This document shows positions 1 through 64,000 of a stretch of DNA of 64,000 nt, one piece after another (position 1 is the first letter of the stretch; each line of letters starts with the position of its first letter). A model generated the notes under the pieces. That model was not told the origin of the DNA. It worked only from the letters and a program-made list of their open reading frames with translations, and ran no database searches. A program made the translations under genes and the position numbers. The DNA comes from Acerihabitans arboris (lineage in GTDB: Bacteria; Pseudomonadota; Gammaproteobacteria; Enterobacterales; Enterobacteriaceae): NCBI RefSeq assembly GCF_010131535.1, contig NZ_WUBS01000009.1:1-64000 (forward strand). The letters are read 5' to 3'.

Positions 1-1
1 G

Positions 2-1156
2 CCGCTGGGCGAGGATGTCAGCGAACAGCTTGAGCTTATCAAAAGCGCCTTCAAGGTGATAAAAACCCGGCGCAAAAAGAAAGCCTGCGCTCGCTGCGAT
101 GTCATCGTCCAGGCGCCGGCGCCATCGCGTCCCATCGAGCGCGGGATCGCCGGACCGGGCCTGCTGGCGCGCGTGATGACGGCGAAATACGCCGAGCACT
201 CGCCGCTGTATCGCCTGTCGGAAATCTTCGCCCGCCAGGGCGTGGCGCTGAGTCGGGCCACGATGGCCGGGTGGGTGGGACTGTGCAGCAACCTGCTGGC
301 GCCGCTGGCCGATGCGGTATGCGACTATGTCATGGATACGGGCAAAGTGCACGTCGATGACACGCCGGTGGATGTGCTGCAACCGGGCAACGGCAAGCCC
401 AAAACCGGACGGCTGTGGGTCTATGTGCGTGACGACAGAAATGCCGGTTCGGTGCTGCCGCCCGCGGTGTGGTTCGCCTACAGCCCCGATCGCAAAGGCG
501 TTCACCCGCAAACGCATCTGACCGGGTTCAGCGGCCTGTTGCAGGCGGATGCGTATGCAGGCTTCAACCCGTTGTATGAAGAAGGCCATATCCGCGAGGT
601 CGGTTGCATGGCGCACGCCCGGCGTAAAATCCATGATATCCACGTCCGGCATCCCTCACCGACTACCGCCGAGGCCCTGCGCCGGATCGGTGAGCTGTAT
701 GCGATCGAAGCCGGCATCCGGGGATGTGGGGCCGAGGAGCGACGACAGGTGCGAGAAGCGCGCTCCCGACCGGTACTCAACAGCCTGGAGTGCTGGATCC
801 GGGAAAAGCTCACCACATTGTCGCGACAGGCCGATACGGCAAAGGCGTTCAACTACCTGATGAACCACTGGCAGGCACTGTGTTATTACAGTACCGATGG
901 CTGGGCGGAGATCGACAATAATATCGCGGAAAACGCGCTTCGGGTGATAAGTCTGGGCCGCAAAAACTACTTGTTCTTCGGTTCGGACAGCGGCGGCGAC
1001 CGTGCGGCGCTGATGTATACGCTGCTCGGCAGTTGCAAACTGAATGGCGTGGAGCCTGAAGCGTATCTGCGTCATGTGCTGGCGATTATCGCGGATCATC
1101 CCATCAATAAGATCAAAGATCTCCTGCCGTGGAACCTCAACATCCCTAAGGAATAA
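2..1156 (+). CDS. tnpC: IS66-family transposase TnpC, 5'-partial at window edge
   Basis: DDE transposase of an IS66-type element. The frame is open from base 2, so the visible ATG at 56 is internal and the true N-terminus lies outside the window. The translation matches the complete TnpC at 5054-6622 almost residue for residue from its Cys-rich zinc-finger part (C-A-R-C) onward. It includes the catalytic-core stretch HVDDTPVDVL and the C-terminal block with WAEIDNNIAENALR and LGRKNYLFFGS. Scattered substitutions (for example the GCGAEE segment against GRPAEE in the second copy) show that the two copies have diverged. It sits immediately upstream of a truncated IS3-type orfA, which suggests that IS66 inserted into that element. 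Confidence 0.93.
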   Translation, partial: PLGEDVSEQLELIKSAFKVIKTRRKKKACARCDVIVQAPAPSRPIERGIAGPGLLARVMTAKYAEHSPLYRLSEIFARQGVALSRATMAGWVGLCSNLLAPLADAVCDYVMDTGKVHVDDTPVDVLQPGNGKPKTGRLWVYVRDDRNAGSVLPPAVWFAYSPDRKGVHPQTHLTGFSGLLQADAYAGFNPLYEEGHIREVGCMAHARRKIHDIHVRHPSPTTAEALRRIGELYAIEAGIRGCGAEERRQVREARSRPVLNSLECWIREKLTTLSRQADTAKAFNYLMNHWQALCYYSTDGWAEIDNNIAENALRVISLGRKNYLFFGSDSGGDRAALMYTLLGSCKLNGVEPEAYLRHVLAIIADHPINKIKDLLPWNLNIPKE

Positions 1157-1186
1157 CTATCAATACGGCACTGAGCATACGCTTAC
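1154..1186 (+). repeat. IS66 right terminal sequence, copy 1
   Basis: The bases after the tnpC stop parallel those after the second tnpC (6620-6652): both contain CAATACGG.CCTGAG-like sequence and end in ACGCTTAC, the complement of the GTAAGCG terminus typical of IS66 elements. Similarity between the two copies stops right after this motif, marking the outer end of the element. Confidence 0.7.
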
Positions 1187-1219
1187 GTTCAACAATGGCG
1201 AAAGCAGCTTGAAATGTAA

Positions 1220-1570
1220 GGATTTATTACACCGAAAGATGACTTGACTGAAGCCCGGTCTCCAGAGCAAATCTTCATCATCTTGCTGGAAACCGCCGCC
1301 CTGTCAGAATACGAACTTGATATATACTGCCGCGAAAATGGGCTTTACACAGAACAAATCAGCATGTGGAAACAAAACTGTCTCGCCGCCAACCAACCAC
1401 AACATCGACAACTGGCCGATATTCAGAAAGCGGCTCGATCCGAAAAAGCACGTATCCGGCAACTTGAAAAAGAGCCTAGACGCAAAGATAAAGCGCTGGC
1501 CGAGGCTGCTGCACTTCTGGTGCTGCAGGGAAAGTTGACAGCCCTCTGGGACGACGGCGAGGACGAATGA
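1220..1570 (+). pseudogene. IS3-type OrfA, 5'-truncated
   Basis: The frame opens at 1220 after a stop; the only usable start is TTG at 1244, giving about 108 residues. The product resembles the second half of the long OrfA proteins that accompany this OrfB type: a region like SPEQIFIILLETAALSEYEL, then a Lys/Arg-rich coiled coil (RIRQLEKEPRRKDKALAEAA) and an acidic GDGEDE-like tail. The expected N-terminal helix-turn-helix (about 55-60 residues) is absent, replaced by the IS66 end 35 bases upstream. Its stop overlaps the orfB start (ATGA at 1567-1570), as in intact elements. It is probably non-functional. Confidence 0.75.
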
Positions 1571-2610
1571 CCTCATACCCAGAGCGGCTGCAGTATATTG
1601 CACTGATCGATGAAGCTATCAGCAACGGTGCCCGCCAACACCGGGCCTGTGAAACCGCAGGAATATCGGTCCGGACGTTGCAGCGATGGCAGCACAATGG
1701 CTTTATTCACGAAGACAAGCGTCCTGAGGCACTACGTCCGGCCCCAGCTAACCAGCTTTCGGAGTCAGAACGGCAACGCATCCTACAGGTGTGTTCAGAC
1801 CCGAACTATGCCGATAAGCCGCCGTGCCAGATAGTACCAGCTCTCGCAGATAGGGGGACCTATGTAGCGTCAGAGTCTAGTTTTTACCGGGTGCTGAAGG
1901 CTGAAGGATTAGGCCATCATCGAGGCCGGGCGAAAGCGCACGGCACATACGTAAAACCGAAGAGCTACACGGCAACAGCACCCAACCGGCTGTGGTCATG
2001 GGATATAAGCCACTTGCCGTCAGCAGTGGTGGGACACCGCTTTTACCTGTACATGATAATGGATGTGTTCAGTCGTAAAGTGGTGGGCGCAGAGGTGTAT
2101 GAAAAAGAATCAGGTCAATACGCCTCGATGTTGTTGCAACGGGCGGTGTGGATTGAAAAATGTCGGGGCGATCAACTCGTGTTGCATGCTGATAACGGTG
2201 GCCCGATGAAAAGCTTTACGATGCAGGCAAAGCTATACGACCTGGGTGTGAGGCCGTCGCACAGTCGACCACGAGTCAGCAATGATAATCCTTACTCAGA
2301 ATCGCTGTTCCGTACGCTGAAATATTGTCCACAATGGCCACAAGGCGGCTTTAGTAGCCTGGACAGTGCGCGCAAATGGGTTCACGAGTTCGTGGTCTGG
2401 TATAACAAACAACATCGCCACAGTGGGCTTCGGTACGTGACGCCGGATGAAAAGCATCAGCAACAGGATGTCGAGATCCTGGCGCAGCGCAAAGCATTGT
2501 ATGAGGAAGCCCGAAGACAGAATCCGGCACGCTGGTCGCGGGAAACAAGGAACTGGGACCCCGTGGAATCAGTATCACTAAATCCGGACAAGGTACGCCG
2601 GGTGGCATAA
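1567..2610 (+). CDS. IS3-type transposase OrfB (rve DDE integrase core)
   Basis: A complete 347-residue transposase. It has an N-terminal HTH-like part (ISVRTLQRWQ), an HTH_21-like middle (PPCQIVPALADRG.Y.ASESSFYRVL) and an rve integrase core. The catalytic acidic residues are visible in WDISHLP (first Asp), HADNG (second Asp) and SDNPYSESLF (Glu). The C-terminal NPARWSRETRNW is typical of this OrfB subgroup. It follows the truncated orfA with an ATGA overlap. Because orfA lacks its DNA-binding N-terminus, the element is probably immobile on its own. Confidence 0.92.
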   Translation: MTSYPERLQYIALIDEAISNGARQHRACETAGISVRTLQRWQHNGFIHEDKRPEALRPAPANQLSESERQRILQVCSDPNYADKPPCQIVPALADRGTYVASESSFYRVLKAEGLGHHRGRAKAHGTYVKPKSYTATAPNRLWSWDISHLPSAVVGHRFYLYMIMDVFSRKVVGAEVYEKESGQYASMLLQRAVWIEKCRGDQLVLHADNGGPMKSFTMQAKLYDLGVRPSHSRPRVSNDNPYSESLFRTLKYCPQWPQGGFSSLDSARKWVHEFVVWYNKQHRHSGLRYVTPDEKHQQQDVEILAQRKALYEEARRQNPARWSRETRNWDPVESVSLNPDKVRRVA

Positions 2611-2613
2611 AAA

Positions 2614-2702
2614 ATACGACAACTACCTTGAAAGTTACCGGGCTGCAGGGTAAGTTTAGTGTCGTATATTTGCTGTTAAAAATGTCGTATGTTTGCTATG
2701 AT
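2614..2702 (+). promoter_or_regulatory. TGTCGTAT operator repeats and promoter of the AbiE-like pair
   Basis: TGTCGTATaTTTGCT (2660-2674) is repeated as TGTCGTATgTTTGCT (2683-2697), 23 bp apart. An inverted copy of the TGTCGTAT core lies at 2614-2621. The second repeat runs into TATGAT (2697-2702), a good -10 element, and an AGGAGG ribosome site precedes the ATG at 2728. AbiEi-type antitoxins are known to bind repeats in their own promoters, so autoregulation is the likely role. Confidence 0.6.
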
Positions 2703-2727
2703 GAAGAAATGACCAAAGGAGGATGAC

Positions 2728-3123
2728 ATGACCACAAAAGCTCGTATTCAGTCACGACTGAAACGCTCAAAGCGTTATGTTTTCACTCGTGACGATTTCA
2801 AAGATCTTGCTGGCTACGATCAAATTGGTAGAGCACTGCGTGAACTGGTGAAGGAAGGGCAGCTGTTGAAAGTAGGCTATGGCGTCTATACCAAAGCGCG
2901 GCAAAATGCGATTACCGGTAAGCTGATGCCTGCTGCTCCCGGAGGTTCTGCTGCGGTAGTGATTGAGGCGTTGGAACGTCTGAAAGTGGATTACCGCTTG
3001 GTTGGGGCAACAAGCGCCTATAATAGCGGTAAATCCACCCAGATCCCCGCTTCACTGGAAATCAAAACCTCGCCACGTTTTAAGAGAACATTGTCAGTAG
3101 GGAACAGTAAATTAAATGGATGA
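2728..3123 (+). CDS. AbiEi/DUF6088-like antitoxin-transcriptional regulator
   Basis: 131 residues with a strong AAAGGAGG ribosome site. The N-terminal half is a winged-helix-like domain (KRYVFTRDDFKDLAGYDQIGRALRELVKEGQLLKVGYGVYTKA), typical of DUF6088/AbiEi proteins that repress their own operon and neutralise an AbiEii nucleotidyltransferase. The C-terminal half carries the segment GGSAAVVIEALERL followed by a short basic tail. The stop overlaps the next gene by 8 bases, so the two are translationally coupled. Family assignment rests on sequence look and gene order, which agree. Confidence 0.82.
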   Translation: MTTKARIQSRLKRSKRYVFTRDDFKDLAGYDQIGRALRELVKEGQLLKVGYGVYTKARQNAITGKLMPAAPGGSAAVVIEALERLKVDYRLVGATSAYNSGKSTQIPASLEIKTSPRFKRTLSVGNSKLNG

Positions 3124-3883
3124 TTTAACAAAGCTATTCCCGGACGTTGCCGATGCTCTGGGCATTGAATCCGTTGCAATTGTAGAAAAAGATTATTACA
3201 TCGTTGAGTTATTGCGATTGCTCCAGCCTCTGGCTTTTGATACGCATCAACTGGTTTTTGCCGGTGGAACTGCATTGTCAAAAGCGGGGATATCTTTGAA
3301 CAGGATGTCAGAGGACGTGGACATTAAGCTTGCCCCCATCGCCGGTTTTTCCCTGCAATATTCCAGAAATCAGTGTAAAAATATCCGTAAAGGTATTATT
3401 AAGACCATCACCGAAACGATTGTAGCTTCAGGTATGTTTAGCATGGATGAGGAGTACCCAAAGGTTACTCGTGATGAAAACCGCTATAATGAAATTCCGG
3501 TGCGTTACCCGCAGAAATATGCACAAGCTCCCTGCTTAAGGCCATTTATCAAACTGGAACTAATGGAAACGGATTTGCTTGAGGCTGCGGAAAACCGTTC
3601 TATTAGCTCACTGATAATGGATCTAACAAAGAAGGGTGAAGTAGTGAGGGCTTTTCCCTGCGCCACTATCGCCAGCACGCAGGCTGAAAAGCTGATTTCG
3701 ATGATGCGCAGAACGGCTGCAAGCATGCGTGATGTGGAACGTGCAGTGGATGAGTCACTGGTGCGTCATATCTACGACAATTTTTGTATTGTTAGAGAAA
3801 AAGGTGCTGACGTTCCTGTTTTGAAGCACTTCGTGCAGGAATGCATTGAGCAGGATATTGAACGTTACGGTAACCGCGTCTGA
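3116..3883 (+). CDS. AbiEii/AbiGii-family nucleotidyltransferase toxin
   Basis: 255 residues. The nucleotidyltransferase signature is clear: FAGGTALSKAG, then SEDVDIKL with the metal-binding Asp pair about 20 residues on. AbiEii toxins modify RNA (tRNA acceptor ends in characterised members) using NTPs, and the upstream protein acts as antitoxin in a type IV-like arrangement. The usual length is closer to 280-310 residues. The ORF ends four bases before an IS66 relic in the same frame, so a C-terminal trim by the insertion is possible. The active site is intact. Confidence 0.83.
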   Translation: MDDLTKLFPDVADALGIESVAIVEKDYYIVELLRLLQPLAFDTHQLVFAGGTALSKAGISLNRMSEDVDIKLAPIAGFSLQYSRNQCKNIRKGIIKTITETIVASGMFSMDEEYPKVTRDENRYNEIPVRYPQKYAQAPCLRPFIKLELMETDLLEAAENRSISSLIMDLTKKGEVVRAFPCATIASTQAEKLISMMRRTAASMRDVERAVDESLVRHIYDNFCIVREKGADVPVLKHFVQECIEQDIERYGNRV

Positions 3884-3886
3884 CTA

Positions 3887-4114
3887 CCCGACAATGCGAT
3901 ACGTCCGGTGGCCGTAGGCAGGAAAAACCGGATGTTCGCCGGGTCGTTGCGCGCGGGGCAACGCATGGCCGCTATCCTGAGCCTGCTGGAAACCGCGAAA
4001 CTAAATGGTCATGACCCTTATCTCTGGCTGCGGGATGTGCTGACGCGCTTGCCTTCCTGGCCCAACAGCCGGATAACCGAACTGTTACCCTACGCTGAAA
4101 ATAGCTTCACGTAA
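3887..4114 (+). pseudogene. IS66-type TnpC C-terminal fragment (second subgroup)
   Basis: Starting right after the toxin stop, the frame reads DNAIRPVAVGRKN, then FAGSLRAGQRMAAILSLLET, ending with LPSWPNSRITELLPY. This is the last 75 residues of an IS66-family transposase that differs from the copies at 2-1156 and 5054-6622 (GSLRAGQRMAAI instead of GSDSGGDRAALM). Nothing upstream of it survives. Confidence 0.8.
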
Positions 4115-4115
4115 T

Positions 4116-4405
4116 CCGGGCGGGATATCCGCGGCATCCTGCCGGCCCGCCACTCGCTGATGAAAGAGCACCGCAAACGGAACCTGCCTGGGTGATGAAA
4201 AATAGCCGGGCCCCCACAGCCCGGCCGATAACATTAACCTACCTACATGCACAACAGGGAAATGAATGAGGTTGCATAATGGCAGAGAGAGCCTCAATAG
4301 TTCCTTAACGGTTCCTAATGTTGCCAAATCAGGATGATGGGGCACGGGAGGGGAGTCAGTATCGTCAGGTCAATATCGAACGGCAAGGCGAGTTCGCCGC
4401 CCGTT
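4116..4405. repeat. Dispersed repeat, copy 1 (partner 13372-13655)
   Basis: About 285 bases recur at 13372-13655 with frequent substitutions and small indels. Shared landmarks are CCGCCACTCGCT.ATGAAAGAGCA, GTGGCAGAGAGAGCC-like sequence, CGGTTCCTAATGTTGCC and TCAATATCGAACGGCA. Reading frames are not conserved between the copies. The left part corresponds to the tail of an IS66-type orfA (GILPARHSLMKEHRKRN), so the repeat is debris of one old element type. The right edge abuts the truncated tnpA. Confidence 0.65.
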
Positions 4406-4679
4406 TACCGGTATCAATGACAATTTGCTGTTCAACTGGCGCCAGCTCTACCGCCAGGGCAAGTTCGGTGTTCAACCTAAAACCTCCGCTATAGAGAAAG
4501 CTAAGCTGTTGGCGGTCACGCTGACTACTGAGCCATCACCCCTCAGTCCGCCTTCACCCGCTGCCGAACTTGTAACCTGCGATATTGAGTTCACCGGTGC
4601 CCGGTTACGGCTGGCCGGCAATCTGACACCGGCGCTGTTATGCGCACTTATCCATGAACTCAAAGGCCCGCAAGCATGA
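4404..4679 (+). pseudogene. tnpA: IS66 TnpA, 5'-truncated
   Basis: The frame reads TGINDNLLFNWRQLYRQGKF and ends HELKGPQA. In full IS66 TnpA proteins the GINDNLLF motif lies around residue 40, in the recognition part of an HTH; the preceding residues are missing here and replaced by the dispersed repeat at 4116-4405. The stop overlaps the tnpB start (ATGA, 4676-4679). No left terminal repeat beginning GTAAGCG is visible upstream, so this element has lost its left end. Confidence 0.78.
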
Positions 4680-5023
4680 TGGGCTTACTGGCGGGCACCC
4701 GTATCTGGCTCGTCGCCGGCCACATCGATATGCGAAACGGCTTCCAGGGCCTCGCCGCCAAAGTCGTGTCCGCCCTCCAGGAAAATCCGTTATCCGGCCA
4801 TGTCTTCGTCTTCCGGGGAAAACGCGGCAACCTGATAAAGGTCCTGTGGTCAACCGATGACGGCCTGTGCCTGTTGGCAAAACGCCTTGAGCGCGGCCGC
4901 TTTGTCTGGCCGCTGGCCCGGGAGGGAAAAGTCTTCCTGACGCCAGCCCAGTTATCGATGCTGCTTGAGGGCATCAATTGGAAACAACCGGAACGCACTT
5001 CGTTTAACCTGGCGATATTGTAA
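4676..5023 (+). CDS. tnpB: IS66 accessory protein TnpB (Orf2)
   Basis: 115 residues of the IS66 Orf2 family. It has the typical opening LAGTRIWLVAGHIDMRNGFQ, then the block HVFVFRGKRGNLIKVLWSTDDGLCLLAKRLERGRF and a C-terminal MLLEGINW. IS66 elements need this protein for transposition although its biochemical role is unclear. It overlaps the tnpA remnant by four bases and is followed 30 bases later by tnpC. Confidence 0.93.
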   Translation: MMGLLAGTRIWLVAGHIDMRNGFQGLAAKVVSALQENPLSGHVFVFRGKRGNLIKVLWSTDDGLCLLAKRLERGRFVWPLAREGKVFLTPAQLSMLLEGINWKQPERTSFNLAIL

Positions 5024-5053
5024 TAACCCGATAGTCTCCCTTACCATCCCGGC

Positions 5054-6622
5054 ATGAAAAGAAAAAATCATGCCCTGCCCACTGACGTGCCCGCGCTGCA
5101 GGCACTGGTACTGCAACAACAAACGCTGGTCGCGCAAAAACAGGCGACCATCGCATCCCTGCACGACGACCTTAACGCACGGAAATCGGAAATCGACCGC
5201 CTGCTGGCGCAACTGGCGACACTGCGGCGTCTGTACTTCGGGCGCAGCTCGGAAAAGGCCGGGCGGCAGATAGTCCAGCTGGAGCATCGCCTTGAGGAAC
5301 TGCTGACGGAAGAGAAGGTACAGCATGCGCCCGTCGATGGCCCCGCTGTACTGCCGGCCTTACGCCCCTCGCCGGTACGTCGGCCTTTGCCGGCACACCT
5401 GCCGCGCGAAGAGCGCTGCCTGGAGCCGCGGGAGCCGGCCTGTCCAGCCTGCGGCGGCGACCTTAAGCCGCTGGGCGGGGATGTGAGCGAACAGCTTGAG
5501 CTGATTAAAAGCGCGTTCAAGGTGATAAAAACCCGGCGGACAAAGCAGGCCTGCGCCCGCTGCAATGTCATCGTCCAGGCACCGGCGCCGTCGCGTCCCA
5601 TCGAGCGCGGCATCGCCGGGCCGGGCCTGCTGGCGCGCGTGATGACGGCGAAATACGCGGAGTACTCGCCGCTGTATCGCCTGTCGGAAATCTTTGCCCG
5701 TCAGGGCGTGGCGCTGAGCCGGGCCACGATGGCCGGCTGGGTGGGGTTGTGCAGTAATCTGCTGGCGCCGCTGGCCGACGCGGTATGCGACTATGTTATG
5801 GACACAGGCAAAGTGCACGTCGACGACACGCCGGTGGACGTGCTGCAACCGGGCAACGGCAAGCCTAAAACCGGCCGGCTGTGGGTCTATGTGCGTGACG
5901 ACCGCAATGCGGGTTCGCGACTTCCACCCGCGGTGTGGTTCGCCTACAGCCCGGACCGCAAGGGTGCTCATCCGCAAATGCATCTGGCCGGGTTCAGCGG
6001 ACTGTTGCAGGCGGATGCGTATGCGGGCTTCAATCCGCTGTATGAAGAAGGCCATATCCGCGAGGTCGGCTGCATGGCCCATGCCCGGCGTAAAATCCAT
6101 GATATCCATGTTCGCCACCCGTCGCCGACCACCGACGAAGCCCTGCGCCGTATCGGCCAGCTGTATGCGATCGAAGCCGGCATCCGGGGGCGTCCGGCCG
6201 AAGAACGAAGGCAGGTGCGCGAAACGCGATCCCGACCGTTACTGATGAGCCTGGAAAGCTGGATCCGGGAAAAGTTAACGACGTTATCGCGCCAGGCCGA
6301 TACGGCAAAGGCGTTCAACTATCTGATGAACCACTGGCCGGCGTTGTGCTACTACGCCGGCGATGGCTGGGCGGAGATCGACAACAATATCGCGGAAAAC
6401 GCGCTGCGGGTGGTGAGTCTTGGCCGGAAAAACTATCTGTTCATGGGATCCGATAGCGGTGGGGACCGGGCGGCGTTGATGTACACGCTAATCGGCAGTT
6501 GCAAACTGAACGGCGTGGAGCCGGAAGCGTATCTGCGCCATGTGCTGGCGACAATCGCGGATCATCCCATCAATAAACTCAAAGAGCTCCTGCCGTGGAA
6601 CCTCACCATCCCTGCTGAATAA
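5054..6622 (+). CDS. tnpC: IS66-family transposase TnpC, full length
   Basis: 522 residues, full length for the family. An N-terminal coiled coil (about residues 10-85, ending LRRLYFGRSSEKAG) is followed by a linker and a zinc-binding domain (CPACGGDLKPLGG and, later, CARC). Then comes the DDE core with HVDDTPVDVL and a late WAEIDNNIAENALR block, and the IS66 C-terminal domain (LGRKNYLFMGSDSGGDRAALMYTLIGSCKLNGVEPEAYL lies in it). It is the reference for recognising the three other TnpC remnants in this window. The gene is intact, but its element lacks a left end. Confidence 0.95.
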   Translation: MKRKNHALPTDVPALQALVLQQQTLVAQKQATIASLHDDLNARKSEIDRLLAQLATLRRLYFGRSSEKAGRQIVQLEHRLEELLTEEKVQHAPVDGPAVLPALRPSPVRRPLPAHLPREERCLEPREPACPACGGDLKPLGGDVSEQLELIKSAFKVIKTRRTKQACARCNVIVQAPAPSRPIERGIAGPGLLARVMTAKYAEYSPLYRLSEIFARQGVALSRATMAGWVGLCSNLLAPLADAVCDYVMDTGKVHVDDTPVDVLQPGNGKPKTGRLWVYVRDDRNAGSRLPPAVWFAYSPDRKGAHPQMHLAGFSGLLQADAYAGFNPLYEEGHIREVGCMAHARRKIHDIHVRHPSPTTDEALRRIGQLYAIEAGIRGRPAEERRQVRETRSRPLLMSLESWIREKLTTLSRQADTAKAFNYLMNHWPALCYYAGDGWAEIDNNIAENALRVVSLGRKNYLFMGSDSGGDRAALMYTLIGSCKLNGVEPEAYLRHVLATIADHPINKLKELLPWNLTIPAE

Positions 6623-6652
6623 GCGTCAATACGGCCCTGAGTTGACGCTTAC

Positions 6653-6776
6653 CATCCGGGGGCGTCCGGCCGAAGAACGACAACAGGTGCGCGAAGCGCG
6701 ATCCCGACCGTTACTGATGGGCCTGGAGAGTTGGGTCCGGGAAAAGCTCACCACGCTCCCGAAAAGAGTCATATAG
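6653..6776 (+). pseudogene. tnpC: Internal fragment of a third IS66 TnpC
   Basis: Right after the IS66 terminus the sequence re-enters an internal piece of tnpC (IRGRPAEERQQVREARSRP, then MGLESWVREKLTTL), closely matching 6181-6280 of the adjacent intact gene. It ends at a stop in KRVI. It is a nested or tandem relic, not expressed as a useful protein. Confidence 0.85.
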
Positions 6777-6897
6777 GCTTCCACCTTCGCCGCGTACCAT
6801 ACACATCCGCGTCATTTCGTTTTCCTTTTCGAATTAGACCTATTACCGCCTGACTTTATATCGCTGTCCATTGCCCGTTGCTTATCCATCATGTCCG

Positions 6898-7959
6898 TCA
6901 TGCATCCATTTCTTTATCAGTTTGGGACCATTTCGCACCGCGTCCTTTACCCGTCGGTTCAATCAAGCCCTCTGCCTTCAATGATCGCAACACCAGCCTC
7001 ACCATATCCCTACTCACGCCCGGACAGGTTTCTTCAATTTCCGAGATTGAAAAAGGTAATGTGCGCTTGAGGATTTCGGCTCTCACTCTGTCGCCTTTAT
7101 TACCGTGACCATGTTCGATAGTGCCAACGCGTTCCTCGAACTCTCGGTAGGCACGTAGCAACGCACCCCAAAAATAATCAAGCCAAGGTTTAACATTATG
7201 TTTGCCATCATGCCAGCCTTGGGAGCTGGCTTCCAGCGTTTCGTAATAGCCTTCTTTGGTCTCTTCAAATATGCGCTCCAGGCTGATATAGCGACCAACG
7301 ACATAATTGAATTGGTAAAGTAAGAGCGACGTGAGCAATCGTGACATGCGCCCGTTGCCATCGGGAAAGGGGTGGATGCACAGGAAGTCGAGCATGGCCA
7401 GCGGCACCAGCACCAATGGATCGGCCAGATGGTGGTCAAGCGCGCCGGCGTAGCGCTCTGTCAGGCTGGTCATAGCCATCGGTGTCAGATGCGCAGCAAC
7501 AGGCTGGAAGCGAAGTCTGGATGTCCCGTCCGGGTGGCGTTCAATAATATCATTATTCGTCGCCTTCCAACGCCCGCCTGATTGCGGCATATAACGATAT
7601 AACAAAGAGTGCAGTTGTAATACAACACCATCGTTAAAGGGCATATAGTCAGCGGATTCATGGATAAGCGCGAGCGCATCGCGATATCCCGCCACCTCTT
7701 GCTCCGAGCGGCTTTTAGGTTCCGCGTTACGAATCATCAAGGATTTCAAGCGCTCAGGCCTGACAATAACCCCCTCTAATCGGTTGGATGACTCGGCGGA
7801 TTCGACTACCGCGACCTGCCGTAAATCCTTTAGAGCCTCTGGCGATTGAGCGGCGTATAGTTGTTGCTTGCCTTGATATTCCCCTAGCGCGCGCAGTGTC
7901 GCCAACTGTGTGCCATCATAGCGAAGCGCGTCAAGGTACTCGGGTGTAAAAGAATGCAT
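6898..7959 (-). CDS. fic: Fic-family AMP-transferase with N-terminal inhibitory motif and C-terminal winged helix
   Basis: 353 residues. The Fic active-site motif HPFPDGNGR is complete (residues 196-204), so transfer of AMP from ATP onto a target hydroxyl is expected. An N-terminal inhibitory motif SNRLEG (58-63) fits the (S/T)xxxE(G/N) consensus, making this an autoinhibited class II Fic protein. The last 70 residues look like a winged helix (AEILKRTLPFSISEIEE...VRLVLRSLKAEGLIEP), so it may bind DNA. A perfect long inverted repeat lies 38 bases upstream of its start and could be its own operator. It stands alone among IS debris with no partner antitoxin gene. Confidence 0.93.
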   Translation of the reverse strand: MHSFTPEYLDALRYDGTQLATLRALGEYQGKQQLYAAQSPEALKDLRQVAVVESAESSNRLEGVIVRPERLKSLMIRNAEPKSRSEQEVAGYRDALALIHESADYMPFNDGVVLQLHSLLYRYMPQSGGRWKATNNDIIERHPDGTSRLRFQPVAAHLTPMAMTSLTERYAGALDHHLADPLVLVPLAMLDFLCIHPFPDGNGRMSRLLTSLLLYQFNYVVGRYISLERIFEETKEGYYETLEASSQGWHDGKHNVKPWLDYFWGALLRAYREFEERVGTIEHGHGNKGDRVRAEILKRTLPFSISEIEETCPGVSRDMVRLVLRSLKAEGLIEPTGKGRGAKWSQTDKEMDA

Positions 7960-7996
7960 ATGATATAAGCTCAGGGCGTTTAAACAAGGTAATCAT

Positions 7997-8058
7997 ATCT
8001 ATTAAATGGGGTAAAATCTACGAAATTACCCCATTTAATAGATCCGTTACTCCATTTA
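7997..8058. promoter_or_regulatory. 18-bp perfect inverted repeat plus third half-site upstream of fic
   Basis: ATCTATTAAATGGGGTAA (7997-8014) and its exact complement (8026-8043) are separated by 11 bases. A third partial copy, TTACTCCATTTA, follows at 8047-8058. The array lies just upstream of the fic start codon (7959, minus strand), where an operator belongs. It has no T-run and is not terminator-like. Confidence 0.65.
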
Positions 8059-8183
8059 GACCAAGCCAGCGTTTACGGTGAGAGGCTATGGGTAAAGGCC
8101 AGTTTCAAAGGGATAAGAGAAAGGGAAACAGCCCTATCCCAAACGGCTTAAAAGGCAATTGGCATCGTCTTGCTTCGATAAAC

Positions 8184-8345
8184 CTATCTTTTTATAACAA
8201 GGAGATCGATTGGTTCCAACCTATCAATAAAGTCCGCCCATGCCTGCAACATGTTGCGCCACTGCTGCGCATATTTCGCGCGATTATAGACGCCTCGCAC
8301 CCCGCCAATAGTATGATTCAACGCCTTTTCTACCACATTCGACGG
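8184..8345 (-). pseudogene. P4-type tyrosine integrase, C-terminal remnant
   Basis: Reading leftward from about 8345 the frame gives SNVVEKALNHTIGGVRGVYN, then AKYAQQWRNMLQAWADFIDRL and a stop at 8184-8186. This is the extreme C-terminus of P4-like phage or island integrases, including the catalytic Tyr of VYNRA. The rest of the gene is not recognisable upstream (a stop and frame loss beyond 8345). It marks an old island integration event. A plus-strand frame covers the same bases but looks like chance. Confidence 0.72.
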
Positions 8346-8477
8346 CTAACCTTGCTTATGGCGCAATGTGCTGCTGTGAGTCGCGGATCGTTGATGGTGA
8401 AAGCAGGGATCGGTACGTCATGGCATTACATTTTTCCGGGTAAGTATTTACCTGCTGCAGATGCGTTTTGGGCATGA

Positions 8478-8506
8478 GGCCGTCACTGCACTCCGCAGTG
8501 ACGGCC
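8478..8506. terminator. 12-bp perfect hairpin, possible terminator
   Basis: GGCCGTCACTGC (8478-8489) pairs exactly with GCAGTGACGGCC (8495-8506) around a 5-base loop. There is no U-run on either side, so it may be a structural or processing element instead of an intrinsic terminator. Confidence 0.45.
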
Positions 8507-9053
8507 CGGAGAATTGCGGCAACAATGCGGGTTGGCGCTGTATCCTATTTCATGCTGCGCACATGATGATGCCCTGGCACACTGGCAGGGTAATAACCCA
8601 CCGGCAGGTTTAAATGCCGGAATACTAGGCACAGGGCAATAAGCGCCACTCTGGCTGAAGTCGCCACTTCACCGATGCCGTGCCCAACCGGTTGCCATCC
8701 CTGGCGCGTTTCGGCTCAACATCTCACGCCGCCCCTATCCATGGGGGAGCCTGACTTATCCCCGGCTTGATACACCGAGCCATCATCACATCGCGCCTTT
8801 CGGTGCTTCTTTGGTCGTTTTAATTCGGCGTTATAAACGCCTGCCTGGCGTAGCCGTCCTTCCCATTCCCATCACTTCACAGGAGGTCATGATCCAAATT
8901 GTTTGCATTGCTATTCCTTGCGGTAAACACCGTCCGGTCTTACCACAGGAAGCGGGACGGTGGCCTCATTCGAGGCAACAGGTGATCTGAGCACCTGGCC
9001 CATGCCCCTCGGGGATCTCGCTGTAGCGAGTTGGCAATAACACTCACCTTTTT
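8507..9053. other. Non-coding stretch upstream of the integrase-like gene
   Basis: No convincing ORF. It contains several short dyads, including CTCGCTGTAGCGAG near 9019-9032. The base composition resembles the leader regions of integrative-element genes, but no known RNA or regulatory element is recognised. Confidence 0.4.
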
Positions 9054-9095
9054 TTGCTCAGGACAGAAAACACGATGGAACAACAGGAGATATCG

Positions 9096-9959
9096 ATGGA
9101 TGATCTCACCTATGCGCTACGCCAGCTTTGCCGGCGTAATCGCGATGGCAGCCATGCGACGCAGGCCGACCGGATACGGTCACTGACTTTGGTCAGCCGC
9201 CAGCTACGCGAGGCGGGATTTCGGCAAATGCGGGTAACGTCGCTTAAGGGCAAGCATGTCGCGGTATTACTGGAGCGTTGGCAGGGCGAAGGATTGCCGG
9301 CAGGCACAATCAAGAATCGCCTGGCGCATTTGCGATGGTGGGCCGAGAAGGTCGGCAAGGCCGGCGTTATCCCCGCCGATAACACGCAACTGGGTATCCC
9401 TGAGCGGCGATTTGTCGCCAGCGAGAACAAGGCGCGCGTGTTAGGCGACAGTTGGGACAAAGTGAATGATCCCTTTGTACGCATGAGTCTGCTTTTACAA
9501 AAGGCTTTTAGGCTGCGCCGCGAGGAGTCCATCAAGTTCCGACCCGGCTATGCTAACCGTGGCGATTGCCTCGTTCTCAAGAGAACATGGACCAAGGGCG
9601 GGCGTGAACGAATGATACCCATTATAACTGCTGAGCAGCGAGACGTGCTCAATCGGTCGCATAGATTGGCAGGAGCTGGTTCGCTGATACCAGCATATAA
9701 AACCTATATACAGCAGCGCCATGTTTATGATGGACAATGCAAAGCGGCAGGGCTAAGCAATATGCACGGACTGCGACATCATTATGCCCAAGCCAGATAT
9801 CAGGCATTGACGGGATGGTCGGTTCCGGCGGCAGGTGGCAAGTCTAGCCACATGCTAACACCCTCGGAGCATACCAAGGATACGATCGCACGCCAGACCA
9901 TAAGCCGAGAGCTGGGGCATGAACGTACCCCGATCACCACTGTTTATTCGGGACGATAA
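9096..9959 (+). CDS. Tyrosine-recombinase-like integrase of integrative elements
   Basis: 287 residues from the ATG at 9096, chosen because AGGAGA lies five bases upstream (an alternative ATG is at 9075). A SAM-like N-terminal DNA-binding domain (about 1-105) precedes a catalytic domain: Arg in RLRREESIKF (141-142), a Lys in WTKGGRERMIPI (168), HGLR (224-227), GHER (His 275) and Tyr 284 in TTVYSGR. All expected catalytic positions are present. It resembles the integrase-domain proteins with PF12834/PF12835-like layout found in ICEs. No other ICE core genes are near, so it may be a remnant that is still intact. Confidence 0.82.
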   Translation: MDDLTYALRQLCRRNRDGSHATQADRIRSLTLVSRQLREAGFRQMRVTSLKGKHVAVLLERWQGEGLPAGTIKNRLAHLRWWAEKVGKAGVIPADNTQLGIPERRFVASENKARVLGDSWDKVNDPFVRMSLLLQKAFRLRREESIKFRPGYANRGDCLVLKRTWTKGGRERMIPIITAEQRDVLNRSHRLAGAGSLIPAYKTYIQQRHVYDGQCKAAGLSNMHGLRHHYAQARYQALTGWSVPAAGGKSSHMLTPSEHTKDTIARQTISRELGHERTPITTVYSGR

Positions 9960-10029
9960 GTAGGGTGTAAGGATTTACCTCAGACGCGGGAAATAGCGGC
10001 CAATATTCATCGAGTTCTGATGCTGACAG

Positions 10030-10776
10030 TTACTTTTGCGCTTTAAGTATCAAAAAAGGTGGCCGGCGGCAGTGTTTCACTAATTCGGGCCGTTGTGCCA
10101 GGGCTTCTTCTGTCGGCTGCGGCTCCGACAATGCGCGCAGGGTAAAACCACAACCCAGCAGGGTATTCACATAGTTTTCTGTCGTGCGATGGTATTTAAT
10201 GACGTCATTTATAAACCACCTGGTATGGCGTATCGACTGATCGTGATAATTATCCAGCGGCCAATGTTCGCCGGTATCAGTGGTGATCCATCCTACCGGC
10301 CAGGCGGTACAAACCGGATGTTCAACGCTGAAAATAAAATATCCGCCGGGCTTTAGCGCATGATAAACCTTGCGGCATATCCCCGAATAATCCTCGATGT
10401 AATGCATGGCTAATGACGACAGCACCAGGTCATAGGTGCTGTCATCAGCAGCAAAATCCTCCATCGAAATATGCTGAAAGCTAATGCCCGGATCATCCGT
10501 CAGGCGTTGGGCTTCAGCCAGCATACGCGTTGACAGCTCAATTCCCGTGACATGGGCGGCACCATTGGCCCGGGCGTAGCGCGCAAAATCGCCAAAACCG
10601 CTACCAAGATCGAGCACGTTCAAATGGCTCAGTTCCGGCAGTAACGCGCGGATTGCGGGCAGCTCCAACGCGCCGTTCAGGCCGGAGTCCTTCTGGCGTA
10701 ATGTCTTATACCCTTCGAAAAAATCGGGATTATCGTACACATTCTGTTGGGATAAATCGTTGTGCGATGCGGTCAT
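10030..10776 (-). CDS. Class I SAM-dependent methyltransferase
   Basis: 248 residues. The Rossmann motif I is VLDLGSGFGDFARYA (about residues 54-68), followed by acidic motif II (VTGIELS) and the motif IV region YDLVLSSLAMHYIED; a Methyltransf_11/25-type domain fills the first 150 residues. The C-terminal third (WFINDVIKYHRTTENYVNTLLGCGF) follows the layout of small-molecule methyltransferases of the UbiE/SmtA kind. The substrate cannot be told from sequence. It is a single-gene unit; upstream bases hold a remnant of the duplicated 21-codon ORF (10834-10929). Confidence 0.88.
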   Translation of the reverse strand: MTASHNDLSQQNVYDNPDFFEGYKTLRQKDSGLNGALELPAIRALLPELSHLNVLDLGSGFGDFARYARANGAAHVTGIELSTRMLAEAQRLTDDPGISFQHISMEDFAADDSTYDLVLSSLAMHYIEDYSGICRKVYHALKPGGYFIFSVEHPVCTAWPVGWITTDTGEHWPLDNYHDQSIRHTRWFINDVIKYHRTTENYVNTLLGCGFTLRALSEPQPTEEALAQRPELVKHCRRPPFLILKAQK

Positions 10777-11306
10777 GATACAAGTCTCCTTTGTTGTCGG
10801 TTACGTCAGCTTACTCTGATGCTAATAAAATTAGTGGGGGTACGCACCATTTTGATTGATGATATATTTATCAACATTCAACAGGGAGAGCGTGTTTGTA
10901 ATCTCCCCATAATAATGGGGTGCTCATAAGTATTGAACTGCATAAACGCGCATTGGATTTATGACTCTACTTAAAGCTTCCGTTGAAAATGAGAAGGTTA
11001 CCACCCCGTAATTTATCCATAGAAAGCGCGAAATTCCGGTGTGAATGGCATAAGTTACGTTAAGCCAATTATAGATTTCGGAGAAGGTCGGATTTGATCG
11101 GATAAGAGCGTAATCAATGATCGATTAAAACCGTAATCGGAGATCGGGATGAAGAGAAACCATGCACAAAGAAAAAATCTCCTGAATAGCAATTTACTTT
11201 GCATGCCGAGATTGATATTAATCGAGATAATATCTTCAATTGACATAATAAGGTGGGTCGGATTTATAAAAGACCTACCCTAGAGATCACTTTTCAACAT
11301 CACTCG
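10777..11306. other. Intergenic region with a third copy of the small-ORF motif
   Basis: It holds the copy C small ORF at 10834-10929 and the dyad CCCCAT/ATGGGG near 10905-10921. A 63-codon minus-strand ORF (11055-11246, one hydrophobic segment, no clear ribosome site) cannot be supported beyond its being open. Confidence 0.4.
10834..10929 (+). pseudogene. Third, divergent copy of the conserved small ORF
   Basis: GTG-initiated, 31 codons, opening VGVRTILIDDIFINIQQGER. The first ten residues match the 21-codon ORFs at 12499 and 15001 (pattern V..xTI(L/V)ID), and the upstream GCTAATAAAAT.(A/T)GTGG is shared. Here it does not run into a ribbon-helix-helix gene, so it is probably a relic. Confidence 0.4.
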
Positions 11307-11594
11307 CTATCGCCGCTGGGTCCATGACGGTCCCATCGGCAAGTTTGGCATCCCGCCGTAATTATTACCACTTTGCCCTATATGAGAGGGATTCATAGGA
11401 ACCTTAGGCATGCGGACATTGACTGGACCATGATCCATTAATCGAAGACTCACATTTTGCACCCCAGCTACACCCGCGCCAATCAGTGCACCTGGGACGC
11501 CGGCTTTTGCCGCCCCTCCCGCTGCCCCAATCATCATGTCCCGACTTATAGAACATGCCGTTTGCGCATTGGCTGACCCTTTTGAACAATTCAT
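11307..11594 (-). CDS. Gly/Ala-rich small peptide, microcin-like
   Basis: 95 residues. The middle is a Gly/Ala-rich helix with GxxxG spacing (MIGAAGGAAKAGVPGALIGA, then GVAGVQNV), and the C-terminal half is Pro/Met/Gly-rich (HGPVNVRMPKVPMNP). This resembles pore-forming class II microcins, without a recognisable double-Gly leader or a linked export system. The ATG sits inside the stop of the upstream membrane protein (ATGA overlap at 11591-11594). A decayed homologue at 14322-14594 is likewise coupled to a homologous membrane protein. Bacteriocin function is inference; a membrane-active toxin of another kind is possible. Confidence 0.55.
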   Translation of the reverse strand: MNCSKGSANAQTACSISRDMMIGAAGGAAKAGVPGALIGAGVAGVQNVSLRLMDHGPVNVRMPKVPMNPSHIGQSGNNYGGMPNLPMGPSWTQRR

Positions 11595-11869
11595 AATGTA
11601 TGATTTCCCTTCTTTATAAAACGATAAAAAAAGAATATGATTGTTGCACTAATCATGGTGATAAAAGAGGAGTAAAAAAAGCTATAAACCCCGTCCTGAG
11701 TTATATTATCGAAAGTGAACCCTCTTTCCCATAAATAAATGTAGATATTTGAAAAAAAGGGACCGATTATTAACAGATAAAATGCTTTATTCGTTGTTCC
11801 GCTATTAGTAATATCAAAAAATAAAGCTAATAGTACATACGATAAAGGAGTGCCTATATTAAATTCCAT
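11591..11869 (-). CDS. Small three-helix membrane protein, putative immunity protein
   Basis: 92 residues with hydrophobic segments at about 8-22, 28-46 and 62-84 and a basic C-terminus (YRFIKKGNH), the size and shape of bacteriocin immunity proteins. It overlaps the downstream Gly-rich peptide by four bases. A homologue with the same DNITQDG motif and the same ATGA junction to a homologous peptide is found, frameshifted, at 14055-14325. The AT-rich codon use differs from the GC-rich core genes. No known family was recognised; the immunity role rests on gene order. Confidence 0.55.
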   Translation of the reverse strand: MEFNIGTPLSYVLLALFFDITNSGTTNKAFYLLIIGPFFSNIYIYLWERGFTFDNITQDGVYSFFYSSFITMISATIIFFFYRFIKKGNHTL

Positions 11870-12106
11870 ATTTTACCACATCAAGTATTTTAGGGATAAT
11901 AACAGTCTGCTATAATTAATAAACGAAATAAAATTGAAGATTATTGAGACGGGTCAGTTACATAAATGAATGAAATCAGTATTTTTTTCACGTTAAACTT
12001 AATATAGCGCAACAATGTATAATCAAGGAACCTCGCCACTAAAATTTAAGGGTTCTATGTCTTGATAATAATTATCGCTATGGTAATATCATTGTAATCC
12101 GCTGTG
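11870..12106. other. AT-rich spacer between membrane-protein gene and small RNA unit
   Basis: No ORF of note. It carries the promoter region for the minus-strand pair, but no clear -10/-35 could be fixed. Confidence 0.35.
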
Positions 12107-12135
12107 TTGACTAGACAACTGGGAAAGGTTAATAT
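12107..12135 (+). promoter_or_regulatory. Sigma-70 promoter of small RNA copy A
   Basis: TTGACT (12107-12112), a 17-base spacer and TAATAT (12130-12135): near-consensus in sequence and exact in spacing. The same arrangement (TTGATC, 17, TAATAT) is kept in the duplicate 2600 bases downstream. Confidence 0.7.
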
Positions 12136-12141
12136 CATTCT

Positions 12142-12197
12142 TGTAGACCCCCGGTGCGACCTCTGCGCAAGCATGCCCCCGGGGGCTTGCTTTTTCT
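12142..12197 (+). ncRNA. Predicted ~55-nt small RNA, copy A
   Basis: Transcription from the promoter at 12107-12135 should start near 12142 and stop at the U-run 12191-12195. The RNA would fold with CCCCCGG (near 12148) pairing to CCGGGGG (near 12179), an inner UGCG/CGCA stem, and a base-proximal GCAA/UUGC pair. No ORF of useful length fits. A near-identical copy is at 14742-14795, where substitutions fall as G-U wobbles within the inner stem (CGCA to UGCA) and the terminal stem (UUGC to UUGU). The target is unknown. No known sRNA family was recognised. Confidence 0.55.
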
Positions 12198-12498
12198 AGA
12201 TACTTGCCTGCTTCTATTCAACCTTCATTTCAGTGTCAAATATTTTGATAGTTAACTCTTCCGAGTGTTTCAACTCAGCTAAACCAGACGCCTTCTTTTT
12301 TTATTTTATAGGATTTTTTAGTAAATTAAAAATCAGAAGCTAATTATGTAGCAACTTCACTCTTTAATTTGATATTTTACTCAGATTTTATCAATTGGCC
12401 TGTTTAGTTCCTTAGGTGTTATCTTTCATTTATATCAGTACATGATGAAAAATATTGCCTATGTCATCGGCCAGCCGTTGATGATGTTAATAAAATAA

Positions 12499-12564
12499 GT
12501 GGATCGGAGCACTATTGTGATCGATCATGATATCCATGAAAAATCATCCGGGAGAGGGCGCTGA
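12499..12564 (+). CDS. Conserved 21-residue ORF overlapping the RHH gene, copy A
   Basis: GTG start, product VDRSTIVIDHDIHEKSSGRG plus R. The stop overlaps the next ATG (TGATG). The duplicate at 15001-15066 has the same length and overlap, and most amino-acid changes are conservative (I/V, H/Y, E/Q, K/R), which suggests past selection on the peptide. The opening resembles the first strand of ribbon-helix-helix antitoxins. It could be a leader peptide or a cut-down antitoxin. Confidence 0.45.
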   Translation: MDRSTIVIDHDIHEKSSGRGR

Positions 12565-12785
12565 TGACCCGCATCGTGATCGATTTACCTGAAGAAGATC
12601 TCCGGCAATGGGATAATCTGGCCGCTATACGCCATCTTTCCCGGCCAGAGTTAATCAGGCAAGCCTTGTCGGGCTATCTTGCCGATAATCGAGCCAGTAG
12701 TAATAATGATGCATTTGGCTTATGGGCTAATAAAAACACTGACGGAGCCTTCTATGAAAACCACGTCCGCAAGGAGTGGGAATAA
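12564..12785 (+). CDS. Ribbon-helix-helix (CopG/VapB-like) antitoxin-type regulator
   Basis: 73 residues. MTRIVIDLPEEDLRQWDNLA and then SRPELIRQALSGYLADN give the classic beta-strand plus two helices of RHH DNA-binding proteins. The tail DAFGLWANKNTDGAFYENHV.KEWE is typical of antitoxins paired with PIN-domain (VapC) toxins. No toxin ORF follows: the next bases carry no PIN motif in any frame, so this is an orphan. GGGAGAGGG upstream provides a ribosome site. A decayed duplicate is at 15066-15305. Confidence 0.78.
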   Translation: MTRIVIDLPEEDLRQWDNLAAIRHLSRPELIRQALSGYLADNRASSNNDAFGLWANKNTDGAFYENHVRKEWE

Positions 12786-13209
12786 GTCTTAGATGGGCTT
12801 CGTTCGACATCGCTATCAGTTTTAAAATGGCGCTGAAAAAGTCCTCGCAATCTGGTTTGGCCAGTGCCAAATTCAGCGTAGAAACAGGTTGGCGTTACCC
12901 CTGCTTAACAAATTGGGGCCTTTTTGGGGGCTTCGATAAAACGGCGTTCTAACTAACTTACTAAAATTAAATAATTATTTCGTTGTTCGAGTCCGCCTTC
13001 GCACCATTAGTACATAATCAGGTCACACCGAGGGTGGTTTTTTTATGTCCATAATCTTCCGCTGTGTGTAAGCGTATGGCCCACACCGTCGGTTAATTGT
13101 AAACGTCGCGCCAGTACCCCCTGTTTTTAACAGAAGCCGTTAGATAACCTGGGTGTCCATCTGTAACAGAAGGGCATCTACCATGTAAACCCCTCAGATC
13201 AAGTCGGGC
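12786..13209. other. Non-coding stretch with tRNA-end relic
   Basis: No gene. It contains the tRNA 3'-end-like segment at 12986-13006 and, 20 bases later, a small CACC-GAG-GGTG hairpin followed by a T-run (13026-13044), as is common behind tRNA genes. Confidence 0.5.
12986..13006 (+). repeat. tRNA 3'-end fragment, candidate attachment site
   Basis: TTCGAGTCCGCCTTCGCACCA reads as a T-loop, the 3' half of the T-stem, the 3' acceptor strand and CCA. The matching 5' tRNA half is absent. Island integrases recombine at exactly such tRNA ends, and two integrase relics or genes lie at 8.2-10 kb. The parental tRNA is uncertain; it is closest by eye to a leucine-type 3' end. Confidence 0.5.
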
Positions 13210-13455
13210 CGGCGTTCCGTTCCGCGCCAGTTTTACTCTCCAGAATTTAAGCTAAAGCTGGTACAGCTCGCACTACAGCCCGGTAGCCCGGCGCATCGGT
13301 TGCCTAGGTTGCTCGCCGCCACAATGTGAATGACAATGTCCTGTACAAATGGATGCGTTTGTTCCAGAGCGAAGGGCGCGTTATCTCCGGCATCTTGCCA
13401 GCCCGCCACTCGCTTATGAAAGAGCATCGCAAACGGAACCTGTCCAAGTGTTGAA
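13210..13455 (+). pseudogene. IS66-type OrfA remnant, frameshifted
   Basis: One frame gives FYSPEFKLKLVQLALQPG; after a shift near 13290-13322 another gives NVNDNVLYKWMRLFQSEGRV, then GILPARHSLMKEHRKRN. Together they make the HTH part of an IS66/ISEc8-like OrfA, broken by at least one indel. Confidence 0.7.
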
Positions 13456-13655
13456 AAAGAGCCAGGCCCGACAGCCCGGCCGGCAACATTAGCCTACCTA
13501 CAGCCCACAGCAGAGACATTATGGGGGTTGTATAGTGGCAGAGAGAGCCTCAATAGTTCTTTAACGGTTCCTAATGTTGCCAAATCAGGATGATGGGGCG
13601 CGGGAGTCAGTATCCTCAGGTCAATATCGAACGGCAGGGTGAGTTCGCCATCCGC
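13372..13655. repeat. Dispersed repeat, copy 2 (partner 4116-4405)
   Basis: Direct-orientation partner of 4116-4405. It overlaps the end of the OrfA relic on the left and fades out in ATCCGCTTATAATTAG on the right, so this copy shows what the sequence looks like without the adjacent IS66. Confidence 0.65.
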
Positions 13656-14054
13656 TTATAATTAGAATACATATGAAGTTTTAAGCATCGAAAAGCATGT
13701 GGGGTCAAGCTGGCCCATAAAGTCGCTTGAGTGGCATGATGCGCTTGGCTTCGGCGTCTGTGGCATCGTCGTGTTCAATAGGAGCACGAACTACGTAATC
13801 CAGTGTCCAGATTGCCAATGGAATGGAGGCGCGATCGGCCTCCTATTTGGCATCTTTGGTGAAACGCCGGGAGCCTGTAAATCAAATTATCTATCGGCCA
13901 ATGTTCGCCGGGGACCTGCGTTATTAGGTGCAGGCAACAATAATGAGGTTGCGTTTAATTGTTAATGTCCCTGCCAATTCCGGTATGGCGTTAGACGAAC
14001 AGTTTCCTGAACTGTTATATTTTAATACTGGGAATGCCACAGGAAATGATAATA
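13656..14054. other. No recognisable gene
   Basis: Short frames are open on the plus strand (13699-13965 and 13928-14122) but show no domain, ribosome site or conserved neighbour. Nothing else is seen. Confidence 0.4.
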
Positions 14055-14325
14055 ATGTTAATGCAAATATATATTACGCTAACCTGTGTTCTGGTAGCGA
14101 TGTATTTTACGGTCCGCAATAATGGTCTGAACCCAAAAACTTTTACAAAGGCATATGTTATTCTCTTCTGGCCAATTTTGTGGTATAACCCTCGCCCGAT
14201 AACCTAAGTACTGATAATATCACCCAAGACGGTATGTTATCGTACCTCTATGCATCATCACTTACGATAATGATTATGTTTATCGTGTTATTTTTTTATT
14301 CTCACTTCAACAGGGGAAAAAATGA
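14055..14325 (+). pseudogene. Decayed homologue of the putative immunity protein
   Basis: From ATG 14055 the frame gives a hydrophobic opening (MLMQIYITLTCVLVAMYF) and stops after NPRPIT. Shifting one base restores DNITQDGMLSYLYASSL and a final hydrophobic helix, matching the C-terminal half of the protein at 11591-11869 (DNITQDGVYSFFYSS). The final TGA overlaps the next ATG exactly as in the intact pair. Confidence 0.65.
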
Positions 14326-14594
14326 ATAACGTTAATGCAGGACCGGATAATGCCGAAATAGCGCGCGGAATACGTAGCGACACGGCCTGGGGGGCGACGT
14401 TCGGCGCGGTGAGCGGCGGCCTCGTCGGGGCAATAATAGTGGGGGGCAGATGTGCCGCCGTGCAAAATGTGGTGCGGTGAGCGGTGGAGCACGGCCCCGT
14501 GGCGGTGCCTATGCCAACGGTTCCTATGGGACCCGCACCTTTTAAGCCCAGCGCGCCGCCGACCATCAATGGCATGTCGATAGACGATTTTTAA
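14322..14594 (+). pseudogene. Homologue of the Gly-rich peptide with an in-frame stop
   Basis: MNNVNAGPDNAEIARG opens the frame, then a Gly/Ala-rich segment ending AAVQNVVR and a TGA at 14478-14480. The same frame continues to 14594 with AVEHGPVAVPMPTVPMGP, matching HGPVNVRMPKVPMNP of the intact peptide at 11307-11594. So the copy is either truncated to 52 residues or dead. It is coupled to the decayed immunity-like gene by ATGA. Confidence 0.65.
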
Positions 14595-14706
14595 AAAAAA
14601 CATAAAGCATTCAATTAAGCCTTTACCCATGCTTTGATTGCCGACGCCCGATCTGGGAAGTCTTTTGTCGGCCACTTTCTGCTTCTTTTTATGCTATGCC
14701 ACCATA

Positions 14707-14735
14707 TTGATCAAACGACAGGGAAAGATTAATAT
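14707..14735 (+). promoter_or_regulatory. Sigma-70 promoter of small RNA copy B
   Basis: TTGATC (14707-14712), 17 bases, TAATAT (14730-14735), aligned base for base with copy A at an offset of exactly 2600. Confidence 0.65.
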
Positions 14736-14741
14736 CATTCT

Positions 14742-14795
14742 TGTAGACCCCCGGTGCGACCTTTGTGCAAGCATGCCCCCGGGGGCTTGTTTTTC
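14742..14795 (+). ncRNA. Predicted ~55-nt small RNA, copy B
   Basis: Same architecture as copy A (12142-12197), ending in the T-run at 14790-14794. The few differences keep the predicted stems by G-U pairs. It lies downstream of the decayed peptide pair and upstream of the decayed RHH gene. Confidence 0.5.
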
Positions 14796-15000
14796 ATATA
14801 GGCCAGATAGATTTATATTTCATAAGCTTTCGGCAAATTAAAAATATAAAGCTAATTATGCAACAGCTTCACTTTTTAATTTGATATTTTAATTCCATTT
14901 CATCAATGATATTAATCAGATTTTTAAACGTTATGTTTTCTTTATCAGTACATGATGAAAGATATTGCCTGGTCATCCGTTGGGGATGCTAATAAAATTT

Positions 15001-15066
15001 GTGGAGGTAAACACTATTTTGATCGATGATGATGTCTACCAAAGGTCATCCGGGAGAGGGTGCTGA
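15001..15066 (+). CDS. Conserved 21-residue ORF, copy B
   Basis: GTG start, product VEVNTILIDDDVYQRSSGRG plus C. Its stop overlaps the ATG of the RHH remnant (TGATG, 15064-15068). It aligns with copy A at 12499-12564 without gaps. Confidence 0.4.
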   Translation: MEVNTILIDDDVYQRSSGRGC

Positions 15067-15305
15067 TGACCCGTAGCGTGATCGCTTTAGCTGAAAAGGA
15101 TCTCCGGCGCTACAAGCGATACGGCGGCGCGAGTTCCGCTTATACACCAGGATACCACCGCACAGCACATTATGGCTGTCTAAATCAGACTGGCTTAGGC
15201 ATATTGCAGAAGTACAGCGTTTCGCCCCGGGATGGCTGCGGGGCTACGACCACGCATGGGCTTGGTGGCATAAGGTCAATGCAAAGACATGCGTTGAGGA
15301 CATAA
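15066..15305 (+). pseudogene. Decayed RHH antitoxin duplicate
   Basis: It begins MTRSVIALAEKDLRR, paralleling MTRIVIDLPEEDLRQ of the intact gene at 12564. Similarity is then lost and the remaining frame has no RHH helix pattern. The upstream 300 bases, including the small RNA, still align with copy A. Confidence 0.6.
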
Positions 15306-15345
15306 ATTCTCATTGGGATCCCTTTTGAAAAAGGGAAGATTGCCT

Positions 15346-16512
15346 ATGCTTCGCTCTGCATTTTTCATTCGCCTCATCAGCATCGTCATTCTTTTGCATG
15401 GGTATATCGGCGCGCGGCTTATTCCTGCCTTGCCTGTCGGCATCCCGTTCAAATGGTCCGCGGCGCTGCTGCTGGTTGCGTCTGTTTTGCTGATCCCGCT
15501 CGGCATGGCCGCGCGCAACATCGGAAAACAGCCATTGTCAGACCTGCTCGCGTGGGTAGGCTATCTTGTGATGGGTTTCTTCTCGTCGCTATTGGTGCTG
15601 ACAATTCTTCGCGATATCTTGCTTCTCGTGCTTTACGCCGTGAATAGTGTGTGGGGCGTAGGCGCGATCATGGCGGATTTTATCGCTCCTAGCGCGCTGG
15701 GCGTGCCGGTGTTGGCCGTACTCCTTACTTTGTTGGGGGTCTATAACGCGCGTAGGAATGCGCCGGTGAAGATTATCGATGTCCCTATCGCGGGGCTGGC
15801 GGCGGCGCTGAATGGTTTCTCGATAGTGCAAATCACCGACATCCACATCGGTCCCACCATTAAACGAGGCTATGTCGAGAAAATCGTCGCGACGGTGAAT
15901 GCGCTTAACCCGGACCTGATTGCGGTGACGGGTGATGTCGTCGATGGAACCGTGCCTCAACTTGCGGCTGATGCGCGGCCGCTTGGCGCGTTATCGGCAC
16001 GGCACGGGACCTTTTTCGTCACCGGAAATCATGAATACTATGCCGGTGCGGATAACTGGATCGTTGAGTTTCGCAGGCTTGGCTTCAACGTGTTGATGAA
16101 CGAACATGTGGTCGTGAATCACGACGGCGCACATGCTATCGTCGCGGGCGTGACGGATTACGGCGCGGGCAATATTGACCCGGCGCACATGAGCGATCCG
16201 GCGAAAGCCATACAGGGTGCGCCGAGCGATATCCTGTTTCGGCTGCTGCTGGCCCATCAGCCACGCTCTGCGGCGGCCGCATCGCAGGCTGGCTTTACGC
16301 TGCAATTGTCCGGCCATACGCACGGCGGCCAGTTTCTGCCTTGGAATTTCTTTATCCGGTTACAGCAGCCGTTTGTTCACGGGCTGGCCAAGCTCAATGA
16401 TCTTTGGGTGTACACCAGCCGCGGCACGGGCTATTGGGGGCCGCCGATACGACTGGCCGCCCCGTCTGAAATCACGCTCCTGCGCCTGGTTGCGGATCCC
16501 CCTGCGGTTTAA
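15346..16512 (+). CDS. Membrane-anchored metallophosphoesterase (YkuE/YaeI-like)
   Basis: About 388 residues from ATG 15346 (AAGGGA upstream; a TTG at 15313 is less likely). Four hydrophobic helices fill the first 140 residues. A calcineurin-like domain follows with the full metal-ligand set: DIH (165-167), GDVVDG, GNHEYY (227-232), LLAHQP and SGHTHGGQ. Such proteins hydrolyse phosphate esters at the membrane, and YaeI/LpxH-like relatives act on phospho-lipids; the true substrate is unknown. It stands alone, with AT-rich cassette debris upstream. Confidence 0.87.
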   Translation: MLRSAFFIRLISIVILLHGYIGARLIPALPVGIPFKWSAALLLVASVLLIPLGMAARNIGKQPLSDLLAWVGYLVMGFFSSLLVLTILRDILLLVLYAVNSVWGVGAIMADFIAPSALGVPVLAVLLTLLGVYNARRNAPVKIIDVPIAGLAAALNGFSIVQITDIHIGPTIKRGYVEKIVATVNALNPDLIAVTGDVVDGTVPQLAADARPLGALSARHGTFFVTGNHEYYAGADNWIVEFRRLGFNVLMNEHVVVNHDGAHAIVAGVTDYGAGNIDPAHMSDPAKAIQGAPSDILFRLLLAHQPRSAAAASQAGFTLQLSGHTHGGQFLPWNFFIRLQQPFVHGLAKLNDLWVYTSRGTGYWGPPIRLAAPSEITLLRLVADPPAV

Positions 16513-16736
16513 TTTCGGCGCCGACAGAATAACCACCGTGTCGACGAGCCGGAACGTCGCCACCGGCACGTTCTCCAGTGGGTACTCCCGCCGGGCTGAG
16601 CACCTGCTCAACCAGGTTGATTTGAAGTCCAGCGGGTAATTAACAGAAGGGATTGGGCGTCTTGCAACTACCCACAATTATACTAATATAATCATAAGGA
16701 TAATCGGATAAAGTTATTTTCATTGATGGCTGAACA

Positions 16737-16962
16737 ATGGTTAATCAGGAACAAGTTTTGCTTTCATGGCTAGATGAGGAAATTAATTGTTCTGTGTTTA
16801 GCGATCGCCGCCATGCCAGTCGCTTTAAATCTTTGTTGCAAAAACTCTGGCGCGGGATGGGCAACAGCCTTCCTTTTTCCTGCCGGGATCGTGCAGCGAC
16901 AAAAGCCGCTTATCGGTTTCTTTCCAGCGACAGGATTGATGAGCCGCACCTGTTACAGGGAC
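16737..16962 (+). pseudogene. IS4-family transposase N-terminal fragment
   Basis: SWLDEEINCSVFSDRRHASR, then DRAATKAAYRFLSSDRIDEPHLLQG: the DNA-binding N-terminal domain of Tn5/IS50-type IS4 transposases. Similarity stops at about 16962 where an opposite-strand AraC gene begins, so the rest of the transposase is lost. Confidence 0.78.
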
Positions 16963-17386
16963 CACCTGCAAAAAGTTCAGGCGTTGCCGGGCTGGTGGCC
17001 ATGCCCGTGCCTTTAACCGGCAAAGGGGTATTTTGCTGCTCAATGTCCGCTATCAACCGGCGAGCCAGAGGTAAATACAGCCGCATAAGCAATGAAATAT
17101 AGGGGGTATCGTCGCTTGCCTGAAGCACTTCGGTGACGGTCGGAAGATTCACCGATGTCAGCAAAAAACGCGACTCATCATAGATGTAGGTCATATCTCC
17201 CAAGGTCATCCTCTTGCGGCCGCGGACGATCAATGAGAGGCTGGGTTCATACAGGTAGGATATTGGCGGCGCGAGTTCGCGCACACCCGGCCGATCGCGC
17301 TGAATCGATGTCGGACGGGGGGCAGCGGCAAATGCGGGGGCAACCAAACCGATTGCCGGGATTTTACCAGGGGAGCGGAATTCCAC
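16963..17386 (-). pseudogene. AraC-family regulator, C-terminal HTH deleted
   Basis: The N-terminal AraC_N domain is clear: YEPSLSLIVRGRKRMTLGDM, then FLLTSVNLPTVTEVLQAS and PYISLLMRLYLPLARRLI. After about 140 residues the frame enters the IS4 fragment, so the paired helix-turn-helix DNA-binding domain is missing and the regulator cannot work. It is divergent from the SnoaL-like gene at 17426, its probable former target. Confidence 0.8.
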
Positions 17387-17425
17387 CCTGCGCTACCTTA
17401 TTGCAGAATGAGAGGAATCATTGCC

Positions 17426-17812
17426 ATGATTAACACCGATCTCTCCGACGTCTATCGTGCGTACATTGCCTGCCTTAATCAGCAGGATTGGCCAACGCTG
17501 AAACGGTTCGTTCATGATGACGTGCATTACAACGGCCAGCGGATCGGGTTATCAGGCTATCGCGCGATGCTGGAGCGCGACTTTGCTGAAATCCCCGATC
17601 TTTATTTCGCTGTTGAACTATTGATTTCCGATGCGCCTTATATAGCGAGCCGGCTGAAATTCGACTGTGCCCCCAAGGGGCAGTTTCTTGGACTGCCGGT
17701 AAATGGGAAGCGGGTTTCCTTCAACGAGAATGTTTTTTATGAATTCCAGGCAGGGAAAATTTGGCAAGTATGGTCGGTTATAGATAAAGCAGCCATCGAA
17801 GCCCAGCTTTAA
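17426..17812 (+). CDS. SnoaL-like / NTF2-fold ester-cyclase-type protein
   Basis: 128 residues from ATG 17426 (AGAGGA about 10 bases upstream; an in-frame ATG at 17408 is less well placed). The alpha+beta fold pattern YRAYIACLNQQDWPTLKRFV...HYNG...GYRAMLERDFAEIPDLYF...GLPVNGKRVSFNENVFYEF matches SnoaL-like polyketide-cyclase relatives. Many such proteins are of unknown function or bind small ligands. It is divergent from the broken AraC regulator. Confidence 0.78.
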   Translation: MINTDLSDVYRAYIACLNQQDWPTLKRFVHDDVHYNGQRIGLSGYRAMLERDFAEIPDLYFAVELLISDAPYIASRLKFDCAPKGQFLGLPVNGKRVSFNENVFYEFQAGKIWQVWSVIDKAAIEAQL

Positions 17813-17902
17813 CGATTAAAGCCTAATGGCGTTACAGGTTTTAGCAGCGCTATCTTAATCCACCGTCACTCTGGACAGCGGCCATGGAGCGGCCATATAA
17901 TA

Positions 17903-17919
17903 AGTTGTATTATGCAACT
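17903..17919. promoter_or_regulatory. Palindrome before the MarR-GNAT gene
   Basis: AGTTG-TATTATG-CAACT, ending 17 bases before the start codon. MarR proteins bind short palindromes in their own promoters, so autoregulation is plausible. Confidence 0.5.
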
Positions 17920-17936
17920 ATATCTGTGGGCGACTT

Positions 17937-18908
17937 ATGGCAGATCATAACCTTCCGCTGATTGATGGTATCCGCGCGGCCTCGCGTCAGATGGTGCGCG
18001 AACTGGGTTTTATGCAGTCAACCCTGGCGGCTACGAACTACGCGCCATCCGCCGTGCATGCCATTCTGGAAATTGGCGCGCGGGGCCGGATGGCTGCGGC
18101 ACAGCTTAGCGAACTGCTGGGCCTGGAAAAGTCCAGCGTGAGCCGTATGGTGCGCAAGCTGATCAATGCGGGTGAACTGAAAGAGACTGCCGGCGCTGAA
18201 GATAGACGCGTTAAACTCCTGGCCTTAACCGCGCAGGGCCAGCATACCCGGGCCGCCATCGAAACCTTTGCGCGGCGGCGGGTGAGCGCGGCGTTGGATC
18301 GCATGCAACCGGCAGAGCGGCGGGCCGTGGCCCGGGGTTTGGCAATCTATGCCCGGTCATTAACGTCTCACCGGCAGGGCCCGCCGGAGCGGGCCGTCGC
18401 GCCGGTACGCATCGGGACCGGTTATCAACCCGCCGTTATCGGCCGCATCGTGGAAATGCATGCGCGTTTTTATGCGCGCCACGCGGGTTTCGGCCGGTAC
18501 TTTGAAGGCAAGGTTGCCGGCGGCCTGGCCGAATTCACCGCCAGGCTGGACCATCCCGCCAATCAATTATGGACCGCGGTTGATGGCGATCGCATCGTGG
18601 GTTCGGTGGCCATCGACGGCGAGGATCTGGCCGACCGCCAGGCCCATCTGCGCTGGTTCATCGTTGACGATGGCCTGCGTGGCGCGGGCGTCGGCCGGCG
18701 ATTGCTGCGGGAGGCACTGGCGTTTTGCGATCGCCGGGCGTTTACCGCCACCCAGCTGTGGACGTTCAGGGGGCTGGATGCGGCGCGGCGCCTCTATGAG
18801 TCGTTCGGTTTTGTCCTGGCCGAGGAATTCCCCGGCCGGCAATGGGGTAAGGAAATGGTCGAGCAGCGGTTTATACGCCCCTGTAATGCGAGCGGGAATA
18901 TTTCCTGA
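17937..18908 (+). CDS. MarR-type regulator fused to GNAT acetyltransferase
   Basis: 323 residues in two domains. Residues about 1-145 form a MarR winged helix (AAQLSELLGLEKSSVSRMVRKLINAGEL, then EDRRVKLLALTAQG). Residues about 155-315 form a GNAT fold with the acetyl-CoA loop RGAGVGRRLL and a C-terminal ARRLYESFGF. Such fusions occur widely and probably sense a substrate while acetylating it; none is known here. A palindrome before the start suggests self-control. High GC and clean coding suggest a core or long-resident gene. Confidence 0.9.
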   Translation: MADHNLPLIDGIRAASRQMVRELGFMQSTLAATNYAPSAVHAILEIGARGRMAAAQLSELLGLEKSSVSRMVRKLINAGELKETAGAEDRRVKLLALTAQGQHTRAAIETFARRRVSAALDRMQPAERRAVARGLAIYARSLTSHRQGPPERAVAPVRIGTGYQPAVIGRIVEMHARFYARHAGFGRYFEGKVAGGLAEFTARLDHPANQLWTAVDGDRIVGSVAIDGEDLADRQAHLRWFIVDDGLRGAGVGRRLLREALAFCDRRAFTATQLWTFRGLDAARRLYESFGFVLAEEFPGRQWGKEMVEQRFIRPCNASGNIS

Positions 18909-19184
18909 ATAAACGGATCCTCTTTTTTATCAGGATTAACCCTCCGGTCTTTACTTCAGGTAATAATAGCGGCGTAAGAATTAGCGGGAAGATTAACTAA
19001 AACCGATAAATAAGCATGACGTCAAAATAATAGTTATTTTAAATTAAATAATTTTCATTAATACTCTTCTCTTATTTATAGTGTTGGCCAAAAGCTGATA
19101 TTTACATGGCGCTTATTGTATAAATCCCGGCGGATAGGGTAGAATCAAAATGGTCAGGTAGACGTCAATTCAAGGAGATAAATA

Positions 19185-19367
19185 ATGGATATCGAAGAGT
19201 TGGGCCGAAGAATAATGGAAAGGTCTAAAACCATGACGCGCGCGGAGCGGATAAAACTGCTTCGTGATGCGCATATCATTGATGAAGAAGGCTATTATAA
19301 GGAAGGTTTCTTTTCTGAGGAAACCATTGCCAGGGATAGAGCTAACGGAAAACCGACGGTTTTATAA
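19185..19367 (+). CDS. Small putative antitoxin of ART-like toxin
   Basis: 60 residues with a perfect AAGGAG ribosome site seven bases upstream. Highly charged and helical (IMERSKTMTRAERIKLLRDA, then FFSEETIARDRANGKP), with no membrane segment. The stop TAA shares its last base with the ATG of the next gene (TAATG), a typical toxin-antitoxin coupling. No named family was recognised; the antitoxin role rests on size, charge and coupling. Confidence 0.6.
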   Translation: MDIEELGRRIMERSKTMTRAERIKLLRDAHIIDEEGYYKEGFFSEETIARDRANGKPTVL

Positions 19368-19984
19368 TGTACAACACCAAAACCTCTTTTGTATATGGTT
19401 TCCATGGAACAGACGAAAATATAGCTTTTGAAATATTAAATGGTAAAAGATATTTCAAAGTAAGTAAAAATAATTATGATTGGTTAGGTGACGGCACCTA
19501 TTTTTGGGAGAATAATTTTGAACGGGCTAAACAGTATGCTGATGAAACAAGCAGACGCGGATCTTCAACGGTAAAAAGACCTTTTGTTTTGGGTGCTGTG
19601 ATTGATTTAGGTAACTGCCTGGATCTTCTTAACCAGAAGCACTTAGATCATTTAGCGCTTATGTATGAAAATTTTAAGGAAGATGTCAGGAAAGAAAAAA
19701 AATTCCTACCATCCAATCAGTCTTTCATTTCTAAAGATACTGATTTCAAAAAACGCGAGCTCGATTGCGCGGTTATTCGATGGGCCCATAACAAGGCCAA
19801 GTTTGAGGGAAGTAAATTCGATACTGTCAGAGCCGCATTTTGGGAAGGAAAGGAACTCTACCCCAACGCCGGTTTCCGGGAGCAAAATCACATCCAAATA
19901 GCTGTCATAAATCCAAATTGCATAAAGGGCATTTTTTTGCCGCGCAATAAAGATATGGGATATCATCAAGACAGTTTTTTATGA
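19367..19984 (+). CDS. Putative ADP-ribosyltransferase-fold toxin
   Basis: 205 residues, no signal peptide. The opening VYGFHGTDENIAFEILNG and then YDWLGDGTYFWENNFERAKQYA resemble the first strands of PARP/RNA-2'-phosphotransferase-like folds (an HGT or HGS nicotinamide-binding motif, then G-x-G-x-YFW). Glu/Asp candidates for the third motif lie in the C-terminal half (FWEGKELYPNAGFREQNHIQIAV). The AT-rich composition differs from both flanks, suggesting transfer. It probably modifies an RNA or protein in the cell when unpaired from the 60-residue partner. NAD-dependent activity is inference from motif look only. Confidence 0.58.
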   Translation: MYNTKTSFVYGFHGTDENIAFEILNGKRYFKVSKNNYDWLGDGTYFWENNFERAKQYADETSRRGSSTVKRPFVLGAVIDLGNCLDLLNQKHLDHLALMYENFKEDVRKEKKFLPSNQSFISKDTDFKKRELDCAVIRWAHNKAKFEGSKFDTVRAAFWEGKELYPNAGFREQNHIQIAVINPNCIKGIFLPRNKDMGYHQDSFL

Positions 19985-20051
19985 TCCTCCACCGGCTGAT
20001 AATCAACCCCGGATTTTATCAGGTCCAGGGTATGCATTTCTCCGCGGATGC

Positions 20052-21548
20052 TTACTCTTTCGGCGCCGACGCCAGGCCCGCGTAATTCATGGCGGTGCTG
20101 GCCACGATATCGCGGCGCGCCAGATAGCGATAGCAGCCGGCGCCCAAAAATACCCCGATAAACCAGCTGAAGTTCGCCACCTGATGCAGGCCGGGGGTGA
20201 AACTTATCGCCAGGCCTATCAGCACCGCCGGCACCAGGGCCATGATCGCCTTGGGATTAAAGCCGTTGTTGTACCAGTAACGGCCCGACGGGGTGGCGTT
20301 AAACAGGTCGTCCACCGATACCTTGCCGCGCTTGATTACATAGAAATCGGCAATCAGGATGCCGAACAGCGGACCGATAAAGGCGCCGAGCACATCCAGC
20401 GTATAATGGATCAGCTCCGGCGACTGGAACAGATTCCACGGCGTCAGCAGCACCGAACCCACCGCCGCGATCATGCCGCCGGTGCGGAAGCTGATTTTCT
20501 GCGGCGAGCAGTTGGAAAAGTCGAACGCCGGCGAGACAAAGTTCGCCACGATATTGATGCCGATCGTGGCGATAATCATGGTCAGCAGGCCCAGCGCCAC
20601 CGCCACGCTGCTGCCGACCCGGCTGACGGTTTCAATCGGATCGGTAATCATCTGGCCGAACAGGCTTTGGGTGCCGGAGACGATCACCACGGTGACAATG
20701 GAAAACAGCAGGAAGTTAAACGGCAGGCCCCAGCGATTGCCACGGCGGATCTCATCCATGCTTTTACCATAGCGGGAGAAATCACCGAAGTTCAGCAGCG
20801 GTCCTGAAAAATAGGACACCACCAGCGCCACCGCGGTCAGCATTTCCCAGGCCTGCTGGCCGGTGGTCAAGGATTTGCTGCTCAGGGTAAAGGAGATATT
20901 GCTTAGGCCGGTCTGGTACAGGATCCAGCCGGCCAGCGCCAGCATCACGACATACACCGCCGGGCCGGCAAAATCGATAAACTTCTTGATGGCGCTCATG
21001 CCGTGCCAGAACACCATCGCCTGCAGCACCCACATCACGCCAAAGCATATCCATCCCAGCGTGGACAGTCCCAGCCAATGGCTTTGGGTCAGCGGCTGTA
21101 ATGATGGCGCGAATTTCAGCAGCACCAGCATCAGCGCGTTAGCCGCCAGATAGGTCTGGATGCCGTACCAGGCAAAGGCGATCAGCCCGCGGATCACCGC
21201 CGGGATATTGGCGCCGAACACGCCGAACGCCTGGCGGCAGATCACCGCATAGGGCACCCCTGCCATCTGGCTGGGTTTCGCCACCAGATTGGCGCAGATT
21301 TGCACGATGCAGATACCGAGCAGCAGACATAACAATACCTGCCAGCTTGCCAGCCCCAGGGTGAAAAAGCTCGCGGCCACCACGTAGCCGCCCATGCTGT
21401 GCACGTCCGACATCCAAAATGAAAAGATATTGTACCAACTCCAGTCCTGCTGTCGGGTGGGGGCTAAATCCTCGTTGCAGAGCTTGGGGCTATACTGGCT
21501 GTGATCGATGGATCCAATGCTATCGGTTACCTGGTGATTATTTGGCAT
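20052..21548 (-). CDS. hpxC: NCS1-family allantoin/hydantoin permease
   Basis: About 498 residues from the ATG at 21548 (AGGAG nine bases upstream; the frame runs further but that extension lacks a ribosome site). About twelve hydrophobic helices and NCS1 hallmarks (NIFSFWMSDVHSMGGYV near the start, GIQTYLAANAL, NFGDFSRYGKS). This family carries allantoin, hydantoins, uracil or cytosine with a cation across the inner membrane. It is divergent from the GntR gene hpxS, matching the hpxC-hpxSAB layout in Klebsiella, so allantoin is the likely substrate. A sigma-54-like site lies 86 bases upstream. Confidence 0.87.
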   Translation of the reverse strand: MPNNHQVTDSIGSIDHSQYSPKLCNEDLAPTRQQDWSWYNIFSFWMSDVHSMGGYVVAASFFTLGLASWQVLLCLLLGICIVQICANLVAKPSQMAGVPYAVICRQAFGVFGANIPAVIRGLIAFAWYGIQTYLAANALMLVLLKFAPSLQPLTQSHWLGLSTLGWICFGVMWVLQAMVFWHGMSAIKKFIDFAGPAVYVVMLALAGWILYQTGLSNISFTLSSKSLTTGQQAWEMLTAVALVVSYFSGPLLNFGDFSRYGKSMDEIRRGNRWGLPFNFLLFSIVTVVIVSGTQSLFGQMITDPIETVSRVGSSVAVALGLLTMIIATIGINIVANFVSPAFDFSNCSPQKISFRTGGMIAAVGSVLLTPWNLFQSPELIHYTLDVLGAFIGPLFGILIADFYVIKRGKVSVDDLFNATPSGRYWYNNGFNPKAIMALVPAVLIGLAISFTPGLHQVANFSWFIGVFLGAGCYRYLARRDIVASTAMNYAGLASAPKE

Positions 21549-21633
21549 GAAATGTGCTCCTCTTATCACTACCCTTGGCTGTTGGCTTACTAATTTGCTA
21601 AGCAACTATTTATTTATTACCGGGTAGTGAATT

Positions 21634-21649
21634 GCAGGATCCAGGCCAA
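21634..21649 (-). promoter_or_regulatory. Weak sigma-54-like promoter for hpxC
   Basis: On the minus strand TTGGCCTGGATCCTGC keeps the GG-N10-GC spacing of -24/-12 promoters, with poorer flanking consensus than the two other sites in the cluster. It would give a leader of about 75 bases. Confidence 0.4.
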
Positions 21650-21662
21650 TATGACAATATAT

Positions 21663-21713
21663 GTATACTTAAATTTTAATTTTGGTATACGGTAACAGAT
21701 AAAAATAGTATAC
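21663..21713. promoter_or_regulatory. Three GTATAC sites between hpxC and hpxS
   Basis: GTATAC occurs at 21663, 21685 and 21708, spaced 22 and 23 bases, i.e. on one face of the helix. The last lies just before the hpxS ribosome site. This is a likely operator array for the GntR protein HpxS. Confidence 0.6.
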
Positions 21714-21724
21714 AGGAGTTGTCA

Positions 21725-22441
21725 ATGTCCAGTTGGTACGGGCTAAAAAGCACTATATTTTCGCAGGATAAGGACGATGAGATTTACCACGCGGTAGTGA
21801 AAGCCATCGTCGAACATCAGTTGCCTCCCGGCAGTAAATTACCCGAAGAGGCGCTGGCGGCGGCATTCGGCATCAGCCGTACCGGCATTCGCAAAGTGCT
21901 GCAACGCCTTGCGGCGGTGCATTTGATCCGGCTTACGCCCAAACGCGGTGCGCAGGTGGTTACGCCGGGAGTGGATGAGGCCCGTAACGTGCTGGTGACC
22001 CGTTGCATGCTGGAGTGCGCGAATTTACCGCGGGTAGTGGAGAAATGTGAGGCGGTGCATATCAGCGCGCTGGAGGATCTGCTGGCGGGGGAGGCCAGGG
22101 CGCACGAAGAGCGGGACGGCGCCACCGCCATCCGGCTCTCCGCGCTGTTTCATGTGCAATTGCAGGCCATTTCCGGCAATGAGGTGCTGACGCAAATGGT
22201 ATCGCAACTGACCCTGCGCTCCTCGCTGGTGATCGCCGCCTATGGCGCGCCGTGGCAGCAGGGCTGCCGCTGTCATGATCATCAACAGCTGGTCGCGCTG
22301 CTACAAGCGGGCGCCGCCGGGCCGCTGGTGCATCAGATGGAACAACATTTCGACGACATCATGGCGAATCTTCATTTCGAGCGCAGCGGCGAAACCACGC
22401 CGGACTTTACGCGCCTGTTCTCGCCGGCGATAAAAGGGTAG
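21725..22441 (+). CDS. hpxS: GntR/FadR-type regulator of allantoin genes
   Basis: 238 residues from ATG 21725 (CAGGAG six bases upstream). N-terminal winged helix (AVVKAIVEHQLPPGSKLPEEALAAAFGISRTGIRKVLQRLA) and an all-helical FCD ligand domain (about 90-225) with metal-ligand-like residues FHVQLQAISGN and CHDHQQLVALL. It stands in front of hpxA and divergent to hpxC, the place held by HpxS in Klebsiella. The GTATAC array upstream is its probable target; an allantoin-pathway compound is the probable ligand. Confidence 0.85.
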   Translation: MSSWYGLKSTIFSQDKDDEIYHAVVKAIVEHQLPPGSKLPEEALAAAFGISRTGIRKVLQRLAAVHLIRLTPKRGAQVVTPGVDEARNVLVTRCMLECANLPRVVEKCEAVHISALEDLLAGEARAHEERDGATAIRLSALFHVQLQAISGNEVLTQMVSQLTLRSSLVIAAYGAPWQQGCRCHDHQQLVALLQAGAAGPLVHQMEQHFDDIMANLHFERSGETTPDFTRLFSPAIKG

Positions 22442-22556
22442 CAATGTGTCCGGTTTTTGCCTTGGGCGGGACGGGGAATACATGTCCGCCCGCCCAAGGC
22501 GCAACCGGGTAAACATCGCCGTATATTCGGCACAGGCGTAGAAAGGAGCCGCGATT

Positions 22557-23342
22557 ATGGCCGCTTGTTGTATACAATTAATCAATCCCAATACCAGCAT
22601 AGCCATGACCGAACGGATCCAGGGGGCGGCGCGCCTTGTCGCCGCGCCGGGCACCGAGATCGTGGCGGTCTGTCCGGCGGAGGGCGTGCCTTCGGTGGAA
22701 GGACATTTCGACGAAGCGGTGGCGACCATGGGGGTGCTGCAACTGGTTAAACAGGGGCGCGGACAGGGCGTGAACGGGCATGTCATCGCCTGTTTCGGCG
22801 ATCCGGGCCTGCTGGCGGCGCGTGAGCTGGCCGGCGCGCCGGTGGTCGGCATTGCCGAGGCGGCAATGCATATGGCGACCCTGGTGGCGACCCGTTTTTC
22901 GGTGGTCACCACCCTGCCGCGCACCCTGACCATAGCCCGACATCTATTGCACCACTATGGTTTTGAGCGTCACTGCGCGCGGCTGCGCGCCATCGATTTA
23001 CCGGTGCTGGCGCTTGAGGATGCGTCGGGGCTGGCGCAGCAGCAGGTGCGTGAACAATGTATCCAGGCCAAGCGCGACGACGACATCGGCGCTATCGTGC
23101 TGGGGTGCGCCGGCATGGCCGATCTGGCGGGTGAGCTTACCCGCGAGCTGCAACTGCCGGTGATAGACGGCGTCAGCGCCGCCATCAAGCTGATCGAGTC
23201 CCTTTATGCCATGGGGCTGTCCACCAGTAAATACGGCGATCTCAACTACCCGGTGCAAAAAGAAATCAGCGGCCGCTTTAGCGGGCTAAACCACTACACC
23301 CGGCCCCAATACACCCAACTCCAGCACACCCAGCCAAAATAA
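22557..23342 (+). CDS. hpxA: Allantoin/hydantoin racemase (Asp/Glu racemase family)
   Basis: 261 residues with a GGAG ribosome site. The two catalytic cysteines of the Asp/Glu/hydantoin racemase family are present at Cys79 (VIACFGDP) and Cys184 (IVLGCAGM), with NPNTS near the N-terminus. It interconverts the stereoisomers of allantoin or related hydantoins so that stereospecific hydrolases can act. It follows hpxS. The usual next gene, an allantoinase (hpxB), is absent: the neighbour is the convergent hpxY. Confidence 0.9.
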   Translation: MAACCIQLINPNTSIAMTERIQGAARLVAAPGTEIVAVCPAEGVPSVEGHFDEAVATMGVLQLVKQGRGQGVNGHVIACFGDPGLLAARELAGAPVVGIAEAAMHMATLVATRFSVVTTLPRTLTIARHLLHHYGFERHCARLRAIDLPVLALEDASGLAQQQVREQCIQAKRDDDIGAIVLGCAGMADLAGELTRELQLPVIDGVSAAIKLIESLYAMGLSTSKYGDLNYPVQKEISGRFSGLNHYTRPQYTQLQHTQPK

Positions 23343-23501
23343 GGCGCTGGCCGGGCATTTAACAGCCGGGACGCTCGCGGTATCCGCGCCTGCTCCGGCC
23401 ATGCACATGCTTTACATTGCCGCGCCTGCGCCTGCCATGAGCATGCATTAACCTCGCCGGGACTGCATGCCCCCCGCGCGGATCCGCGGCGCTCGCCGTA
23501 T

Positions 23502-24905
23502 TCATTTCACGCGGGCCGTGGTCACCTTAACCACGCCGCTCTGCTCCAGCGCCCTGGCGGCGCGCAAGCAGAGATCTTCACGCCACGGCGGGGCGATAAG
23601 CTGCAGGCCGACCGGCATGCCGCCTAAGCTATTGACCGGTACGGTGACCACCGGCAGGCCCAGGAACGATATCGGCTGGGTCAGCATGCCCATGCTGGCG
23701 CGCACCGGTAATTCCTGGCCGTTGATGGTGAAATTTTCCTGGCCGATAAGCGTTGCGCTACAGGGCGTGGCCGGCGCCAGCAAAATATCCCAGTGTTGAA
23801 ATAACGGCTGGATCTGCTCCCGCAGATAACGGCGCAAACGCTGCGCCTGGATGTACCACGCGGAGGGGATCATCGCCCCGGCCAGCAGGCGCTCGCGCGA
23901 TAGGGGTTCAAACCTTTCCGGCTCCCGCCGTAACGCCGGCAGGTAGCGGTTGCCTCCCTCCGACGCGCTGAGGATAAAGGCCGCGGAGCGGGCGAGCGCC
24001 GCGTCGGGGAATATCGCCTCGTCGCCGGCTTCCAGCGCCCGGGCGACGGTGTCCAGCGCATGGGTGGTTTCCGCGTCGCACCAGTCGCGGAAATAGCCGC
24101 CCAACACGGCGCAGCGCAGTCCCTCCTGTCCCCGGCCCAGCAGCGGCAGGGTCGGGCCGGTCGGCCGGTCGGCCTGGAATCCATCCTCGCGGTCAATACC
24201 CAGCAAGGCGTCATAGACCGCGCTGAGATCTTCGCAGCAAAGCGCCATCGGCCCGATATGATCCAAACTGGCGACAAACGGATGCGTGCCGCTGCGCGAC
24301 AGCCGGCCGAAGGTCGGTTTTAAACCCAGGATGCCGCACAGGGACGACGGCACCCTGATCGATCCGTTGGTGTCGCTGCCCAGGGAAAACTTCACCAGCC
24401 CGGCGGCCACCGCGGCGGCCGAGCCACCGGACGATCCGCCGGCGATGCGCGTCAGGTCGCGGGGATTACGGGTCACGCCATAATGACTGTTTTCGGTGGT
24501 AAAACCATACGCGTAGGCATCCATATTCAGCATGCCGGACAGCATGGCGCCGCTGCCGGCCAGCTTTGCCACCGCCCAGGCGTCCTGGCGCGCGGGAGGG
24601 CGTTCGCTGTACAGGCTGGCGCCGGCAAGCGTGGTCTCGCCCGCTACGTCAAACAGGTTTTTTACGCCGTAAGGCACGCCGGCCAACGGCGGCAGGGGGG
24701 CGTGGCGTTGCCGCAATGTATCCAGCGCGTCGGCTTCGTTTAACATCCGATTTGCCGTGACGTGCGTCCAGGCGTTCAGCGCCGGATTGGCGGCGTCGAT
24801 AGCGTCGAGGGTGGCGCGGGCAATATCACGGGCCGATACCTCGCCCGCGGCCAGCGAGCCGGTAATCTCCGCGATGGACAACGACGCGAGGGTGTCGATA
24901 TTCAT
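23502..24905 (-). CDS. hpxY: AtzE/HpxY-type amidase-signature hydrolase
   Basis: 467 residues, full length for the AtzE group. The Lys-Ser-Ser triad of the amidase signature is intact: Lys82 in GVPYGVKNLFDVAG, Ser158 in AGGSSGGSA and Ser182 in SDTNGSIRVPS. AtzE with AtzG hydrolyses 1-carboxybiuret; the Hpx homologue serves the oxamate/ureide branch of purine use. Its start overlaps the end of the small partner gene hpxX (ATGA). The usual downstream hpxZ is missing. Confidence 0.9.
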   Translation of the reverse strand: MNIDTLASLSIAEITGSLAAGEVSARDIARATLDAIDAANPALNAWTHVTANRMLNEADALDTLRQRHAPLPPLAGVPYGVKNLFDVAGETTLAGASLYSERPPARQDAWAVAKLAGSGAMLSGMLNMDAYAYGFTTENSHYGVTRNPRDLTRIAGGSSGGSAAAVAAGLVKFSLGSDTNGSIRVPSSLCGILGLKPTFGRLSRSGTHPFVASLDHIGPMALCCEDLSAVYDALLGIDREDGFQADRPTGPTLPLLGRGQEGLRCAVLGGYFRDWCDAETTHALDTVARALEAGDEAIFPDAALARSAAFILSASEGGNRYLPALRREPERFEPLSRERLLAGAMIPSAWYIQAQRLRRYLREQIQPLFQHWDILLAPATPCSATLIGQENFTINGQELPVRASMGMLTQPISFLGLPVVTVPVNSLGGMPVGLQLIAPPWREDLCLRAARALEQSGVVKVTTARVK

Positions 24906-25096
24906 GCCTTATATACCCCCGCCACGTCCAGCCGGTCATCCAGCGGGAAGGCCATCAACGGGCCAGCCATGGCGGCGATGCGGGTAAACTGCGCCAGCAG
25001 CGCTTCGCGTCTGGCGTCGTCGAGTTCAAGTTCCAGCATGCTTTCCATCTGCCGGATATAAGCCGTCCAATCGGCCGGTACTAATGGAGTATTCAT
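24902..25096 (-). CDS. hpxX: AtzG/HpxX-like small subunit (DUF4089)
   Basis: 64 residues: WTAYIRQMESMLELELDDAR, then VLLAQF-like helix and AGPLMAFPLDD, the short two-helix DUF4089 protein that wraps around the AtzE amidase and stabilises it. GGAG precedes the start. It is encoded directly before hpxY with a four-base overlap, the fixed order of this pair. Confidence 0.88.
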   Translation of the reverse strand: MNTPLVPADWTAYIRQMESMLELELDDARREALLAQFTRIAAMAGPLMAFPLDDRLDVAGVYKA

Positions 25097-25119
25097 CGCG
25101 TTCTCCGGGTTAAAGATGA

Positions 25120-26706
25120 TTAAAAGCCGGCGGCGCTGCCGTTGCTGCGCGGGTCGAACGCCCCTTCCAGCATACCGTTGGTATGGCGCACTATCGCCCC
25201 GGCGTGTCCCGTGGATTCACTGAAGTCCGGTAGGGTCTCCACCTCGTGGCCGAGCGCGCGCAGGGCGTCAAAGATGGCCGGGCTAAATCGCCCTTCAAGC
25301 TTCAGGGTATCGGTGGTTTGTCCCCAGGTGCGTCCCAGCAGCCAGCGCGGCGCGCTGATGGCCTGTTGCAGCGGCATGCCCTGCATAATATGGCGGACAA
25401 AGATCGCCGCCTGGGTCTGCGGCTGGCCGTCGCCGCCCATGGAGCCGTAGACCAGGGTGCGGCCGTCATGCAGCCTTGCGGCGGCGGGATTGAGCGTATG
25501 GAACGGGTATTTGCCCGGTTTGAGCGCCCATAAATGTCCGGGATCGAGACTGAACGACGCGCCGCGGTTTTGCCATAATATACCGCTTTCGGGCAATACC
25601 ACGCCGCTGCCGAATTCATGATAAATACTCTGGATAAAGGAGACCGCCAGCCCGCTGCTGTCGACGGCGCCCATCCAAACCGTATCCCCCGGCGCCAGTT
25701 GGCTGCCCCAGGACGCGGCCCGTTCGACATCTATCCGGCGCGCCAGCCCGTCGAGGAAGCCCGCCGTCAGCAGGGACTGGGGATCGCGGGCCATGTGCGC
25801 GGGGTCGGTAATAAACTCATCGCGCAGCGCGAATGCCAGTTTGGTGGCCTCGACGATGCGATGTATGGTCTGGCTTTCCGATTGCCCGGCCATGGACAGC
25901 CGATCGGTAATGCCCAGGATCGCCAGCGAGACCAGCCCCTGGGTAGGCGGCGTCAGGTTGAACAGTTCGCCTTTGCCATGCGCCAGGCGCAGCGGGGTAC
26001 GTCGTTTGGCGCGGAAGGCGGCCAAATCCGCGGCGGTGACCGGCATGCCTATATCCGCCATCTCCCGCGCCATGCCGGCCGCTATCGGACCACGGTAAAA
26101 ACTGTCCAGTCCCTGTTCCGCCAGGTTGATCAGGGTGGCGGCCAGCCGTGGCTGGGTAAACCGGCTGCCGGCCAGCGGGATTTCGCCGTGGGGGAAAAAC
26201 AGCCGGGCAAAATCCGCGCGGCCAGCCAGTTCGGTAAATTTAGCGCGGGAGGCCTGCTCCTGCGATAACGAAAGCGGCATGCCGTCGGCGGCATAACGAA
26301 TGGCATCCGCCAGCAGTCGGGACAACGGCAGCCCCGGATATCCCATCTCCGCCGACAGGGCCAGCGCTTCCGCCCAGCCGGCCACCGTGCCCGCCACCGT
26401 CAGCGCCGATTTTACGCCGCGATGGGGGATACGCGTCTGATCCCGGTAAAATGCGGGCGTCGCCAGCGAACCCGCTGGCCCGCCGGCGTCGATGGCAATG
26501 GGATCGCCGCGCGGCGGCACGATAAGCCAAAAGCCATCGCCGCCGAGTCCGTTCATATGCGGATAAACCACCGCGATGGAAGCGGCGGCGGCCACTATCG
26601 CCTCGATGGCGTTGCCGCCCGCGCGCAGGACGGCGAGCGCGCTTTCACTGGCAAGATGATGCGGCGTTACCGCCATGCCCATCGGCGCCATGCTACTGTT
26701 GATCAT
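25120..26706 (-). CDS. hpxW: Oxamate amidohydrolase HpxW (gamma-glutamyltranspeptidase-like Ntn hydrolase)
   Basis: 528 residues from ATG 26706. The GGT-fold pattern is clear: GGNAIEAIVAAAASIAVVYPHMNGLGGDGFWL near the start and the self-cleavage site GDTVWMGAVDSSG, with Thr342 as the nucleophile of the mature small subunit, then GSMGGDGQPQ. There is no signal peptide, unlike periplasmic GGTs, so it acts in the cytoplasm. The Klebsiella homologue releases ammonia from oxamate. First gene of hpxWXY, behind a sigma-54-type promoter. Confidence 0.9.
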   Translation of the reverse strand: MINSSMAPMGMAVTPHHLASESALAVLRAGGNAIEAIVAAAASIAVVYPHMNGLGGDGFWLIVPPRGDPIAIDAGGPAGSLATPAFYRDQTRIPHRGVKSALTVAGTVAGWAEALALSAEMGYPGLPLSRLLADAIRYAADGMPLSLSQEQASRAKFTELAGRADFARLFFPHGEIPLAGSRFTQPRLAATLINLAEQGLDSFYRGPIAAGMAREMADIGMPVTAADLAAFRAKRRTPLRLAHGKGELFNLTPPTQGLVSLAILGITDRLSMAGQSESQTIHRIVEATKLAFALRDEFITDPAHMARDPQSLLTAGFLDGLARRIDVERAASWGSQLAPGDTVWMGAVDSSGLAVSFIQSIYHEFGSGVVLPESGILWQNRGASFSLDPGHLWALKPGKYPFHTLNPAAARLHDGRTLVYGSMGGDGQPQTQAAIFVRHIMQGMPLQQAISAPRWLLGRTWGQTTDTLKLEGRFSPAIFDALRALGHEVETLPDFSESTGHAGAIVRHTNGMLEGAFDPRSNGSAAGF

Positions 26707-26752
26707 AGTGGTCAATATCTCTGGTTAACGGGCAAAGTCTGGCAACTGTTAA

Positions 26753-26768
26753 GCAAGAGGCGTTCCAA
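26753..26768 (-). promoter_or_regulatory. Sigma-54 promoter of hpxWXY
   Basis: Minus-strand TTGGAACGCCTCTTGC: GG and GC exactly ten bases apart and TTGC at -12. It gives a leader of about 35 bases to hpxW. A TGCACC half-site of the NtrC kind lies upstream at about 26794. Confidence 0.6.
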
Positions 26769-26852
26769 CCTGCTCAGCAAGATTCATTTGCCTGCACCAC
26801 GGCAGGATATGTTAGGGTAACATGAAACGAAGGTTGCAGCCGGGAAGGGGAT

Positions 26853-27689
26853 ATGAAGCAGTTTGATGAGCGCCTGCGCGCTAGCTATGCGCAGCTTTCG
26901 CCGCAGGAGCAGCGGGTCGCCGGATTTATCCTCGATCATTTTGACGATCTGATCGGTTATAACAGCGCGGAGCTGTCGCGCTTAAGCGGCGTCTCCAAGG
27001 CTACCGTCAGCCGGCTGTTCAAGCGTCTGGGTTATGAAAGCTACCGCCAGATGCGCGACGAACTGCGGGTGCTGCGCCAAAGCGGGATGCCGTTGACCGA
27101 CAGTCGCGACGCGGTGCAGGGCAACACGCTGTTGTCGCGGCATTACAAGCAGGAAATGGCCAACCTGACCTACTGGGTCAACCGGTTGGACGGCGCGTGC
27201 TTCTCCGAGGTGATAACGGCGATGACCGACGCCCGGCGCCTTTGCCTGGTGGGCTTGCGCAACAGCTATCCGGTGGCGATGCACCTGCGCCAGCAGCTGT
27301 TGCAGGTGCGCGGGCAGGTGAGCCTGCTGCCGCAGCCGGGGCAGACCCTGGCCGAAGAGACGGTGGATCTGACCGGCGCAGATATGGTGGTGGTGGTGGC
27401 GTTTCGCCGGCGCACGCCGCAAATCCGACCGCTATTATTGCAGCTTAAAAATAACGGCGTGCCGGTGTTGCTGATAAGCGAACCCCAGGCGCAGGCGCTT
27501 ATTCCACTGGCGCGTTGGCATTTTGCCGCTTCGCTGGACAGCGTATCGGCCTTTGATTCCTACTCTTCGGCCATGAGCCTGGTAAACCTCATCAGCAACG
27601 CCTTGCTGCACGATGCCTTGGCCCAAGGACGGCAGCGCATCCATGCTATCGCGCACTGGTATGGCGAGCTTGGTGAATTAGGGATGTGA
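26853..27689 (+). CDS. hpxU: MurR/RpiR-family repressor HpxU
   Basis: 278 residues. N-terminal HTH_6 domain (LSPQEQRVAGFILDHFDDLI, then SAELSRLSGVSKATVSRLFKRLGYESYRQMRDELR) and a SIS phosphosugar-type domain from about 120 (LVGLRNSYPVAMHLRQQLL). It lies divergent to hpxW and upstream of the transporter-hpxJK operon, the position of HpxU, an RpiR-type repressor of both operons in Klebsiella. The effector is probably an allantoate-pathway intermediate and not a sugar phosphate. Confidence 0.85.
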   Translation: MKQFDERLRASYAQLSPQEQRVAGFILDHFDDLIGYNSAELSRLSGVSKATVSRLFKRLGYESYRQMRDELRVLRQSGMPLTDSRDAVQGNTLLSRHYKQEMANLTYWVNRLDGACFSEVITAMTDARRLCLVGLRNSYPVAMHLRQQLLQVRGQVSLLPQPGQTLAEETVDLTGADMVVVVAFRRRTPQIRPLLLQLKNNGVPVLLISEPQAQALIPLARWHFAASLDSVSAFDSYSSAMSLVNLISNALLHDALAQGRQRIHAIAHWYGELGELGM

Positions 27690-28092
27690 GGGCCAATCGA
27701 TTAAAAATCCGTGCTAAGAGTGTTGGTTAAATACTGAAAAATGCAGAATTTTGACGCACAAAAATTATATGAAAGAAAATTTCCAGACAATTCAAACTTG
27801 CGGTATCTGCATACGGTTTTGTAGTGGAAGGATACCACTGTGAGAGAAAACATCTCAGGAAACCGGCGTTTTTTTGTCAATCATCTGGGTATAAAATGAC
27901 TAAAAATCAAGCAAATATCAATGACACTATTATTTCCTATTTCTTCGTTCGACCCTCTCACGGCTTTTTTCCGGGATTAGCGGAAAAGAAATTCGGGTGC
28001 TAAAATAGTAAAGGAAAAAGGCCTGAGTGGCCCTGTAAATTCCAGAGAAATAGCCGATCATTAGATGAATATTGTTTTTTATGAAAATTTAT
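27690..28092. other. Intergenic, AT-rich, no gene
   Basis: A small hairpin AGTGG-AAGGATA-CCACT near 27824-27840 could end hpxU transcription, though no T-run follows closely. Nothing else is recognised. Confidence 0.4.
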
Positions 28093-28401
28093 TTATATCA
28101 TTAAGCACAAATATCCCGGCCCGGAAAAATAGCTGCCATCATACTTTTTAGGCCGGGGATGATAACCAATTGCTTCTCCATTTCCATCCATAGCACATTT
28201 TTTATCCCCCTCTTTTTTCAGATTATTTGGTACAGGTCCAAATAAACTCGCATTATTCCAATACTGTTTTTGACCAGGAGGTGTGGAAATTTTGGGTGAG
28301 GTATCAGAAGGCTTTTCCCCCGGGCTGCCGCTAAAATAAGCACAGCCAGAAGAAAACATGATAAAAAATACCAATGAGGCAAGAGTAATTGATTTATTCA
28401 C
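28093..28401 (-). CDS. Small putative lipoprotein
   Basis: 102 residues. A classic type II signal peptide (MNKSITLASLVFFIMFSSGC) with Cys20 as lipidation site. The mature part is short, Pro/Gly/Ser-rich and contains two further Cys (KKCAMDGNG and GYLCLMI), which may form a disulfide. No family recognised. AT-rich, single gene, no related neighbours. Confidence 0.7.
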   Translation of the reverse strand: MNKSITLASLVFFIMFSSGCAYFSGSPGEKPSDTSPKISTPPGQKQYWNNASLFGPVPNNLKKEGDKKCAMDGNGEAIGYHPRPKKYDGSYFSGPGYLCLMI

Positions 28402-29335
28402 TTTTTATTCCTTGCTGTATCTTATTTAAAAACGCAACCTTATATAAAAATTTATAGTTGCAAAAAAAGAGGGAATGTTGTTTTGATCTTTAATTTCTTT
28501 TGTTAAAGAAACATTACGAATTTAGTCTACACTTGGGAAATTAAAAATTCAATCATCACTTTATAAATAAGGCAGTGTAATTTTAATTTTTAAGAAAATG
28601 CTTATAAATAAAGTGATTGTTGCGAGAATTTTCCTAAGAAAAGACTTAGGCATTGAAAACTATAAATTTTATAATCACAGTTGAAAATTTATGAATGCAC
28701 GTTAAAACAGCCATTTTATTTATCTTGTTTCTGAAGTTTATAATTATTTTTAACACTGTTTACCTGCGTTTTATCTCAGTTTGTTGTAGATGGAACGGTA
28801 AGATGAGTGCCATGTTGCTACTCTTTTATACTGAAAATTATTTAGTGGCTTCTAACATCCCGCCTCAACTTTGGTTTAACTATTATAAATATTATTAAAT
28901 AATTAGAAGTCTATTCAAATGATCACTATCGGACTCGCCTTAAAACAAAAAATTTTATTACCCCACGTTTTAGAGACCGCCTGATAGTACGATGAAAACC
29001 GGCAGTGAGCCTGTTGGCGGATCGATCGAACCGCCCACGTCTATATGTGTATTTTCAAGCGGTAAGCTTTGTGATCAAGGGAATATGATTATATTTCTAT
29101 AAAATTTTATAATTAAATCAATATCTTACATGGTTTTATGCTGATGAGGAACGCGAAGCGATGAGGCCCTAATGAAACCTGCGCATCGTCGCGGTGCGGT
29201 TGCTCAATAATGGTGCGATAAATTTACACCAAAGAGATGATTATTCCTTTGCCAATAAACTGCTATTCCATTGCCAACCATCGCCCTGCAAGCCATTGGC
29301 CGCTGTCCGTCCCTCAAGTGACCCAATGGTTTCAG
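28402..29335. other. Long AT-rich intergenic region upstream of the ureide operon
   Basis: No supportable gene; a 67-codon hydrophobic frame at 28695-28898 lacks a ribosome site. The dyad TGGTG-N11-CACCA (29211-29231), about 105 bases before the sigma-54 site, is a possible regulator site (HpxU or NtrC-like). Confidence 0.45.
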
Positions 29336-29352
29336 TTGGCACATTAGTTGCA
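29336..29352 (+). promoter_or_regulatory. Sigma-54 promoter of the ABC transporter-hpxJK operon
   Basis: TTGGCACATTAGTTGCA matches the -24/-12 consensus (YTGGCACG-N4-TTGCW) at all but one position with exact GG-N10-GC spacing. The start codon is 53 bases downstream. It indicates RpoN- and probably NtrC-dependent expression under nitrogen limitation. Confidence 0.72.
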
Positions 29353-29404
29353 GTTGTCTAAATAGAGAATCATTTGTTTCATAACTTCACCTCGGGAACC
29401 GACC

Positions 29405-30196
29405 ATGAATATCAGAAAACAGCTTATTGCCCTGGCGGGCGCGGCCCTGTTGTTGACCCAGGCCGGCGCGGCCATGGCCGATCAGTTACAGCAAATCCAG
29501 CAGCGGGGCGTGCTGCGGGTGGCCATTCCGCAGGATTTCCCGCCTTTTGGGTCGGTCGGCACCGACCTGCAACCCCAGGGTTACGATATCGACATGGCGC
29601 ATTATCTGGCTGATAAAATGAAGCTGAAATTGCAATTGGTGCCGGTGACCAGCGCCAACCGGGTGCCTTATCTGCAAACGGATAAGGTCGATCTGGTGAT
29701 TTCCAGTTTGGGTAAAAACGCCGAGCGTGAAAAAACCATCGATTTCAGCCGCGCTTACGCGCCGTTTTTCCTCGGTGTTTTTGGGCCTAGGGACGATGCG
29801 CTGAAGGCGCCGGCCGAGCTGGGCGGTAAAACGGTGGGGGTCACCCGTGGCGCGGTCGAGGATATGGTGTTGACCGAACTGGCGCCGAAGGATGCGCAGA
29901 TCAAACGTTATGAAGACAACAACACCACGCTGTCCGCCTATATGTCCGGCCAGGTGCAGTATGTGGCGACCGGCAATCTGGTGGTCAGCGCCATTGCCCG
30001 CCAGAATCCGGACAAGGCGCCGGCGGCGAAATTTATGCTTAAGGACTCGCCTTGTTATGTCGGCCTGCGCAAGGATGAACCGGCGCTGAAAGAGAAAGTT
30101 GACGCCCTGATCGGCGAAGCGCTTAAGGACAACACCCTTAACCGCCTGTCCGAAAAATGGATGAAAGCGCCGCTGCCGGCCGACCTGGGCGCCTGA
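29405..30196 (+). CDS. ABC transporter periplasmic binding protein (family 3, polar amino acid type)
   Basis: 263 residues. A Sec signal peptide ends at ALLLTQAGAAMA (about residue 26). The mature protein has the family-3 layout: GVLRVAIPQDFPPFGSVG, GYDIDMAHYLADKM, DLVISSLGKNAEREKTIDFS and GKTVGVTRGAVEDM. The two lobes close on an amino-acid-like ligand in the periplasm. First gene of a six-gene operon; the order transporter-hpxJ-hpxK corresponds to Klebsiella hpxFGHIJK, so an allantoate-like ureide is the likely cargo. Which hpx letter it bears is not certain. Confidence 0.88.
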   Translation: MNIRKQLIALAGAALLLTQAGAAMADQLQQIQQRGVLRVAIPQDFPPFGSVGTDLQPQGYDIDMAHYLADKMKLKLQLVPVTSANRVPYLQTDKVDLVISSLGKNAEREKTIDFSRAYAPFFLGVFGPRDDALKAPAELGGKTVGVTRGAVEDMVLTELAPKDAQIKRYEDNNTTLSAYMSGQVQYVATGNLVVSAIARQNPDKAPAAKFMLKDSPCYVGLRKDEPALKEKVDALIGEALKDNTLNRLSEKWMKAPLPADLGA

Positions 30197-30209
30197 GGAC
30201 CTGGCGCCC

Positions 30210-30878
30210 ATGACCTACCAGCTGAATTTCCCCGCCCTGTGGCCCTATCTGCCGGAGCTGCTGTCCGGCCTGTGGGTCACCATCATGCTGACCACCGTCG
30301 CCACGGCGGGGGGCGTCGCCATCGGCGTTTGCGGGGCGGCTATCCGCAGCAGCCGGTATGCCTTGCCGGGCCGGTTGTGGGGCCTGTATGTTGAACTTAT
30401 CCGCAACACGCCTTTTGTGGTGCAGCTGTTTTTCATCGTTTTCGGCCTGCCGGCGCTGGGGTTGAAAATGACCGCCGGGGAGGCGGCGCTGCTGGCGATG
30501 CTGGTCAACCTTGGCGCCTATAGCACCGAAATCATCCGCGCGGGCATCCAGGTGACGCCGAAAGGACAGTGGGAGGCCGGGCGGGTGCTCGGCCTGACGC
30601 GCGGCCAGGTTTTCCTGCGGGTGGTGTTGCCGCCGGCATTAAAACGCATTTATCCGTCGCTGGTCAGCCAGTGCGTGATTGTGATGCTCGGATCGTCGGT
30701 GGTCTCCCAGGTCTCTTATGAGGAGCTGACGTTTGCCGGCAGCCTCATCCAATCGCGTACGTTCCTGAGTTTTGAAGTGTATCTGGTGGTGACGCTGATT
30801 TACCTGGCGCTGTCGCTGCTGATGCGACAAGTCTTGCTGCGGGCCGGTCGCCTGATCTTCGGCGGAGGAGCGTTATGA
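30210..30878 (+). CDS. ABC transporter permease 1 (HisM type)
   Basis: 222 residues, five predicted membrane helices. The inner-membrane coupling motif with the His/Glu permease signature is present (GAYSTEIIRAGIQVTPKGQWEAGRVLGLTRGQVFLRVVLPPAL contains the EAA loop). It starts 13 bases after the binding-protein stop and overlaps the next permease by four bases (ATGA). The two permeases form the heterodimeric channel. Confidence 0.9.
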   Translation: MTYQLNFPALWPYLPELLSGLWVTIMLTTVATAGGVAIGVCGAAIRSSRYALPGRLWGLYVELIRNTPFVVQLFFIVFGLPALGLKMTAGEAALLAMLVNLGAYSTEIIRAGIQVTPKGQWEAGRVLGLTRGQVFLRVVLPPALKRIYPSLVSQCVIVMLGSSVVSQVSYEELTFAGSLIQSRTFLSFEVYLVVTLIYLALSLLMRQVLLRAGRLIFGGGAL

Positions 30879-31531
30879 CGTCATTTACCGACTGGGATAT
30901 CCTGCGCAACCTGCTGCTGGCCGCGCGCTGGACCCTCTTGCTGTCGCTGGTGGCCTTTGCCGGCGGCGGCCTGGTGACCTTGCCGCTGATGCTGATGCGC
31001 CTGTCGCGCCGGCGCTGGCTTAAACATGGCATCCGCGCCTACAGTAACCTGTTCCAGGGCACGCCGCTGCTGATGCAGCTGTTCCTGGCCTTTTTCGGCC
31101 TGGCGTTGTTTGGCATCGATGTCAGTCCCTGGCTGGCGGCGGCGCTGGCATTGACCCTGTTTACCAGCGCGTTCCTGGTGGATATCTGGTGCGGCAGTAT
31201 TGATGCCTTGCCCAAAGGACAATGGGAAGCGTCCCGTTGCCTGGGCTTGAGCTTCGGCCAGACTCTGCTGCGGGTGATGGCGCCGCAGGCCATCCGCATC
31301 GCCATTGCGCCGACGGTGGGATTTTCGGTGCAGGTGATCAAAGGCACCGCCCTGGCGTCCATTATCGGGTTTGTCGAGCTGACCAAAGCGGGAACCATGC
31401 TGACCAATGTCACCTTCCAGCCGTTTAAAGTCTTCGGCCTGGTGGCGCTGGGTTATTTCCTGATGTGTTATCCCCTTTCCCGCTTCAGCCACTATCTGGA
31501 GAAAAAGTTTCATGCCGCTGATCACCATTAA
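30875..31531 (+). CDS. ABC transporter permease 2 (HisQ type)
   Basis: 218 residues with the same architecture as the preceding gene: NLFQGTPLLMQLF early and the EAA loop DALPKGQWEASRCLGLSFGQ. It overlaps the ATPase gene by 20 bases in another frame, a compact arrangement that supports co-translation. Confidence 0.9.
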   Translation: MTSFTDWDILRNLLLAARWTLLLSLVAFAGGGLVTLPLMLMRLSRRRWLKHGIRAYSNLFQGTPLLMQLFLAFFGLALFGIDVSPWLAAALALTLFTSAFLVDIWCGSIDALPKGQWEASRCLGLSFGQTLLRVMAPQAIRIAIAPTVGFSVQVIKGTALASIIGFVELTKAGTMLTNVTFQPFKVFGLVALGYFLMCYPLSRFSHYLEKKFHAADHH

Positions 31532-32255
31532 CCAGGTTCAAAAATATTACGGACAGAATCATGTGCTTAAGGGGATCGATCTGGATATCGACGCGGGCGA
31601 GGTGGTGTCGATCATCGGGCGCAGCGGCTCCGGTAAAAGCACCCTGCTGCGCTGTATCAACGGCCTGGAAGAGTATCAGGAAGGCAGCATCAAGCTGGGC
31701 GGCATGACGGTTACCGACCGCGATTCCCAGGCGCGGGAAATCAGCCGTTCGATAGGCATGGTGTTCCAGAGCTTTAACCTGTTCCCGCATATGACCGCGC
31801 TGCAAAACGTCATGCTGGCGCCGCGCCGGGTGCTGGGAAAAAATGCGGCCGAATGCCGCGAACTGGCCGAACTGATGCTTGATAAAGTCGGCCTGGGCGA
31901 CAGGCTGGATTATTATCCTGCCAGTCTTTCCGGCGGCCAGCAGCAGCGGGTGGCCATTGCCCGCGCGCTGGCGATGGATCCCAAGGTACTGCTGTGCGAT
32001 GAGATCACCTCGGCGCTGGATCCGGAGCTGGTGGGGGAAGTCCTGAAGGTGCTGGAAAAACTGGCCGGCGAAGGCATGACCCTGATCCTGGTGACCCACG
32101 AAATGAATTTCGCCCGCGAAGTCGGCGACCGGGTGGTGTTTATGCATCAGGGCAGGGTCTGGGAGCAGGGAGAAAGCCGCGAGCTGTTCGCCCGGCCGCA
32201 AACGGCGGAACTGAAACAGTTCATTGCCTCGGTGCGCGGCCTGGGCGACGCCTAG
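31512..32255 (+). CDS. ABC transporter ATPase (GlnQ/HisP type)
   Basis: 247 residues with Walker A GRSGSGKST, Q-loop in GMVFQSFNLFPHMT, signature LSGGQQQR, Walker B VLLCDEITSALD and H-loop LVTHEM. Drives import through the two permeases. Starts inside the second permease gene. A 103-base gap separates it from hpxJ, but no terminator is visible there, so one transcript is likely. Confidence 0.93.
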   Translation: MPLITINQVQKYYGQNHVLKGIDLDIDAGEVVSIIGRSGSGKSTLLRCINGLEEYQEGSIKLGGMTVTDRDSQAREISRSIGMVFQSFNLFPHMTALQNVMLAPRRVLGKNAAECRELAELMLDKVGLGDRLDYYPASLSGGQQQRVAIARALAMDPKVLLCDEITSALDPELVGEVLKVLEKLAGEGMTLILVTHEMNFAREVGDRVVFMHQGRVWEQGESRELFARPQTAELKQFIASVRGLGDA

Positions 32256-32358
32256 ACCGGCCATTGGCCCGCGCGCGGCCCGTGAGACCGCCGCGCTGTC
32301 GCTGTCCTGAATAACGTATTGATATTACAAATGATAATGATGTAGGAAGGGATAAACC

Positions 32359-33603
32359 ATGTTGGATATTGCTAGCTATGACCAGATTAACCCGCCGGCC
32401 CGGCTGTTGATGGGGCCGGGACCGATTAACGCCGATCCGCGTGTGCTGAGGGCGATGTCGAGCCAGCTGATCGGCCAGTATGATCCGTCCATGACCGGTT
32501 ATATGAATGAGGTGATGGTGCTGTACCGTGGTCTGTTTAACACCGCCAACCGCTGGACCATGCTGATCGACGGTACGTCCCGCGCCGGTATCGAGGCGGT
32601 ACTGCTGTCCGCCATCCGGCCGGGCGATAAGGTGCTGGTGCCGGTATTCGGTCGTTTCGGCCATCTGTTGTGCGAAATTGCCCGCCGCTGCCGCGCCGAG
32701 GTGCATACCATCGAGGCGCCTTGGGGCCAGGTGTTCAGCGCCGATCGCATCGAGGACGCGATTAAACGGATCCGCCCGCGCGCGTTGCTGACGGTGCAGG
32801 GAGATACCTCCACCACCATGCTGCAACCGCTGGCGGAACTGGGCGCTATCTGCCGTCGTTATGACGTGCTGTTCTACAGCGACGCCACCGCGTCGTTCGG
32901 CGGCAACCGGCTGGATACCGATGCCTGGGGGCTGGACGCGGTGTCGGCCGGCCTGCAAAAGTGCCTCGGCGGCCCGTCCGGCAGCGCGCCGGTCACCCTC
33001 AGCCCACGCTTCGAAGAACAGATCCGCCGCCGCAAATGCGTGGAACAGGGGATCCGTACCGACACCCACCGGGACGGCGACGACGAGATGATCTATTCCA
33101 ATTATTTTGATCTCGGCATGATCATGGATTACTGGGGGCCGGAGCGGCTTAATCATCACACCGAGGCTACCAGCATGCTGTTTGCCGCCCGCGAATGCGC
33201 GCGCCTCCTGTTGCAGGAAGGGCTGGATAACGCCATTGCCCGCCATGAACTGCACGGCGCGGCGATGCTGTCCGGCATCCGGGGCATGGGGTTGGGGGTA
33301 TTCGGCGATATAGCCCATAAAATGAATAATGTGCTGGGGGTGGTGATACCCGGGGGCGTCGACGGCGAGCAGGTGCGCCAACTGCTGCTAAATGATTTCG
33401 CCATTGAAATCGGCACCTCGTTCGGACCGCTGAACGGCAAGATCTGGCGTATCGGCACCATGGGGTATAACGCGCGCAAGGATTGCGTGATGCAGACCCT
33501 GGCCGCGCTGGAAGCGGTGCTGAATCGCCTCGGTTTTGCCAGCCCGCAGGGCGCCGGTTTGCAGGCGGCGTGGGATCATTACGCGAGCGTGGCGGAGGCG
33601 TAA
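32359..33603 (+). CDS. hpxJ: Class V aminotransferase, ureidoglycine-glyoxylate type
   Basis: 414 residues of the PucG/serine-glyoxylate aminotransferase group. N-terminal LLMGPGPINADPRVLRAMS, PLP-contacting Asp175 (FYSDATASFGG) and the PLP lysine Lys201 (AGLQKCLGGPSG). It moves the amino group of an allantoate breakdown product (ureidoglycine) onto glyoxylate to give glycine. Followed by hpxK with a one-base stop/start overlap (TAATG). Confidence 0.88.
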   Translation: MLDIASYDQINPPARLLMGPGPINADPRVLRAMSSQLIGQYDPSMTGYMNEVMVLYRGLFNTANRWTMLIDGTSRAGIEAVLLSAIRPGDKVLVPVFGRFGHLLCEIARRCRAEVHTIEAPWGQVFSADRIEDAIKRIRPRALLTVQGDTSTTMLQPLAELGAICRRYDVLFYSDATASFGGNRLDTDAWGLDAVSAGLQKCLGGPSGSAPVTLSPRFEEQIRRRKCVEQGIRTDTHRDGDDEMIYSNYFDLGMIMDYWGPERLNHHTEATSMLFAARECARLLLQEGLDNAIARHELHGAAMLSGIRGMGLGVFGDIAHKMNNVLGVVIPGGVDGEQVRQLLLNDFAIEIGTSFGPLNGKIWRIGTMGYNARKDCVMQTLAALEAVLNRLGFASPQGAGLQAAWDHYASVAEA

Positions 33604-34868
33604 TGGCGGAACTGCGAATACCAGCCGAACTGGCCGACAGCGCCGCCCTCAGGGTGATGGCGCGTTGCGATGCGTTAGCGGAAATCAGCGCAACGCCGGG
33701 CGAGCTGACACGGGTTTATCTATCACCCGAACATTTGCGCGCCAATCAGCGGGTGGGCGACTGGATGCGCGCGGTGGGGATGCGCGTGTGGCAGGATGAG
33801 GTTGGCAACCTGTGCGGCCGTTATGAAGGACTACAGCCGGAACTGCCGGCCATCCTGCTCGGCTCCCATCTGGACACGGTGCGTAATGCCGGGCGTTACG
33901 ATGGTATGCTGGGCGTGCTTACGGCCATCGAGGCGGTACATTACCTGCATCAGCACCGGTTGCGCCTGCCGATGGCGATTGAAGTCATCGGCTTTGCCGA
34001 CGAGGAGGGCACGCGTTTCGGCATCGCGCTCCTCGGCAGCCGGGGCATCGCCGGCACCTGGCCGGCGGACTGGCTGGAACGGCGGGATGCCGGGGGTATC
34101 AGCGTCGGGCAGGCGCTGCGCCAGGCCGGGCTTGACCCTAAGCATATCGGCCGGGCCAAACGGGATAAGGCCGCGTTCAGCGCTTACCTGGAACTGCATA
34201 TCGAGCAGGGTCCCATTCTTGAAAACGCCGGCCTGGCGCTGGGAGTGGTTTCGGCCATTAACGGCGCCAGACGCCTGAACTGCCGTTTTGACGGCGAGGC
34301 CGGACATGCCGGCACCGTGCCGATGGCGCACCGTAAGGACGCGCTCAATACCGCCGCGCGCTGGATGGCGCGGGTTAACGGTATCGTGGCCGCGCACGGC
34401 CCGGATATGGTGGCGACGGTGGGGTCGCTGCAATGCCTGCCGGGGGCGGTGAACGTGATTCCGGGCGAGGTGCGGTTAACGCTGGATGTCCGTGGCCCGG
34501 ACGACCGGGCGTTGGCTGCTTTATTGACCAGCCTGCTGGGATGTGCCGATGATATTGCCGGGCAGCATGATTGTGTATTCAGCGCCGAGGAGTTTTATCG
34601 TATCGACGCCACGCCCTGCGATGAACGGCTACGGTCCCTGCTTGCCCATAGCGTGCGCAAGGTCCAGGGCGCGAGCCCGGTATTGACCAGCGGCGCCGGC
34701 CATGACGCCATTGCCCTGGCGCCATGCTGGCCGGTGGGCATGCTGTTTGTCCGCTGCGACCGGGGCATCAGCCACCACCCCGATGAAGCGGTCACCACGC
34801 CGGACGTGGCGGCGGCTATCCGGGCTTATCTGGAGGCGGTGCTGGCGCTGGCCCAGGCGCAGCGTTGA
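33603..34868 (+). CDS. hpxK: Allantoate amidohydrolase (M20 / N-carbamoyl amidohydrolase family)
   Basis: 421 residues from the ATG at 33603 (an earlier in-frame start would lie inside hpxJ). Two-metal M20 site: GSHLDTVRNAGRYDGMLG (His, Asp), GFADEEGTRF (Glu pair) and LELHIEQGPIL (His); a dimerisation insert holds GARRLNCRFDGEAGHAGTVPM. It hydrolyses allantoate to ureidoglycine, ammonia and CO2, supplying substrate for HpxJ. Last gene of the operon. Confidence 0.9.
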   Translation: MAELRIPAELADSAALRVMARCDALAEISATPGELTRVYLSPEHLRANQRVGDWMRAVGMRVWQDEVGNLCGRYEGLQPELPAILLGSHLDTVRNAGRYDGMLGVLTAIEAVHYLHQHRLRLPMAIEVIGFADEEGTRFGIALLGSRGIAGTWPADWLERRDAGGISVGQALRQAGLDPKHIGRAKRDKAAFSAYLELHIEQGPILENAGLALGVVSAINGARRLNCRFDGEAGHAGTVPMAHRKDALNTAARWMARVNGIVAAHGPDMVATVGSLQCLPGAVNVIPGEVRLTLDVRGPDDRALAALLTSLLGCADDIAGQHDCVFSAEEFYRIDATPCDERLRSLLAHSVRKVQGASPVLTSGAGHDAIALAPCWPVGMLFVRCDRGISHHPDEAVTTPDVAAAIRAYLEAVLALAQAQR

Positions 34869-35004
34869 GCCAGCCGGGAAAAGCCGTCAAAGCGCGCTGA
34901 CGTTCCACACCCTGTATCCGCACCTGGCTCCCCGGAGGGCGTATGGGAAGGCGCCCAGTCCCAGTAAAGGTCAATACCATATTAATGACGCGGTCTTGAG
35001 CAGG

Positions 35005-36786
35005 TTAAATGTTCGTTGTTCGATAGTTCTCCAGCCAGGTTTCCAGGTGTTCCGCCGTCAGCGGCTGCGAGTGGTAGTAGCCCTGCACCTCGTCACAGCC
35101 CAGTTCACGCAGCGACGCAAATGTGGCCTCGTCCTCGACGCCTTCCGCCAGCACGGTATAGTCAAGCGCCTTGAGCATGCTGATAACATGGCTGACGATA
35201 GTCTGGCTGGCCTTGTCGGTGGTCAGGGTTTTGATAATGGAACGATCGAGCTTGATGATATCCATCGGCATTTTACGCAGATAGCTGATATTGCTGTATC
35301 CGGTGCCGAAGTCGTCCAACGAGATGGTAAAACCCCGCAGTTTAAGCATCTCAAGGCCATGCAACGCATCGGCGCTTTCCAGCACCCGCTCGGTCTCCAG
35401 GCATTCAATGCCCAGCAAGCCGGGTAACAGGCCATGCGCTCTGGTTTTTTCCGCCAGCGAGTCGGCAAAGCCCGGCCGGGAAAGATCGCTGACGCTGACA
35501 TTAACGGAAACGGGTAACTGTATTCCTTTGCCCGACCATATCTCAATCTGCCCCAGGGCCGCGTCTATCACCCAGTCGGTCAGCGCGGCCATTAAGGTGG
35601 TTTTGGCCAGCAACGGAATAAACCGGTCGGGCGCGATATTGCCCAACTCCGGATGCCGCCACCGGATCAGCGCCTCCAGCCCCGTCACCCGCCCGTCTTG
35701 CAAGCCGACTTTAGGCTGGAACACCAGATACAGCCCCGGTTTACCATGCAGGTACGTGTAAAAATCATTCAGCAGGCGGAAATCCTGCTTTTTGCCGGCA
35801 TCGGAAGCCGCGTCGTAGGCCATGACCCGTTTTTTACGGCTGATGGCGTCATGCAGCGCGCTCACCGCCCGGCGCAGGATTTCAGACGGCTCAAGTTCGC
35901 CCGGCGAAAAACTGACAAAACCGGCCGAAATATGCAGGTCAATATTGATTCGCGTGCTGATATGCGCGCTCAAGCCCACCAGCCGCTCTTTCAGCGTAGC
36001 GGAATGGATGGGATTGGCTTCATCCATAATCAGCGCGTACCGGCCGGTGGCGACGGTATAAAGCACGTCATGCCATTCCAGCTTGAGCCTGAGCAGGGTG
36101 GCCATATCCCGCAGCATATCCTCAACCACCGTCATACCCAGGGAGCGGGCGATTTCATAGGCGAAGGGCATATCGATGCAATCGACCAGCATCAGGCGAT
36201 ACCGGCTAACCGTCCCGGGAGCCTGCATTAGCCGGAGATCGTTTATTAAACGCTGGCGGTTGGGCAGCAAGGTCACGGCGTCGACATAACCGATGTTATG
36301 CCATGCCTCGAGGAATGCCGAGATCAGCCCGGCCATAACCCGAAATGTCGCGACCTGGCCGTCGGACAAGATATGGGGCTTGACATCAATCAGGCACAGG
36401 GTGCCGATAATAACGCCATCCCGCGACCTCAGCGGGGCTCCGGCATAAAACCTGAAATCATGGGGTGGCTGGACGAACGGGTGGTCATCGAACCGGCTGT
36501 CCAGGCGCATATCGGGACATACCAGTATGTCGTTCGCCTCGACGACGTGCAGGCAAAAAGCCTCTTCCCGCCGCGTTTGCTGTACCGGCGCCGGCAGCCC
36601 GGATGCCGCCTTTAAATACTGCCTTTCATCGTCAAGAATGGAAATAAAGCAGGTGGCTATCCCCAGCGTCTGGCCGGTCAGCCTGGTCATTTTTGCCAAA
36701 ATCTCATCGCGATCATGCTCATCGGCTTTTAGCAGCTTGATCGCCGCCAGTCGTTTCTTTTCGTCATGGTTCAGATTTGTCAGCAT
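35005..36786 (-). CDS. GAF-degenerate GGDEF-EAL cyclic-di-GMP phosphodiesterase
   Basis: 593 residues. GAF sensor domain (about 25-160), a GGDEF fold (about 165-325) whose signature has decayed to ATGRY (246-250), and an EAL domain. EAL catalysis looks intact: EALIRW (371), VNVSVSDL, ECLETERVLE, DDFGTGYS (491), K-DRSIIK and AEGVEDE. It should break c-di-GMP to pGpG, favouring motility over biofilm, with the GAF domain as the input. A single gene; no partner cyclase nearby. Confidence 0.92.
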   Translation of the reverse strand: MLTNLNHDEKKRLAAIKLLKADEHDRDEILAKMTRLTGQTLGIATCFISILDDERQYLKAASGLPAPVQQTRREEAFCLHVVEANDILVCPDMRLDSRFDDHPFVQPPHDFRFYAGAPLRSRDGVIIGTLCLIDVKPHILSDGQVATFRVMAGLISAFLEAWHNIGYVDAVTLLPNRQRLINDLRLMQAPGTVSRYRLMLVDCIDMPFAYEIARSLGMTVVEDMLRDMATLLRLKLEWHDVLYTVATGRYALIMDEANPIHSATLKERLVGLSAHISTRINIDLHISAGFVSFSPGELEPSEILRRAVSALHDAISRKKRVMAYDAASDAGKKQDFRLLNDFYTYLHGKPGLYLVFQPKVGLQDGRVTGLEALIRWRHPELGNIAPDRFIPLLAKTTLMAALTDWVIDAALGQIEIWSGKGIQLPVSVNVSVSDLSRPGFADSLAEKTRAHGLLPGLLGIECLETERVLESADALHGLEMLKLRGFTISLDDFGTGYSNISYLRKMPMDIIKLDRSIIKTLTTDKASQTIVSHVISMLKALDYTVLAEGVEDEATFASLRELGCDEVQGYYHSQPLTAEHLETWLENYRTTNI

Positions 36787-37037
36787 GATCCGGACTCTTT
36801 TGGGGCTTCCCGCCGGGAAGCGAGGTTAGTTTCAACGCGCAAACAACGACACTATGACGATAGCATTACACCGAACCCTTTGCCCGTGCCGCTTACGGCC
36901 GCATAACGACTATCAGCTAAAATTGAGGATTAAATAGCGCAAAATGACGGGCGAAACCTATGGGAACAGGCCTGCTTTGCACTCTAACCGGAGTAAACGC
37001 CTTTTATGCGTATTATTATTTTAAATATGAATATTTA

Positions 37038-37553
37038 TTAATGTAATTTTAAAAAAAATATATTACGGGTAATTTTGTCGTTTAACGGCAGATACAACGC
37101 ATATTCATTTTTTTCAAATGGGTAGAAACCATACTTTATATAAAATGATTTGGCTTGGCGATCCTTTACTTCGACATTAATAGCCCAAACGCCAAGGGCG
37201 GAATTAATGGTGTTGAAAATGGCATCGACGATAAGCGAGCCGCCGAGCCCCTTCCCCTGGTGGTTAACATCGATTGCCAGCCTGCCAAGCAGGGCGGTGG
37301 GCACGGTTGGGTAGCGCGGCAATTCACTGGTGGCGGATGCCGCCAGGGCATTGATATTGACCGCATAGGACGAGAGGGTATAAAACCCCAGGATGTTATC
37401 CCCGTCGTCAGCGGCGACATAACATTTGGTAAACCGTTCCTGGTGATCATTCCCGGCATAGATTGCCAGATAGTGGTTCAGGCCGGGAACACCGCAATCA
37501 AAACCCTGCTTATTATGGCGCTTTGAGATTAGCGTGTAGCTCAGGCTGCGCAT
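37038..37553 (-). CDS. GNAT-type toxin (TacT/AtaT-like)
   Basis: 171 residues: CGVPGLNHYLAIYAGNDHQERFTKCYVA, then LLGRLAIDVNHQGKGLGGSLI (acetyl-CoA loop) and the late Tyr in SFYIKYGFYPFEKN. This class acetylates the amino group of aminoacyl-tRNA and stops translation. The start shares one base with the stop of the DUF1778 antitoxin gene (TAATG). A lysine/phenylalanine-rich extension after the core (FFLKLH) is unremarkable. Confidence 0.9.
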   Translation of the reverse strand: MRSLSYTLISKRHNKQGFDCGVPGLNHYLAIYAGNDHQERFTKCYVAADDGDNILGFYTLSSYAVNINALAASATSELPRYPTVPTALLGRLAIDVNHQGKGLGGSLIVDAIFNTINSALGVWAINVEVKDRQAKSFYIKYGFYPFEKNEYALYLPLNDKITRNIFFLKLH

Positions 37554-37822
37554 TATTTTTTGCCAAACTCCTTGCGCCGGCCCATGGCGCGCAGCAGGGC
37601 GGTGGGGGGATCGCGATCTTCCAGCAATGTTTCGGCAAACTTCAGCTGATCTTCCATGGCCAACTGAAGGACCGCCGTTTCTTCTATCGCGCGCTTGGCG
37701 GCGTCGTGCGTCGCCGTGATGATAAAGTCTGTCATGGATATTCCTTGCAGCCCGGCGGCATGTTTTATTAACACATGCAGCTCAAGCGGGATACGGGCTT
37801 CAAGCCTGGCGGTTGTTGCCAT
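37553..37822 (-). CDS. DUF1778 (TacA-like) antitoxin
   Basis: 89 residues from ATG 37822 (AGAGGGG upstream; the longer open frame lacks a ribosome site). N-terminal ribbon-helix-helix (TARLEARIPLELHVLIKHAA, then GISMTDFIITATHDAAKRAI) for DNA binding and a C-terminal flexible part that neutralises the GNAT toxin. Autorepression with the toxin as corepressor is the family norm. Confidence 0.9.
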   Translation of the reverse strand: MATTARLEARIPLELHVLIKHAAGLQGISMTDFIITATHDAAKRAIEETAVLQLAMEDQLKFAETLLEDRDPPTALLRAMGRRKEFGKK

Positions 37823-38139
37823 GATCACCCCTCTTTTTAAACCGGCAATCTGCCGTACAAGAAATAGACCTAAGCAAGGATTATAATAACATTTAAAGAC
37901 GGAAATCACCGACTGTACATTTTATAGTTATAATAAAAATCGTTGCAAAATATTTTATATTAATTAGTTATTTTAATCATTCTTATATTAATTAAATTTT
38001 ATATAAAATGATGGAATTACAGTAAATATCTAAAATATTTTGGTTGTTAAAATGGCGTAGCCATCCGTCGGCGCGGCAATAACCGCGCCGCCCGGGCCTT
38101 TTGGCGTGATTCGGGGCGGCGCTCATCAAATACCTCCCA

Positions 38140-39081
38140 TTACAAAGGTTTATGGGCAATTACCGTGGGAAACATCCGCGCCCGATCGTTGATAAAACCG
38201 ATCCCGGTAAAGCCGGCCTTTTCCAATTGCGCACGGGTTTGTTCATGGGTGCGGAAACACGTCCATTTGGCGTCGATAATGCGTGAAAACAGCAAGTGCT
38301 GCAAGGGCAGCAATGACTGGTCGATTTCCGCCTCTACCCAGGCTGATTTTTCGGACAGTATCGGCGGTGGCGTCATGAAGCTGGTTATCAGCACGCCGCC
38401 GGGAAGTAAATGATTATGGAAGGAAGTATACAATTCCACGACGCGATCGTCGTTCGGCTCATACACATTAAGGCCGTTACTGGTTATCACGTCGACTTTA
38501 GGCAGCGAGGCGATCGACCAGGCATTTTCATAAGACAATGAAATGCGATCGGCGATTCCGCGATCTTTTGCCAGTTCCAGCGCGCCCGCCAGCGCCTGCA
38601 TATCCAGATCGACGCCAAATAGCCACACATTGGGCTGGCGGCTATAGTCCAGCAACAGCAGGTCGCCCATAAGGCCACAGGGCACCGACGCCATCATAAT
38701 GCCCGGTCGTAACAGCGCCTGTAGCTGTTGCCGGAATATGCCGAAGCGTTCCCGGGTCGCCAGCACGGCGGGCAACCTTGCAAAAATCAGGCGCTCCAGT
38801 TTGCCCAACCGGCGCAGTTTTTCCGGGTTGGAATCCCAGGTTACCAATTGATGCGTCCAATAAGCGTTCAGCCCGCGGTTTTCCAGCAGGAAGCGGCCTA
38901 AGCTAAATTCGGCAAGTTCCTCCGCGAGGAGAATTTGCGCCTCGACGGTGGCATTGGGCAAATCGCCGGCTTCCCGCAGTCGTTCCTTCACGAACCGGAG
39001 AAGCTCGTCGGGGCTGAGCGATGAGTGAGCCTGATGGGAAAGTAATTGCGCAACGGATTTGGGTTTATCGGATTCCGACAT
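38140..39081 (-). CDS. SAM-dependent methyltransferase-like protein
   Basis: 313 residues from ATG 39081 (GGAGG six bases upstream; ATG 39084 is only three bases from it). The first 110 residues are helical without a known motif. A Rossmann core follows: ASVPCGLMGDLLLLDY, FGVDLDMQALAGALELAKDR, YENAWSIASLPKVDVITSNGLNVYEP and LLPGGVLITSFMTPPP. The glycine motif I is atypical (SVPCGLMGDLL). Similar proteins are widespread in host-associated bacteria with unknown substrate. Lone gene in an AT-rich setting. Confidence 0.78.
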   Translation of the reverse strand: MSESDKPKSVAQLLSHQAHSSLSPDELLRFVKERLREAGDLPNATVEAQILLAEELAEFSLGRFLLENRGLNAYWTHQLVTWDSNPEKLRRLGKLERLIFARLPAVLATRERFGIFRQQLQALLRPGIMMASVPCGLMGDLLLLDYSRQPNVWLFGVDLDMQALAGALELAKDRGIADRISLSYENAWSIASLPKVDVITSNGLNVYEPNDDRVVELYTSFHNHLLPGGVLITSFMTPPPILSEKSAWVEAEIDQSLLPLQHLLFSRIIDAKWTCFRTHEQTRAQLEKAGFTGIGFINDRARMFPTVIAHKPL

Positions 39082-39331
39082 CATTGACCTCCAGAGTCAA
39101 TCTTGGGGGGTGGTATGGGTGGTCGTTTCGTTACCTCGCGTTGCTATGTTGAAATACTATCCAAGACGCTGGCACCGATGGGGGTCGGGCTTACCGCTAT
39201 TTTGTTATGGTATAACATATATAATAACATAATGGTATTATATTTTTATGACAGCATAGTGCCCAGCGGGGGATATAACGATGCGGGCAGCCAGGATGAT
39301 GATGTTTGCCGGGTACCATGCAAAGGCTGAG

Positions 39332-39360
39332 ACGGGGCGAAAATACCTGTATCGCCCCGT
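39332..39360. terminator. Hairpin downstream of the GntR gene
   Basis: ACGGGGCGA (39332-39340) pairs perfectly with TCGCCCCGT (39352-39360) around 11 bases. It lies 18 bases beyond the stop of the minus-strand GntR gene; no strong U-run. Confidence 0.5.
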
Positions 39361-39377
39361 ATTGTAACGACAACGAT

Positions 39378-40115
39378 TTAATCGCCCCGTACCGAGACCT
39401 GGCTCAGATGGAGCATATTGGTATTCACGATCGCGATATTAACCTCAAAGGGCGTGCCGTCTTCCAGATACACCACTTCGTATAATTCCATCATGGCATC
39501 ATTGAGTTTTATATTCATATGCTTGATCATTTCTTCATCCGTTGCATTAAACGCATGGAAATTTTGATCGCGTTTGTAGACCTTTTTCCCCGAAATTCGC
39601 TCGATATAGGAATATTTTGAATTTTCCAGCTCTTTAAATTCAATGGAATTAAACAGCGAAACCGGGAAATGGATATATTCCAGCGAAACAGGAATATCGT
39701 CAAAGCTCATCAGCCGCAGTATCTTATAAACCGAATCGCTGTTTTTGATGCGTAAAGCCTGCGCCATGGAGGCATCCGGCACGGTTACTATACTGGCGGA
39801 AATGACTTTACGACCGGCGCGATGCCCCCCCTTCTGCGCCTGGTAATCAAACGGGGACAGCGCATGAAACCTGCCGGACTGATTATTTTTACCGATGGAG
39901 CCAATATAGATACCCGAACCCTTGATACGATAAATCCTGCGCTGATCGATAAGAATCCGGGTGGCCTCGCGAACCGTTGCGCGAGTTAAACAAAGCGCCT
40001 TGGCAATGGCTATTTCAGTGTCCAGTTTATCCCCGGGCTGCAGATCCTCTTCCTTGATTTTGGCGAGGATGTAGTCGATAACCTCTTTTTGTTTTTCCGT
40101 AATGTTGTCGGTCAT
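39378..40115 (-). CDS. GntR/HutC-family (UTRA) regulator of the PTS operon
   Basis: 245 residues. Winged helix (EVIDYILAKIKEEDLQPGDKLDTEIAIAKALCLTRATVREATRIL) then a UTRA effector domain (about 95-240: VYKILRLMSFDDIPVSLEYIHFPVSLF). It is divergent from the transketolase-PTS operon and separated by a promoter region with the inverted repeat TGTATAGTC/GACTATACA. The ligand is probably the sugar phosphate made by the PTS. Confidence 0.88.
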   Translation of the reverse strand: MTDNITEKQKEVIDYILAKIKEEDLQPGDKLDTEIAIAKALCLTRATVREATRILIDQRRIYRIKGSGIYIGSIGKNNQSGRFHALSPFDYQAQKGGHRAGRKVISASIVTVPDASMAQALRIKNSDSVYKILRLMSFDDIPVSLEYIHFPVSLFNSIEFKELENSKYSYIERISGKKVYKRDQNFHAFNATDEEMIKHMNIKLNDAMMELYEVVYLEDGTPFEVNIAIVNTNMLHLSQVSVRGD

Positions 40116-40282
40116 CTTGTCGTCTTCCGCCGCGTTATCAGGTTATGCATACCAAAGGCATTGTTTCCGGACAGGGGAACAGAAGTCCACTTCCCGGCAC
40201 GATGTTCATGATAAATGTGATCAAGTTAACAGCTTTACCGTAAAGCCATCATGTCTGCTCATCTTTGCAAGCTTACCTCTTG

Positions 40283-40323
40283 TGTATAGTCACGTCTAGG
40301 TGCATCCTAAAGATGACTATACA
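40283..40323. promoter_or_regulatory. Inverted repeat operator in GntR-tkt intergenic region
   Basis: TGTATAGTC (40283-40291) and its complement GACTATACA (40315-40323), 23 bases apart. Further TGTACA- and GTATGTG-like half-sites follow at 40333-40358. Likely GntR binding sites. Confidence 0.55.
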
Positions 40324-40452
40324 AATTTAAGATGTACATACCAATATAAAATGTATGTGTTTTCAGGGCCGACGGTCCAGGTATGCCGGCAACCGGCATG
40401 TCGCGGTGAAAATTCATACAGTTGATTAAATTCAGTTAGATAGGGGAAGACC

Positions 40453-42450
40453 GTGGAACAACAACAGATCGCGAATGCCATACGTTTCCTGAGTATCGAC
40501 GCCGTGCAGAAGGCGAACTCAGGGCATCCCGGCGCCCCGCTGGGCATGGCTGACATGGCGGCCGTATTATGGCGGGATTTTTTAAAACATAATCCGGCGG
40601 ATCCCCAGTGGATTAACCGCGACCGTTTTGTGCTGTCCAACGGCCACAGCTCAATGCTGCTCTACTCGTTGCTCCATCTGACCGGGTATGACCTCAGCCT
40701 TGAAGACCTGCGGAACTTCCGCCAGCTGCATTCAAAAACCCCCGGGCATCCGGAATATGGCTATACCCCCGGGGTTGAAACCACTTCCGGACCGCTGGGC
40801 CAGGGGATCGCCAACGCGGTGGGCATGGCCCTGGCCGAAAAAGCGCTGGCCGCGCGGTTTAACCGGGACGGGTTTCCCGTCGTTGACCATTTCACCTATG
40901 CCTTCCTGGGCGACGGCTGCCTGATGGAAGGGATTTCGCATGAAGCCTGCTCGCTGGCCGGCACCCTTAAACTCGGCAAGCTTATCGCGCTGTGGGATAA
41001 CAACAATATCTCCATCGACGGGCATGTCGACGGCTGGTTTACCGATGATACCCCGGCCCGTTTCCGCGCTTATGGCTGGCATGTGATCGATCATGTTGAC
41101 GGGCATAATCCGCGGCAGGTGGCGGCAGCCCTGGAGCAAGCCAGGAATGAACGGCAAAAACCCACGCTTATCTGCTGTAAAACCACCATCGGTTTCGGTT
41201 CGCCCAACAAGGCGGACAGCCATGACAGCCATGGCTCCGCGTTAGGTAAAGAAGAAGTGGCGCTGGTCAGGGAAACCCTGGGCTGGACCCATGCGGCTTT
41301 TGATATTCCGCCGGACATCTATGCCCAATGGAACGCGCGTGAACAAGGCGCCGCCGCCCAGGCTGATTGGCAGGACCTGTTTGATCGCTACCGAAAAAAT
41401 TACCCGGCGGAGGCTACCGAATTAGTACGCCGCAGCCTGAAAAACCTGCCGGCGGACTGGCATTCCACTAGCCAGGACTATATCCGCCGGCTGCAGGATA
41501 ACCCGGCCAATCTGGCCACCCGTCAAGCCAGTCAGCAAGCGCTCAATCAGTTTATCCAATGGATGCCGGAACTGCTGGGCGGCTCGGCGGATTTGTCGCC
41601 CTCCAATTTAACCCGTCACAGCCAGGCGCGCGATATCACGCCGGATGATGCGTCGGGCAACTATATTTCCTATGGCGTGCGCGAATTCGGCATGTCCGCC
41701 ATAATGAACGGCCTGGCGCTGCACGGCGGATTTATCCCCTACGGCGGCACCTTCCTGATGTTTATGGAGTATGCGCGCAACGCCGTGCGCATGGCGGCGT
41801 TAATGAAGATACGCAGCATCTTTGTCTATACTCATGATTCCATTGGCTTAGGCGAAGACGGTCCGACGCACCAGCCGGTGGAACAGCTCGCCGCATTACG
41901 CCTGACGCCGAATATGGAAACCTGGCGCGGCTGCGATCGGGTCGAGGCCGCCGTGTCATGGCAGCAGGCCATTGAACGTGAAAATGGCCCCAGCGCGCTG
42001 ATTTTTACCCGCCAGCCGCTGGAGCAGCAGCCCCGGGATGCGCGGCAACTGGCCGATATCGCCAGGGGCGGCTACGTGTTGCGTGATTGCGAAGGCGTTC
42101 CCGAGCTGATCATTATCTCGAGCGGCTCGGAGGTAGAGCTGGCCGTATATGCCGCCATCGAGCTCACGGAACGGGGCAAACGGGTACGCGTGGTATCCAT
42201 GCCCTGCGTCGAACGCTTCGAAAAGCAGGATGCGGCCTGGCGCGAAAGCGTGCTGCCTATCGCGGTGCGCAAGCGCCTGGTGATTGAAGCCAGCATCGAA
42301 GGATTCTGGCGGGGATATGCGGGACTGGACGGCAAGGTCCTCGGCATGAGCAGCTTTGGCGAATCAGCGCCGGCGGCCGTGCTGTTCGGGCATTTCGGTT
42401 TCTCGAAAGACAATGCCCTGGCCGCCGCCCGCGCGCTGCTTGCCGATTAA
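40453..42450 (+). CDS. Transketolase
   Basis: 665 residues, full length. Thiamine-diphosphate pieces are all visible: [44 protein letters not shown] (GDG...NN motif ends with [10 protein letters not shown]), and the PP-domain Glu in [13 protein letters not shown]-like sequence. It shuttles two-carbon units between sugar phosphates. As a second, operon-borne copy next to a pentose/ascorbate-type PTS, it probably feeds the imported C5/C6 sugar acid phosphate into the pentose-phosphate pathway. First gene of the operon; GGGAAGA upstream. Confidence 0.95.
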
Positions 42451-42535
42451 TGCGCGCCGGGGTCATTTGCGGGGCTGCCGCGTGCCACAGCCTGCATTGA
42501 TGGGATTCAACGTTTATCAATTGAATGGGTTAAAT

Positions 42536-42988
42536 ATGCCAGCTTTATCAACATGGTTAAATGAAGATCGCATCCAGTATGTTAACGCCGTCGGCGACTG
42601 GCAGGAGGCCATCAAACGGGTAGCCGAGCCGTTGTTAAACGATGGCACGATTTCCGCCGACTATGTGGCGAACATCATTAAACAAAAAGAGGCCATCGGC
42701 CCCTATTTTGTGATCGCGCCGCGTATCGCCATGCCGCACGCAAGGCCGGAGGAGGGGGCCAACCGGCTTGGCTTGTCGATCCTCAAGCTGCGCGAAGGCG
42801 TGGTTTTTGGCGCGGACGAAAACGATCCGGTCGATTTTCTGGTGATGTTTTCCGCGCCCGACGGCAACAGCCATGTGGAACTGATTTCCCAATTGGCGGA
42901 GTTTTTGTCGGACGACGACGTGATGAACACCGTTTTTAACGCACAAGATCGGGCGGAGTTAAGCCGTATCCTGAACAGCTTTAACTGA
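42536..42988 (+). CDS. PTS EIIA component (UlaC / mannitol-fructose type)
   Basis: 150 residues from ATG 42536. The phospho-accepting histidine is in APRIAMPHARPEEGANRLGL; the rest is the PTS_EIIA_2 fold (VADYVANIIKQKE, DPVDFLVMFSAPDGNSHVELISQLAEFLSD). It passes phosphate from HPr to the EIIB protein encoded next. It begins 86 bases after transketolase. Confidence 0.92.
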   Translation: MPALSTWLNEDRIQYVNAVGDWQEAIKRVAEPLLNDGTISADYVANIIKQKEAIGPYFVIAPRIAMPHARPEEGANRLGLSILKLREGVVFGADENDPVDFLVMFSAPDGNSHVELISQLAEFLSDDDVMNTVFNAQDRAELSRILNSFN

Positions 42989-43026
42989 GTTTCGATAATT
43001 ATCTAATACTACCAATGAGGTGAATC

Positions 43027-43299
43027 ATGAAAATTATGGCGGTTTGCGGCGCAGGCTTAGGCAGCAGTTTTATGATGGAAATGAATATCAAGAAAGTCCT
43101 TAAAACCTTGAACATTTCCGCTGACGTTGACCATTCCGACCTGGGTTCGGTAACGCCGGACGCGGCCGATGTGTTCGTGATGGGCAGGGATATTGCCTAT
43201 AGCGCCAACCTACCCGAAAACAAGCTCATTATTGTCAACAGCATCATCGATATTAAAGAGCTTGAAACCAAAATAAGCGATTATTTTGATAAAAAATAA
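43027..43299 (+). CDS. PTS EIIB component (UlaB type)
   Basis: 90 residues beginning KIMAVCGAGLGSSFMMEMNI: Cys7 is the phosphorylated residue of the lactose/ascorbate EIIB fold. GTGAATC-rich leader with GAGGTG ribosome site. It hands the phosphate to the sugar in the EIIC channel. Confidence 0.93.
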   Translation: MKIMAVCGAGLGSSFMMEMNIKKVLKTLNISADVDHSDLGSVTPDAADVFVMGRDIAYSANLPENKLIIVNSIIDIKELETKISDYFDKK

Positions 43300-43329
43300 T
43301 AGGTTATAAATCTTGCCGCTGAGGTTGCT

Positions 43330-44703
43330 ATGTTCATACAAAACCTTTTACTGGTAGTTGTCGACGTACTCAAAGTACCGTCTATTTTAGTCGGGCTAGT
43401 GGCGCTGTTCGGCCTGGTCGCGCAGAAAAAGCCCTTTCCCGACGTGATAAAAGGCACGGTTAAAACCATCCTGGGGTTCCTGGTGCTGGCCGGCGGGGCG
43501 ACCGTCCTGGTTGGCTCACTGTCGCCATTGGGTGATATCTTTAAACATGCCTTCGATGTGCAGGGCATCATCCCCAACAATGAAGCCATGGTTTCCATCG
43601 CCCTGGAAAAATATGGCGCCTCGACCACGCTGATCATGGCCTTCGGCATGGTGGCCAATATCATCGTCGCCCGCTTTACCCGCCTGAAATATATTTATCT
43701 TTCAGGCCATGTCACCTTCTATATGGCCTGTATGGTGGCGATTATTTTATCGGTGGCCGGATTCGAGGGCGTGCAGCTTATCTATACCGGCTCCCTGACG
43801 CTGGGCCTGCTGATGGCGATTTTCCCGGCGATGGCCCAGCCGTATATGCGCAAGATAATCGGCAACGACCAGGTGGCTTTAGCCCATACCGGCACCGTCG
43901 GTTATGTTCTTTCCGGCTGGATAGGCTCGTTGGTGGGTAAGGGATCCAAATCCACCGAAGAGATGAACATGCCGAAAAACCTGAGTTTTTTGCGCGACAG
44001 CACCATCTCGATCTCGATCACCATGATGATCATTTATTTTATCCTGTCGATCTCCGCGGGCAGGGAATATGTAGAAAGCCAGTTCAGCCATGGCCAAAAT
44101 TACCTGGTTTACTCCTTCGTTCAGGCGATAACCTTTGCCGCCGGCGTATTTATTATCCTGCAAGGCGTGCGCTTGATTTTAGCGGAAATCGTGCCCGCCT
44201 TTACCGGCTTCTCGGAAAAGCTGGTGCCTAACGCCCGCCCGGCGCTGGATTGCCCGATTGTGTATCCCTATGCGCCCAACGCCGTGCTGCTGGGCTTTAT
44301 TTTCAGCTTTATCGGCGGCCTGGTGGGGTTGTTTTTCCTCGGGCAATTGCACTGGGTATTAATCCTGCCGGGCGTAGTACCGCACTTTTTCTGCGGCGCC
44401 ACCGCCGGCGTATTCGGCAATGCCACCGGCGGCAGGCGCGGCGCCATGGCCGGGGCTTTTGTCCACGGGATATTAATCACTTTCCTGCCTGTCGCGCTAC
44501 TGCCGGTACTCGGGGCCACGGGCCTGACCAACACCACCTTCTCGGACACCGATTTTGGCGTGGTGGGGATCATCCTGGGCAATATGGCGCGCTTCCTGGA
44601 TAAAGGCACCATCACCATGGCGATATCCGGGGTGTTTGTGCTGATGGTGATTTATAACTTTACCGCGAAAAAGAAGGTGGCGGTGGAGGAGGGCGGGGTT
44701 TGA
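43330..44703 (+). CDS. PTS EIIC component (UlaA/SgaT ascorbate type)
   Basis: 457 residues, about eleven membrane helices. Typical UlaA features: opening VVDVLKVPSILVGLVALFGLVAQKKPFPDVIKG, then GTVKTILGFLVLAGGA and later FGNATGGRRGAMAGAFVHG. It imports and phosphorylates L-ascorbate or a related C5/C6 substrate. The absence of the ula catabolic enzymes and the presence of transketolase argue for a non-ascorbate sugar. Confidence 0.92.
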   Translation: MFIQNLLLVVVDVLKVPSILVGLVALFGLVAQKKPFPDVIKGTVKTILGFLVLAGGATVLVGSLSPLGDIFKHAFDVQGIIPNNEAMVSIALEKYGASTTLIMAFGMVANIIVARFTRLKYIYLSGHVTFYMACMVAIILSVAGFEGVQLIYTGSLTLGLLMAIFPAMAQPYMRKIIGNDQVALAHTGTVGYVLSGWIGSLVGKGSKSTEEMNMPKNLSFLRDSTISISITMMIIYFILSISAGREYVESQFSHGQNYLVYSFVQAITFAAGVFIILQGVRLILAEIVPAFTGFSEKLVPNARPALDCPIVYPYAPNAVLLGFIFSFIGGLVGLFFLGQLHWVLILPGVVPHFFCGATAGVFGNATGGRRGAMAGAFVHGILITFLPVALLPVLGATGLTNTTFSDTDFGVVGIILGNMARFLDKGTITMAISGVFVLMVIYNFTAKKKVAVEEGGV

Positions 44704-44722
44704 ATAAGGTATTGTAAATAGC

Positions 44723-44754
44723 ACATCAAGGGGCTGGTGACAGCCCCTTGATGT
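44723..44754 (+). terminator. Terminator of the tkt-PTS operon
   Basis: ACATCAAGGGGCT (44723-44735) and AGCCCCTTGATGT (44742-44754), a perfect 13-bp stem with 6-base loop, 20 bases behind the EIIC stop. The U-run is short, but placement is typical. Confidence 0.75.
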
Positions 44755-44961
44755 ATAAAATATGAAGCTGATGCGCTTCTCCTCGCAGTAGCGACACGGC
44801 AGGGTCGGTTTGCACTTGCGTTACATGTAACTATTTCGTCTGACCTTTTTTCCGAACATCCTTCAGTTTCACTATTACCGGTGACCAGCGCGCTGAGAAT
44901 CACACCGCTTTTTCGCGTTCAGCTCGATTTATCAATTTTAATTAAAAGGCCTGCTCGGCTT

Positions 44962-46413
44962 TTAGTTCTTCCGAAGAGGTGTTGTTCCGCCTTTTTTTAG
45001 CATCATAGCGGCGATACGGAATAGATCGGGAATATCAACACGGCCATCAGCACGATATTCCATAAGTCCAATTTTTTCCATTGCTTCAGTTAAGGCTAAT
45101 GCCTCAAATTTGAATTTACCATTATATAAATCTGGTGGAAAAGGAGGAAGAAAACCTCCTTCAGGAGAGCGTGACGCCTCCATAATAACGGGTATAGTAT
45201 CACTATCGCGCCAGCGCTTGAACATGTCTTCTTTTTTACAAGGCAAACTTAATCCAGCCAATGGTGCTAATGCTCTTTTCACCCATTGATACTCAAGGCT
45301 TAATTGGTCAACTCTCACTTTTGAAGCTTCACGAAGCCCATGCCGAATACCTTCAGCTGATAAAATTTTTGCAGGGGCTATAGTGCCAACTTTAGCAGCC
45401 TCAGCAAAAAGTTTTATGAAGCTTCTTGGTGTTACATTACCGTTGGCGTCAGCAAGATGTTTATAAGGCCAATCGTAGGTACCACCCTTTTTAAAATTCT
45501 TACCCATGTACGGTCCCGTTAGTTGGGTCATCATGTTTTTTTGTAAATCTTTATCAAAAACAAGAGACCAAGATCGCCTATTTTTATGTGATAAGTTTTT
45601 AAAAGGAGCGCCAATTAAAGCGGACAACTTATGAAAGTCCTTGGCATATTCAGCGTAAGCTAACCGGGAAAATAATAGACCATATAATTCTACTTGGGAC
45701 CATTCAAGTTCAATTCGCGAACTTCTTAATTTAGGTATTTCGACGAACCTAAGCGATTCATCATTTAGTTGCTCGGGACGGATGAATATTTTCGCTTTAA
45801 TGCGTTTACGTGCGCGCAGCCCCCATGCAACTTCGAATAATGCATCTAATAATAATGTTGAGCGTCCCCATTCTTTTGACAAACGATCAAGTGCGTCAAA
45901 AGTAATTAAAAGAGTACGGCCGATTTTTTCTAATTTGACATCTAGTTTATCAAAATAAACTTCAATTTTTTCTGGGTTAGCATACCTTTCCATTATTTCA
46001 GATAACTGTAAATCTTTACTGGATAGTTGCTTTTCAACAGACCTAATGATCGCTGCTTGCCAGAATGCATAGCCAACAGAATTTTCTTTACCTTTGGGTA
46101 CAAGAGAATCTATTATAAGAGGGGAAATAAATCCATCATAGCCAGTTGTTACAATAAGATTATCAAGGCCTAAATTAGGGTAGGCCTCGGATGCAACAAT
46201 TCTCGTCTCATTCTGGGACAAAACGCCTGCCCAAAAGCTTTTGCCTGTGCCTCTGGCCCCTACTACGACACTAGTATTTGGGTCTAAGGCATTTGCGTGC
46301 TGCTCAGGAGCAAATATTTCATCAACTGTTGGCTTATGTTCGCCACTGGCATCATGATCGGAAGGAAGACGACTTAGTGACTCTCTTATTGCTATGTAAT
46401 TGATATCACTCAT
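44962..46413 (-). CDS. P-loop ATPase of Sll1717-like family
   Basis: About 483 residues from ATG 46413, which overlaps the end of the ParA-like gene by eight bases. Walker A TSVVVGARGTGKSFWAGVL near residue 55 and a hydrophobic strand ending LLITFDALDRLSKEWG as Walker B and sensor region of a STAND/AAA-like NTPase. The C-terminal 250 residues are winged-helix-rich (RSWSLVFDKDLQKNMM, then KFKFEALALTEAMEKIGLMEYR). Such NTPases often act as switches in bacterial conflict systems. AT-rich; last gene of a three-gene operon. Confidence 0.8.
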   Translation of the reverse strand: MSDINYIAIRESLSRLPSDHDASGEHKPTVDEIFAPEQHANALDPNTSVVVGARGTGKSFWAGVLSQNETRIVASEAYPNLGLDNLIVTTGYDGFISPLIIDSLVPKGKENSVGYAFWQAAIIRSVEKQLSSKDLQLSEIMERYANPEKIEVYFDKLDVKLEKIGRTLLITFDALDRLSKEWGRSTLLLDALFEVAWGLRARKRIKAKIFIRPEQLNDESLRFVEIPKLRSSRIELEWSQVELYGLLFSRLAYAEYAKDFHKLSALIGAPFKNLSHKNRRSWSLVFDKDLQKNMMTQLTGPYMGKNFKKGGTYDWPYKHLADANGNVTPRSFIKLFAEAAKVGTIAPAKILSAEGIRHGLREASKVRVDQLSLEYQWVKRALAPLAGLSLPCKKEDMFKRWRDSDTIPVIMEASRSPEGGFLPPFPPDLYNGKFKFEALALTEAMEKIGLMEYRADGRVDIPDLFRIAAMMLKKGGTTPLRKN

Positions 46414-47797
46414 TAAAATTATCATCCACGATACTTTCGCTGACTATTGTGCGAACTCTTTCAAGTAAAGGACCGAAAGTAACAGTATATACACTTTCGG
46501 AAAGTGAATCACTATCAGCTAAAGGGTTAAAATTTTGAAAACGGTTATCGTCTAAAATAGGGATCACTGGATTTATTTTATCATCTATATCAATATTTTC
46601 AATATCTGTTAACAATTGAGTGTCAGCTTCATTCCAATCCATCTCGAACGTGTCTTTTAATGAAGACACATCGATGTCATTTTCAGGCATTTTATCAATG
46701 AAATAATCAATAATTTTTTGCTCTATTAACTGAGAAAATTTTTCTCTTTCTTTGGATTTTTCTTGGGCCTTGGCATGAACAAAATGTAATTTATTGGCCC
46801 AAGAGATATTGTTTTTGCTAAATGTAGATAAATGAGAAAATAATAATTCATAGCCTGTTATCGTTTGGGGTTGATCAATGCCAAAGCAAAAAATATCCGC
46901 ATTCAGTCCTACCATTGCGGAAGCTGTGGTTTCATGTAAACCACTTCGCGCATCAATAAGGATGACATCATAATTACCTGAAAGAGAGAAAAACCCGATC
47001 AAATCATCCATATAATCCATGAATGATTTTATGATGCCATCACTGTTCTTTGAAAGATATGCCCGCGCGATTTTACTTAAAACATTTTGCGGATATTCTA
47101 AACAGTTTCTACCCAGGGCTGGTACAACGTCTACTCTCCCTCTTCCTTGAGATATCCATGAAGGCCCCATAATATCGATAAAAAAATCCGCGCCAAGCTC
47201 ATAAAGATTTTTCTCAACAAAATAGTCCAACAGACCATAGATGGGCAATACATCTTCTTTTAAAAGCATATTACCAAGACCAGGAGCTTCTAAGTCCATA
47301 TCAATGGCTAAAACACGTTTACCAGACCTCGACAAAGCCGCTGCAACAACACAAAGAGCAGTAGAACGTCCTACGCCACCCTTAACACTGGAGAAGACGA
47401 TTTTTGCGGTTTTGGGTGATAGATTTTTTTTAGGATCTCTTAACCAGTCAGCTCCAATAAGCCTCCGCTCAAAAAGAAGTACAGAACCAGTAAATTCAGT
47501 ACTTTCAATTTTAACTTCGCTAGCTATCGATATATCTTTTAAAGTATCATCAAATAATTCGTCTGCGGTAGTAAGTGCAAAACCATCATGGCCAACATAA
47601 TTCCCGAGCAAACGCGCTATTTTTTTCGAAAGCTTTACTCTCTTGTCCGATGTTATCCTAAAGTCGAGTACAATAAAAGAAAGAACTCCAGTTGCGTCAC
47701 GGAGAAAAAAATTATTTTTCAAATATTCCGAGCCAAGCTCTTTTTGTATAAACTTTGCAAATAGCGGTAAAGAATTATCAAAGTAAATATTTTTCAT
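46406..47797 (-). CDS. KGGVGR-variant ParA/MinD-like ATPase
   Basis: 463 residues. An N-terminal part of about 130 residues of unknown fold precedes a ParA/SIMIBI core: deviant Walker A VKGGVGRSTAL, then LAIDMDLEAPGLGNML (Walker A' and switch), and VILIDARSGLHETTASAMV. The Arg in KGGVGR in place of KGGVGK is a recognised variant. The C-terminal 120 residues are acidic. It is not linked to a parB or plasmid origin, so chromosome or plasmid partition is unlikely; a regulatory NTPase in a defence or signalling operon fits better. Its ATG shares one base with the upstream stop. Confidence 0.85.
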   Translation of the reverse strand: MKNIYFDNSLPLFAKFIQKELGSEYLKNNFFLRDATGVLSFIVLDFRITSDKRVKLSKKIARLLGNYVGHDGFALTTADELFDDTLKDISIASEVKIESTEFTGSVLLFERRLIGADWLRDPKKNLSPKTAKIVFSSVKGGVGRSTALCVVAAALSRSGKRVLAIDMDLEAPGLGNMLLKEDVLPIYGLLDYFVEKNLYELGADFFIDIMGPSWISQGRGRVDVVPALGRNCLEYPQNVLSKIARAYLSKNSDGIIKSFMDYMDDLIGFFSLSGNYDVILIDARSGLHETTASAMVGLNADIFCFGIDQPQTITGYELLFSHLSTFSKNNISWANKLHFVHAKAQEKSKEREKFSQLIEQKIIDYFIDKMPENDIDVSSLKDTFEMDWNEADTQLLTDIENIDIDDKINPVIPILDDNRFQNFNPLADSDSLSESVYTVTFGPLLERVRTIVSESIVDDNFNE

Positions 47798-48141
47798 TAT
47801 AGCCGCTCCTTAATGCCTGAAGCTCCCATTAAACGAGTAGTCTCTTTTATCCATAAATCTACTTCTTCTGATGTAGTATTGCCAGAAGCATGATACCGTC
47901 TATTTACATCCCAACCATTCAGTATTTTACTGTCTAAAATCATTAGCATACCAATTTCTGATCTACTATTAAGTCTTTTCCTAGCAGCCTCGATTAATTG
48001 GGGGAAATGTACTTTAGGGTTATCAATACCCCCGCCTAAGGTACTTATTTTGTATTTTATTGCGCATTCGGCCGCAAAACCTATTAAATAACCAGCATTG
48101 TCTAACGAGTCGCTAGCCTTCAAATTTTTTGCATCTTTCAA
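47797..48141 (-). CDS. HEPN-like domain protein, start uncertain
   Basis: 114 residues from the only in-frame start, TTG 48141, without a ribosome site. LKDAKNLKASDSLDNAGYLI and GFAAECAIKYKI resemble the first helices of HEPN domains, and WDVNRRYHASG the late part; a canonical Rx4-6H RNase motif is not present. The reading frame continues upstream with HEPN-like residues (ESVEDYQSAAIRHL), and an ATG at 48205 reads eight codons to a stop one base out of frame. So the true N-terminus is probably longer, via frameshift or sequencing error. First gene of the operon. Confidence 0.6.
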   Translation of the reverse strand: MKDAKNLKASDSLDNAGYLIGFAAECAIKYKISTLGGGIDNPKVHFPQLIEAARKRLNSRSEIGMLMILDSKILNGWDVNRRYHASGNTTSEEVDLWIKETTRLMGASGIKERL

Positions 48142-48205
48142 ATGTCTAATTGCTGCGCTTTGATAGTCTTCGACTGATTCACTCCAGCAACTTATTATTC
48201 TGCAT

Positions 48206-48704
48206 TTTCTTGCTTTCTAATATGACATATCTACTGATCCTAGCAAAATTTTTTCTCAAAATTTGTTGCTGCGCAATGCTTTTCCCGCCACGCCTGTCCG
48301 CGATAGGTAACGTTTTCTATGCATATATTCGGGATCACTTCTGCTACTCCACTGCAGGCTCATAAGCGACAATCGCGACTTGCAATTCACATTCACTGAT
48401 GCGCGGGAATGCCAACTGCGACCAACTCATGTACACGAGTTGAGTGAAGTTAATATGAGGCACTCAAGTGCCAAACCTGTTAAAGATCAGCTCGGGATAA
48501 GCAAGGGCTTTCCAGTGACGGATCAAACGAAATCTGCCTTGCAATACTCGCAACATGAAAATTCCCTTGATATAGGTGATTACCACTAATAGTGGAAGAG
48601 AAATACTTTCCGCTACATTATAGCCGTTTACTTATCCAGTCCTTACACAGGGATAGTTAAGCTCCGATCATCTGATAAGCAACCTAACCACCCTCTATCA
48701 ATCC
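48206..48704. other. Region upstream of the HEPN operon, no gene
   Basis: Open frames exist but none carries a domain or ribosome site. The dyad CAACTC-N8-GAGTTG (48423-48442) is a candidate control site. Confidence 0.4.
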
Positions 48705-48878
48705 CTATTTCTCGACCACGTCCATTTCCAATGTCTTATTAAGAAGTTCTAACCTTTCCGAAAGGATATACAACAACAGCTCTTTTATCCCCGGATGGGA
48801 GATTTCAATAATGGCATAAGACAGGGCACGGCAGTGAACCACGATTTCTTCCAGGCTAAGAGCGGCATTATCAAACAT
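48705..48878 (-). CDS. Small helical protein, 57 residues
   Basis: Starts at ATG 48878 with AGAGGTG seven bases before. Product opens MFDNAALSLEEIVVHCRALS and ends with LNKTLEMDVVEK; predicted to be two amphipathic helices with regular Leu/Ile spacing (IIEISHPGIKELLLYILSERLELL). Its ATG lies inside the end of the 100-codon gene upstream (eight-base overlap), so the two are probably co-translated. No known family. Confidence 0.6.
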   Translation of the reverse strand: MFDNAALSLEEIVVHCRALSYAIIEISHPGIKELLLYILSERLELLNKTLEMDVVEK

Positions 48879-49173
48879 AGCGCACCTCTATAGAATTGAG
48901 GGACATTTTTGCGCATGAATGAAACAAAGAAGTAGCCATAAAGCAAGCCTCCATTGGGTAACTTACAAAGCCACCACCAGAGACGCCAGGCTCATTGGGT
49001 GGTAGCCCGAACAAGGTTGGCGTACCGGCCCCAATGACTGCCGGTCTTCCTTGCGGAAGCCTTGCCCGGGCCACCATTGAAGCTTGGTAAACACGAGCTG
49101 TGCCTTTAAATGAACACGCAAAACATGCGTGTTCGGGCACCATTGGGGGATTCGGAACGCCAATTCCGGCCAC
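48871..49173 (-). CDS. Hypothetical protein upstream of the 57-residue gene
   Basis: 100 residues from GTG 49173, the first start after an in-frame stop; an ATG ten codons later is an alternative. Contains a CFACSF motif, a Gly/Pro-rich centre (GAGTPTLFGLPPNEPGVSGGGF) and a Cys near the end. No ribosome site is obvious and the codon use is plain, so it may be the 3' part of an older gene. Support comes mainly from the overlap with the next small ORF. Confidence 0.4.
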   Translation of the reverse strand: MAGIGVPNPPMVPEHACFACSFKGTARVYQASMVARARLPQGRPAVIGAGTPTLFGLPPNEPGVSGGGFVSYPMEACFMATSLFHSCAKMSLNSIEVRYV

Positions 49174-49397
49174 GGATTATGTCGCAGCGAGAGGACTATA
49201 CCTTACCCGTTTTGCCTATTGCAACCCCGAATATACCCAATAAAAATAAGTATTTATGTTTCGCGATCGTTCCCGCAATTATCGATTCCCCAATAACCGG
49301 CAAGTTTATGCCGCCTGTTATTGGAGTCAATAATAAACCTAAACGTACAGACAACGTAAACCTTAAGCCAGTAACCGGATCACTAACAATCTCAGCG

Positions 49398-51566
49398 TTA
49401 TTTCCTGGTTTTTCCTGCCGTCTTTCCCCCCGACCGTGCCGGCTTACTCCCAGCCGCCCGCGCCCCCATTGCCGTAAACCGGGTTAACGCCGGTCTAACC
49501 CCGCGATCCCGGTTTTTTCCCGCCCTGAGCTCTTCCGCCGTTACCGGTGGAACCAAACACTCCCCACGGTTGCCGATCAGCTGCCGCATCCCCATCGCCG
49601 CCAGCGCTTCGCGTATCAGCGGCCAGTTGGCCGGGTCGTGGTAACGCAGCAGCGCTTTATGCAATCGCCGCTGGCGGTCGCCCTTGGGCACTTCCACCTC
49701 TTCACTGTTATAATCCACTTTCGCCAGCGGGTTTTTGCCGCTGTAATACATGGTGGTGGAGCTGGCGAGGGGCGAGGGGTAAAAGTTTTGCACCTGGTTC
49801 AACCGGAATCGATTTTTCTTCAGCCACAGCGCCAGGTTCACCATATCCTCGTCGCGGGTGCCGGGGTGCGCCGAGATAAAATAGGGGATCAGGTATTGCT
49901 CCTTGCCCGCCTGCCGGGAATAGGTGTCAAACAGCTGCTTAAAGCGCTGATAGCTGCCCATGCCCGGTTTCATCATTTTTGATAACGGCCCGGTTTCGGT
50001 ATGCTCCGGCGCTATTTTCAGGTAACCGCCGACATGGTGCTCCGCCAGTTCCTTGATATAACGCGGGTCTTCCACCGCCAGGTCATAACGCACGCCAGAG
50101 GCAATCAGGATCTTTTTAATCCCTTTCAGCGAACGTGCGCGACGATAGAGCCTGATGGTCGGCTCATGGTTGGTATCCATATGCGTACAAATTTCAGGAT
50201 AAACGCATGACGCCCGGCGGCAGGTCTGCTCCGCGCGCGGCGATTGGCAGCGCAGCATATACATATTGGCGGTCGGTCCGCCCAGATCGGAGATCACGCC
50301 GGTAAAACCGGGGACGCTGTCGCGGATTTCCTCGATTTCCCGCACAATGGAGTTTTCGGAACGGCTTTGGATAATCCGCCCCTCGTGTTCGGTAATGGAA
50401 CAAAACGCGCAGCCGCCGTAGCAGCCGCGCATGATATTAACCGAAAAGCGGATCATATCGTAGGCCGGGATAGCGGTATTCGCATAGGCCGGATGCGGCA
50501 CGCGCTGGTACGGCAGGGCAAATACCGAGTCCATTTCCCCGGTCAGCAACGGGATGGCCGGCGGGTTGATCCACACATAACGATCGCCATGCTTTTGCAT
50601 CAGGGCGCGGGCGCAGCCGGGGTTGGTTTCGTGATGCAGGATGCGCGAGGCATGGGCATACATCACCTTGTCATTCTTGACCTTTTCATACGAGGGCAGC
50701 AGTACGTAGGTCTTTTCCCAGGGTTTGGGCGCCCTCACGCTGACGGGGTTGGGGGCGTATGCTTTTACCGTCCGCGTGGTACAGGGCAGGTCGTCGCCAT
50801 AGGGATTAAGGATGGGGTCGATACGTCCCGGCGTATCCAGGCGGCTGGAATCGACGCCGGTCCAGCCGGGCAGCGCCGTTTTACGCAATACGGCGGTATT
50901 GCGCACGTCGTTTATCTCGCTGATAGGTTCGCCCGCCGCCAGCCGATGGGCCACTTCAACCAGCGGGCGCTCGCCGTTGCCGTAGATCAGCATATCGGCC
51001 TTGGCATCCACCAGCACTGAACGGCGCACGGTATCGGACCAGTAATCGTAATGGGCGATACGCCGCAGGCTGGCCTCGATGCCGCCCAGCAATACCGGCA
51101 CATCGCCGAATGCTTCCTTGCAGCGCTGGGTGTAGACCAGCGTGGCGCGGTCCGGGCGTTTACCCGCCACATTGCCCGGCGTATAGGCATCGTCATGGCG
51201 CGCTTTCCTATCCGCCGTGTAGTGGTTGATCATCGAGTCCATATTGCCGGCCGTGACGCCAAAAAATAGGTTCGGTTTGCCCAGGCGCATAAAGTCCGCT
51301 TTGTGGGTCCAAAGAGGCTGGGCGATGATGCCGACCCTAAAACCCTGCGCCTCCAGCATCCGGCCGACGATCGCCATGCCAAAACTTGGGTGATCGACAT
51401 AGGCATCGCCGGTGACCAGGATGATATCGCAGCTGTCCCAGCCCAGTCGGTCCATCTCAGCGCGGGACATGGGCAGGAACGGCGCGGTGCCAAAACATTC
51501 GGCCCAGTAAAGCGGATAGGAAAACAGCTGGCGTTCGGGGGTGATCAGGCTTGTCGGCACGGGCAA
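49398..51566 (-). CDS. ygiQ: YgiQ-family radical SAM protein
   Basis: 722 residues, full length. N-terminal YgiQ domain ([30 protein letters not shown]) and radical SAM core with the CxxxCxxC cluster site in [18 protein letters not shown]. The C-terminal part has [10 protein letters not shown] and [20 protein letters not shown]. The Lys/Gly-rich tail ([20 protein letters not shown]) is typical for enterobacterial members. Function is unknown; it is a conserved core gene that marks the chromosomal backbone beside the AT-rich insert. Confidence 0.95.
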
Positions 51567-52345
51567 CTCTTAAGCAGATGGCATCTTTGGGGTAAAAATT
51601 TTACCGATTTTGCCGGGGGAGGGCCGGGAAAATTGAGATAAAAATGAGTCAGATCAAAAAAAACACGGTGCGCGGGCCTGGATAACCCGATTGCGATATA
51701 AAGGTTAAGAAAAAATAATCTGCTTTAATAATCAATTTCTTAATTATTATCTTACTTTTTATCAAGCGCAACCCTGATATCACGAGGGTATTCATGGCCG
51801 TCAAGAAGCAGTTTTGTGCGGTTTTTTATTTTCTCGTTATGTTATAGGTATATATTATTATTTGTAATGCTAATTTATCGAATGAATTATTATATTGTTG
51901 CAGCTGAATACAACGGGCGCTGGCCCAACGTTGGATGTTATTGCGCAAGATATTGACATTAAAGACGCGGATAAAACCCCCGGCGAGCCCGCCAAATCGC
52001 GGTTGATGGATGCAGAGCCTGGTGGAAATGCGACCCTGGTACAGAATGTCACAACCCGCATAATGGCGTAATGCTGCCGGTACAAAATGATACGCTGTTT
52101 GATAAAAAGGGGGGATGTCTTTACGCTGGCACCGGGATAAGCTGTTTAAAAAAAGTGTGACCTGAGTCAAGTCGGGCACGGGATTGGTTGATGTTCTGTT
52201 TGCCGGTTTCGCCTTTAAACTGTAGGAAGCATCGAGGGGGCCGGCTCCTGTGACATTTATTATGGGCTGGCGAGGTAGAACCAACCGATTTACGCTTGCG
52301 TTGAGCGGCATGGTTTCATCTTTCAAAACACAGGGAGCGGATGGG
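51567..52345. other. No convincing gene
   Basis: A 17-codon signal-like start (MAVKKQFCAVFYFLVML, ATG 51794) ends at a stop, and other frames up to 52069 are open without a match between them. This may be a decayed small exported protein. Long opposite-strand frames look like chance. Confidence 0.35.
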
Positions 52346-53062
52346 ATGACATTGGATGAAATATGGGGACTGAAATTTCTTGGTAAGCCTTACCAGGATG
52401 AGTGTATTTTATGGGCGGAGGAAAAGGTCATCGCCGGCTGCGGCGAGCAAAATATACTTATCCTGGCGAGCCTCGGTATGGATGCCAGCCCAGACGGAAC
52501 CGAGGTTGAATACTTTTTCGGGCAGGCTTTAAGCGAGCAGGGCGAAAGCCAGCCGGACAGGGATGCCGGCCTGAAAAATTACTCCCTTTGTCTTTGTCAT
52601 CAGATAGTTAACCAGCAACGGGATCCTGAGTCAACGGCAAAGCTATTGGCGGATATCAACCGCCATGAAAGTTACAATACCAGTATCTATTCGCTCTGGA
52701 ACCTGGTTGTTGAAGATTTAACCCTGCTTTATTGCGGTCACTCTGCTTATGAGAATTCCGAACTAACATTGGAAAATAAGGACCGCTTTATTGATAAACT
52801 GGCGCGTCATTTTATCGTATTGCAGAATAATAATGTGCCGAGCGATTTTCTATTGCTTAGCGTTTGCAAGTCATGCCATAAGCTGGTGCGCACGCAATAT
52901 CGGGCTCTGCCTGGAGAAAATCCATTGCATGAGCTTTTGATCAAGGTAGGGTTAAAACAGCCGAGACACGCAACGGTTTGCATGTCCTGCGGATCGCTGT
53001 TGTTAACCCATCTGTATTCTAACGAGCAACGGGAAAATGCGCTGGGGATGCTGGGTAAATGA
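52346..53062 (+). CDS. Unknown protein with two CxxC motifs
   Basis: 238 residues from ATG 52346 (CAGGGAGCGG ribosome site upstream; longer frames start in poor context). The N-terminal two-thirds are helical and acidic (LDEIWGLKFLGKPYQDECIL, then GTEVEYFFGQALSEQGESQP). The C-terminus carries VCKSCHKLV and VCMSCGSLLL, a probable structural zinc site. No family recognised. It precedes the 1667-residue gene by 584 AT-rich bases, so a functional link is possible but unproven. Confidence 0.6.
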   Translation: MTLDEIWGLKFLGKPYQDECILWAEEKVIAGCGEQNILILASLGMDASPDGTEVEYFFGQALSEQGESQPDRDAGLKNYSLCLCHQIVNQQRDPESTAKLLADINRHESYNTSIYSLWNLVVEDLTLLYCGHSAYENSELTLENKDRFIDKLARHFIVLQNNNVPSDFLLLSVCKSCHKLVRTQYRALPGENPLHELLIKVGLKQPRHATVCMSCGSLLLTHLYSNEQRENALGMLGK

Positions 53063-53646
53063 TTTTTGGCTGTTAAGCATCGGCAGGCTCTGGGGGATGC
53101 TTGAACCGGCGGCAGTTCACCAGCCGGTTTCAGCTTTGCCAGAGCGGCGCGGGCAGGGATACAGGCCTTTGATGTGGCAGACGTTTCAATGGATTCCCTG
53201 GCCGGTGGAAGCAATGGCAGGTGATGGTAGGGGCTATGCGGCTGCCGGCTCATGTTGATGTTTCCCGAAAAAATCGACATGAGGTGGATGTATGTCGACG
53301 CCATCAACACACGCTTTCCCACCTTGCGCGGAAATTGAAAAACGGCCAAAATATTTTTCTTATATTTTAATCAGACATATCTGTTTACCACAAAATATCT
53401 TTGTATTCGCCATAAAATCAGACATGATTTGGCAATGCATCCAAGGCGTTTTCGAAAATAAAGAATAAATAACGATGCCTGAAAATATTTATCACAATGT
53501 TTAATATTTAAATTATATCTAATAATTAAAGTTAATTTAAATATAAATCACAGTCATGGTATTTGTTTTAGCTGGAAACCCCAACGCGATTTCCCTGTTT
53601 AACGCCGTGATACGACCATGCCCTGAACAAGAGACAGGTGCTCATT
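53063..53646. other. AT-rich upstream region of the giant gene
   Basis: No gene on the plus strand; the open minus-strand frame shows no features. The second half is strongly AT-rich, as in promoters of horizontally acquired, H-NS-bound genes. AATCAGACAT occurs twice (53369 and 53416), a possible regulator site. Confidence 0.45.
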
Positions 53647-56600
53647 ATGATGAATAACATTGATTTATCCATACATTCACCAGCGGCCTCTCCTCTGTAT
53701 CAGGTTAAAATGTACAATACAAACTTCAATCAGAACATGACTGCGGCGTATTCCACCATGGATATTCCTGCTCACCGCCATTCTGCAATAAACGACCGCG
53801 CTATTCCCCGTCTCGCGGAAAATATTAAATATTCTGGTTTCAATAAAAATGACGGTTCACGCGCCAAACGCCATGCGGCGCCATCCTCCCGCTACCTGCG
53901 TACGGACTGGCAATATCTGCTGGGGGTGTATCTTAATAAAAACGCCGCGGCCGGGATCAATCCGGAAAGCATCGAGCCGTTACGGCTGGCCGCCACCCTG
54001 CTCGATAGCGTCTCGCGCCAGCCGTCCATTATGCCGGGTATTGCCCGCCTGACGCTTTACGGTAGCCAGCTGTATGGCGAACGTCGCGGTGAAAACCTTA
54101 CCCCGCTGCAGCAACGCGGCCTGATCGGACAGGCGCTGTGCCGGCTTATTTATCAAAAAGAGAGTATTGTCCTGCGTATCGCGACGTTATTCGCCGGTAA
54201 CCGTCACGTCACGCAGAAGGATTTTATCGCCGTGCTGCGTTCGTGGCCTTACCCCGGGGGTTACGAGTGGGCAGAGCGAATATGGCGGGAAATGTATGAA
54301 GCGCCGGAAATCCCCGCACTTTATCTCAACAGTGTTTATCGCGCGGGGGAAGGGCAGACATCGGGAATAAACGGTTTGCCGGCGACGCTGGATCTGGATA
54401 ATTTGTGGGTCGGCAGCCTGACCTGGACATTGATGCAATTTGGCGCCCGATCCATGGCGCTGCTTGACCCGGTGAAACTCCGGCAGGTGTCCTGTCATGG
54501 CCTAATTGAATTGGGCATCGGTTTGGTCGGTTTGTTCCGGCAGGGCCTGCTGGCATCCGGTGTGGAGGCCACCCTGTACCTGGGCCTATTGCTTTATTAT
54601 CTGCGCGCGCGTCCGGAACTTGGCCTGGGCCAGGTGCTGGAATCCGATACGCTGGACCCCGCATTCGCCCTGTTAAAGGACGAAATGGAGATGCGGCATC
54701 TTACCGCCCAGCGCCTGTATAACGGTTTTCTTCTTTACGAGGGCGGTTATCAGCAGCCCTCCTGGCGCAGCCGTGAAACCGCGGCGGCGGAACTGATTAA
54801 ACGACACTGCGGCCGGGCGGAGGCGCCGCTGGCAAGCGCCGATCCGGCGGCGCCCGGGCATAGCCGGTTTTCCCCGCTTAGCCCTGTTCAACAGTTGATA
54901 AAATGGCCGTCCGGGCAGCGATGCGGTGAATCTGGCGAGCCTGTTCCCGATCTGGACGCGTATTATCGGCTGGTAGTGGATAGTTTTGCCGCCAAAATCC
55001 GCGAACTGGACATCGCGCTGCTGGCTGCCGCTTTTGTGGCCAGTGATGTCCGGGATGACAACCTTCAGTCCGAAGACGTGGATTTTTTGCAACGCGCGGG
55101 CATTGCATGGGTGATCCCCAGGCTGGTTCAAATCCGGCGAGCTAAGGATATGTTTTATTCAAACGCGCAGGTTCACTGTCACGGTAAACCCGACACGATT
55201 TTTTTTCAGGCCAGGCAGGGACATGCACGCCGGCTGTTTGCCCTGCGTATCACGGAACAGGGCTACCTGCTGCGCGAAATCTTGCTGAAGGGTAAAGATC
55301 TGAGCGCGCTGGGACCTTATATGATTAACTGGCCGGCGCCAAGGCTCCTGCCCCAGCACAGGTTTCATCTGCTGCCGGTTGACCCTAACACCAGGTTAAA
55401 AGCGCCGAACGACACGTTGTCCACCCTTATGGAACGTTACGCGGAACTGCATTATCAATCCTACCGGCAAAAAATCCATGACCAGGGCTATAACGGCACG
55501 CAATCGACCTTCCCCCGCATTGCGGGGGTGGTTGCCAGTTATGTGATCCCCTTTTATGGCTGTATCGACTCCCTGATTGCCCGCCAGCATCGCGCCGCGT
55601 TTACCGAATGCCTGGTGGATGGCGCGCTGGTGGGCTTGCCGTTGGTCTTTGCCGGCGTTAAGGCTGGTCTGGTCCTGTTCCGGGAAACGGCGACGGGTAT
55701 CGGCCAGACGATGGGGGGGCCGATGTTTATCGCTGCCGAAACCACGGTGTTCAGGCATATACCGTCCGCTTCGGTACAAATCGGCGGCGGTATCTTGGCC
55801 ACCCGATTGCAAATCGGTCCGTTTATGCAGGTGATACAAAAAGAAACGCTTAAAAGCATCGATCCCGGTTTTGCCGCCCTGCGCTCGTTGAATATCGTGG
55901 GCAAAGGACTTTATCTGGCGCTGCTCGGCAGGGCGGCAATAGGGCTGAGCAGATTGTCGCCCCATTTGGCCAAGGTATCCGGGCAGATCCCCAAGATTAT
56001 TACCGAAACGCTCGATTTTGATTTACCGGTAAGCTATGGCGCGGATGCGAGTACGCCCCAGACCGTGACGGTGAAAGGCATCCCTTATTCGGTAATGCGG
56101 ATACAAAACAGCAGCGTGGTGGCGGTGGAGACCGGAGAGCGCACAGCCGACGGCCAGTTGATGTTTGCCCAGTTGGATTTGCACAGCCGGTTCGGTATTT
56201 ATAAAAAATACTATTGCCTCTACACTGGCAATGCGCAATGCCGGCTTAACGCCTGGCACCGGCCGGATTTCGAGCTGGAAGCTAATGCCGATGTTCCCGG
56301 CACCAAGAATAGCCCCTATTTTTGGTCGCTCTCCGTTGGTTCGCCTTTGCAACTGGTGGTGGTTCATCCGCTCCACACGCTCGACTTTGCCGACCGGCAA
56401 TGGGTGTTATTTGAAATCAACCATCGCCGTTGGGCCTTTGAACTGGAATCCGGGAGCCTGATACCGGCGGATAACATTGATGAGTGGCAGATGCCGCCGG
56501 ACCGGACGGATGAATGGGCATTGATGATTGAACCCGGTAATGATAACCGGACCCTCGGGCTGCACCTGACACCCTTGCCGCAACGTCGCAAACGCCATGC

Positions 56601-58647
56601 CGCGTTGCACAGGGTACAGGACTGGAGCCGGCTGCTGGCTAATTACACCCTGGCTGATGAGGGTATTGCCGGTTTCTTAGCCGCTATCCATGGCGATGCA
56701 CATCTAAACGTGAAGATTGGCGAAGCGGATTATCTCCTGTCGCCCGAGAAAAACGCCGCCACGTTTTTGTTGCGTCATCCAACCCAGGCAACCGCGCCGG
56801 CGTTCCGGGTAGCCTATCTGATCGACGGGGGCGATTTTGTGTTTGCCTCGCCGGACGAGCCGCCTAACGCCCACCATATTGGCGAAGCCTTGCGCCGGCG
56901 AATTGCCGCCAACCCACGGGCCACCCAGGCGCCTTATATCGATATCCTGCTGCCGCCATTGGTGAACGGCGCATTCAGGTACGGGAACAATATGTTCCTG
57001 AAAATGGGCGATCGATTTTTGCATATCGTACCGTCTGATGCCGGCTACCATACCTTGCCGGGGGAGGAGGCGTTGCCGGGCCACGAACCCTGGACCCTGC
57101 GTTATGAATTGTTCACCGGCAGTTTTGATATTGCCGATGCCAAAGGCCGTCTTCCCGCGCCCTATAAAGAAAGGGGCGTTTCCCGATCCCGGTTTGACCA
57201 GCTAGCGGCCCGGACTTATCCCAAACGGTTGTTTCCTGACCTGGCGGCGCTTTGCGCCACGGTAAAGACTGCGGTTAATTCTTCGGCCACACCGCAATCT
57301 GGCCTGCTTGCCCGGCTACGCCAGGTGGCGCTGTTGCTACGTCTTGATCGGCCACGGCGTTCCGAACTGCTGCATGCCTCAAGCGTGGCGCTGCGCACCT
57401 TTAGGATGGATGGGAGCCTGGCGGATGAATGGGTGGTAAATTTCCAGCCGCTCGCGCTGTGGGCGACGCTGGAAAACGTGGCGGTCGCCAGCCAGGCGCG
57501 CGGCATGCGGGGAAACGTATGGGTGAGCCGGCAATGGGCGCGGGTGGAGGGGATCACCTGGCATTTCCCTCCGCCGGTATTGATTGCCCAGGGGCCTGAA
57601 CCGCGGTGGTTTATTGTCAACAGCGAATATTCCTCCAATGAGGAATTGCTGCAACAAGAGTATGAAATACAGCTGCTTCCCGATCGGCTCGACGCCCTGC
57701 GGCTGACCGGTGAAGGCGGTTTTCGCCGCTGGCTGCCGGGCTTTAGCGATAATAACCAGCGGACGGTGGTAACCAAATTTTGCTTATCGGAGACGCCGCA
57801 ACCCCTATTCTGGATTGATGAACCGGGCCAGGTGTGGGCGCAGACGCCGGATGGCGTTAAAACCCGGCTGTATCGCAATAACAGCCGGCAGGCGGTGGCC
57901 GATATTGTTGTTTCACCCGACGGCGGTACCCTGGTGCTGGTGTATGCCCATACCTTGCAGGAGGAGCGGGTGGCGTTTTATCATCTGCCGTCGATGGGAA
58001 CCCGGGCGGTGCGGAGCGAGATAGCGCCTTATAAAGACACTATGCTGGAGGGATCTTCCGTCCCTGGCCGGGCATGGTGGGTCACGGACATGGGCGACCT
58101 GTTCGTGCCCAGGGAGAACCAGTGGTCTTTGTTGGCCGGGTTGACCAGCCGTTGGGCAGCGCCTGCCGGCTACCGGCCGGATTTTGTGTCGGTTGATCAA
58201 CGCTTCCTTGGGTTTGTCCGGCGCAACGCTAATACGCAGGTCCATGAGATTATGCTGGTCGACACCGCCGGCGGTACGCCGATGTTATTGCAACGCAGCC
58301 GGCCCGTCACGGTGGAAAGCTTCGGCATGGGCACGCTGGTAAGCGTGGCGTTTTCCGCTCTTAACGCGCTGGTGGCGGTGGGCTTTTCCGATGGTTATAT
58401 AGAGATATACCGAATCCATGACGAGGAAAACAGCGGCGCCGTCGCCTCCCTTGGTTATCTCTGTTTGCCACTGGGAAATTACGTACTGCCGGATTTCCAA
58501 TACCCTAAACCCAAGCAGATGGTAATGAAATTCAGTAATGCCTTCGACCGGTTAGCGGTTTTCCATGACATCGGCGATTTTCACTCGGATGCGAAGGGAA
58601 ACGGCACCTATGCCGTCGAGGAAATTTACCTGGCGGATTTAGCCTGA
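53647..58647 (+). CDS. Giant protein of unknown function, candidate secreted toxin/effector
   Basis: 1666 residues from ATG 53647 (an in-frame GTG at 53638 is worse). No Sec signal peptide. The first 80 residues are Ser/Asn-rich and disordered, ending in a basic RAKRHAA stretch; a similar RRKRHAA followed by a D-W-S/Q-x-LL pattern recurs near residue 981. Residues about 620-780 are hydrophobic and Gly/Ala-rich (IPFYGCIDSLIARQHRAAF, LVGLPLVFAGVKAGLVLF), as in pore or translocation segments. The last 250 residues show WD/beta-propeller-like repeats (VVSPDGGTLVLVYAH, VAFSALNALVAVGFSDGYIEIYRI). Single gene; a type III/VI effector or insect toxin is conceivable. No secretion gene is nearby. Confidence 0.65.
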   Translation: MMNNIDLSIHSPAASPLYQVKMYNTNFNQNMTAAYSTMDIPAHRHSAINDRAIPRLAENIKYSGFNKNDGSRAKRHAAPSSRYLRTDWQYLLGVYLNKNAAAGINPESIEPLRLAATLLDSVSRQPSIMPGIARLTLYGSQLYGERRGENLTPLQQRGLIGQALCRLIYQKESIVLRIATLFAGNRHVTQKDFIAVLRSWPYPGGYEWAERIWREMYEAPEIPALYLNSVYRAGEGQTSGINGLPATLDLDNLWVGSLTWTLMQFGARSMALLDPVKLRQVSCHGLIELGIGLVGLFRQGLLASGVEATLYLGLLLYYLRARPELGLGQVLESDTLDPAFALLKDEMEMRHLTAQRLYNGFLLYEGGYQQPSWRSRETAAAELIKRHCGRAEAPLASADPAAPGHSRFSPLSPVQQLIKWPSGQRCGESGEPVPDLDAYYRLVVDSFAAKIRELDIALLAAAFVASDVRDDNLQSEDVDFLQRAGIAWVIPRLVQIRRAKDMFYSNAQVHCHGKPDTIFFQARQGHARRLFALRITEQGYLLREILLKGKDLSALGPYMINWPAPRLLPQHRFHLLPVDPNTRLKAPNDTLSTLMERYAELHYQSYRQKIHDQGYNGTQSTFPRIAGVVASYVIPFYGCIDSLIARQHRAAFTECLVDGALVGLPLVFAGVKAGLVLFRETATGIGQTMGGPMFIAAETTVFRHIPSASVQIGGGILATRLQIGPFMQVIQKETLKSIDPGFAALRSLNIVGKGLYLALLGRAAIGLSRLSPHLAKVSGQIPKIITETLDFDLPVSYGADASTPQTVTVKGIPYSVMRIQNSSVVAVETGERTADGQLMFAQLDLHSRFGIYKKYYCLYTGNAQCRLNAWHRPDFELEANADVPGTKNSPYFWSLSVGSPLQLVVVHPLHTLDFADRQWVLFEINHRRWAFELESGSLIPADNIDEWQMPPDRTDEWALMIEPGNDNRTLGLHLTPLPQRRKRHAALHRVQDWSRLLANYTLADEGIAGFLAAIHGDAHLNVKIGEADYLLSPEKNAATFLLRHPTQATAPAFRVAYLIDGGDFVFASPDEPPNAHHIGEALRRRIAANPRATQAPYIDILLPPLVNGAFRYGNNMFLKMGDRFLHIVPSDAGYHTLPGEEALPGHEPWTLRYELFTGSFDIADAKGRLPAPYKERGVSRSRFDQLAARTYPKRLFPDLAALCATVKTAVNSSATPQSGLLARLRQVALLLRLDRPRRSELLHASSVALRTFRMDGSLADEWVVNFQPLALWATLENVAVASQARGMRGNVWVSRQWARVEGITWHFPPPVLIAQGPEPRWFIVNSEYSSNEELLQQEYEIQLLPDRLDALRLTGEGGFRRWLPGFSDNNQRTVVTKFCLSETPQPLFWIDEPGQVWAQTPDGVKTRLYRNNSRQAVADIVVSPDGGTLVLVYAHTLQEERVAFYHLPSMGTRAVRSEIAPYKDTMLEGSSVPGRAWWVTDMGDLFVPRENQWSLLAGLTSRWAAPAGYRPDFVSVDQRFLGFVRRNANTQVHEIMLVDTAGGTPMLLQRSRPVTVESFGMGTLVSVAFSALNALVAVGFSDGYIEIYRIHDEENSGAVASLGYLCLPLGNYVLPDFQYPKPKQMVMKFSNAFDRLAVFHDIGDFHSDAKGNGTYAVEEIYLADLA

Positions 58648-58704
58648 TTCGCTTACCACCGTTGACGGGGGCCAGAATACCGGTGGCTGGATATCGGCCA
58701 AAAA

Positions 58705-58725
58705 GCCGCCGAACCGCGCGGCGGC
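58705..58725. terminator. GC-rich hairpin behind the giant gene
   Basis: GCCGCCG-AACCGCG-CGGCGGC, 58 bases after the stop, followed by an A/T stretch without a true T-run. Confidence 0.5.
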
Positions 58726-58878
58726 GCGATAAATTTAATCTGTCTGTATAAATCATTCAGCAATGCTAAATGAATCCCATGGCATCTGTCTCGTTTGTTA
58801 CATTAGTCACGGTAGTAGGGCAACAGGGCGTGATTATGATAATTTACCGAAATTAGATTCCAGATTCAGGAATGCACC

Positions 58879-59793
58879 ATGCACGATATGCGGGATCTGA
58901 AATTGCTGTTGGCGATTCGCGATAATGACACCCTGGTGGCCGCCGCCCATCAGTTGGGCCTGACGCCATCGGCGGTGACCCAGCGCTTGCAGAATATGGA
59001 AAAGCGGCTAAATTTGCGGTTGATCGACCGTTCCGCCCGGCGTCTGTGTTTTACCGGCGAAGGGGAGCTGTTATGCCAACGCGGTAAACTGTTGGTGGAG
59101 CAGTATGACGCGTTAATGCATGAGCTGGACAAGCGTCGCAGCAGTTTTGCCGGCACCTTGAAAATCAACGCGCCGTTTGGCTTCGGCCGGCGTTACCTGG
59201 CCGCCGCCGCCGCGGATTTCCAGCAACGCTACCCTGATGTGGAAATTTTGCTTACCCTGTCGGACCGGCCGATGGTGGAAGCCGCGGAACGTTTTGATAT
59301 CGTGATCCATATTGGCGAATTACGCTCATCCAATTTAATCGGCCATGCCATCGCCGCCAACAGTCGTTTTGTCTGCGCGTCGCCCGATTTTATTGCCCGC
59401 CATGGGCAGCCGTCCTCTCCGGAAGAATTAGCCCGTCTGCCCTGTATTGCCCTGTGCGAAAACAATGAAGACGTATTGCTGTGGCATTTTACCCGCGGCC
59501 GCACCAGCAGCAGCGTGCGCGTGCGATCTACGCTTGCCAGCAATGACGGCGATATTATCCGTTTATGGGCGACGCGGGGGCTGGGCATTATTATGCGGTC
59601 TGAATGGGATGTGGCGCAGGCCTTGCGGGAAGGGGAACTGGTACGCCTGCTGCCGGGGTGGAAAACCCTCGACGCCGATGTGATTGCGTTGACCCATCAG
59701 CGCGAGGGACTGCCGCTGCGTACGCGCCAGTTTATGCGTTTCCTGCGGGAACGGTTTGCGCCGATCCCGCCCTGGCGCGAGGCAAAGCAGTGA
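58879..59793 (+). CDS. LysR-family transcriptional regulator
   Basis: 304 residues. N-terminal HTH ([45 protein letters not shown]) followed by the type 2 periplasmic-binding-protein-like effector domain ([34 protein letters not shown]). Convergent with the SDR gene; the target is probably distant or its own promoter. The C-terminal [31 protein letters not shown] is standard. Confidence 0.92.
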
Positions 59794-59929
59794 TGCCCTG
59801 GCCGCCGCCGATCGGTAACGTCGCCGGGCCGGTGGTTTTATTCCGGTTTCGCAGCGCGTGGACAAGCGTCGCCAGGATGCGCGCGTCGCTGGCGCCGATA
59901 GGGTGGCCGGGCGCGATGGCGTCTGGTCC

Positions 59930-60670
59930 TCAGGCGTTGATACCGCCGTCCACATTGATGCCTGTGCCGGTAATATGCGCCGCCTCGGGGCCGGCCAGGA
60001 AGGTGACCGCGGCCGCGACATCCCCGGCCTTGCCGTAATGGCCGAGCGCAATAAACTGGCGCTGCGTTTCGGCGCCTTCGCCGTCGGCCGGGTTCATATC
60101 GCTGTCGGTGGGCCCGGGGTGGACCAGGTTAACGGTGATGCCGCGCGGGCCCAGATCGCGGGCCAGGCCGCGGGTCAGCGCCAGCAGCGCCGATTTGGTC
60201 ATCGCATAGACGGCAATGCCCGGCATGGGCACGCGATCGGCCAGGCAACTGCCGATGTTGATGATGCGCCCGCCTTGCCCCAGGTGGGGCAGCGCCGCCT
60301 GGGTAGCCACTACCAGGCCGCGGATATTAACGTTAATCATCGCGTCGATATCCTCCAGCGCCATTTCTTCCAGCATGCCGCCGCGCGCGATGCCCGCGTT
60401 ATTCACCAGGATATCGAGGCCGCCCAGACCGGCCACGGTTTGGCTGACGGCGTCACGTACCGCGGCGGCTGAGGCGCTGTCGGCCTGGATGGCCAGCGCC
60501 TTGCGGCCCAGGGCTTCAATTTCCTTCACTACCTCAAGCGCCTTGTCGGCGGATTTTTCGTAGGTTATCGCCACATCGGCGCCGGCCCGGGCCAGTGACA
60601 GCGCCATGGCCTTGCCCAGTCCGCGGCTGGCGCCGGTGACCAGCGCGCGTTTGTCTTCAAGTGAATTCAT
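59930..60670 (-). CDS. Short-chain dehydrogenase/reductase
   Basis: 246 residues from ATG 60670 (GGGGAA upstream). NAD(P)-binding TGASRGLGKAMA, NNAG in LVNNAGIARGG, catalytic Ser in NIGSCLAD and YxxxK in VYAMTKSALL: a complete classical SDR of the FabG kind, substrate unknown. It is divergent from a TetR repressor gene with paired ATCGAT sites between, so it is probably induced by the TetR ligand. Confidence 0.92.
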   Translation of the reverse strand: MNSLEDKRALVTGASRGLGKAMALSLARAGADVAITYEKSADKALEVVKEIEALGRKALAIQADSASAAAVRDAVSQTVAGLGGLDILVNNAGIARGGMLEEMALEDIDAMINVNIRGLVVATQAALPHLGQGGRIINIGSCLADRVPMPGIAVYAMTKSALLALTRGLARDLGPRGITVNLVHPGPTDSDMNPADGEGAETQRQFIALGHYGKAGDVAAAVTFLAGPEAAHITGTGINVDGGINA

Positions 60671-60691
60671 GATCATTCCCCATTTGTGTGT

Positions 60692-60760
60692 TGATCGATA
60701 CAAAAATAGGGTAAACGGAATTGCCTCCAGTGGTCAAGAGTATTATTATATCGATCGGCA
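60692..60760. promoter_or_regulatory. Paired TetR-type sites between SDR and TetR genes
   Basis: TGATCGATACAAAAAT (60692-60707) and, inverted, CCGATCGATATAATAAT (complement of 60742-60758). Each carries an ATCGAT core and an A-rich flank. Likely operators. Confidence 0.5.
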
Positions 60761-60787
60761 TAAAATTAATGAGAGCAGGCTCGGGTT

Positions 60788-61402
60788 ATGGCGGCACGAG
60801 GACGTCCCAGAGGCTTTGATCGCCAGGCAGCGTTGGCCGCAGCGATGAAGCTGTTCTGGCAGAAAGGATATACCGCGACGTCGATGGCGGATCTTTATCA
60901 GGCGATGGGCATCAATTCGCCTAGTTTATATGCCGCGTTCGGCAGTAAAGAGGATCTGTTCCTGGACGCCATCGGCTATTACGAAACCTGTATCGCGCCG
61001 CAGATATGGTCGCCGCTGGACTACGCCGCCAGCGCGCGGGAAGGTGTGCGGGAGTGGCTGAAAAGCTCGGCGGAGATCCTTACCCGGGATGACTTCCCGC
61101 GCGGCTGCATGGTGACGCTGTCAAACGTGGCCGGCGAAGGCCACGATCGGCTGGGAGAAAGGGTGGCGCGTTCGCGCCAGAAGGGCATCGACAAGCTGAC
61201 CGCGCGGCTGGAGCAGGCGGTGGCTGAGCAGGAGCTGGCGCCCGGTACCGATACTGTGGCGCTGGCGCGGACGTATGTCGGCATCCAGCAGGGCATGTCG
61301 ATCCAGGCCCGCGACGGTGCCAGCTATGCCATGCTTGACGCCGTGGCGGACATGGCGCTGGCGCTGTGGCCGGCGGCATTAATCAATGCACGGGCCGAAT
61401 GA
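60788..61402 (+). CDS. TetR-family repressor
   Basis: 204 residues: RGRPRGFDRQAALAAAMKLFWQKGYTATSMADLYQAMGINSPSLYAAFGSKEDLFLDAI is a standard TetR HTH, close to the AcrR/YdhM-type set with NSPSLYAAFGSKE. The C-terminal ligand domain is helical with no clear family. It most likely represses the divergent SDR gene and itself. Confidence 0.92.
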   Translation: MAARGRPRGFDRQAALAAAMKLFWQKGYTATSMADLYQAMGINSPSLYAAFGSKEDLFLDAIGYYETCIAPQIWSPLDYAASAREGVREWLKSSAEILTRDDFPRGCMVTLSNVAGEGHDRLGERVARSRQKGIDKLTARLEQAVAEQELAPGTDTVALARTYVGIQQGMSIQARDGASYAMLDAVADMALALWPAALINARAE

Positions 61403-61619
61403 GGCGCATGCCCGCGAACGGCAGGCCAATGGCGATGGCCAAATTACGCCGTGCGCTTAACGCTTTCAGCGTTCTTATCCCGACCGGATTGCCGGGCGCC
61501 GGAATGCTGACCGAACGCGTTCATGAAAAACATCCCTATGGCAAACCGGGCGTGCAGGCGTAGCCGGGACTGTTTGTGTCGTTTTGGCAGGGGCGGCAGG
61601 CGTGAGGCCATTGCTGTTA

Positions 61620-61925
61620 TCAGGGCAGGCTTTTAAACTCGTCCGTTATCAGGAGCGCGGCGGCTTTTTTCAAGATATCCCTTTCCATTTCAAGACACCT
61701 TATGCGTTCCTCGAGTTCCAAAATACGCTGCTGGTCGGGCGTTACCGCCATGCCCGGCGGCATGATGCCGCTGCGCTCCGCGCGCAGCTGGGCGACCCAG
61801 CGGTATAGTATGTTTTCATCCACCCCGGTGGCATCGCAGGCTTCCCGATAAGTATGGCTGTTATCGAGTACCAGGCTCGCGGCCTCCCGCCTGAACTCTG
61901 CGGTAAATTTATTTTTTTTGGTCAT
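61620..61925 (-). pseudogene. IS3-family OrfA without OrfB
   Basis: 101 residues from ATG 61925: FTAEFRREAASLVLDNSHTY, then VDENILYRWVAQLRAE and a leucine-zipper end (LEERIRCLEMERDILKKAAALLITDEFKSL). In IS3 elements orfB follows with a -1 frame overlap; here no transposase core follows below 61620. Left and right ends could not be found, so it is a relic though orfA is unbroken. Confidence 0.78.
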
Positions 61926-62337
61926 CAGGACATCCTTTTTAGTACGGTGATTATATCGCCTAAGCGGGTGACCGGCATTAGAGATACGCCGTACGGGCGT
62001 GGCGCGGGGTACCATGTTGACCTCCATACCCAGCGGGTCCCGGCAGTGAGGTTATACCCGCCCGGCCGAAGAAAAATCAACCTTCCTATGGGTCTGTGTA
62101 GGGTTCGTTTAATCATTTTTTTCAGATCTTCGCAGGGACAAAACCGGAGGGGCTGGCTAAACAAATCACTTATCTCCTACATCACAAGGCGGGAAATGCT
62201 ATTTCGCGAGACGCCTGTCCCAGCGCATATTTGCAGACCGGCGGGCGAACCGGCTTTAACGCGCAGATCAAAACAGACCCGGGGTCGTGTCATCTGGGGC
62301 CGCGCGGGCATGTTATCGTCATAACTTTGTAATGATT
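61926..62337. other. No recognisable gene
   Basis: The sequence behind the IS3 relic shows only scattered open frames without domains. Its right end merges into the promoter region of the hydrolase-two-component operon. Confidence 0.4.
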
Positions 62338-62355
62338 GCGTCAGGCTGGCGTCAG
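62338..62355 (+). promoter_or_regulatory. GCGTCAG direct repeat before the two-component operon
   Basis: GCGTCAG at 62338-62344 and 62349-62355, 11 bases apart (one helical turn), typical of OmpR-family binding. It lies 74 bases before the hydrolase start. Confidence 0.5.
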
Positions 62356-62428
62356 AGCAGGATCCTTAAACTCCTTCATTGAAACCGGGGTAGTTACCCC
62401 ATCCCCATCCAGCAAGGAGTTTATGATC

Positions 62429-63202
62429 ATGCGTAATATATTAAACCGCACCGTTTTGTCATCCGTCGTCGCCTCCGCCCTATTGCTTACGGCGGCCACG
62501 GTCTCAGCCCAGGCCGCCCCGGTCAGGAACATCGTCCTGGTCCACGGCGCGTTTGTCGGTGGCGCGGGCTGGCGGCCGGTATATGATATTTTAACCAAGG
62601 ACGGCTATCACGTGACCCTGGTGCAGGAGCCGCTGACCTCGTTCCCCGAGGATGTGGCCGCCGCCAAACGCATCCTGGCGTTACAGGATGGCCCGACGGT
62701 GCTGGTGGGCCATAGCTATGGCGGCGCCATTATTACCGAGGCGGGTAACGATCCGCATGTCGCCGGGCTGGTGTATATCGCGGCCCATGCCCTGGACAAC
62801 GGCGAGACCGAGGCCGGCAACGGCAAAAAACTGCCGAACACCGCCCACCCTTTTGCCAGGACGCCCGACGGCTTCCTGTACATCAATCCGGCCAATTATC
62901 CGGCGGATTTTGCCGCCGATCTGCCTCGTAGGCAGGCCGGGTTCGAGGCGCGGGCGCAGATGTTGACCTCGGCAAGCGTCTTTACCGCCAATATTGCGGA
63001 TCCGGCCTGGAAAACCAAGCCAAGCTGGTACATGGTGGCGAAAGCCGACAAAATCATCAGCCCCGATCTGGAGCGGATGTACGCGGCGCGGGCGCATAGC
63101 CATACCGTGGAAATCGAAGGGGCGAGCCACTCGGTATACGAGTCGCATCCCAAACAGGTGGCGGCGCTGATAGAACAGGCGGCGCGGCATGCGCTAGACT
63201 AG
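62429..63202 (+). CDS. Exported alpha/beta hydrolase
   Basis: 257 residues from ATG 62429 (AAGGAG spaced nine bases; ATG 62423 is too close). Sec signal peptide ending VSAQAAP (about residue 30). Alpha/beta hydrolase fold with NIVLVHGAFVGGAGWRPVYD, nucleophile elbow VGHSYGGAI (Ser) and the C-terminal His in IEGASHSVYESHP. It acts in the periplasm, probably as an esterase. It is followed 33 bases later by the response regulator, an unusual partner for a two-component system. Confidence 0.85.
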   Translation: MRNILNRTVLSSVVASALLLTAATVSAQAAPVRNIVLVHGAFVGGAGWRPVYDILTKDGYHVTLVQEPLTSFPEDVAAAKRILALQDGPTVLVGHSYGGAIITEAGNDPHVAGLVYIAAHALDNGETEAGNGKKLPNTAHPFARTPDGFLYINPANYPADFAADLPRRQAGFEARAQMLTSASVFTANIADPAWKTKPSWYMVAKADKIISPDLERMYAARAHSHTVEIEGASHSVYESHPKQVAALIEQAARHALD

Positions 63203-63235
63203 GAAGCGGCCGCGACAGGCCGCGCCGGAGACCAT

Positions 63236-63910
63236 ATGAATATTCTCGTCATCGAAGATGAACCCAAGGCGCGTGAATATATGCGCACCGGCCTGACCGA
63301 ATCCGGTTATGTGGTGGACGTGGCGTCGGGCGGCGTGGATGGCCTGCATATGGCACTGGAAAGCCATTATGACCTGATCCTGCTGGATGTGATGATGCCG
63401 GGAATGGACGGCTGGTCGGTCATGGAGATGATGGACAGGCGGATTGATACCCCGGTAATCTTCCTGACCGCCAAAGGCACCCTGGAAGACAAACTCAAAG
63501 GGCTGGAGCTGGGGGCGGACGACTACCTGGTGAAGCCCTTCTCCTTTGCCGAACTGCTGGCGCGTATTCGCATCGCCTTACGGCGCGGGGGGCAGGTAAA
63601 GCAGGATGAGGTGCTAGCCGTGGGGGATTTGCAAATGGATGTGGCCAAACGCCGCGTGGTGCGCAACGGTACCCGCGTTGACCTGACCAACAAGGAATTT
63701 AATCTGCTGCATCTGTTTATGCTGAGTCCGGGGCAGGTGCTGACCCGTTCGCTGATTGCATCCAGGGTATGGGATATGAACTTTGACAGCGATACCAACG
63801 TGGTGGATGTCGCGGTGCGTCGTCTGCGGCAAAAGATAGACGAGCCGTTCGGCAAACCGTTGATCCATACCGTGCATGGGGTAGGTTACCGCTGTGAAGA
63901 CGAAGCATGA
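63236..63910 (+). CDS. OmpR-family response regulator (CusR/heavy-metal type)
   Basis: 224 residues. Receiver domain with Asp51 (LILLDVMMPGMDGW), Thr in VIFLTAKG and Lys in LVKPFSF. Winged-helix output with LTNKEFNLLHLFMLSPGQVLTRSLI, and VDVAVRRLRQKID near the end. Phosphorylated by the sensor encoded next (ATGA overlap, 63907-63910). It resembles metal-responsive CusR/CopR regulators; the GCGTCAG repeat upstream of the operon may be its site. Confidence 0.93.
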   Translation: MNILVIEDEPKAREYMRTGLTESGYVVDVASGGVDGLHMALESHYDLILLDVMMPGMDGWSVMEMMDRRIDTPVIFLTAKGTLEDKLKGLELGADDYLVKPFSFAELLARIRIALRRGGQVKQDEVLAVGDLQMDVAKRRVVRNGTRVDLTNKEFNLLHLFMLSPGQVLTRSLIASRVWDMNFDSDTNVVDVAVRRLRQKIDEPFGKPLIHTVHGVGYRCEDEA

Positions 63911-64000
63911 AAAGCCTCTCGCTCACGTCCCGCCTGTCGTTGATCCTGGCCGCGTTGGTCATGCTGGTGATGGCGACGGTCGGTTACGCGCTGTACCGTA
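63907..64000 (+). CDS. Sensor histidine kinase, 3'-partial at window edge
   Basis: Starts MKSLSLTSRLSLILAALVML with the hydrophobic first membrane helix typical of CusS/heavy-metal sensor kinases. Only 31 codons are in the window. The overlap with the regulator stop makes it the cognate kinase. Confidence 0.82.
   Translation, partial: MKSLSLTSRLSLILAALVMLVMATVGYALYR

Follow-up and report, generated by a model that had tools for sequence, protein, structure and literature searches.

Does the compact group of three low-GC genes that lies between a PTS gene and ygiQ in Acerihabitans arboris represent an anti-phage defence system, and how did it come to be there? An earlier note on the 64,000-nucleotide stretch of DNA analysed here (the window) had read these genes as one operon, coding for a HEPN protein, a deviant ParA-like protein and an Sll1717-like NTPase, and had proposed it as a candidate for defence. 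The family matches, the gene order and a catalogued candidate system, PDC-M28, all uphold that proposal. We consider it somewhat probable that this copy of PDC-M28 is cargo of a P2/P4-type prophage or satellite, since decayed, next to whose cos site it lies, and that a switch formed by the products of the second and third genes (B and C) gates the product of the first (A), a HEPN RNase, thereby aborting infection.

Organization of the locus

The open reading frames of the window place A, B and C successively on the minus strand (Table 1). A and B overlap by a single base and B and C by eight bases, provided that C begins at the methionine at position 46413, which is invariant in the aligned sequences (10/10). 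The GC content of the genes (37.5% in A, 35.9% in B and 40.0% in C) is below that of the PTS gene (54.8%), of ygiQ (59.5%) and of the window (53.8%), and the low-GC operon with its two short overlaps is thus confirmed. The long ORFs and the family matches of B and C are far beyond chance; the counts of promoters and terminators were close to the shuffled mean.

Table 1. Position of the operon, the cos-like site and neighbouring features in the window.
Feature	Position	Strand	Basis
Perfect inverted repeat (14-base arms) following the PTS gene	44723..44754	.	sequence
Gene C, Sll1717-family P-loop ATPase (PDC-M28C)	44962..46413	-	483 aa from the conserved Met; PDLC04561, 376.5 bits
Gene B, KGGVGR-variant MinD/ParA-like ATPase (PDC-M28B)	46406..47797	-	463 aa; NF047398, PADLOC models
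Gene A, HEPN frame (PDC-M28A)	47797..48216	-	PF05168, PADLOC model; 5' end uncertain
P2/P4-type phage cos-like site	48271..48294	-	23/24 bases identical to the cos end annotated in phages 186, PSP3 and EtG
Small phage ORF, 57 aa	48705..48878	-	phrog_16030, 37.4 bits
Phage Icd-like/Ash-family ORF, overlapping the C4 RNA	48874..49173	-	PF10554, 30.9 bits (cut-off 26)
C4 antisense RNA	48995..49081	-	RF01695, 71.7 bits (gathering score 45)

Identity with a contig of the same genus (G392:C189) stops at position 44758, which we take as the border of the trio side. The designation of ygiQ, on the other flank, as a core gene is less certain, since contig C3 of this genome carries another ygiQ with 81% identity, so that the one in the window may be additional. 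No clean empty site was found in the same-genus genomes, where the neighbourhood differs.

All three proteins match the models of PDC-M28 (73.3, 281.6 and 376.5 bits for A, B and C, respectively), a candidate of PADLOC-DB 2.0.0 represented by models PDLC04557-04561. The trio is therefore already catalogued, and the view of the earlier note, which knew of no described system combining these genes, is not supported. PMC12988326 cites the preprint of Payne et al. 2024 for the origin of the PDC candidates. PDC-M28 is a candidate name only, its anti-phage role being a prediction, and we found no paper on it or on the function of the trio in the literature searched (bioRxiv preprints lie outside it); searches there on the protein families of the trio, also in connection with BREX and with cos hotspots, likewise gave nothing on its function. 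Its gene-adjacency feature is present in the window, where the three genes are adjacent on one strand, and at most loci of the relatives (81/90), as judged from gene order and independently of PADLOC's own system rule for PDC-M28. The cos-side location and the fusions of B and C reported below are additions to the catalogued candidate.

Co-occurrence of the three genes

Among the loci found with C, the order A-B-C on one strand is kept at 71 of the 80 genome loci and at all ten viral loci. When loci are found with full-length B instead, A and C adjoin it at each of the 19. Intact trios occur, for example, in the environmental relatives Rugamonas (L030) and Glaciimonas (L031). Over 97 loci the distance matrices of A, B and C are in agreement, with Mantel r of 0.85, 0.81 and 0.92 against a largest r of 0.06 in 500 permutations. 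In some relatives B and C form a single fused frame, and five trios (L019, L020, L071, L107 and L159) are found inside the gene clusters of BREX type 2. The trio genes differ from BREX core genes, and BREX proteins occur near just 2 of the 80 genome loci. The gene order, the agreement of the matrices, the B-C fusions and the BREX-2 interiors all argue for a three-part defence unit such as we propose.

Homologues scattered without each other, which the earlier note had named as evidence against a common system, are mostly not what we found, since the genes stand together at 71/80 C loci and 19/19 B loci. The exception is C, which occurs without A and B on five Streptomyces plasmids and one Kitasatospora plasmid (6 of the 17 plasmid regions examined) and also at loci L084, L097 and L105; the remaining 11 plasmid regions carry the trio. 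This independent occurrence of C counts against our explanation, as does the diversity of the neighbours of the other trios. A fixed fourth gene was not seen: no Pfam family was shared by more than 4, and no PADLOC family by more than 3, of the 124 nearest large neighbours scanned around the 80 genome loci (out of 134, the ten ORFs above 900 aa, BREX genes among them, having been dropped). Single neighbours match defence models such as PglZ, PtuA, GajB and HEC-06, from which we claim no enrichment. We found no trio in 5,426 complete Escherichia coli genomes with near and distant DNA searches, which protein-level relatives would escape, and the protein search with C gave no match in phage records.

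A cos-like site and a prophage remnant beside the operon

The cos-like site of the window lies 54 bases before the opening of the HEPN frame. Neither this site nor the phage remnant had been reported in the earlier note. Between it and ygiQ only short phage pieces are present, with no ORF of the length of psu/int or gpA/gpQ. The closest relative found, a Serratia locus (L028), carries a cos-like site too, with three mismatches and 100 bases ahead of the start codon of A, an ATG. In that locus a gpA-like gene lies upstream of the trio and a terminase gene downstream, with no ORF of portal size between the trio and the terminase gene.

Loci adjacent to the cos sites of P2/P4 elements have been described as defence hotspots (Rousset et al. 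2022, PMC9122126). The trio resembles the occupants of these hotspots in that it stands directly beside cos in the window and in the Serratia locus, the latter with gpA-like and terminase flanks. In contrast, the window trio has no such core phage genes at its sides, and the consulted part of that paper does not name the trio among its systems. Taken together, the cos site and C4 RNA of the window, the cos context of the Serratia locus and the known hotspot favour the interpretation of the operon as phage-borne cargo. Against it counts the fact that, among the trio loci examined, several of which have short flanks, a cos site at five or fewer mismatches is shared by these two only. The cos-side setting is a new observation on a trio that was itself already catalogued. 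That the C4 RNA accompanies the trio in general was not supported, none reaching the gathering score at 13 other trio loci.

This copy may also be inactive, because its HEPN frame has no normal start. The gene had been thought to begin at 48205. The ATG there (48205-48203), however, belongs to a different frame, which ends at a stop after eight codons (48181-48179). The HEPN frame itself is open from 48216 and has no ATG, GTG or TTG until a TTG at 48141, which lies past an arginine that is invariant in 102/102 rows. Together with the shortness of the phage pieces beside cos, this missing start at the usual place could indicate that the whole operon is a non-functional prophage fossil in A. arboris, a possibility that we regard with some doubt, since the B and C frames are intact and keep all their conserved residues, and the start problem of A may reflect an error in the sequencing or a start of unusual kind.

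Is A a ribonuclease?

The assignment of A to the HEPN superfamily comes from a match to PF05168 barely above the cut-off (22.1 against 22.0 bits). In a profile scan at E <= 0.01, 8 of 25 A members matched PF05168 and two matched AbiV, whereas no match to a HEPN family was obtained for the A-like gene of L027, which neighbours a B-C fusion. Just 5 of 103 A rows have the canonical HEPN motif, Rx4-6H, and the window protein lacks it. The rarity of this motif and the weakness of the family matches speak against an RNase. On the other hand, five putatively catalytic residues are found in 103/103 rows: E50, K54, H70, R107 and Y108, numbered from 48216, where the frame opens. An alternative active site has been described for the AbiV/AF0298 HEPNs (PMC3710099), and A has its features: the arginine is kept, the histidine of Rx4-6H is missing, a second conserved histidine lies on the N-terminal side of the arginine motif, and there is an Ex3K. 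This correspondence supports the HEPN RNase reading. AbiV differs in having no NTPase partners listed in the table of that paper, and its sequence match to A is weak (2/25 members). No convincing solved structure related to A or to C was found, only one weak match each.

The missing canonical motif (98/103 rows) would also fit a non-catalytic A serving as a nucleotide- or RNA-binding adaptor, with C or the B-C pair as the effector acting, for example, on phage DNA or on a replication complex. In favour of this, C has many invariant residues outside its P-loop and is found without A and B on the actinobacterial plasmids. We judge this arrangement rather improbable, given that the invariant E, K, H and R of A suit the AbiV-type site, that C of the window gives only an ATPase match in Pfam, and that no nuclease domain was detected by Pfam in two C-containing proteins (L105 and L013).

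Dyads of a MAE_18760 HEPN gene and a ParA/Soj-like ATPase gene were proposed as toxin-antitoxin modules in 2013 (Anantharaman et al., PMC3710099), and the pairing of A with B recalls them. A could then be an RNase toxin, B its antitoxin and C a regulator, with element maintenance rather than defence as the main role; the presence of the trio on plasmids (11/17 regions examined) and on viral contigs (10 loci) would be in keeping with this. Rx4-6H, however, is listed in that paper as conserved in MAE_18760 and is not kept in A, the MAE_18760 Pfam family had no match in window A in a Pfam scan, and five trios lie inside BREX-2 clusters. A third ATPase, C, moreover belongs to the unit; it is conserved like B (mean identity 0.35 and 0.33, respectively) and fused to it in relatives, so that it does not appear to be optional. 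A toxin-antitoxin module consequently seems unlikely to us. The MNT nucleotidyltransferase, partner of the HEPN in HEPN/MNT toxin-antitoxin systems, is absent from the operon, where the partners are B and C.

The two ATPases

B matches the KGGVGR family NF047398 with 168.3 bits (cut-off 90) and carries an N-terminal extension of about 130 aa; the earlier note had described both the loop and a long extension. Within the loop, the first lysine, both following glycines, the later glycine and the arginine are found in 107/107 rows and the valine in 106, the P-loop lysine being replaced by arginine (Arg144 in B of the window) throughout. B may therefore be without ATP hydrolysis. MinD/ParA-like domains in other conflict systems have been predicted to be inactive (PMC7159879), which counts against an ATP-driven role for B. 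C reaches 76.0 bits with the Sll1717 family model NF047389 (cut-off 75), and its Walker A and Walker B residues are intact; its P-loop lysine is Lys62 when numbered from the first ATG of the frame, at 46425.

As a member of the ParA/MinD fold that also matches the ParA-like PHROG 164 (49.5 bits), B could conceivably belong to a partition or positioning system of a mobile element. We rejected this as very improbable: the other genes of the operon, A and C, are not ParB, the P-loop lysine is an arginine in every row, and the trio loci found lie mostly on genome contigs. Nor do the annotations of the 11 plasmid regions with a trio that we examined include a ParB, ParB-domain genes occurring in the plasmid regions near lone C only, so that a partition system with parB, the other finding named in advance as contrary, did not emerge.

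A possible mechanism and its implications

As the most likely mechanism we infer that B, a deviant ParA-type ATPase, and C, an AAA-type ATPase, which are naturally fused in some relatives, would act as a pair, an ATP-driven sensor and switch that keeps A silent before infection. Upon infection, the pair would free or activate A, which, as a HEPN RNase using the alternative active site of the AbiV type, would cut RNA and so abort the infection. More speculatively, and with appreciably less confidence than in the cos-side cargo itself, the ParA-type ATPase with arginine for lysine and the Sll1717 AAA ATPase might together make up an infection sensor of a new class, by which a HEPN RNase of the AbiV type is turned on, the whole being a portable back-up effector moving among P2/P4 cos hotspots, conjugative plasmids and BREX-2 interiors.

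Should the proposed switch model be right, it would reveal a role of KGGVGR ParA-like ATPases in immunity and show whether HEPNs of the AbiV type act as RNases in spite of having no classical motif. The conserved residues and the natural B-C fusions turn PDC-M28 from a candidate name into a testable three-part machine, and the trio has been placed in two mobile or defence settings, a cos-side prophage locus and the interior of BREX-2 clusters.

A catalogued three-gene operon

The three minus-strand genes form an overlapping series, A and B having one base in common and B and C eight, and their G+C content (36-40%) lies well below that of the neighbouring genes (54.8% and 59.5%), as the earlier note had claimed. 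The family assignments that it made also agree with Pfam, NCBIfam and PADLOC, which between them matched all three proteins: A as HEPN (22.1 bits against a Pfam cut-off of 22.0; PADLOC model PDC-M28A, 73.3 bits), B as a KGGVGR ATPase (168.3 bits against an NCBIfam cut-off of 90; PDC-M28B, 281.6 bits) and C as an Sll1717-family ATPase (76 bits against an NCBIfam cut-off of 75; PDC-M28C, 376.5 bits). The note had known of no described system with this trio; PDC-M28, however, already has an entry in PADLOC-DB. According to PMC12988326, such candidates were identified via guilt-by-embedding, and most of those it discusses still await validation; our literature search found no paper on the PDC-M28 trio. 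The window operon is a further copy of this catalogued candidate defence system.

Features of the operon and its upstream flank
Feature	Position	Strand	Description
Trio	44962-48216	minus	three frames
Gene C	start Met 46413	minus	483 aa (487 aa counting first ATG)
Gene B	between A and C	minus	463 aa
Gene A	frame opening 48216	minus	open frame, 139 codons
cos-like 24-mer	48271-48294		23/24 positions identical to phage 186 cos end
C4 antisense RNA	48995-49081		Rfam 71.7 bits, gathering score 45

The HEPN gene does not begin at 48205, as had been proposed, for the ATG there is in another frame and meets a stop after eight codons. Upstream of the conserved core, the sole standard start codon of the HEPN frame is a TTG at 48141, downstream of an arginine kept in 102 of 102 rows of the A alignment, while the copy in Serratia marcescens 106R (locus L028) has an ATG immediately ahead of the matching residues. 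For these reasons, the window copy of A may have a damaged start, an unusual start codon or a sequencing error. Relatives include copies of A with a normal start.

Conservation of the trio

A search of the genome collection with the C alignment returned 318 stretches, narrowed to the best 80 loci, and the viral contigs yielded 10 loci. A, B and C were all present, ordered and on one strand in 71 of these best 80 genome loci and in 10/10 viral loci, some of them with one gene split across two frames (e.g. L069, L078, L099). Five of the remaining nine are truncated by a contig end (L049, L058, L061, L063, L095), L060 retains A and C but its B is broken up, and at L084, L097 and L105 the available locus sequence shows C but neither A nor B. 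In the reverse search of 398 genomes, A- and C-matching frames adjoined all 19 full-length B matches (at least 281 bits, window counted). The co-occurrence of the three families thus stood in these counts but not for every C. Among 17 of the 20 plasmid records with C relatives (all save H3, H4 and H19), 11 carry the trio, and six lack A and B by profile and tblastn; these (L153-L157, L161) are from five Streptomyces and one Kitasatospora, whose C is a partial match. In L105 (5012-7699), the C homologue lies in an 896 aa frame whose N-terminal part of about 450 aa, matching no Pfam family, may represent a new effector or sensor fused to C.

A further 26 B matches were weaker (58-118 bits), and 11 of these were examined together with short flanking sequence. 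At L144 and L146 there is an A-like gene, plus a C-like part within the same protein; L145 shows an A-like gene, with C not found in the short locus; and eight showed neither an A-like gene nor a C-like part. L145 (412-2852), where a HEPN gene accompanies a KGGVGR-type protein of 690 aa, is a possible two-gene variant. Pfam scans of seven of the eight gave TPR matches in four (L141, L147, L148, L149), above the cut-off in L148 and L149. In L150 (1444-3804), the B-matched frame also has Mrr-type nuclease and NACHT domains, a different linked architecture.

Across 97 loci the A, B and C distance matrices were concordant (Mantel r 0.85, 0.81 and 0.92; 500-permutation maximum 0.06), which fits a unit passed on jointly, although shared host descent adds to the agreement. 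In the window's own family, C was matched in 8 of 392 genomes, four with the trio (window counted) and four with a distant form. The distant forms are single frames of 925-936 aa; both B and C parts were detected in three (L013, and L026 and L027, the loci of L011 and L012), and only C in L014. An A-like gene adjoins L027 (profile E 2e-7) and matched no HEPN family; the profile search detected none alongside L026. Within the close family, B and C also share one frame of 930 aa in L127, with A adjoining. Natural fusions of this kind speak for B and C working as a single machine.

Conserved residues and proposed mechanism

Residues were counted in frames that passed thresholds of E 1e-10 and 70% coverage of the profile, the window among them, numbering A from the frame opening and C from its first ATG at 46425. 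In A, E50, K54, H70, R107 and Y108 are kept in 103/103 rows, and the canonical Rx4-6H in just five. AbiV and AF0298-like HEPNs, as described by Anantharaman et al. 2013 (PMC3710099), have the same pattern, with the motif histidine absent, the arginine retained and a second conserved histidine between helices 2 and 3, proposed there as a possible alternative RNase site. In B, K139, G140, G141, G143 and R144, an arginine replacing the usual lysine, occur in 107/107 rows, and D166, D168, D282, R284 and G286 in 106-107. In C, G59 and D177 are kept in 120/120 rows and G61 and K62 in 119/119. The window proteins retain every one of these residues.

The trio is a unit of three proteins that occur together and are carried in defence settings; two NTPase sites and one putative RNase site are conserved in it. 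B and C would form an ATP-driven sensor-switch and A the effector, with a presumably abortive outcome. The nearest precedent is the HEPN-ParA dyad proposed in 2013, in which the ATPase would be the antitoxin (PMC3710099); it stays as a rival to the sensor-switch. Against an active B stands the prediction in PMC7159879 that ParA-like domains of other conflict systems are inactive.

Mobile and defence settings

The trio lies inside a BREX type 2 cluster on plasmids of Thiodictyon, Streptomyces NBC_01334 and Sphaerotilus, and also in Thiohalocapsa (L071) and Malikia (L107), and about 0.6 kb or less from a tyrosine recombinase/integrase gene on plasmids of Agrobacterium, Enterobacter (two) and Paraburkholderia. 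Pseudomonas lopnurensis (L067, 8308-16212) carries a pair of PDC-M28 trios in tail-to-tail orientation.

In the window, the cos-like 24-mer matches the annotated cos ends of PSP3 and EtG as well as that of phage 186. At up to five mismatches, such a site occurred among the loci examined, besides the window copies, only in L028 and a phage ENT90 region, and was absent from 825 kb of shuffled sequence. An Icd-like/Ash-family ORF overlaps the C4 RNA (PF10554, 30.9 bits, cut-off 26). Just upstream of the trio, a 1.2 kb stretch has matches in 235 of 5,426 E. coli genomes; among the matches listed, 15/15 E. coli records align to it with the annotation Icd-like, and in E. coli CFS3246 it lies within an element that also encodes an integrase, an antirepressor and a TOPRIM/DUF927 protein. 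On the side opposite cos, identity with a same-genus contig ends at 44758, just past the hairpin behind the PTS gene, which sets the border.

The closest trio relative found, L028 (C 66-67% identical), has 100 bases between the end of its cos-like site and the ATG of A. Upstream lies a gene for a gpA-type replication protein (phrog_91, 376 bits; PF05840, 31.7 bits, cut-off 31.4), and downstream, on the opposite strand, a terminase gene (PF03237, PF17289). This arrangement resembles the cos-adjacent hotspot of P2-like phages, from gpA to gpQ; that of P4-like satellites, also beside cos, runs from psu to int (both as described in PMC9122126). From the cos site and C4/Icd remnant, the L028 context and these hotspots, the window trio is most plausibly hotspot cargo of a P2/P4-type element now reduced to cos, C4/Icd and small ORFs.

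Beyond the operon, ygiQ is duplicated in this genome (49398-51566 in the window and 11907-13918 on its contig C3, 81% identical), the window gene being possibly an extra, acquired copy. An AbiE-type pair at 2728-3880, a DUF6088/AbiEi-like protein with an AbiEii nucleotidyltransferase, is a second defence or toxin-antitoxin candidate in the window, and a GNAT acetyltransferase with a TacA-type antitoxin lies at 37041-37909.
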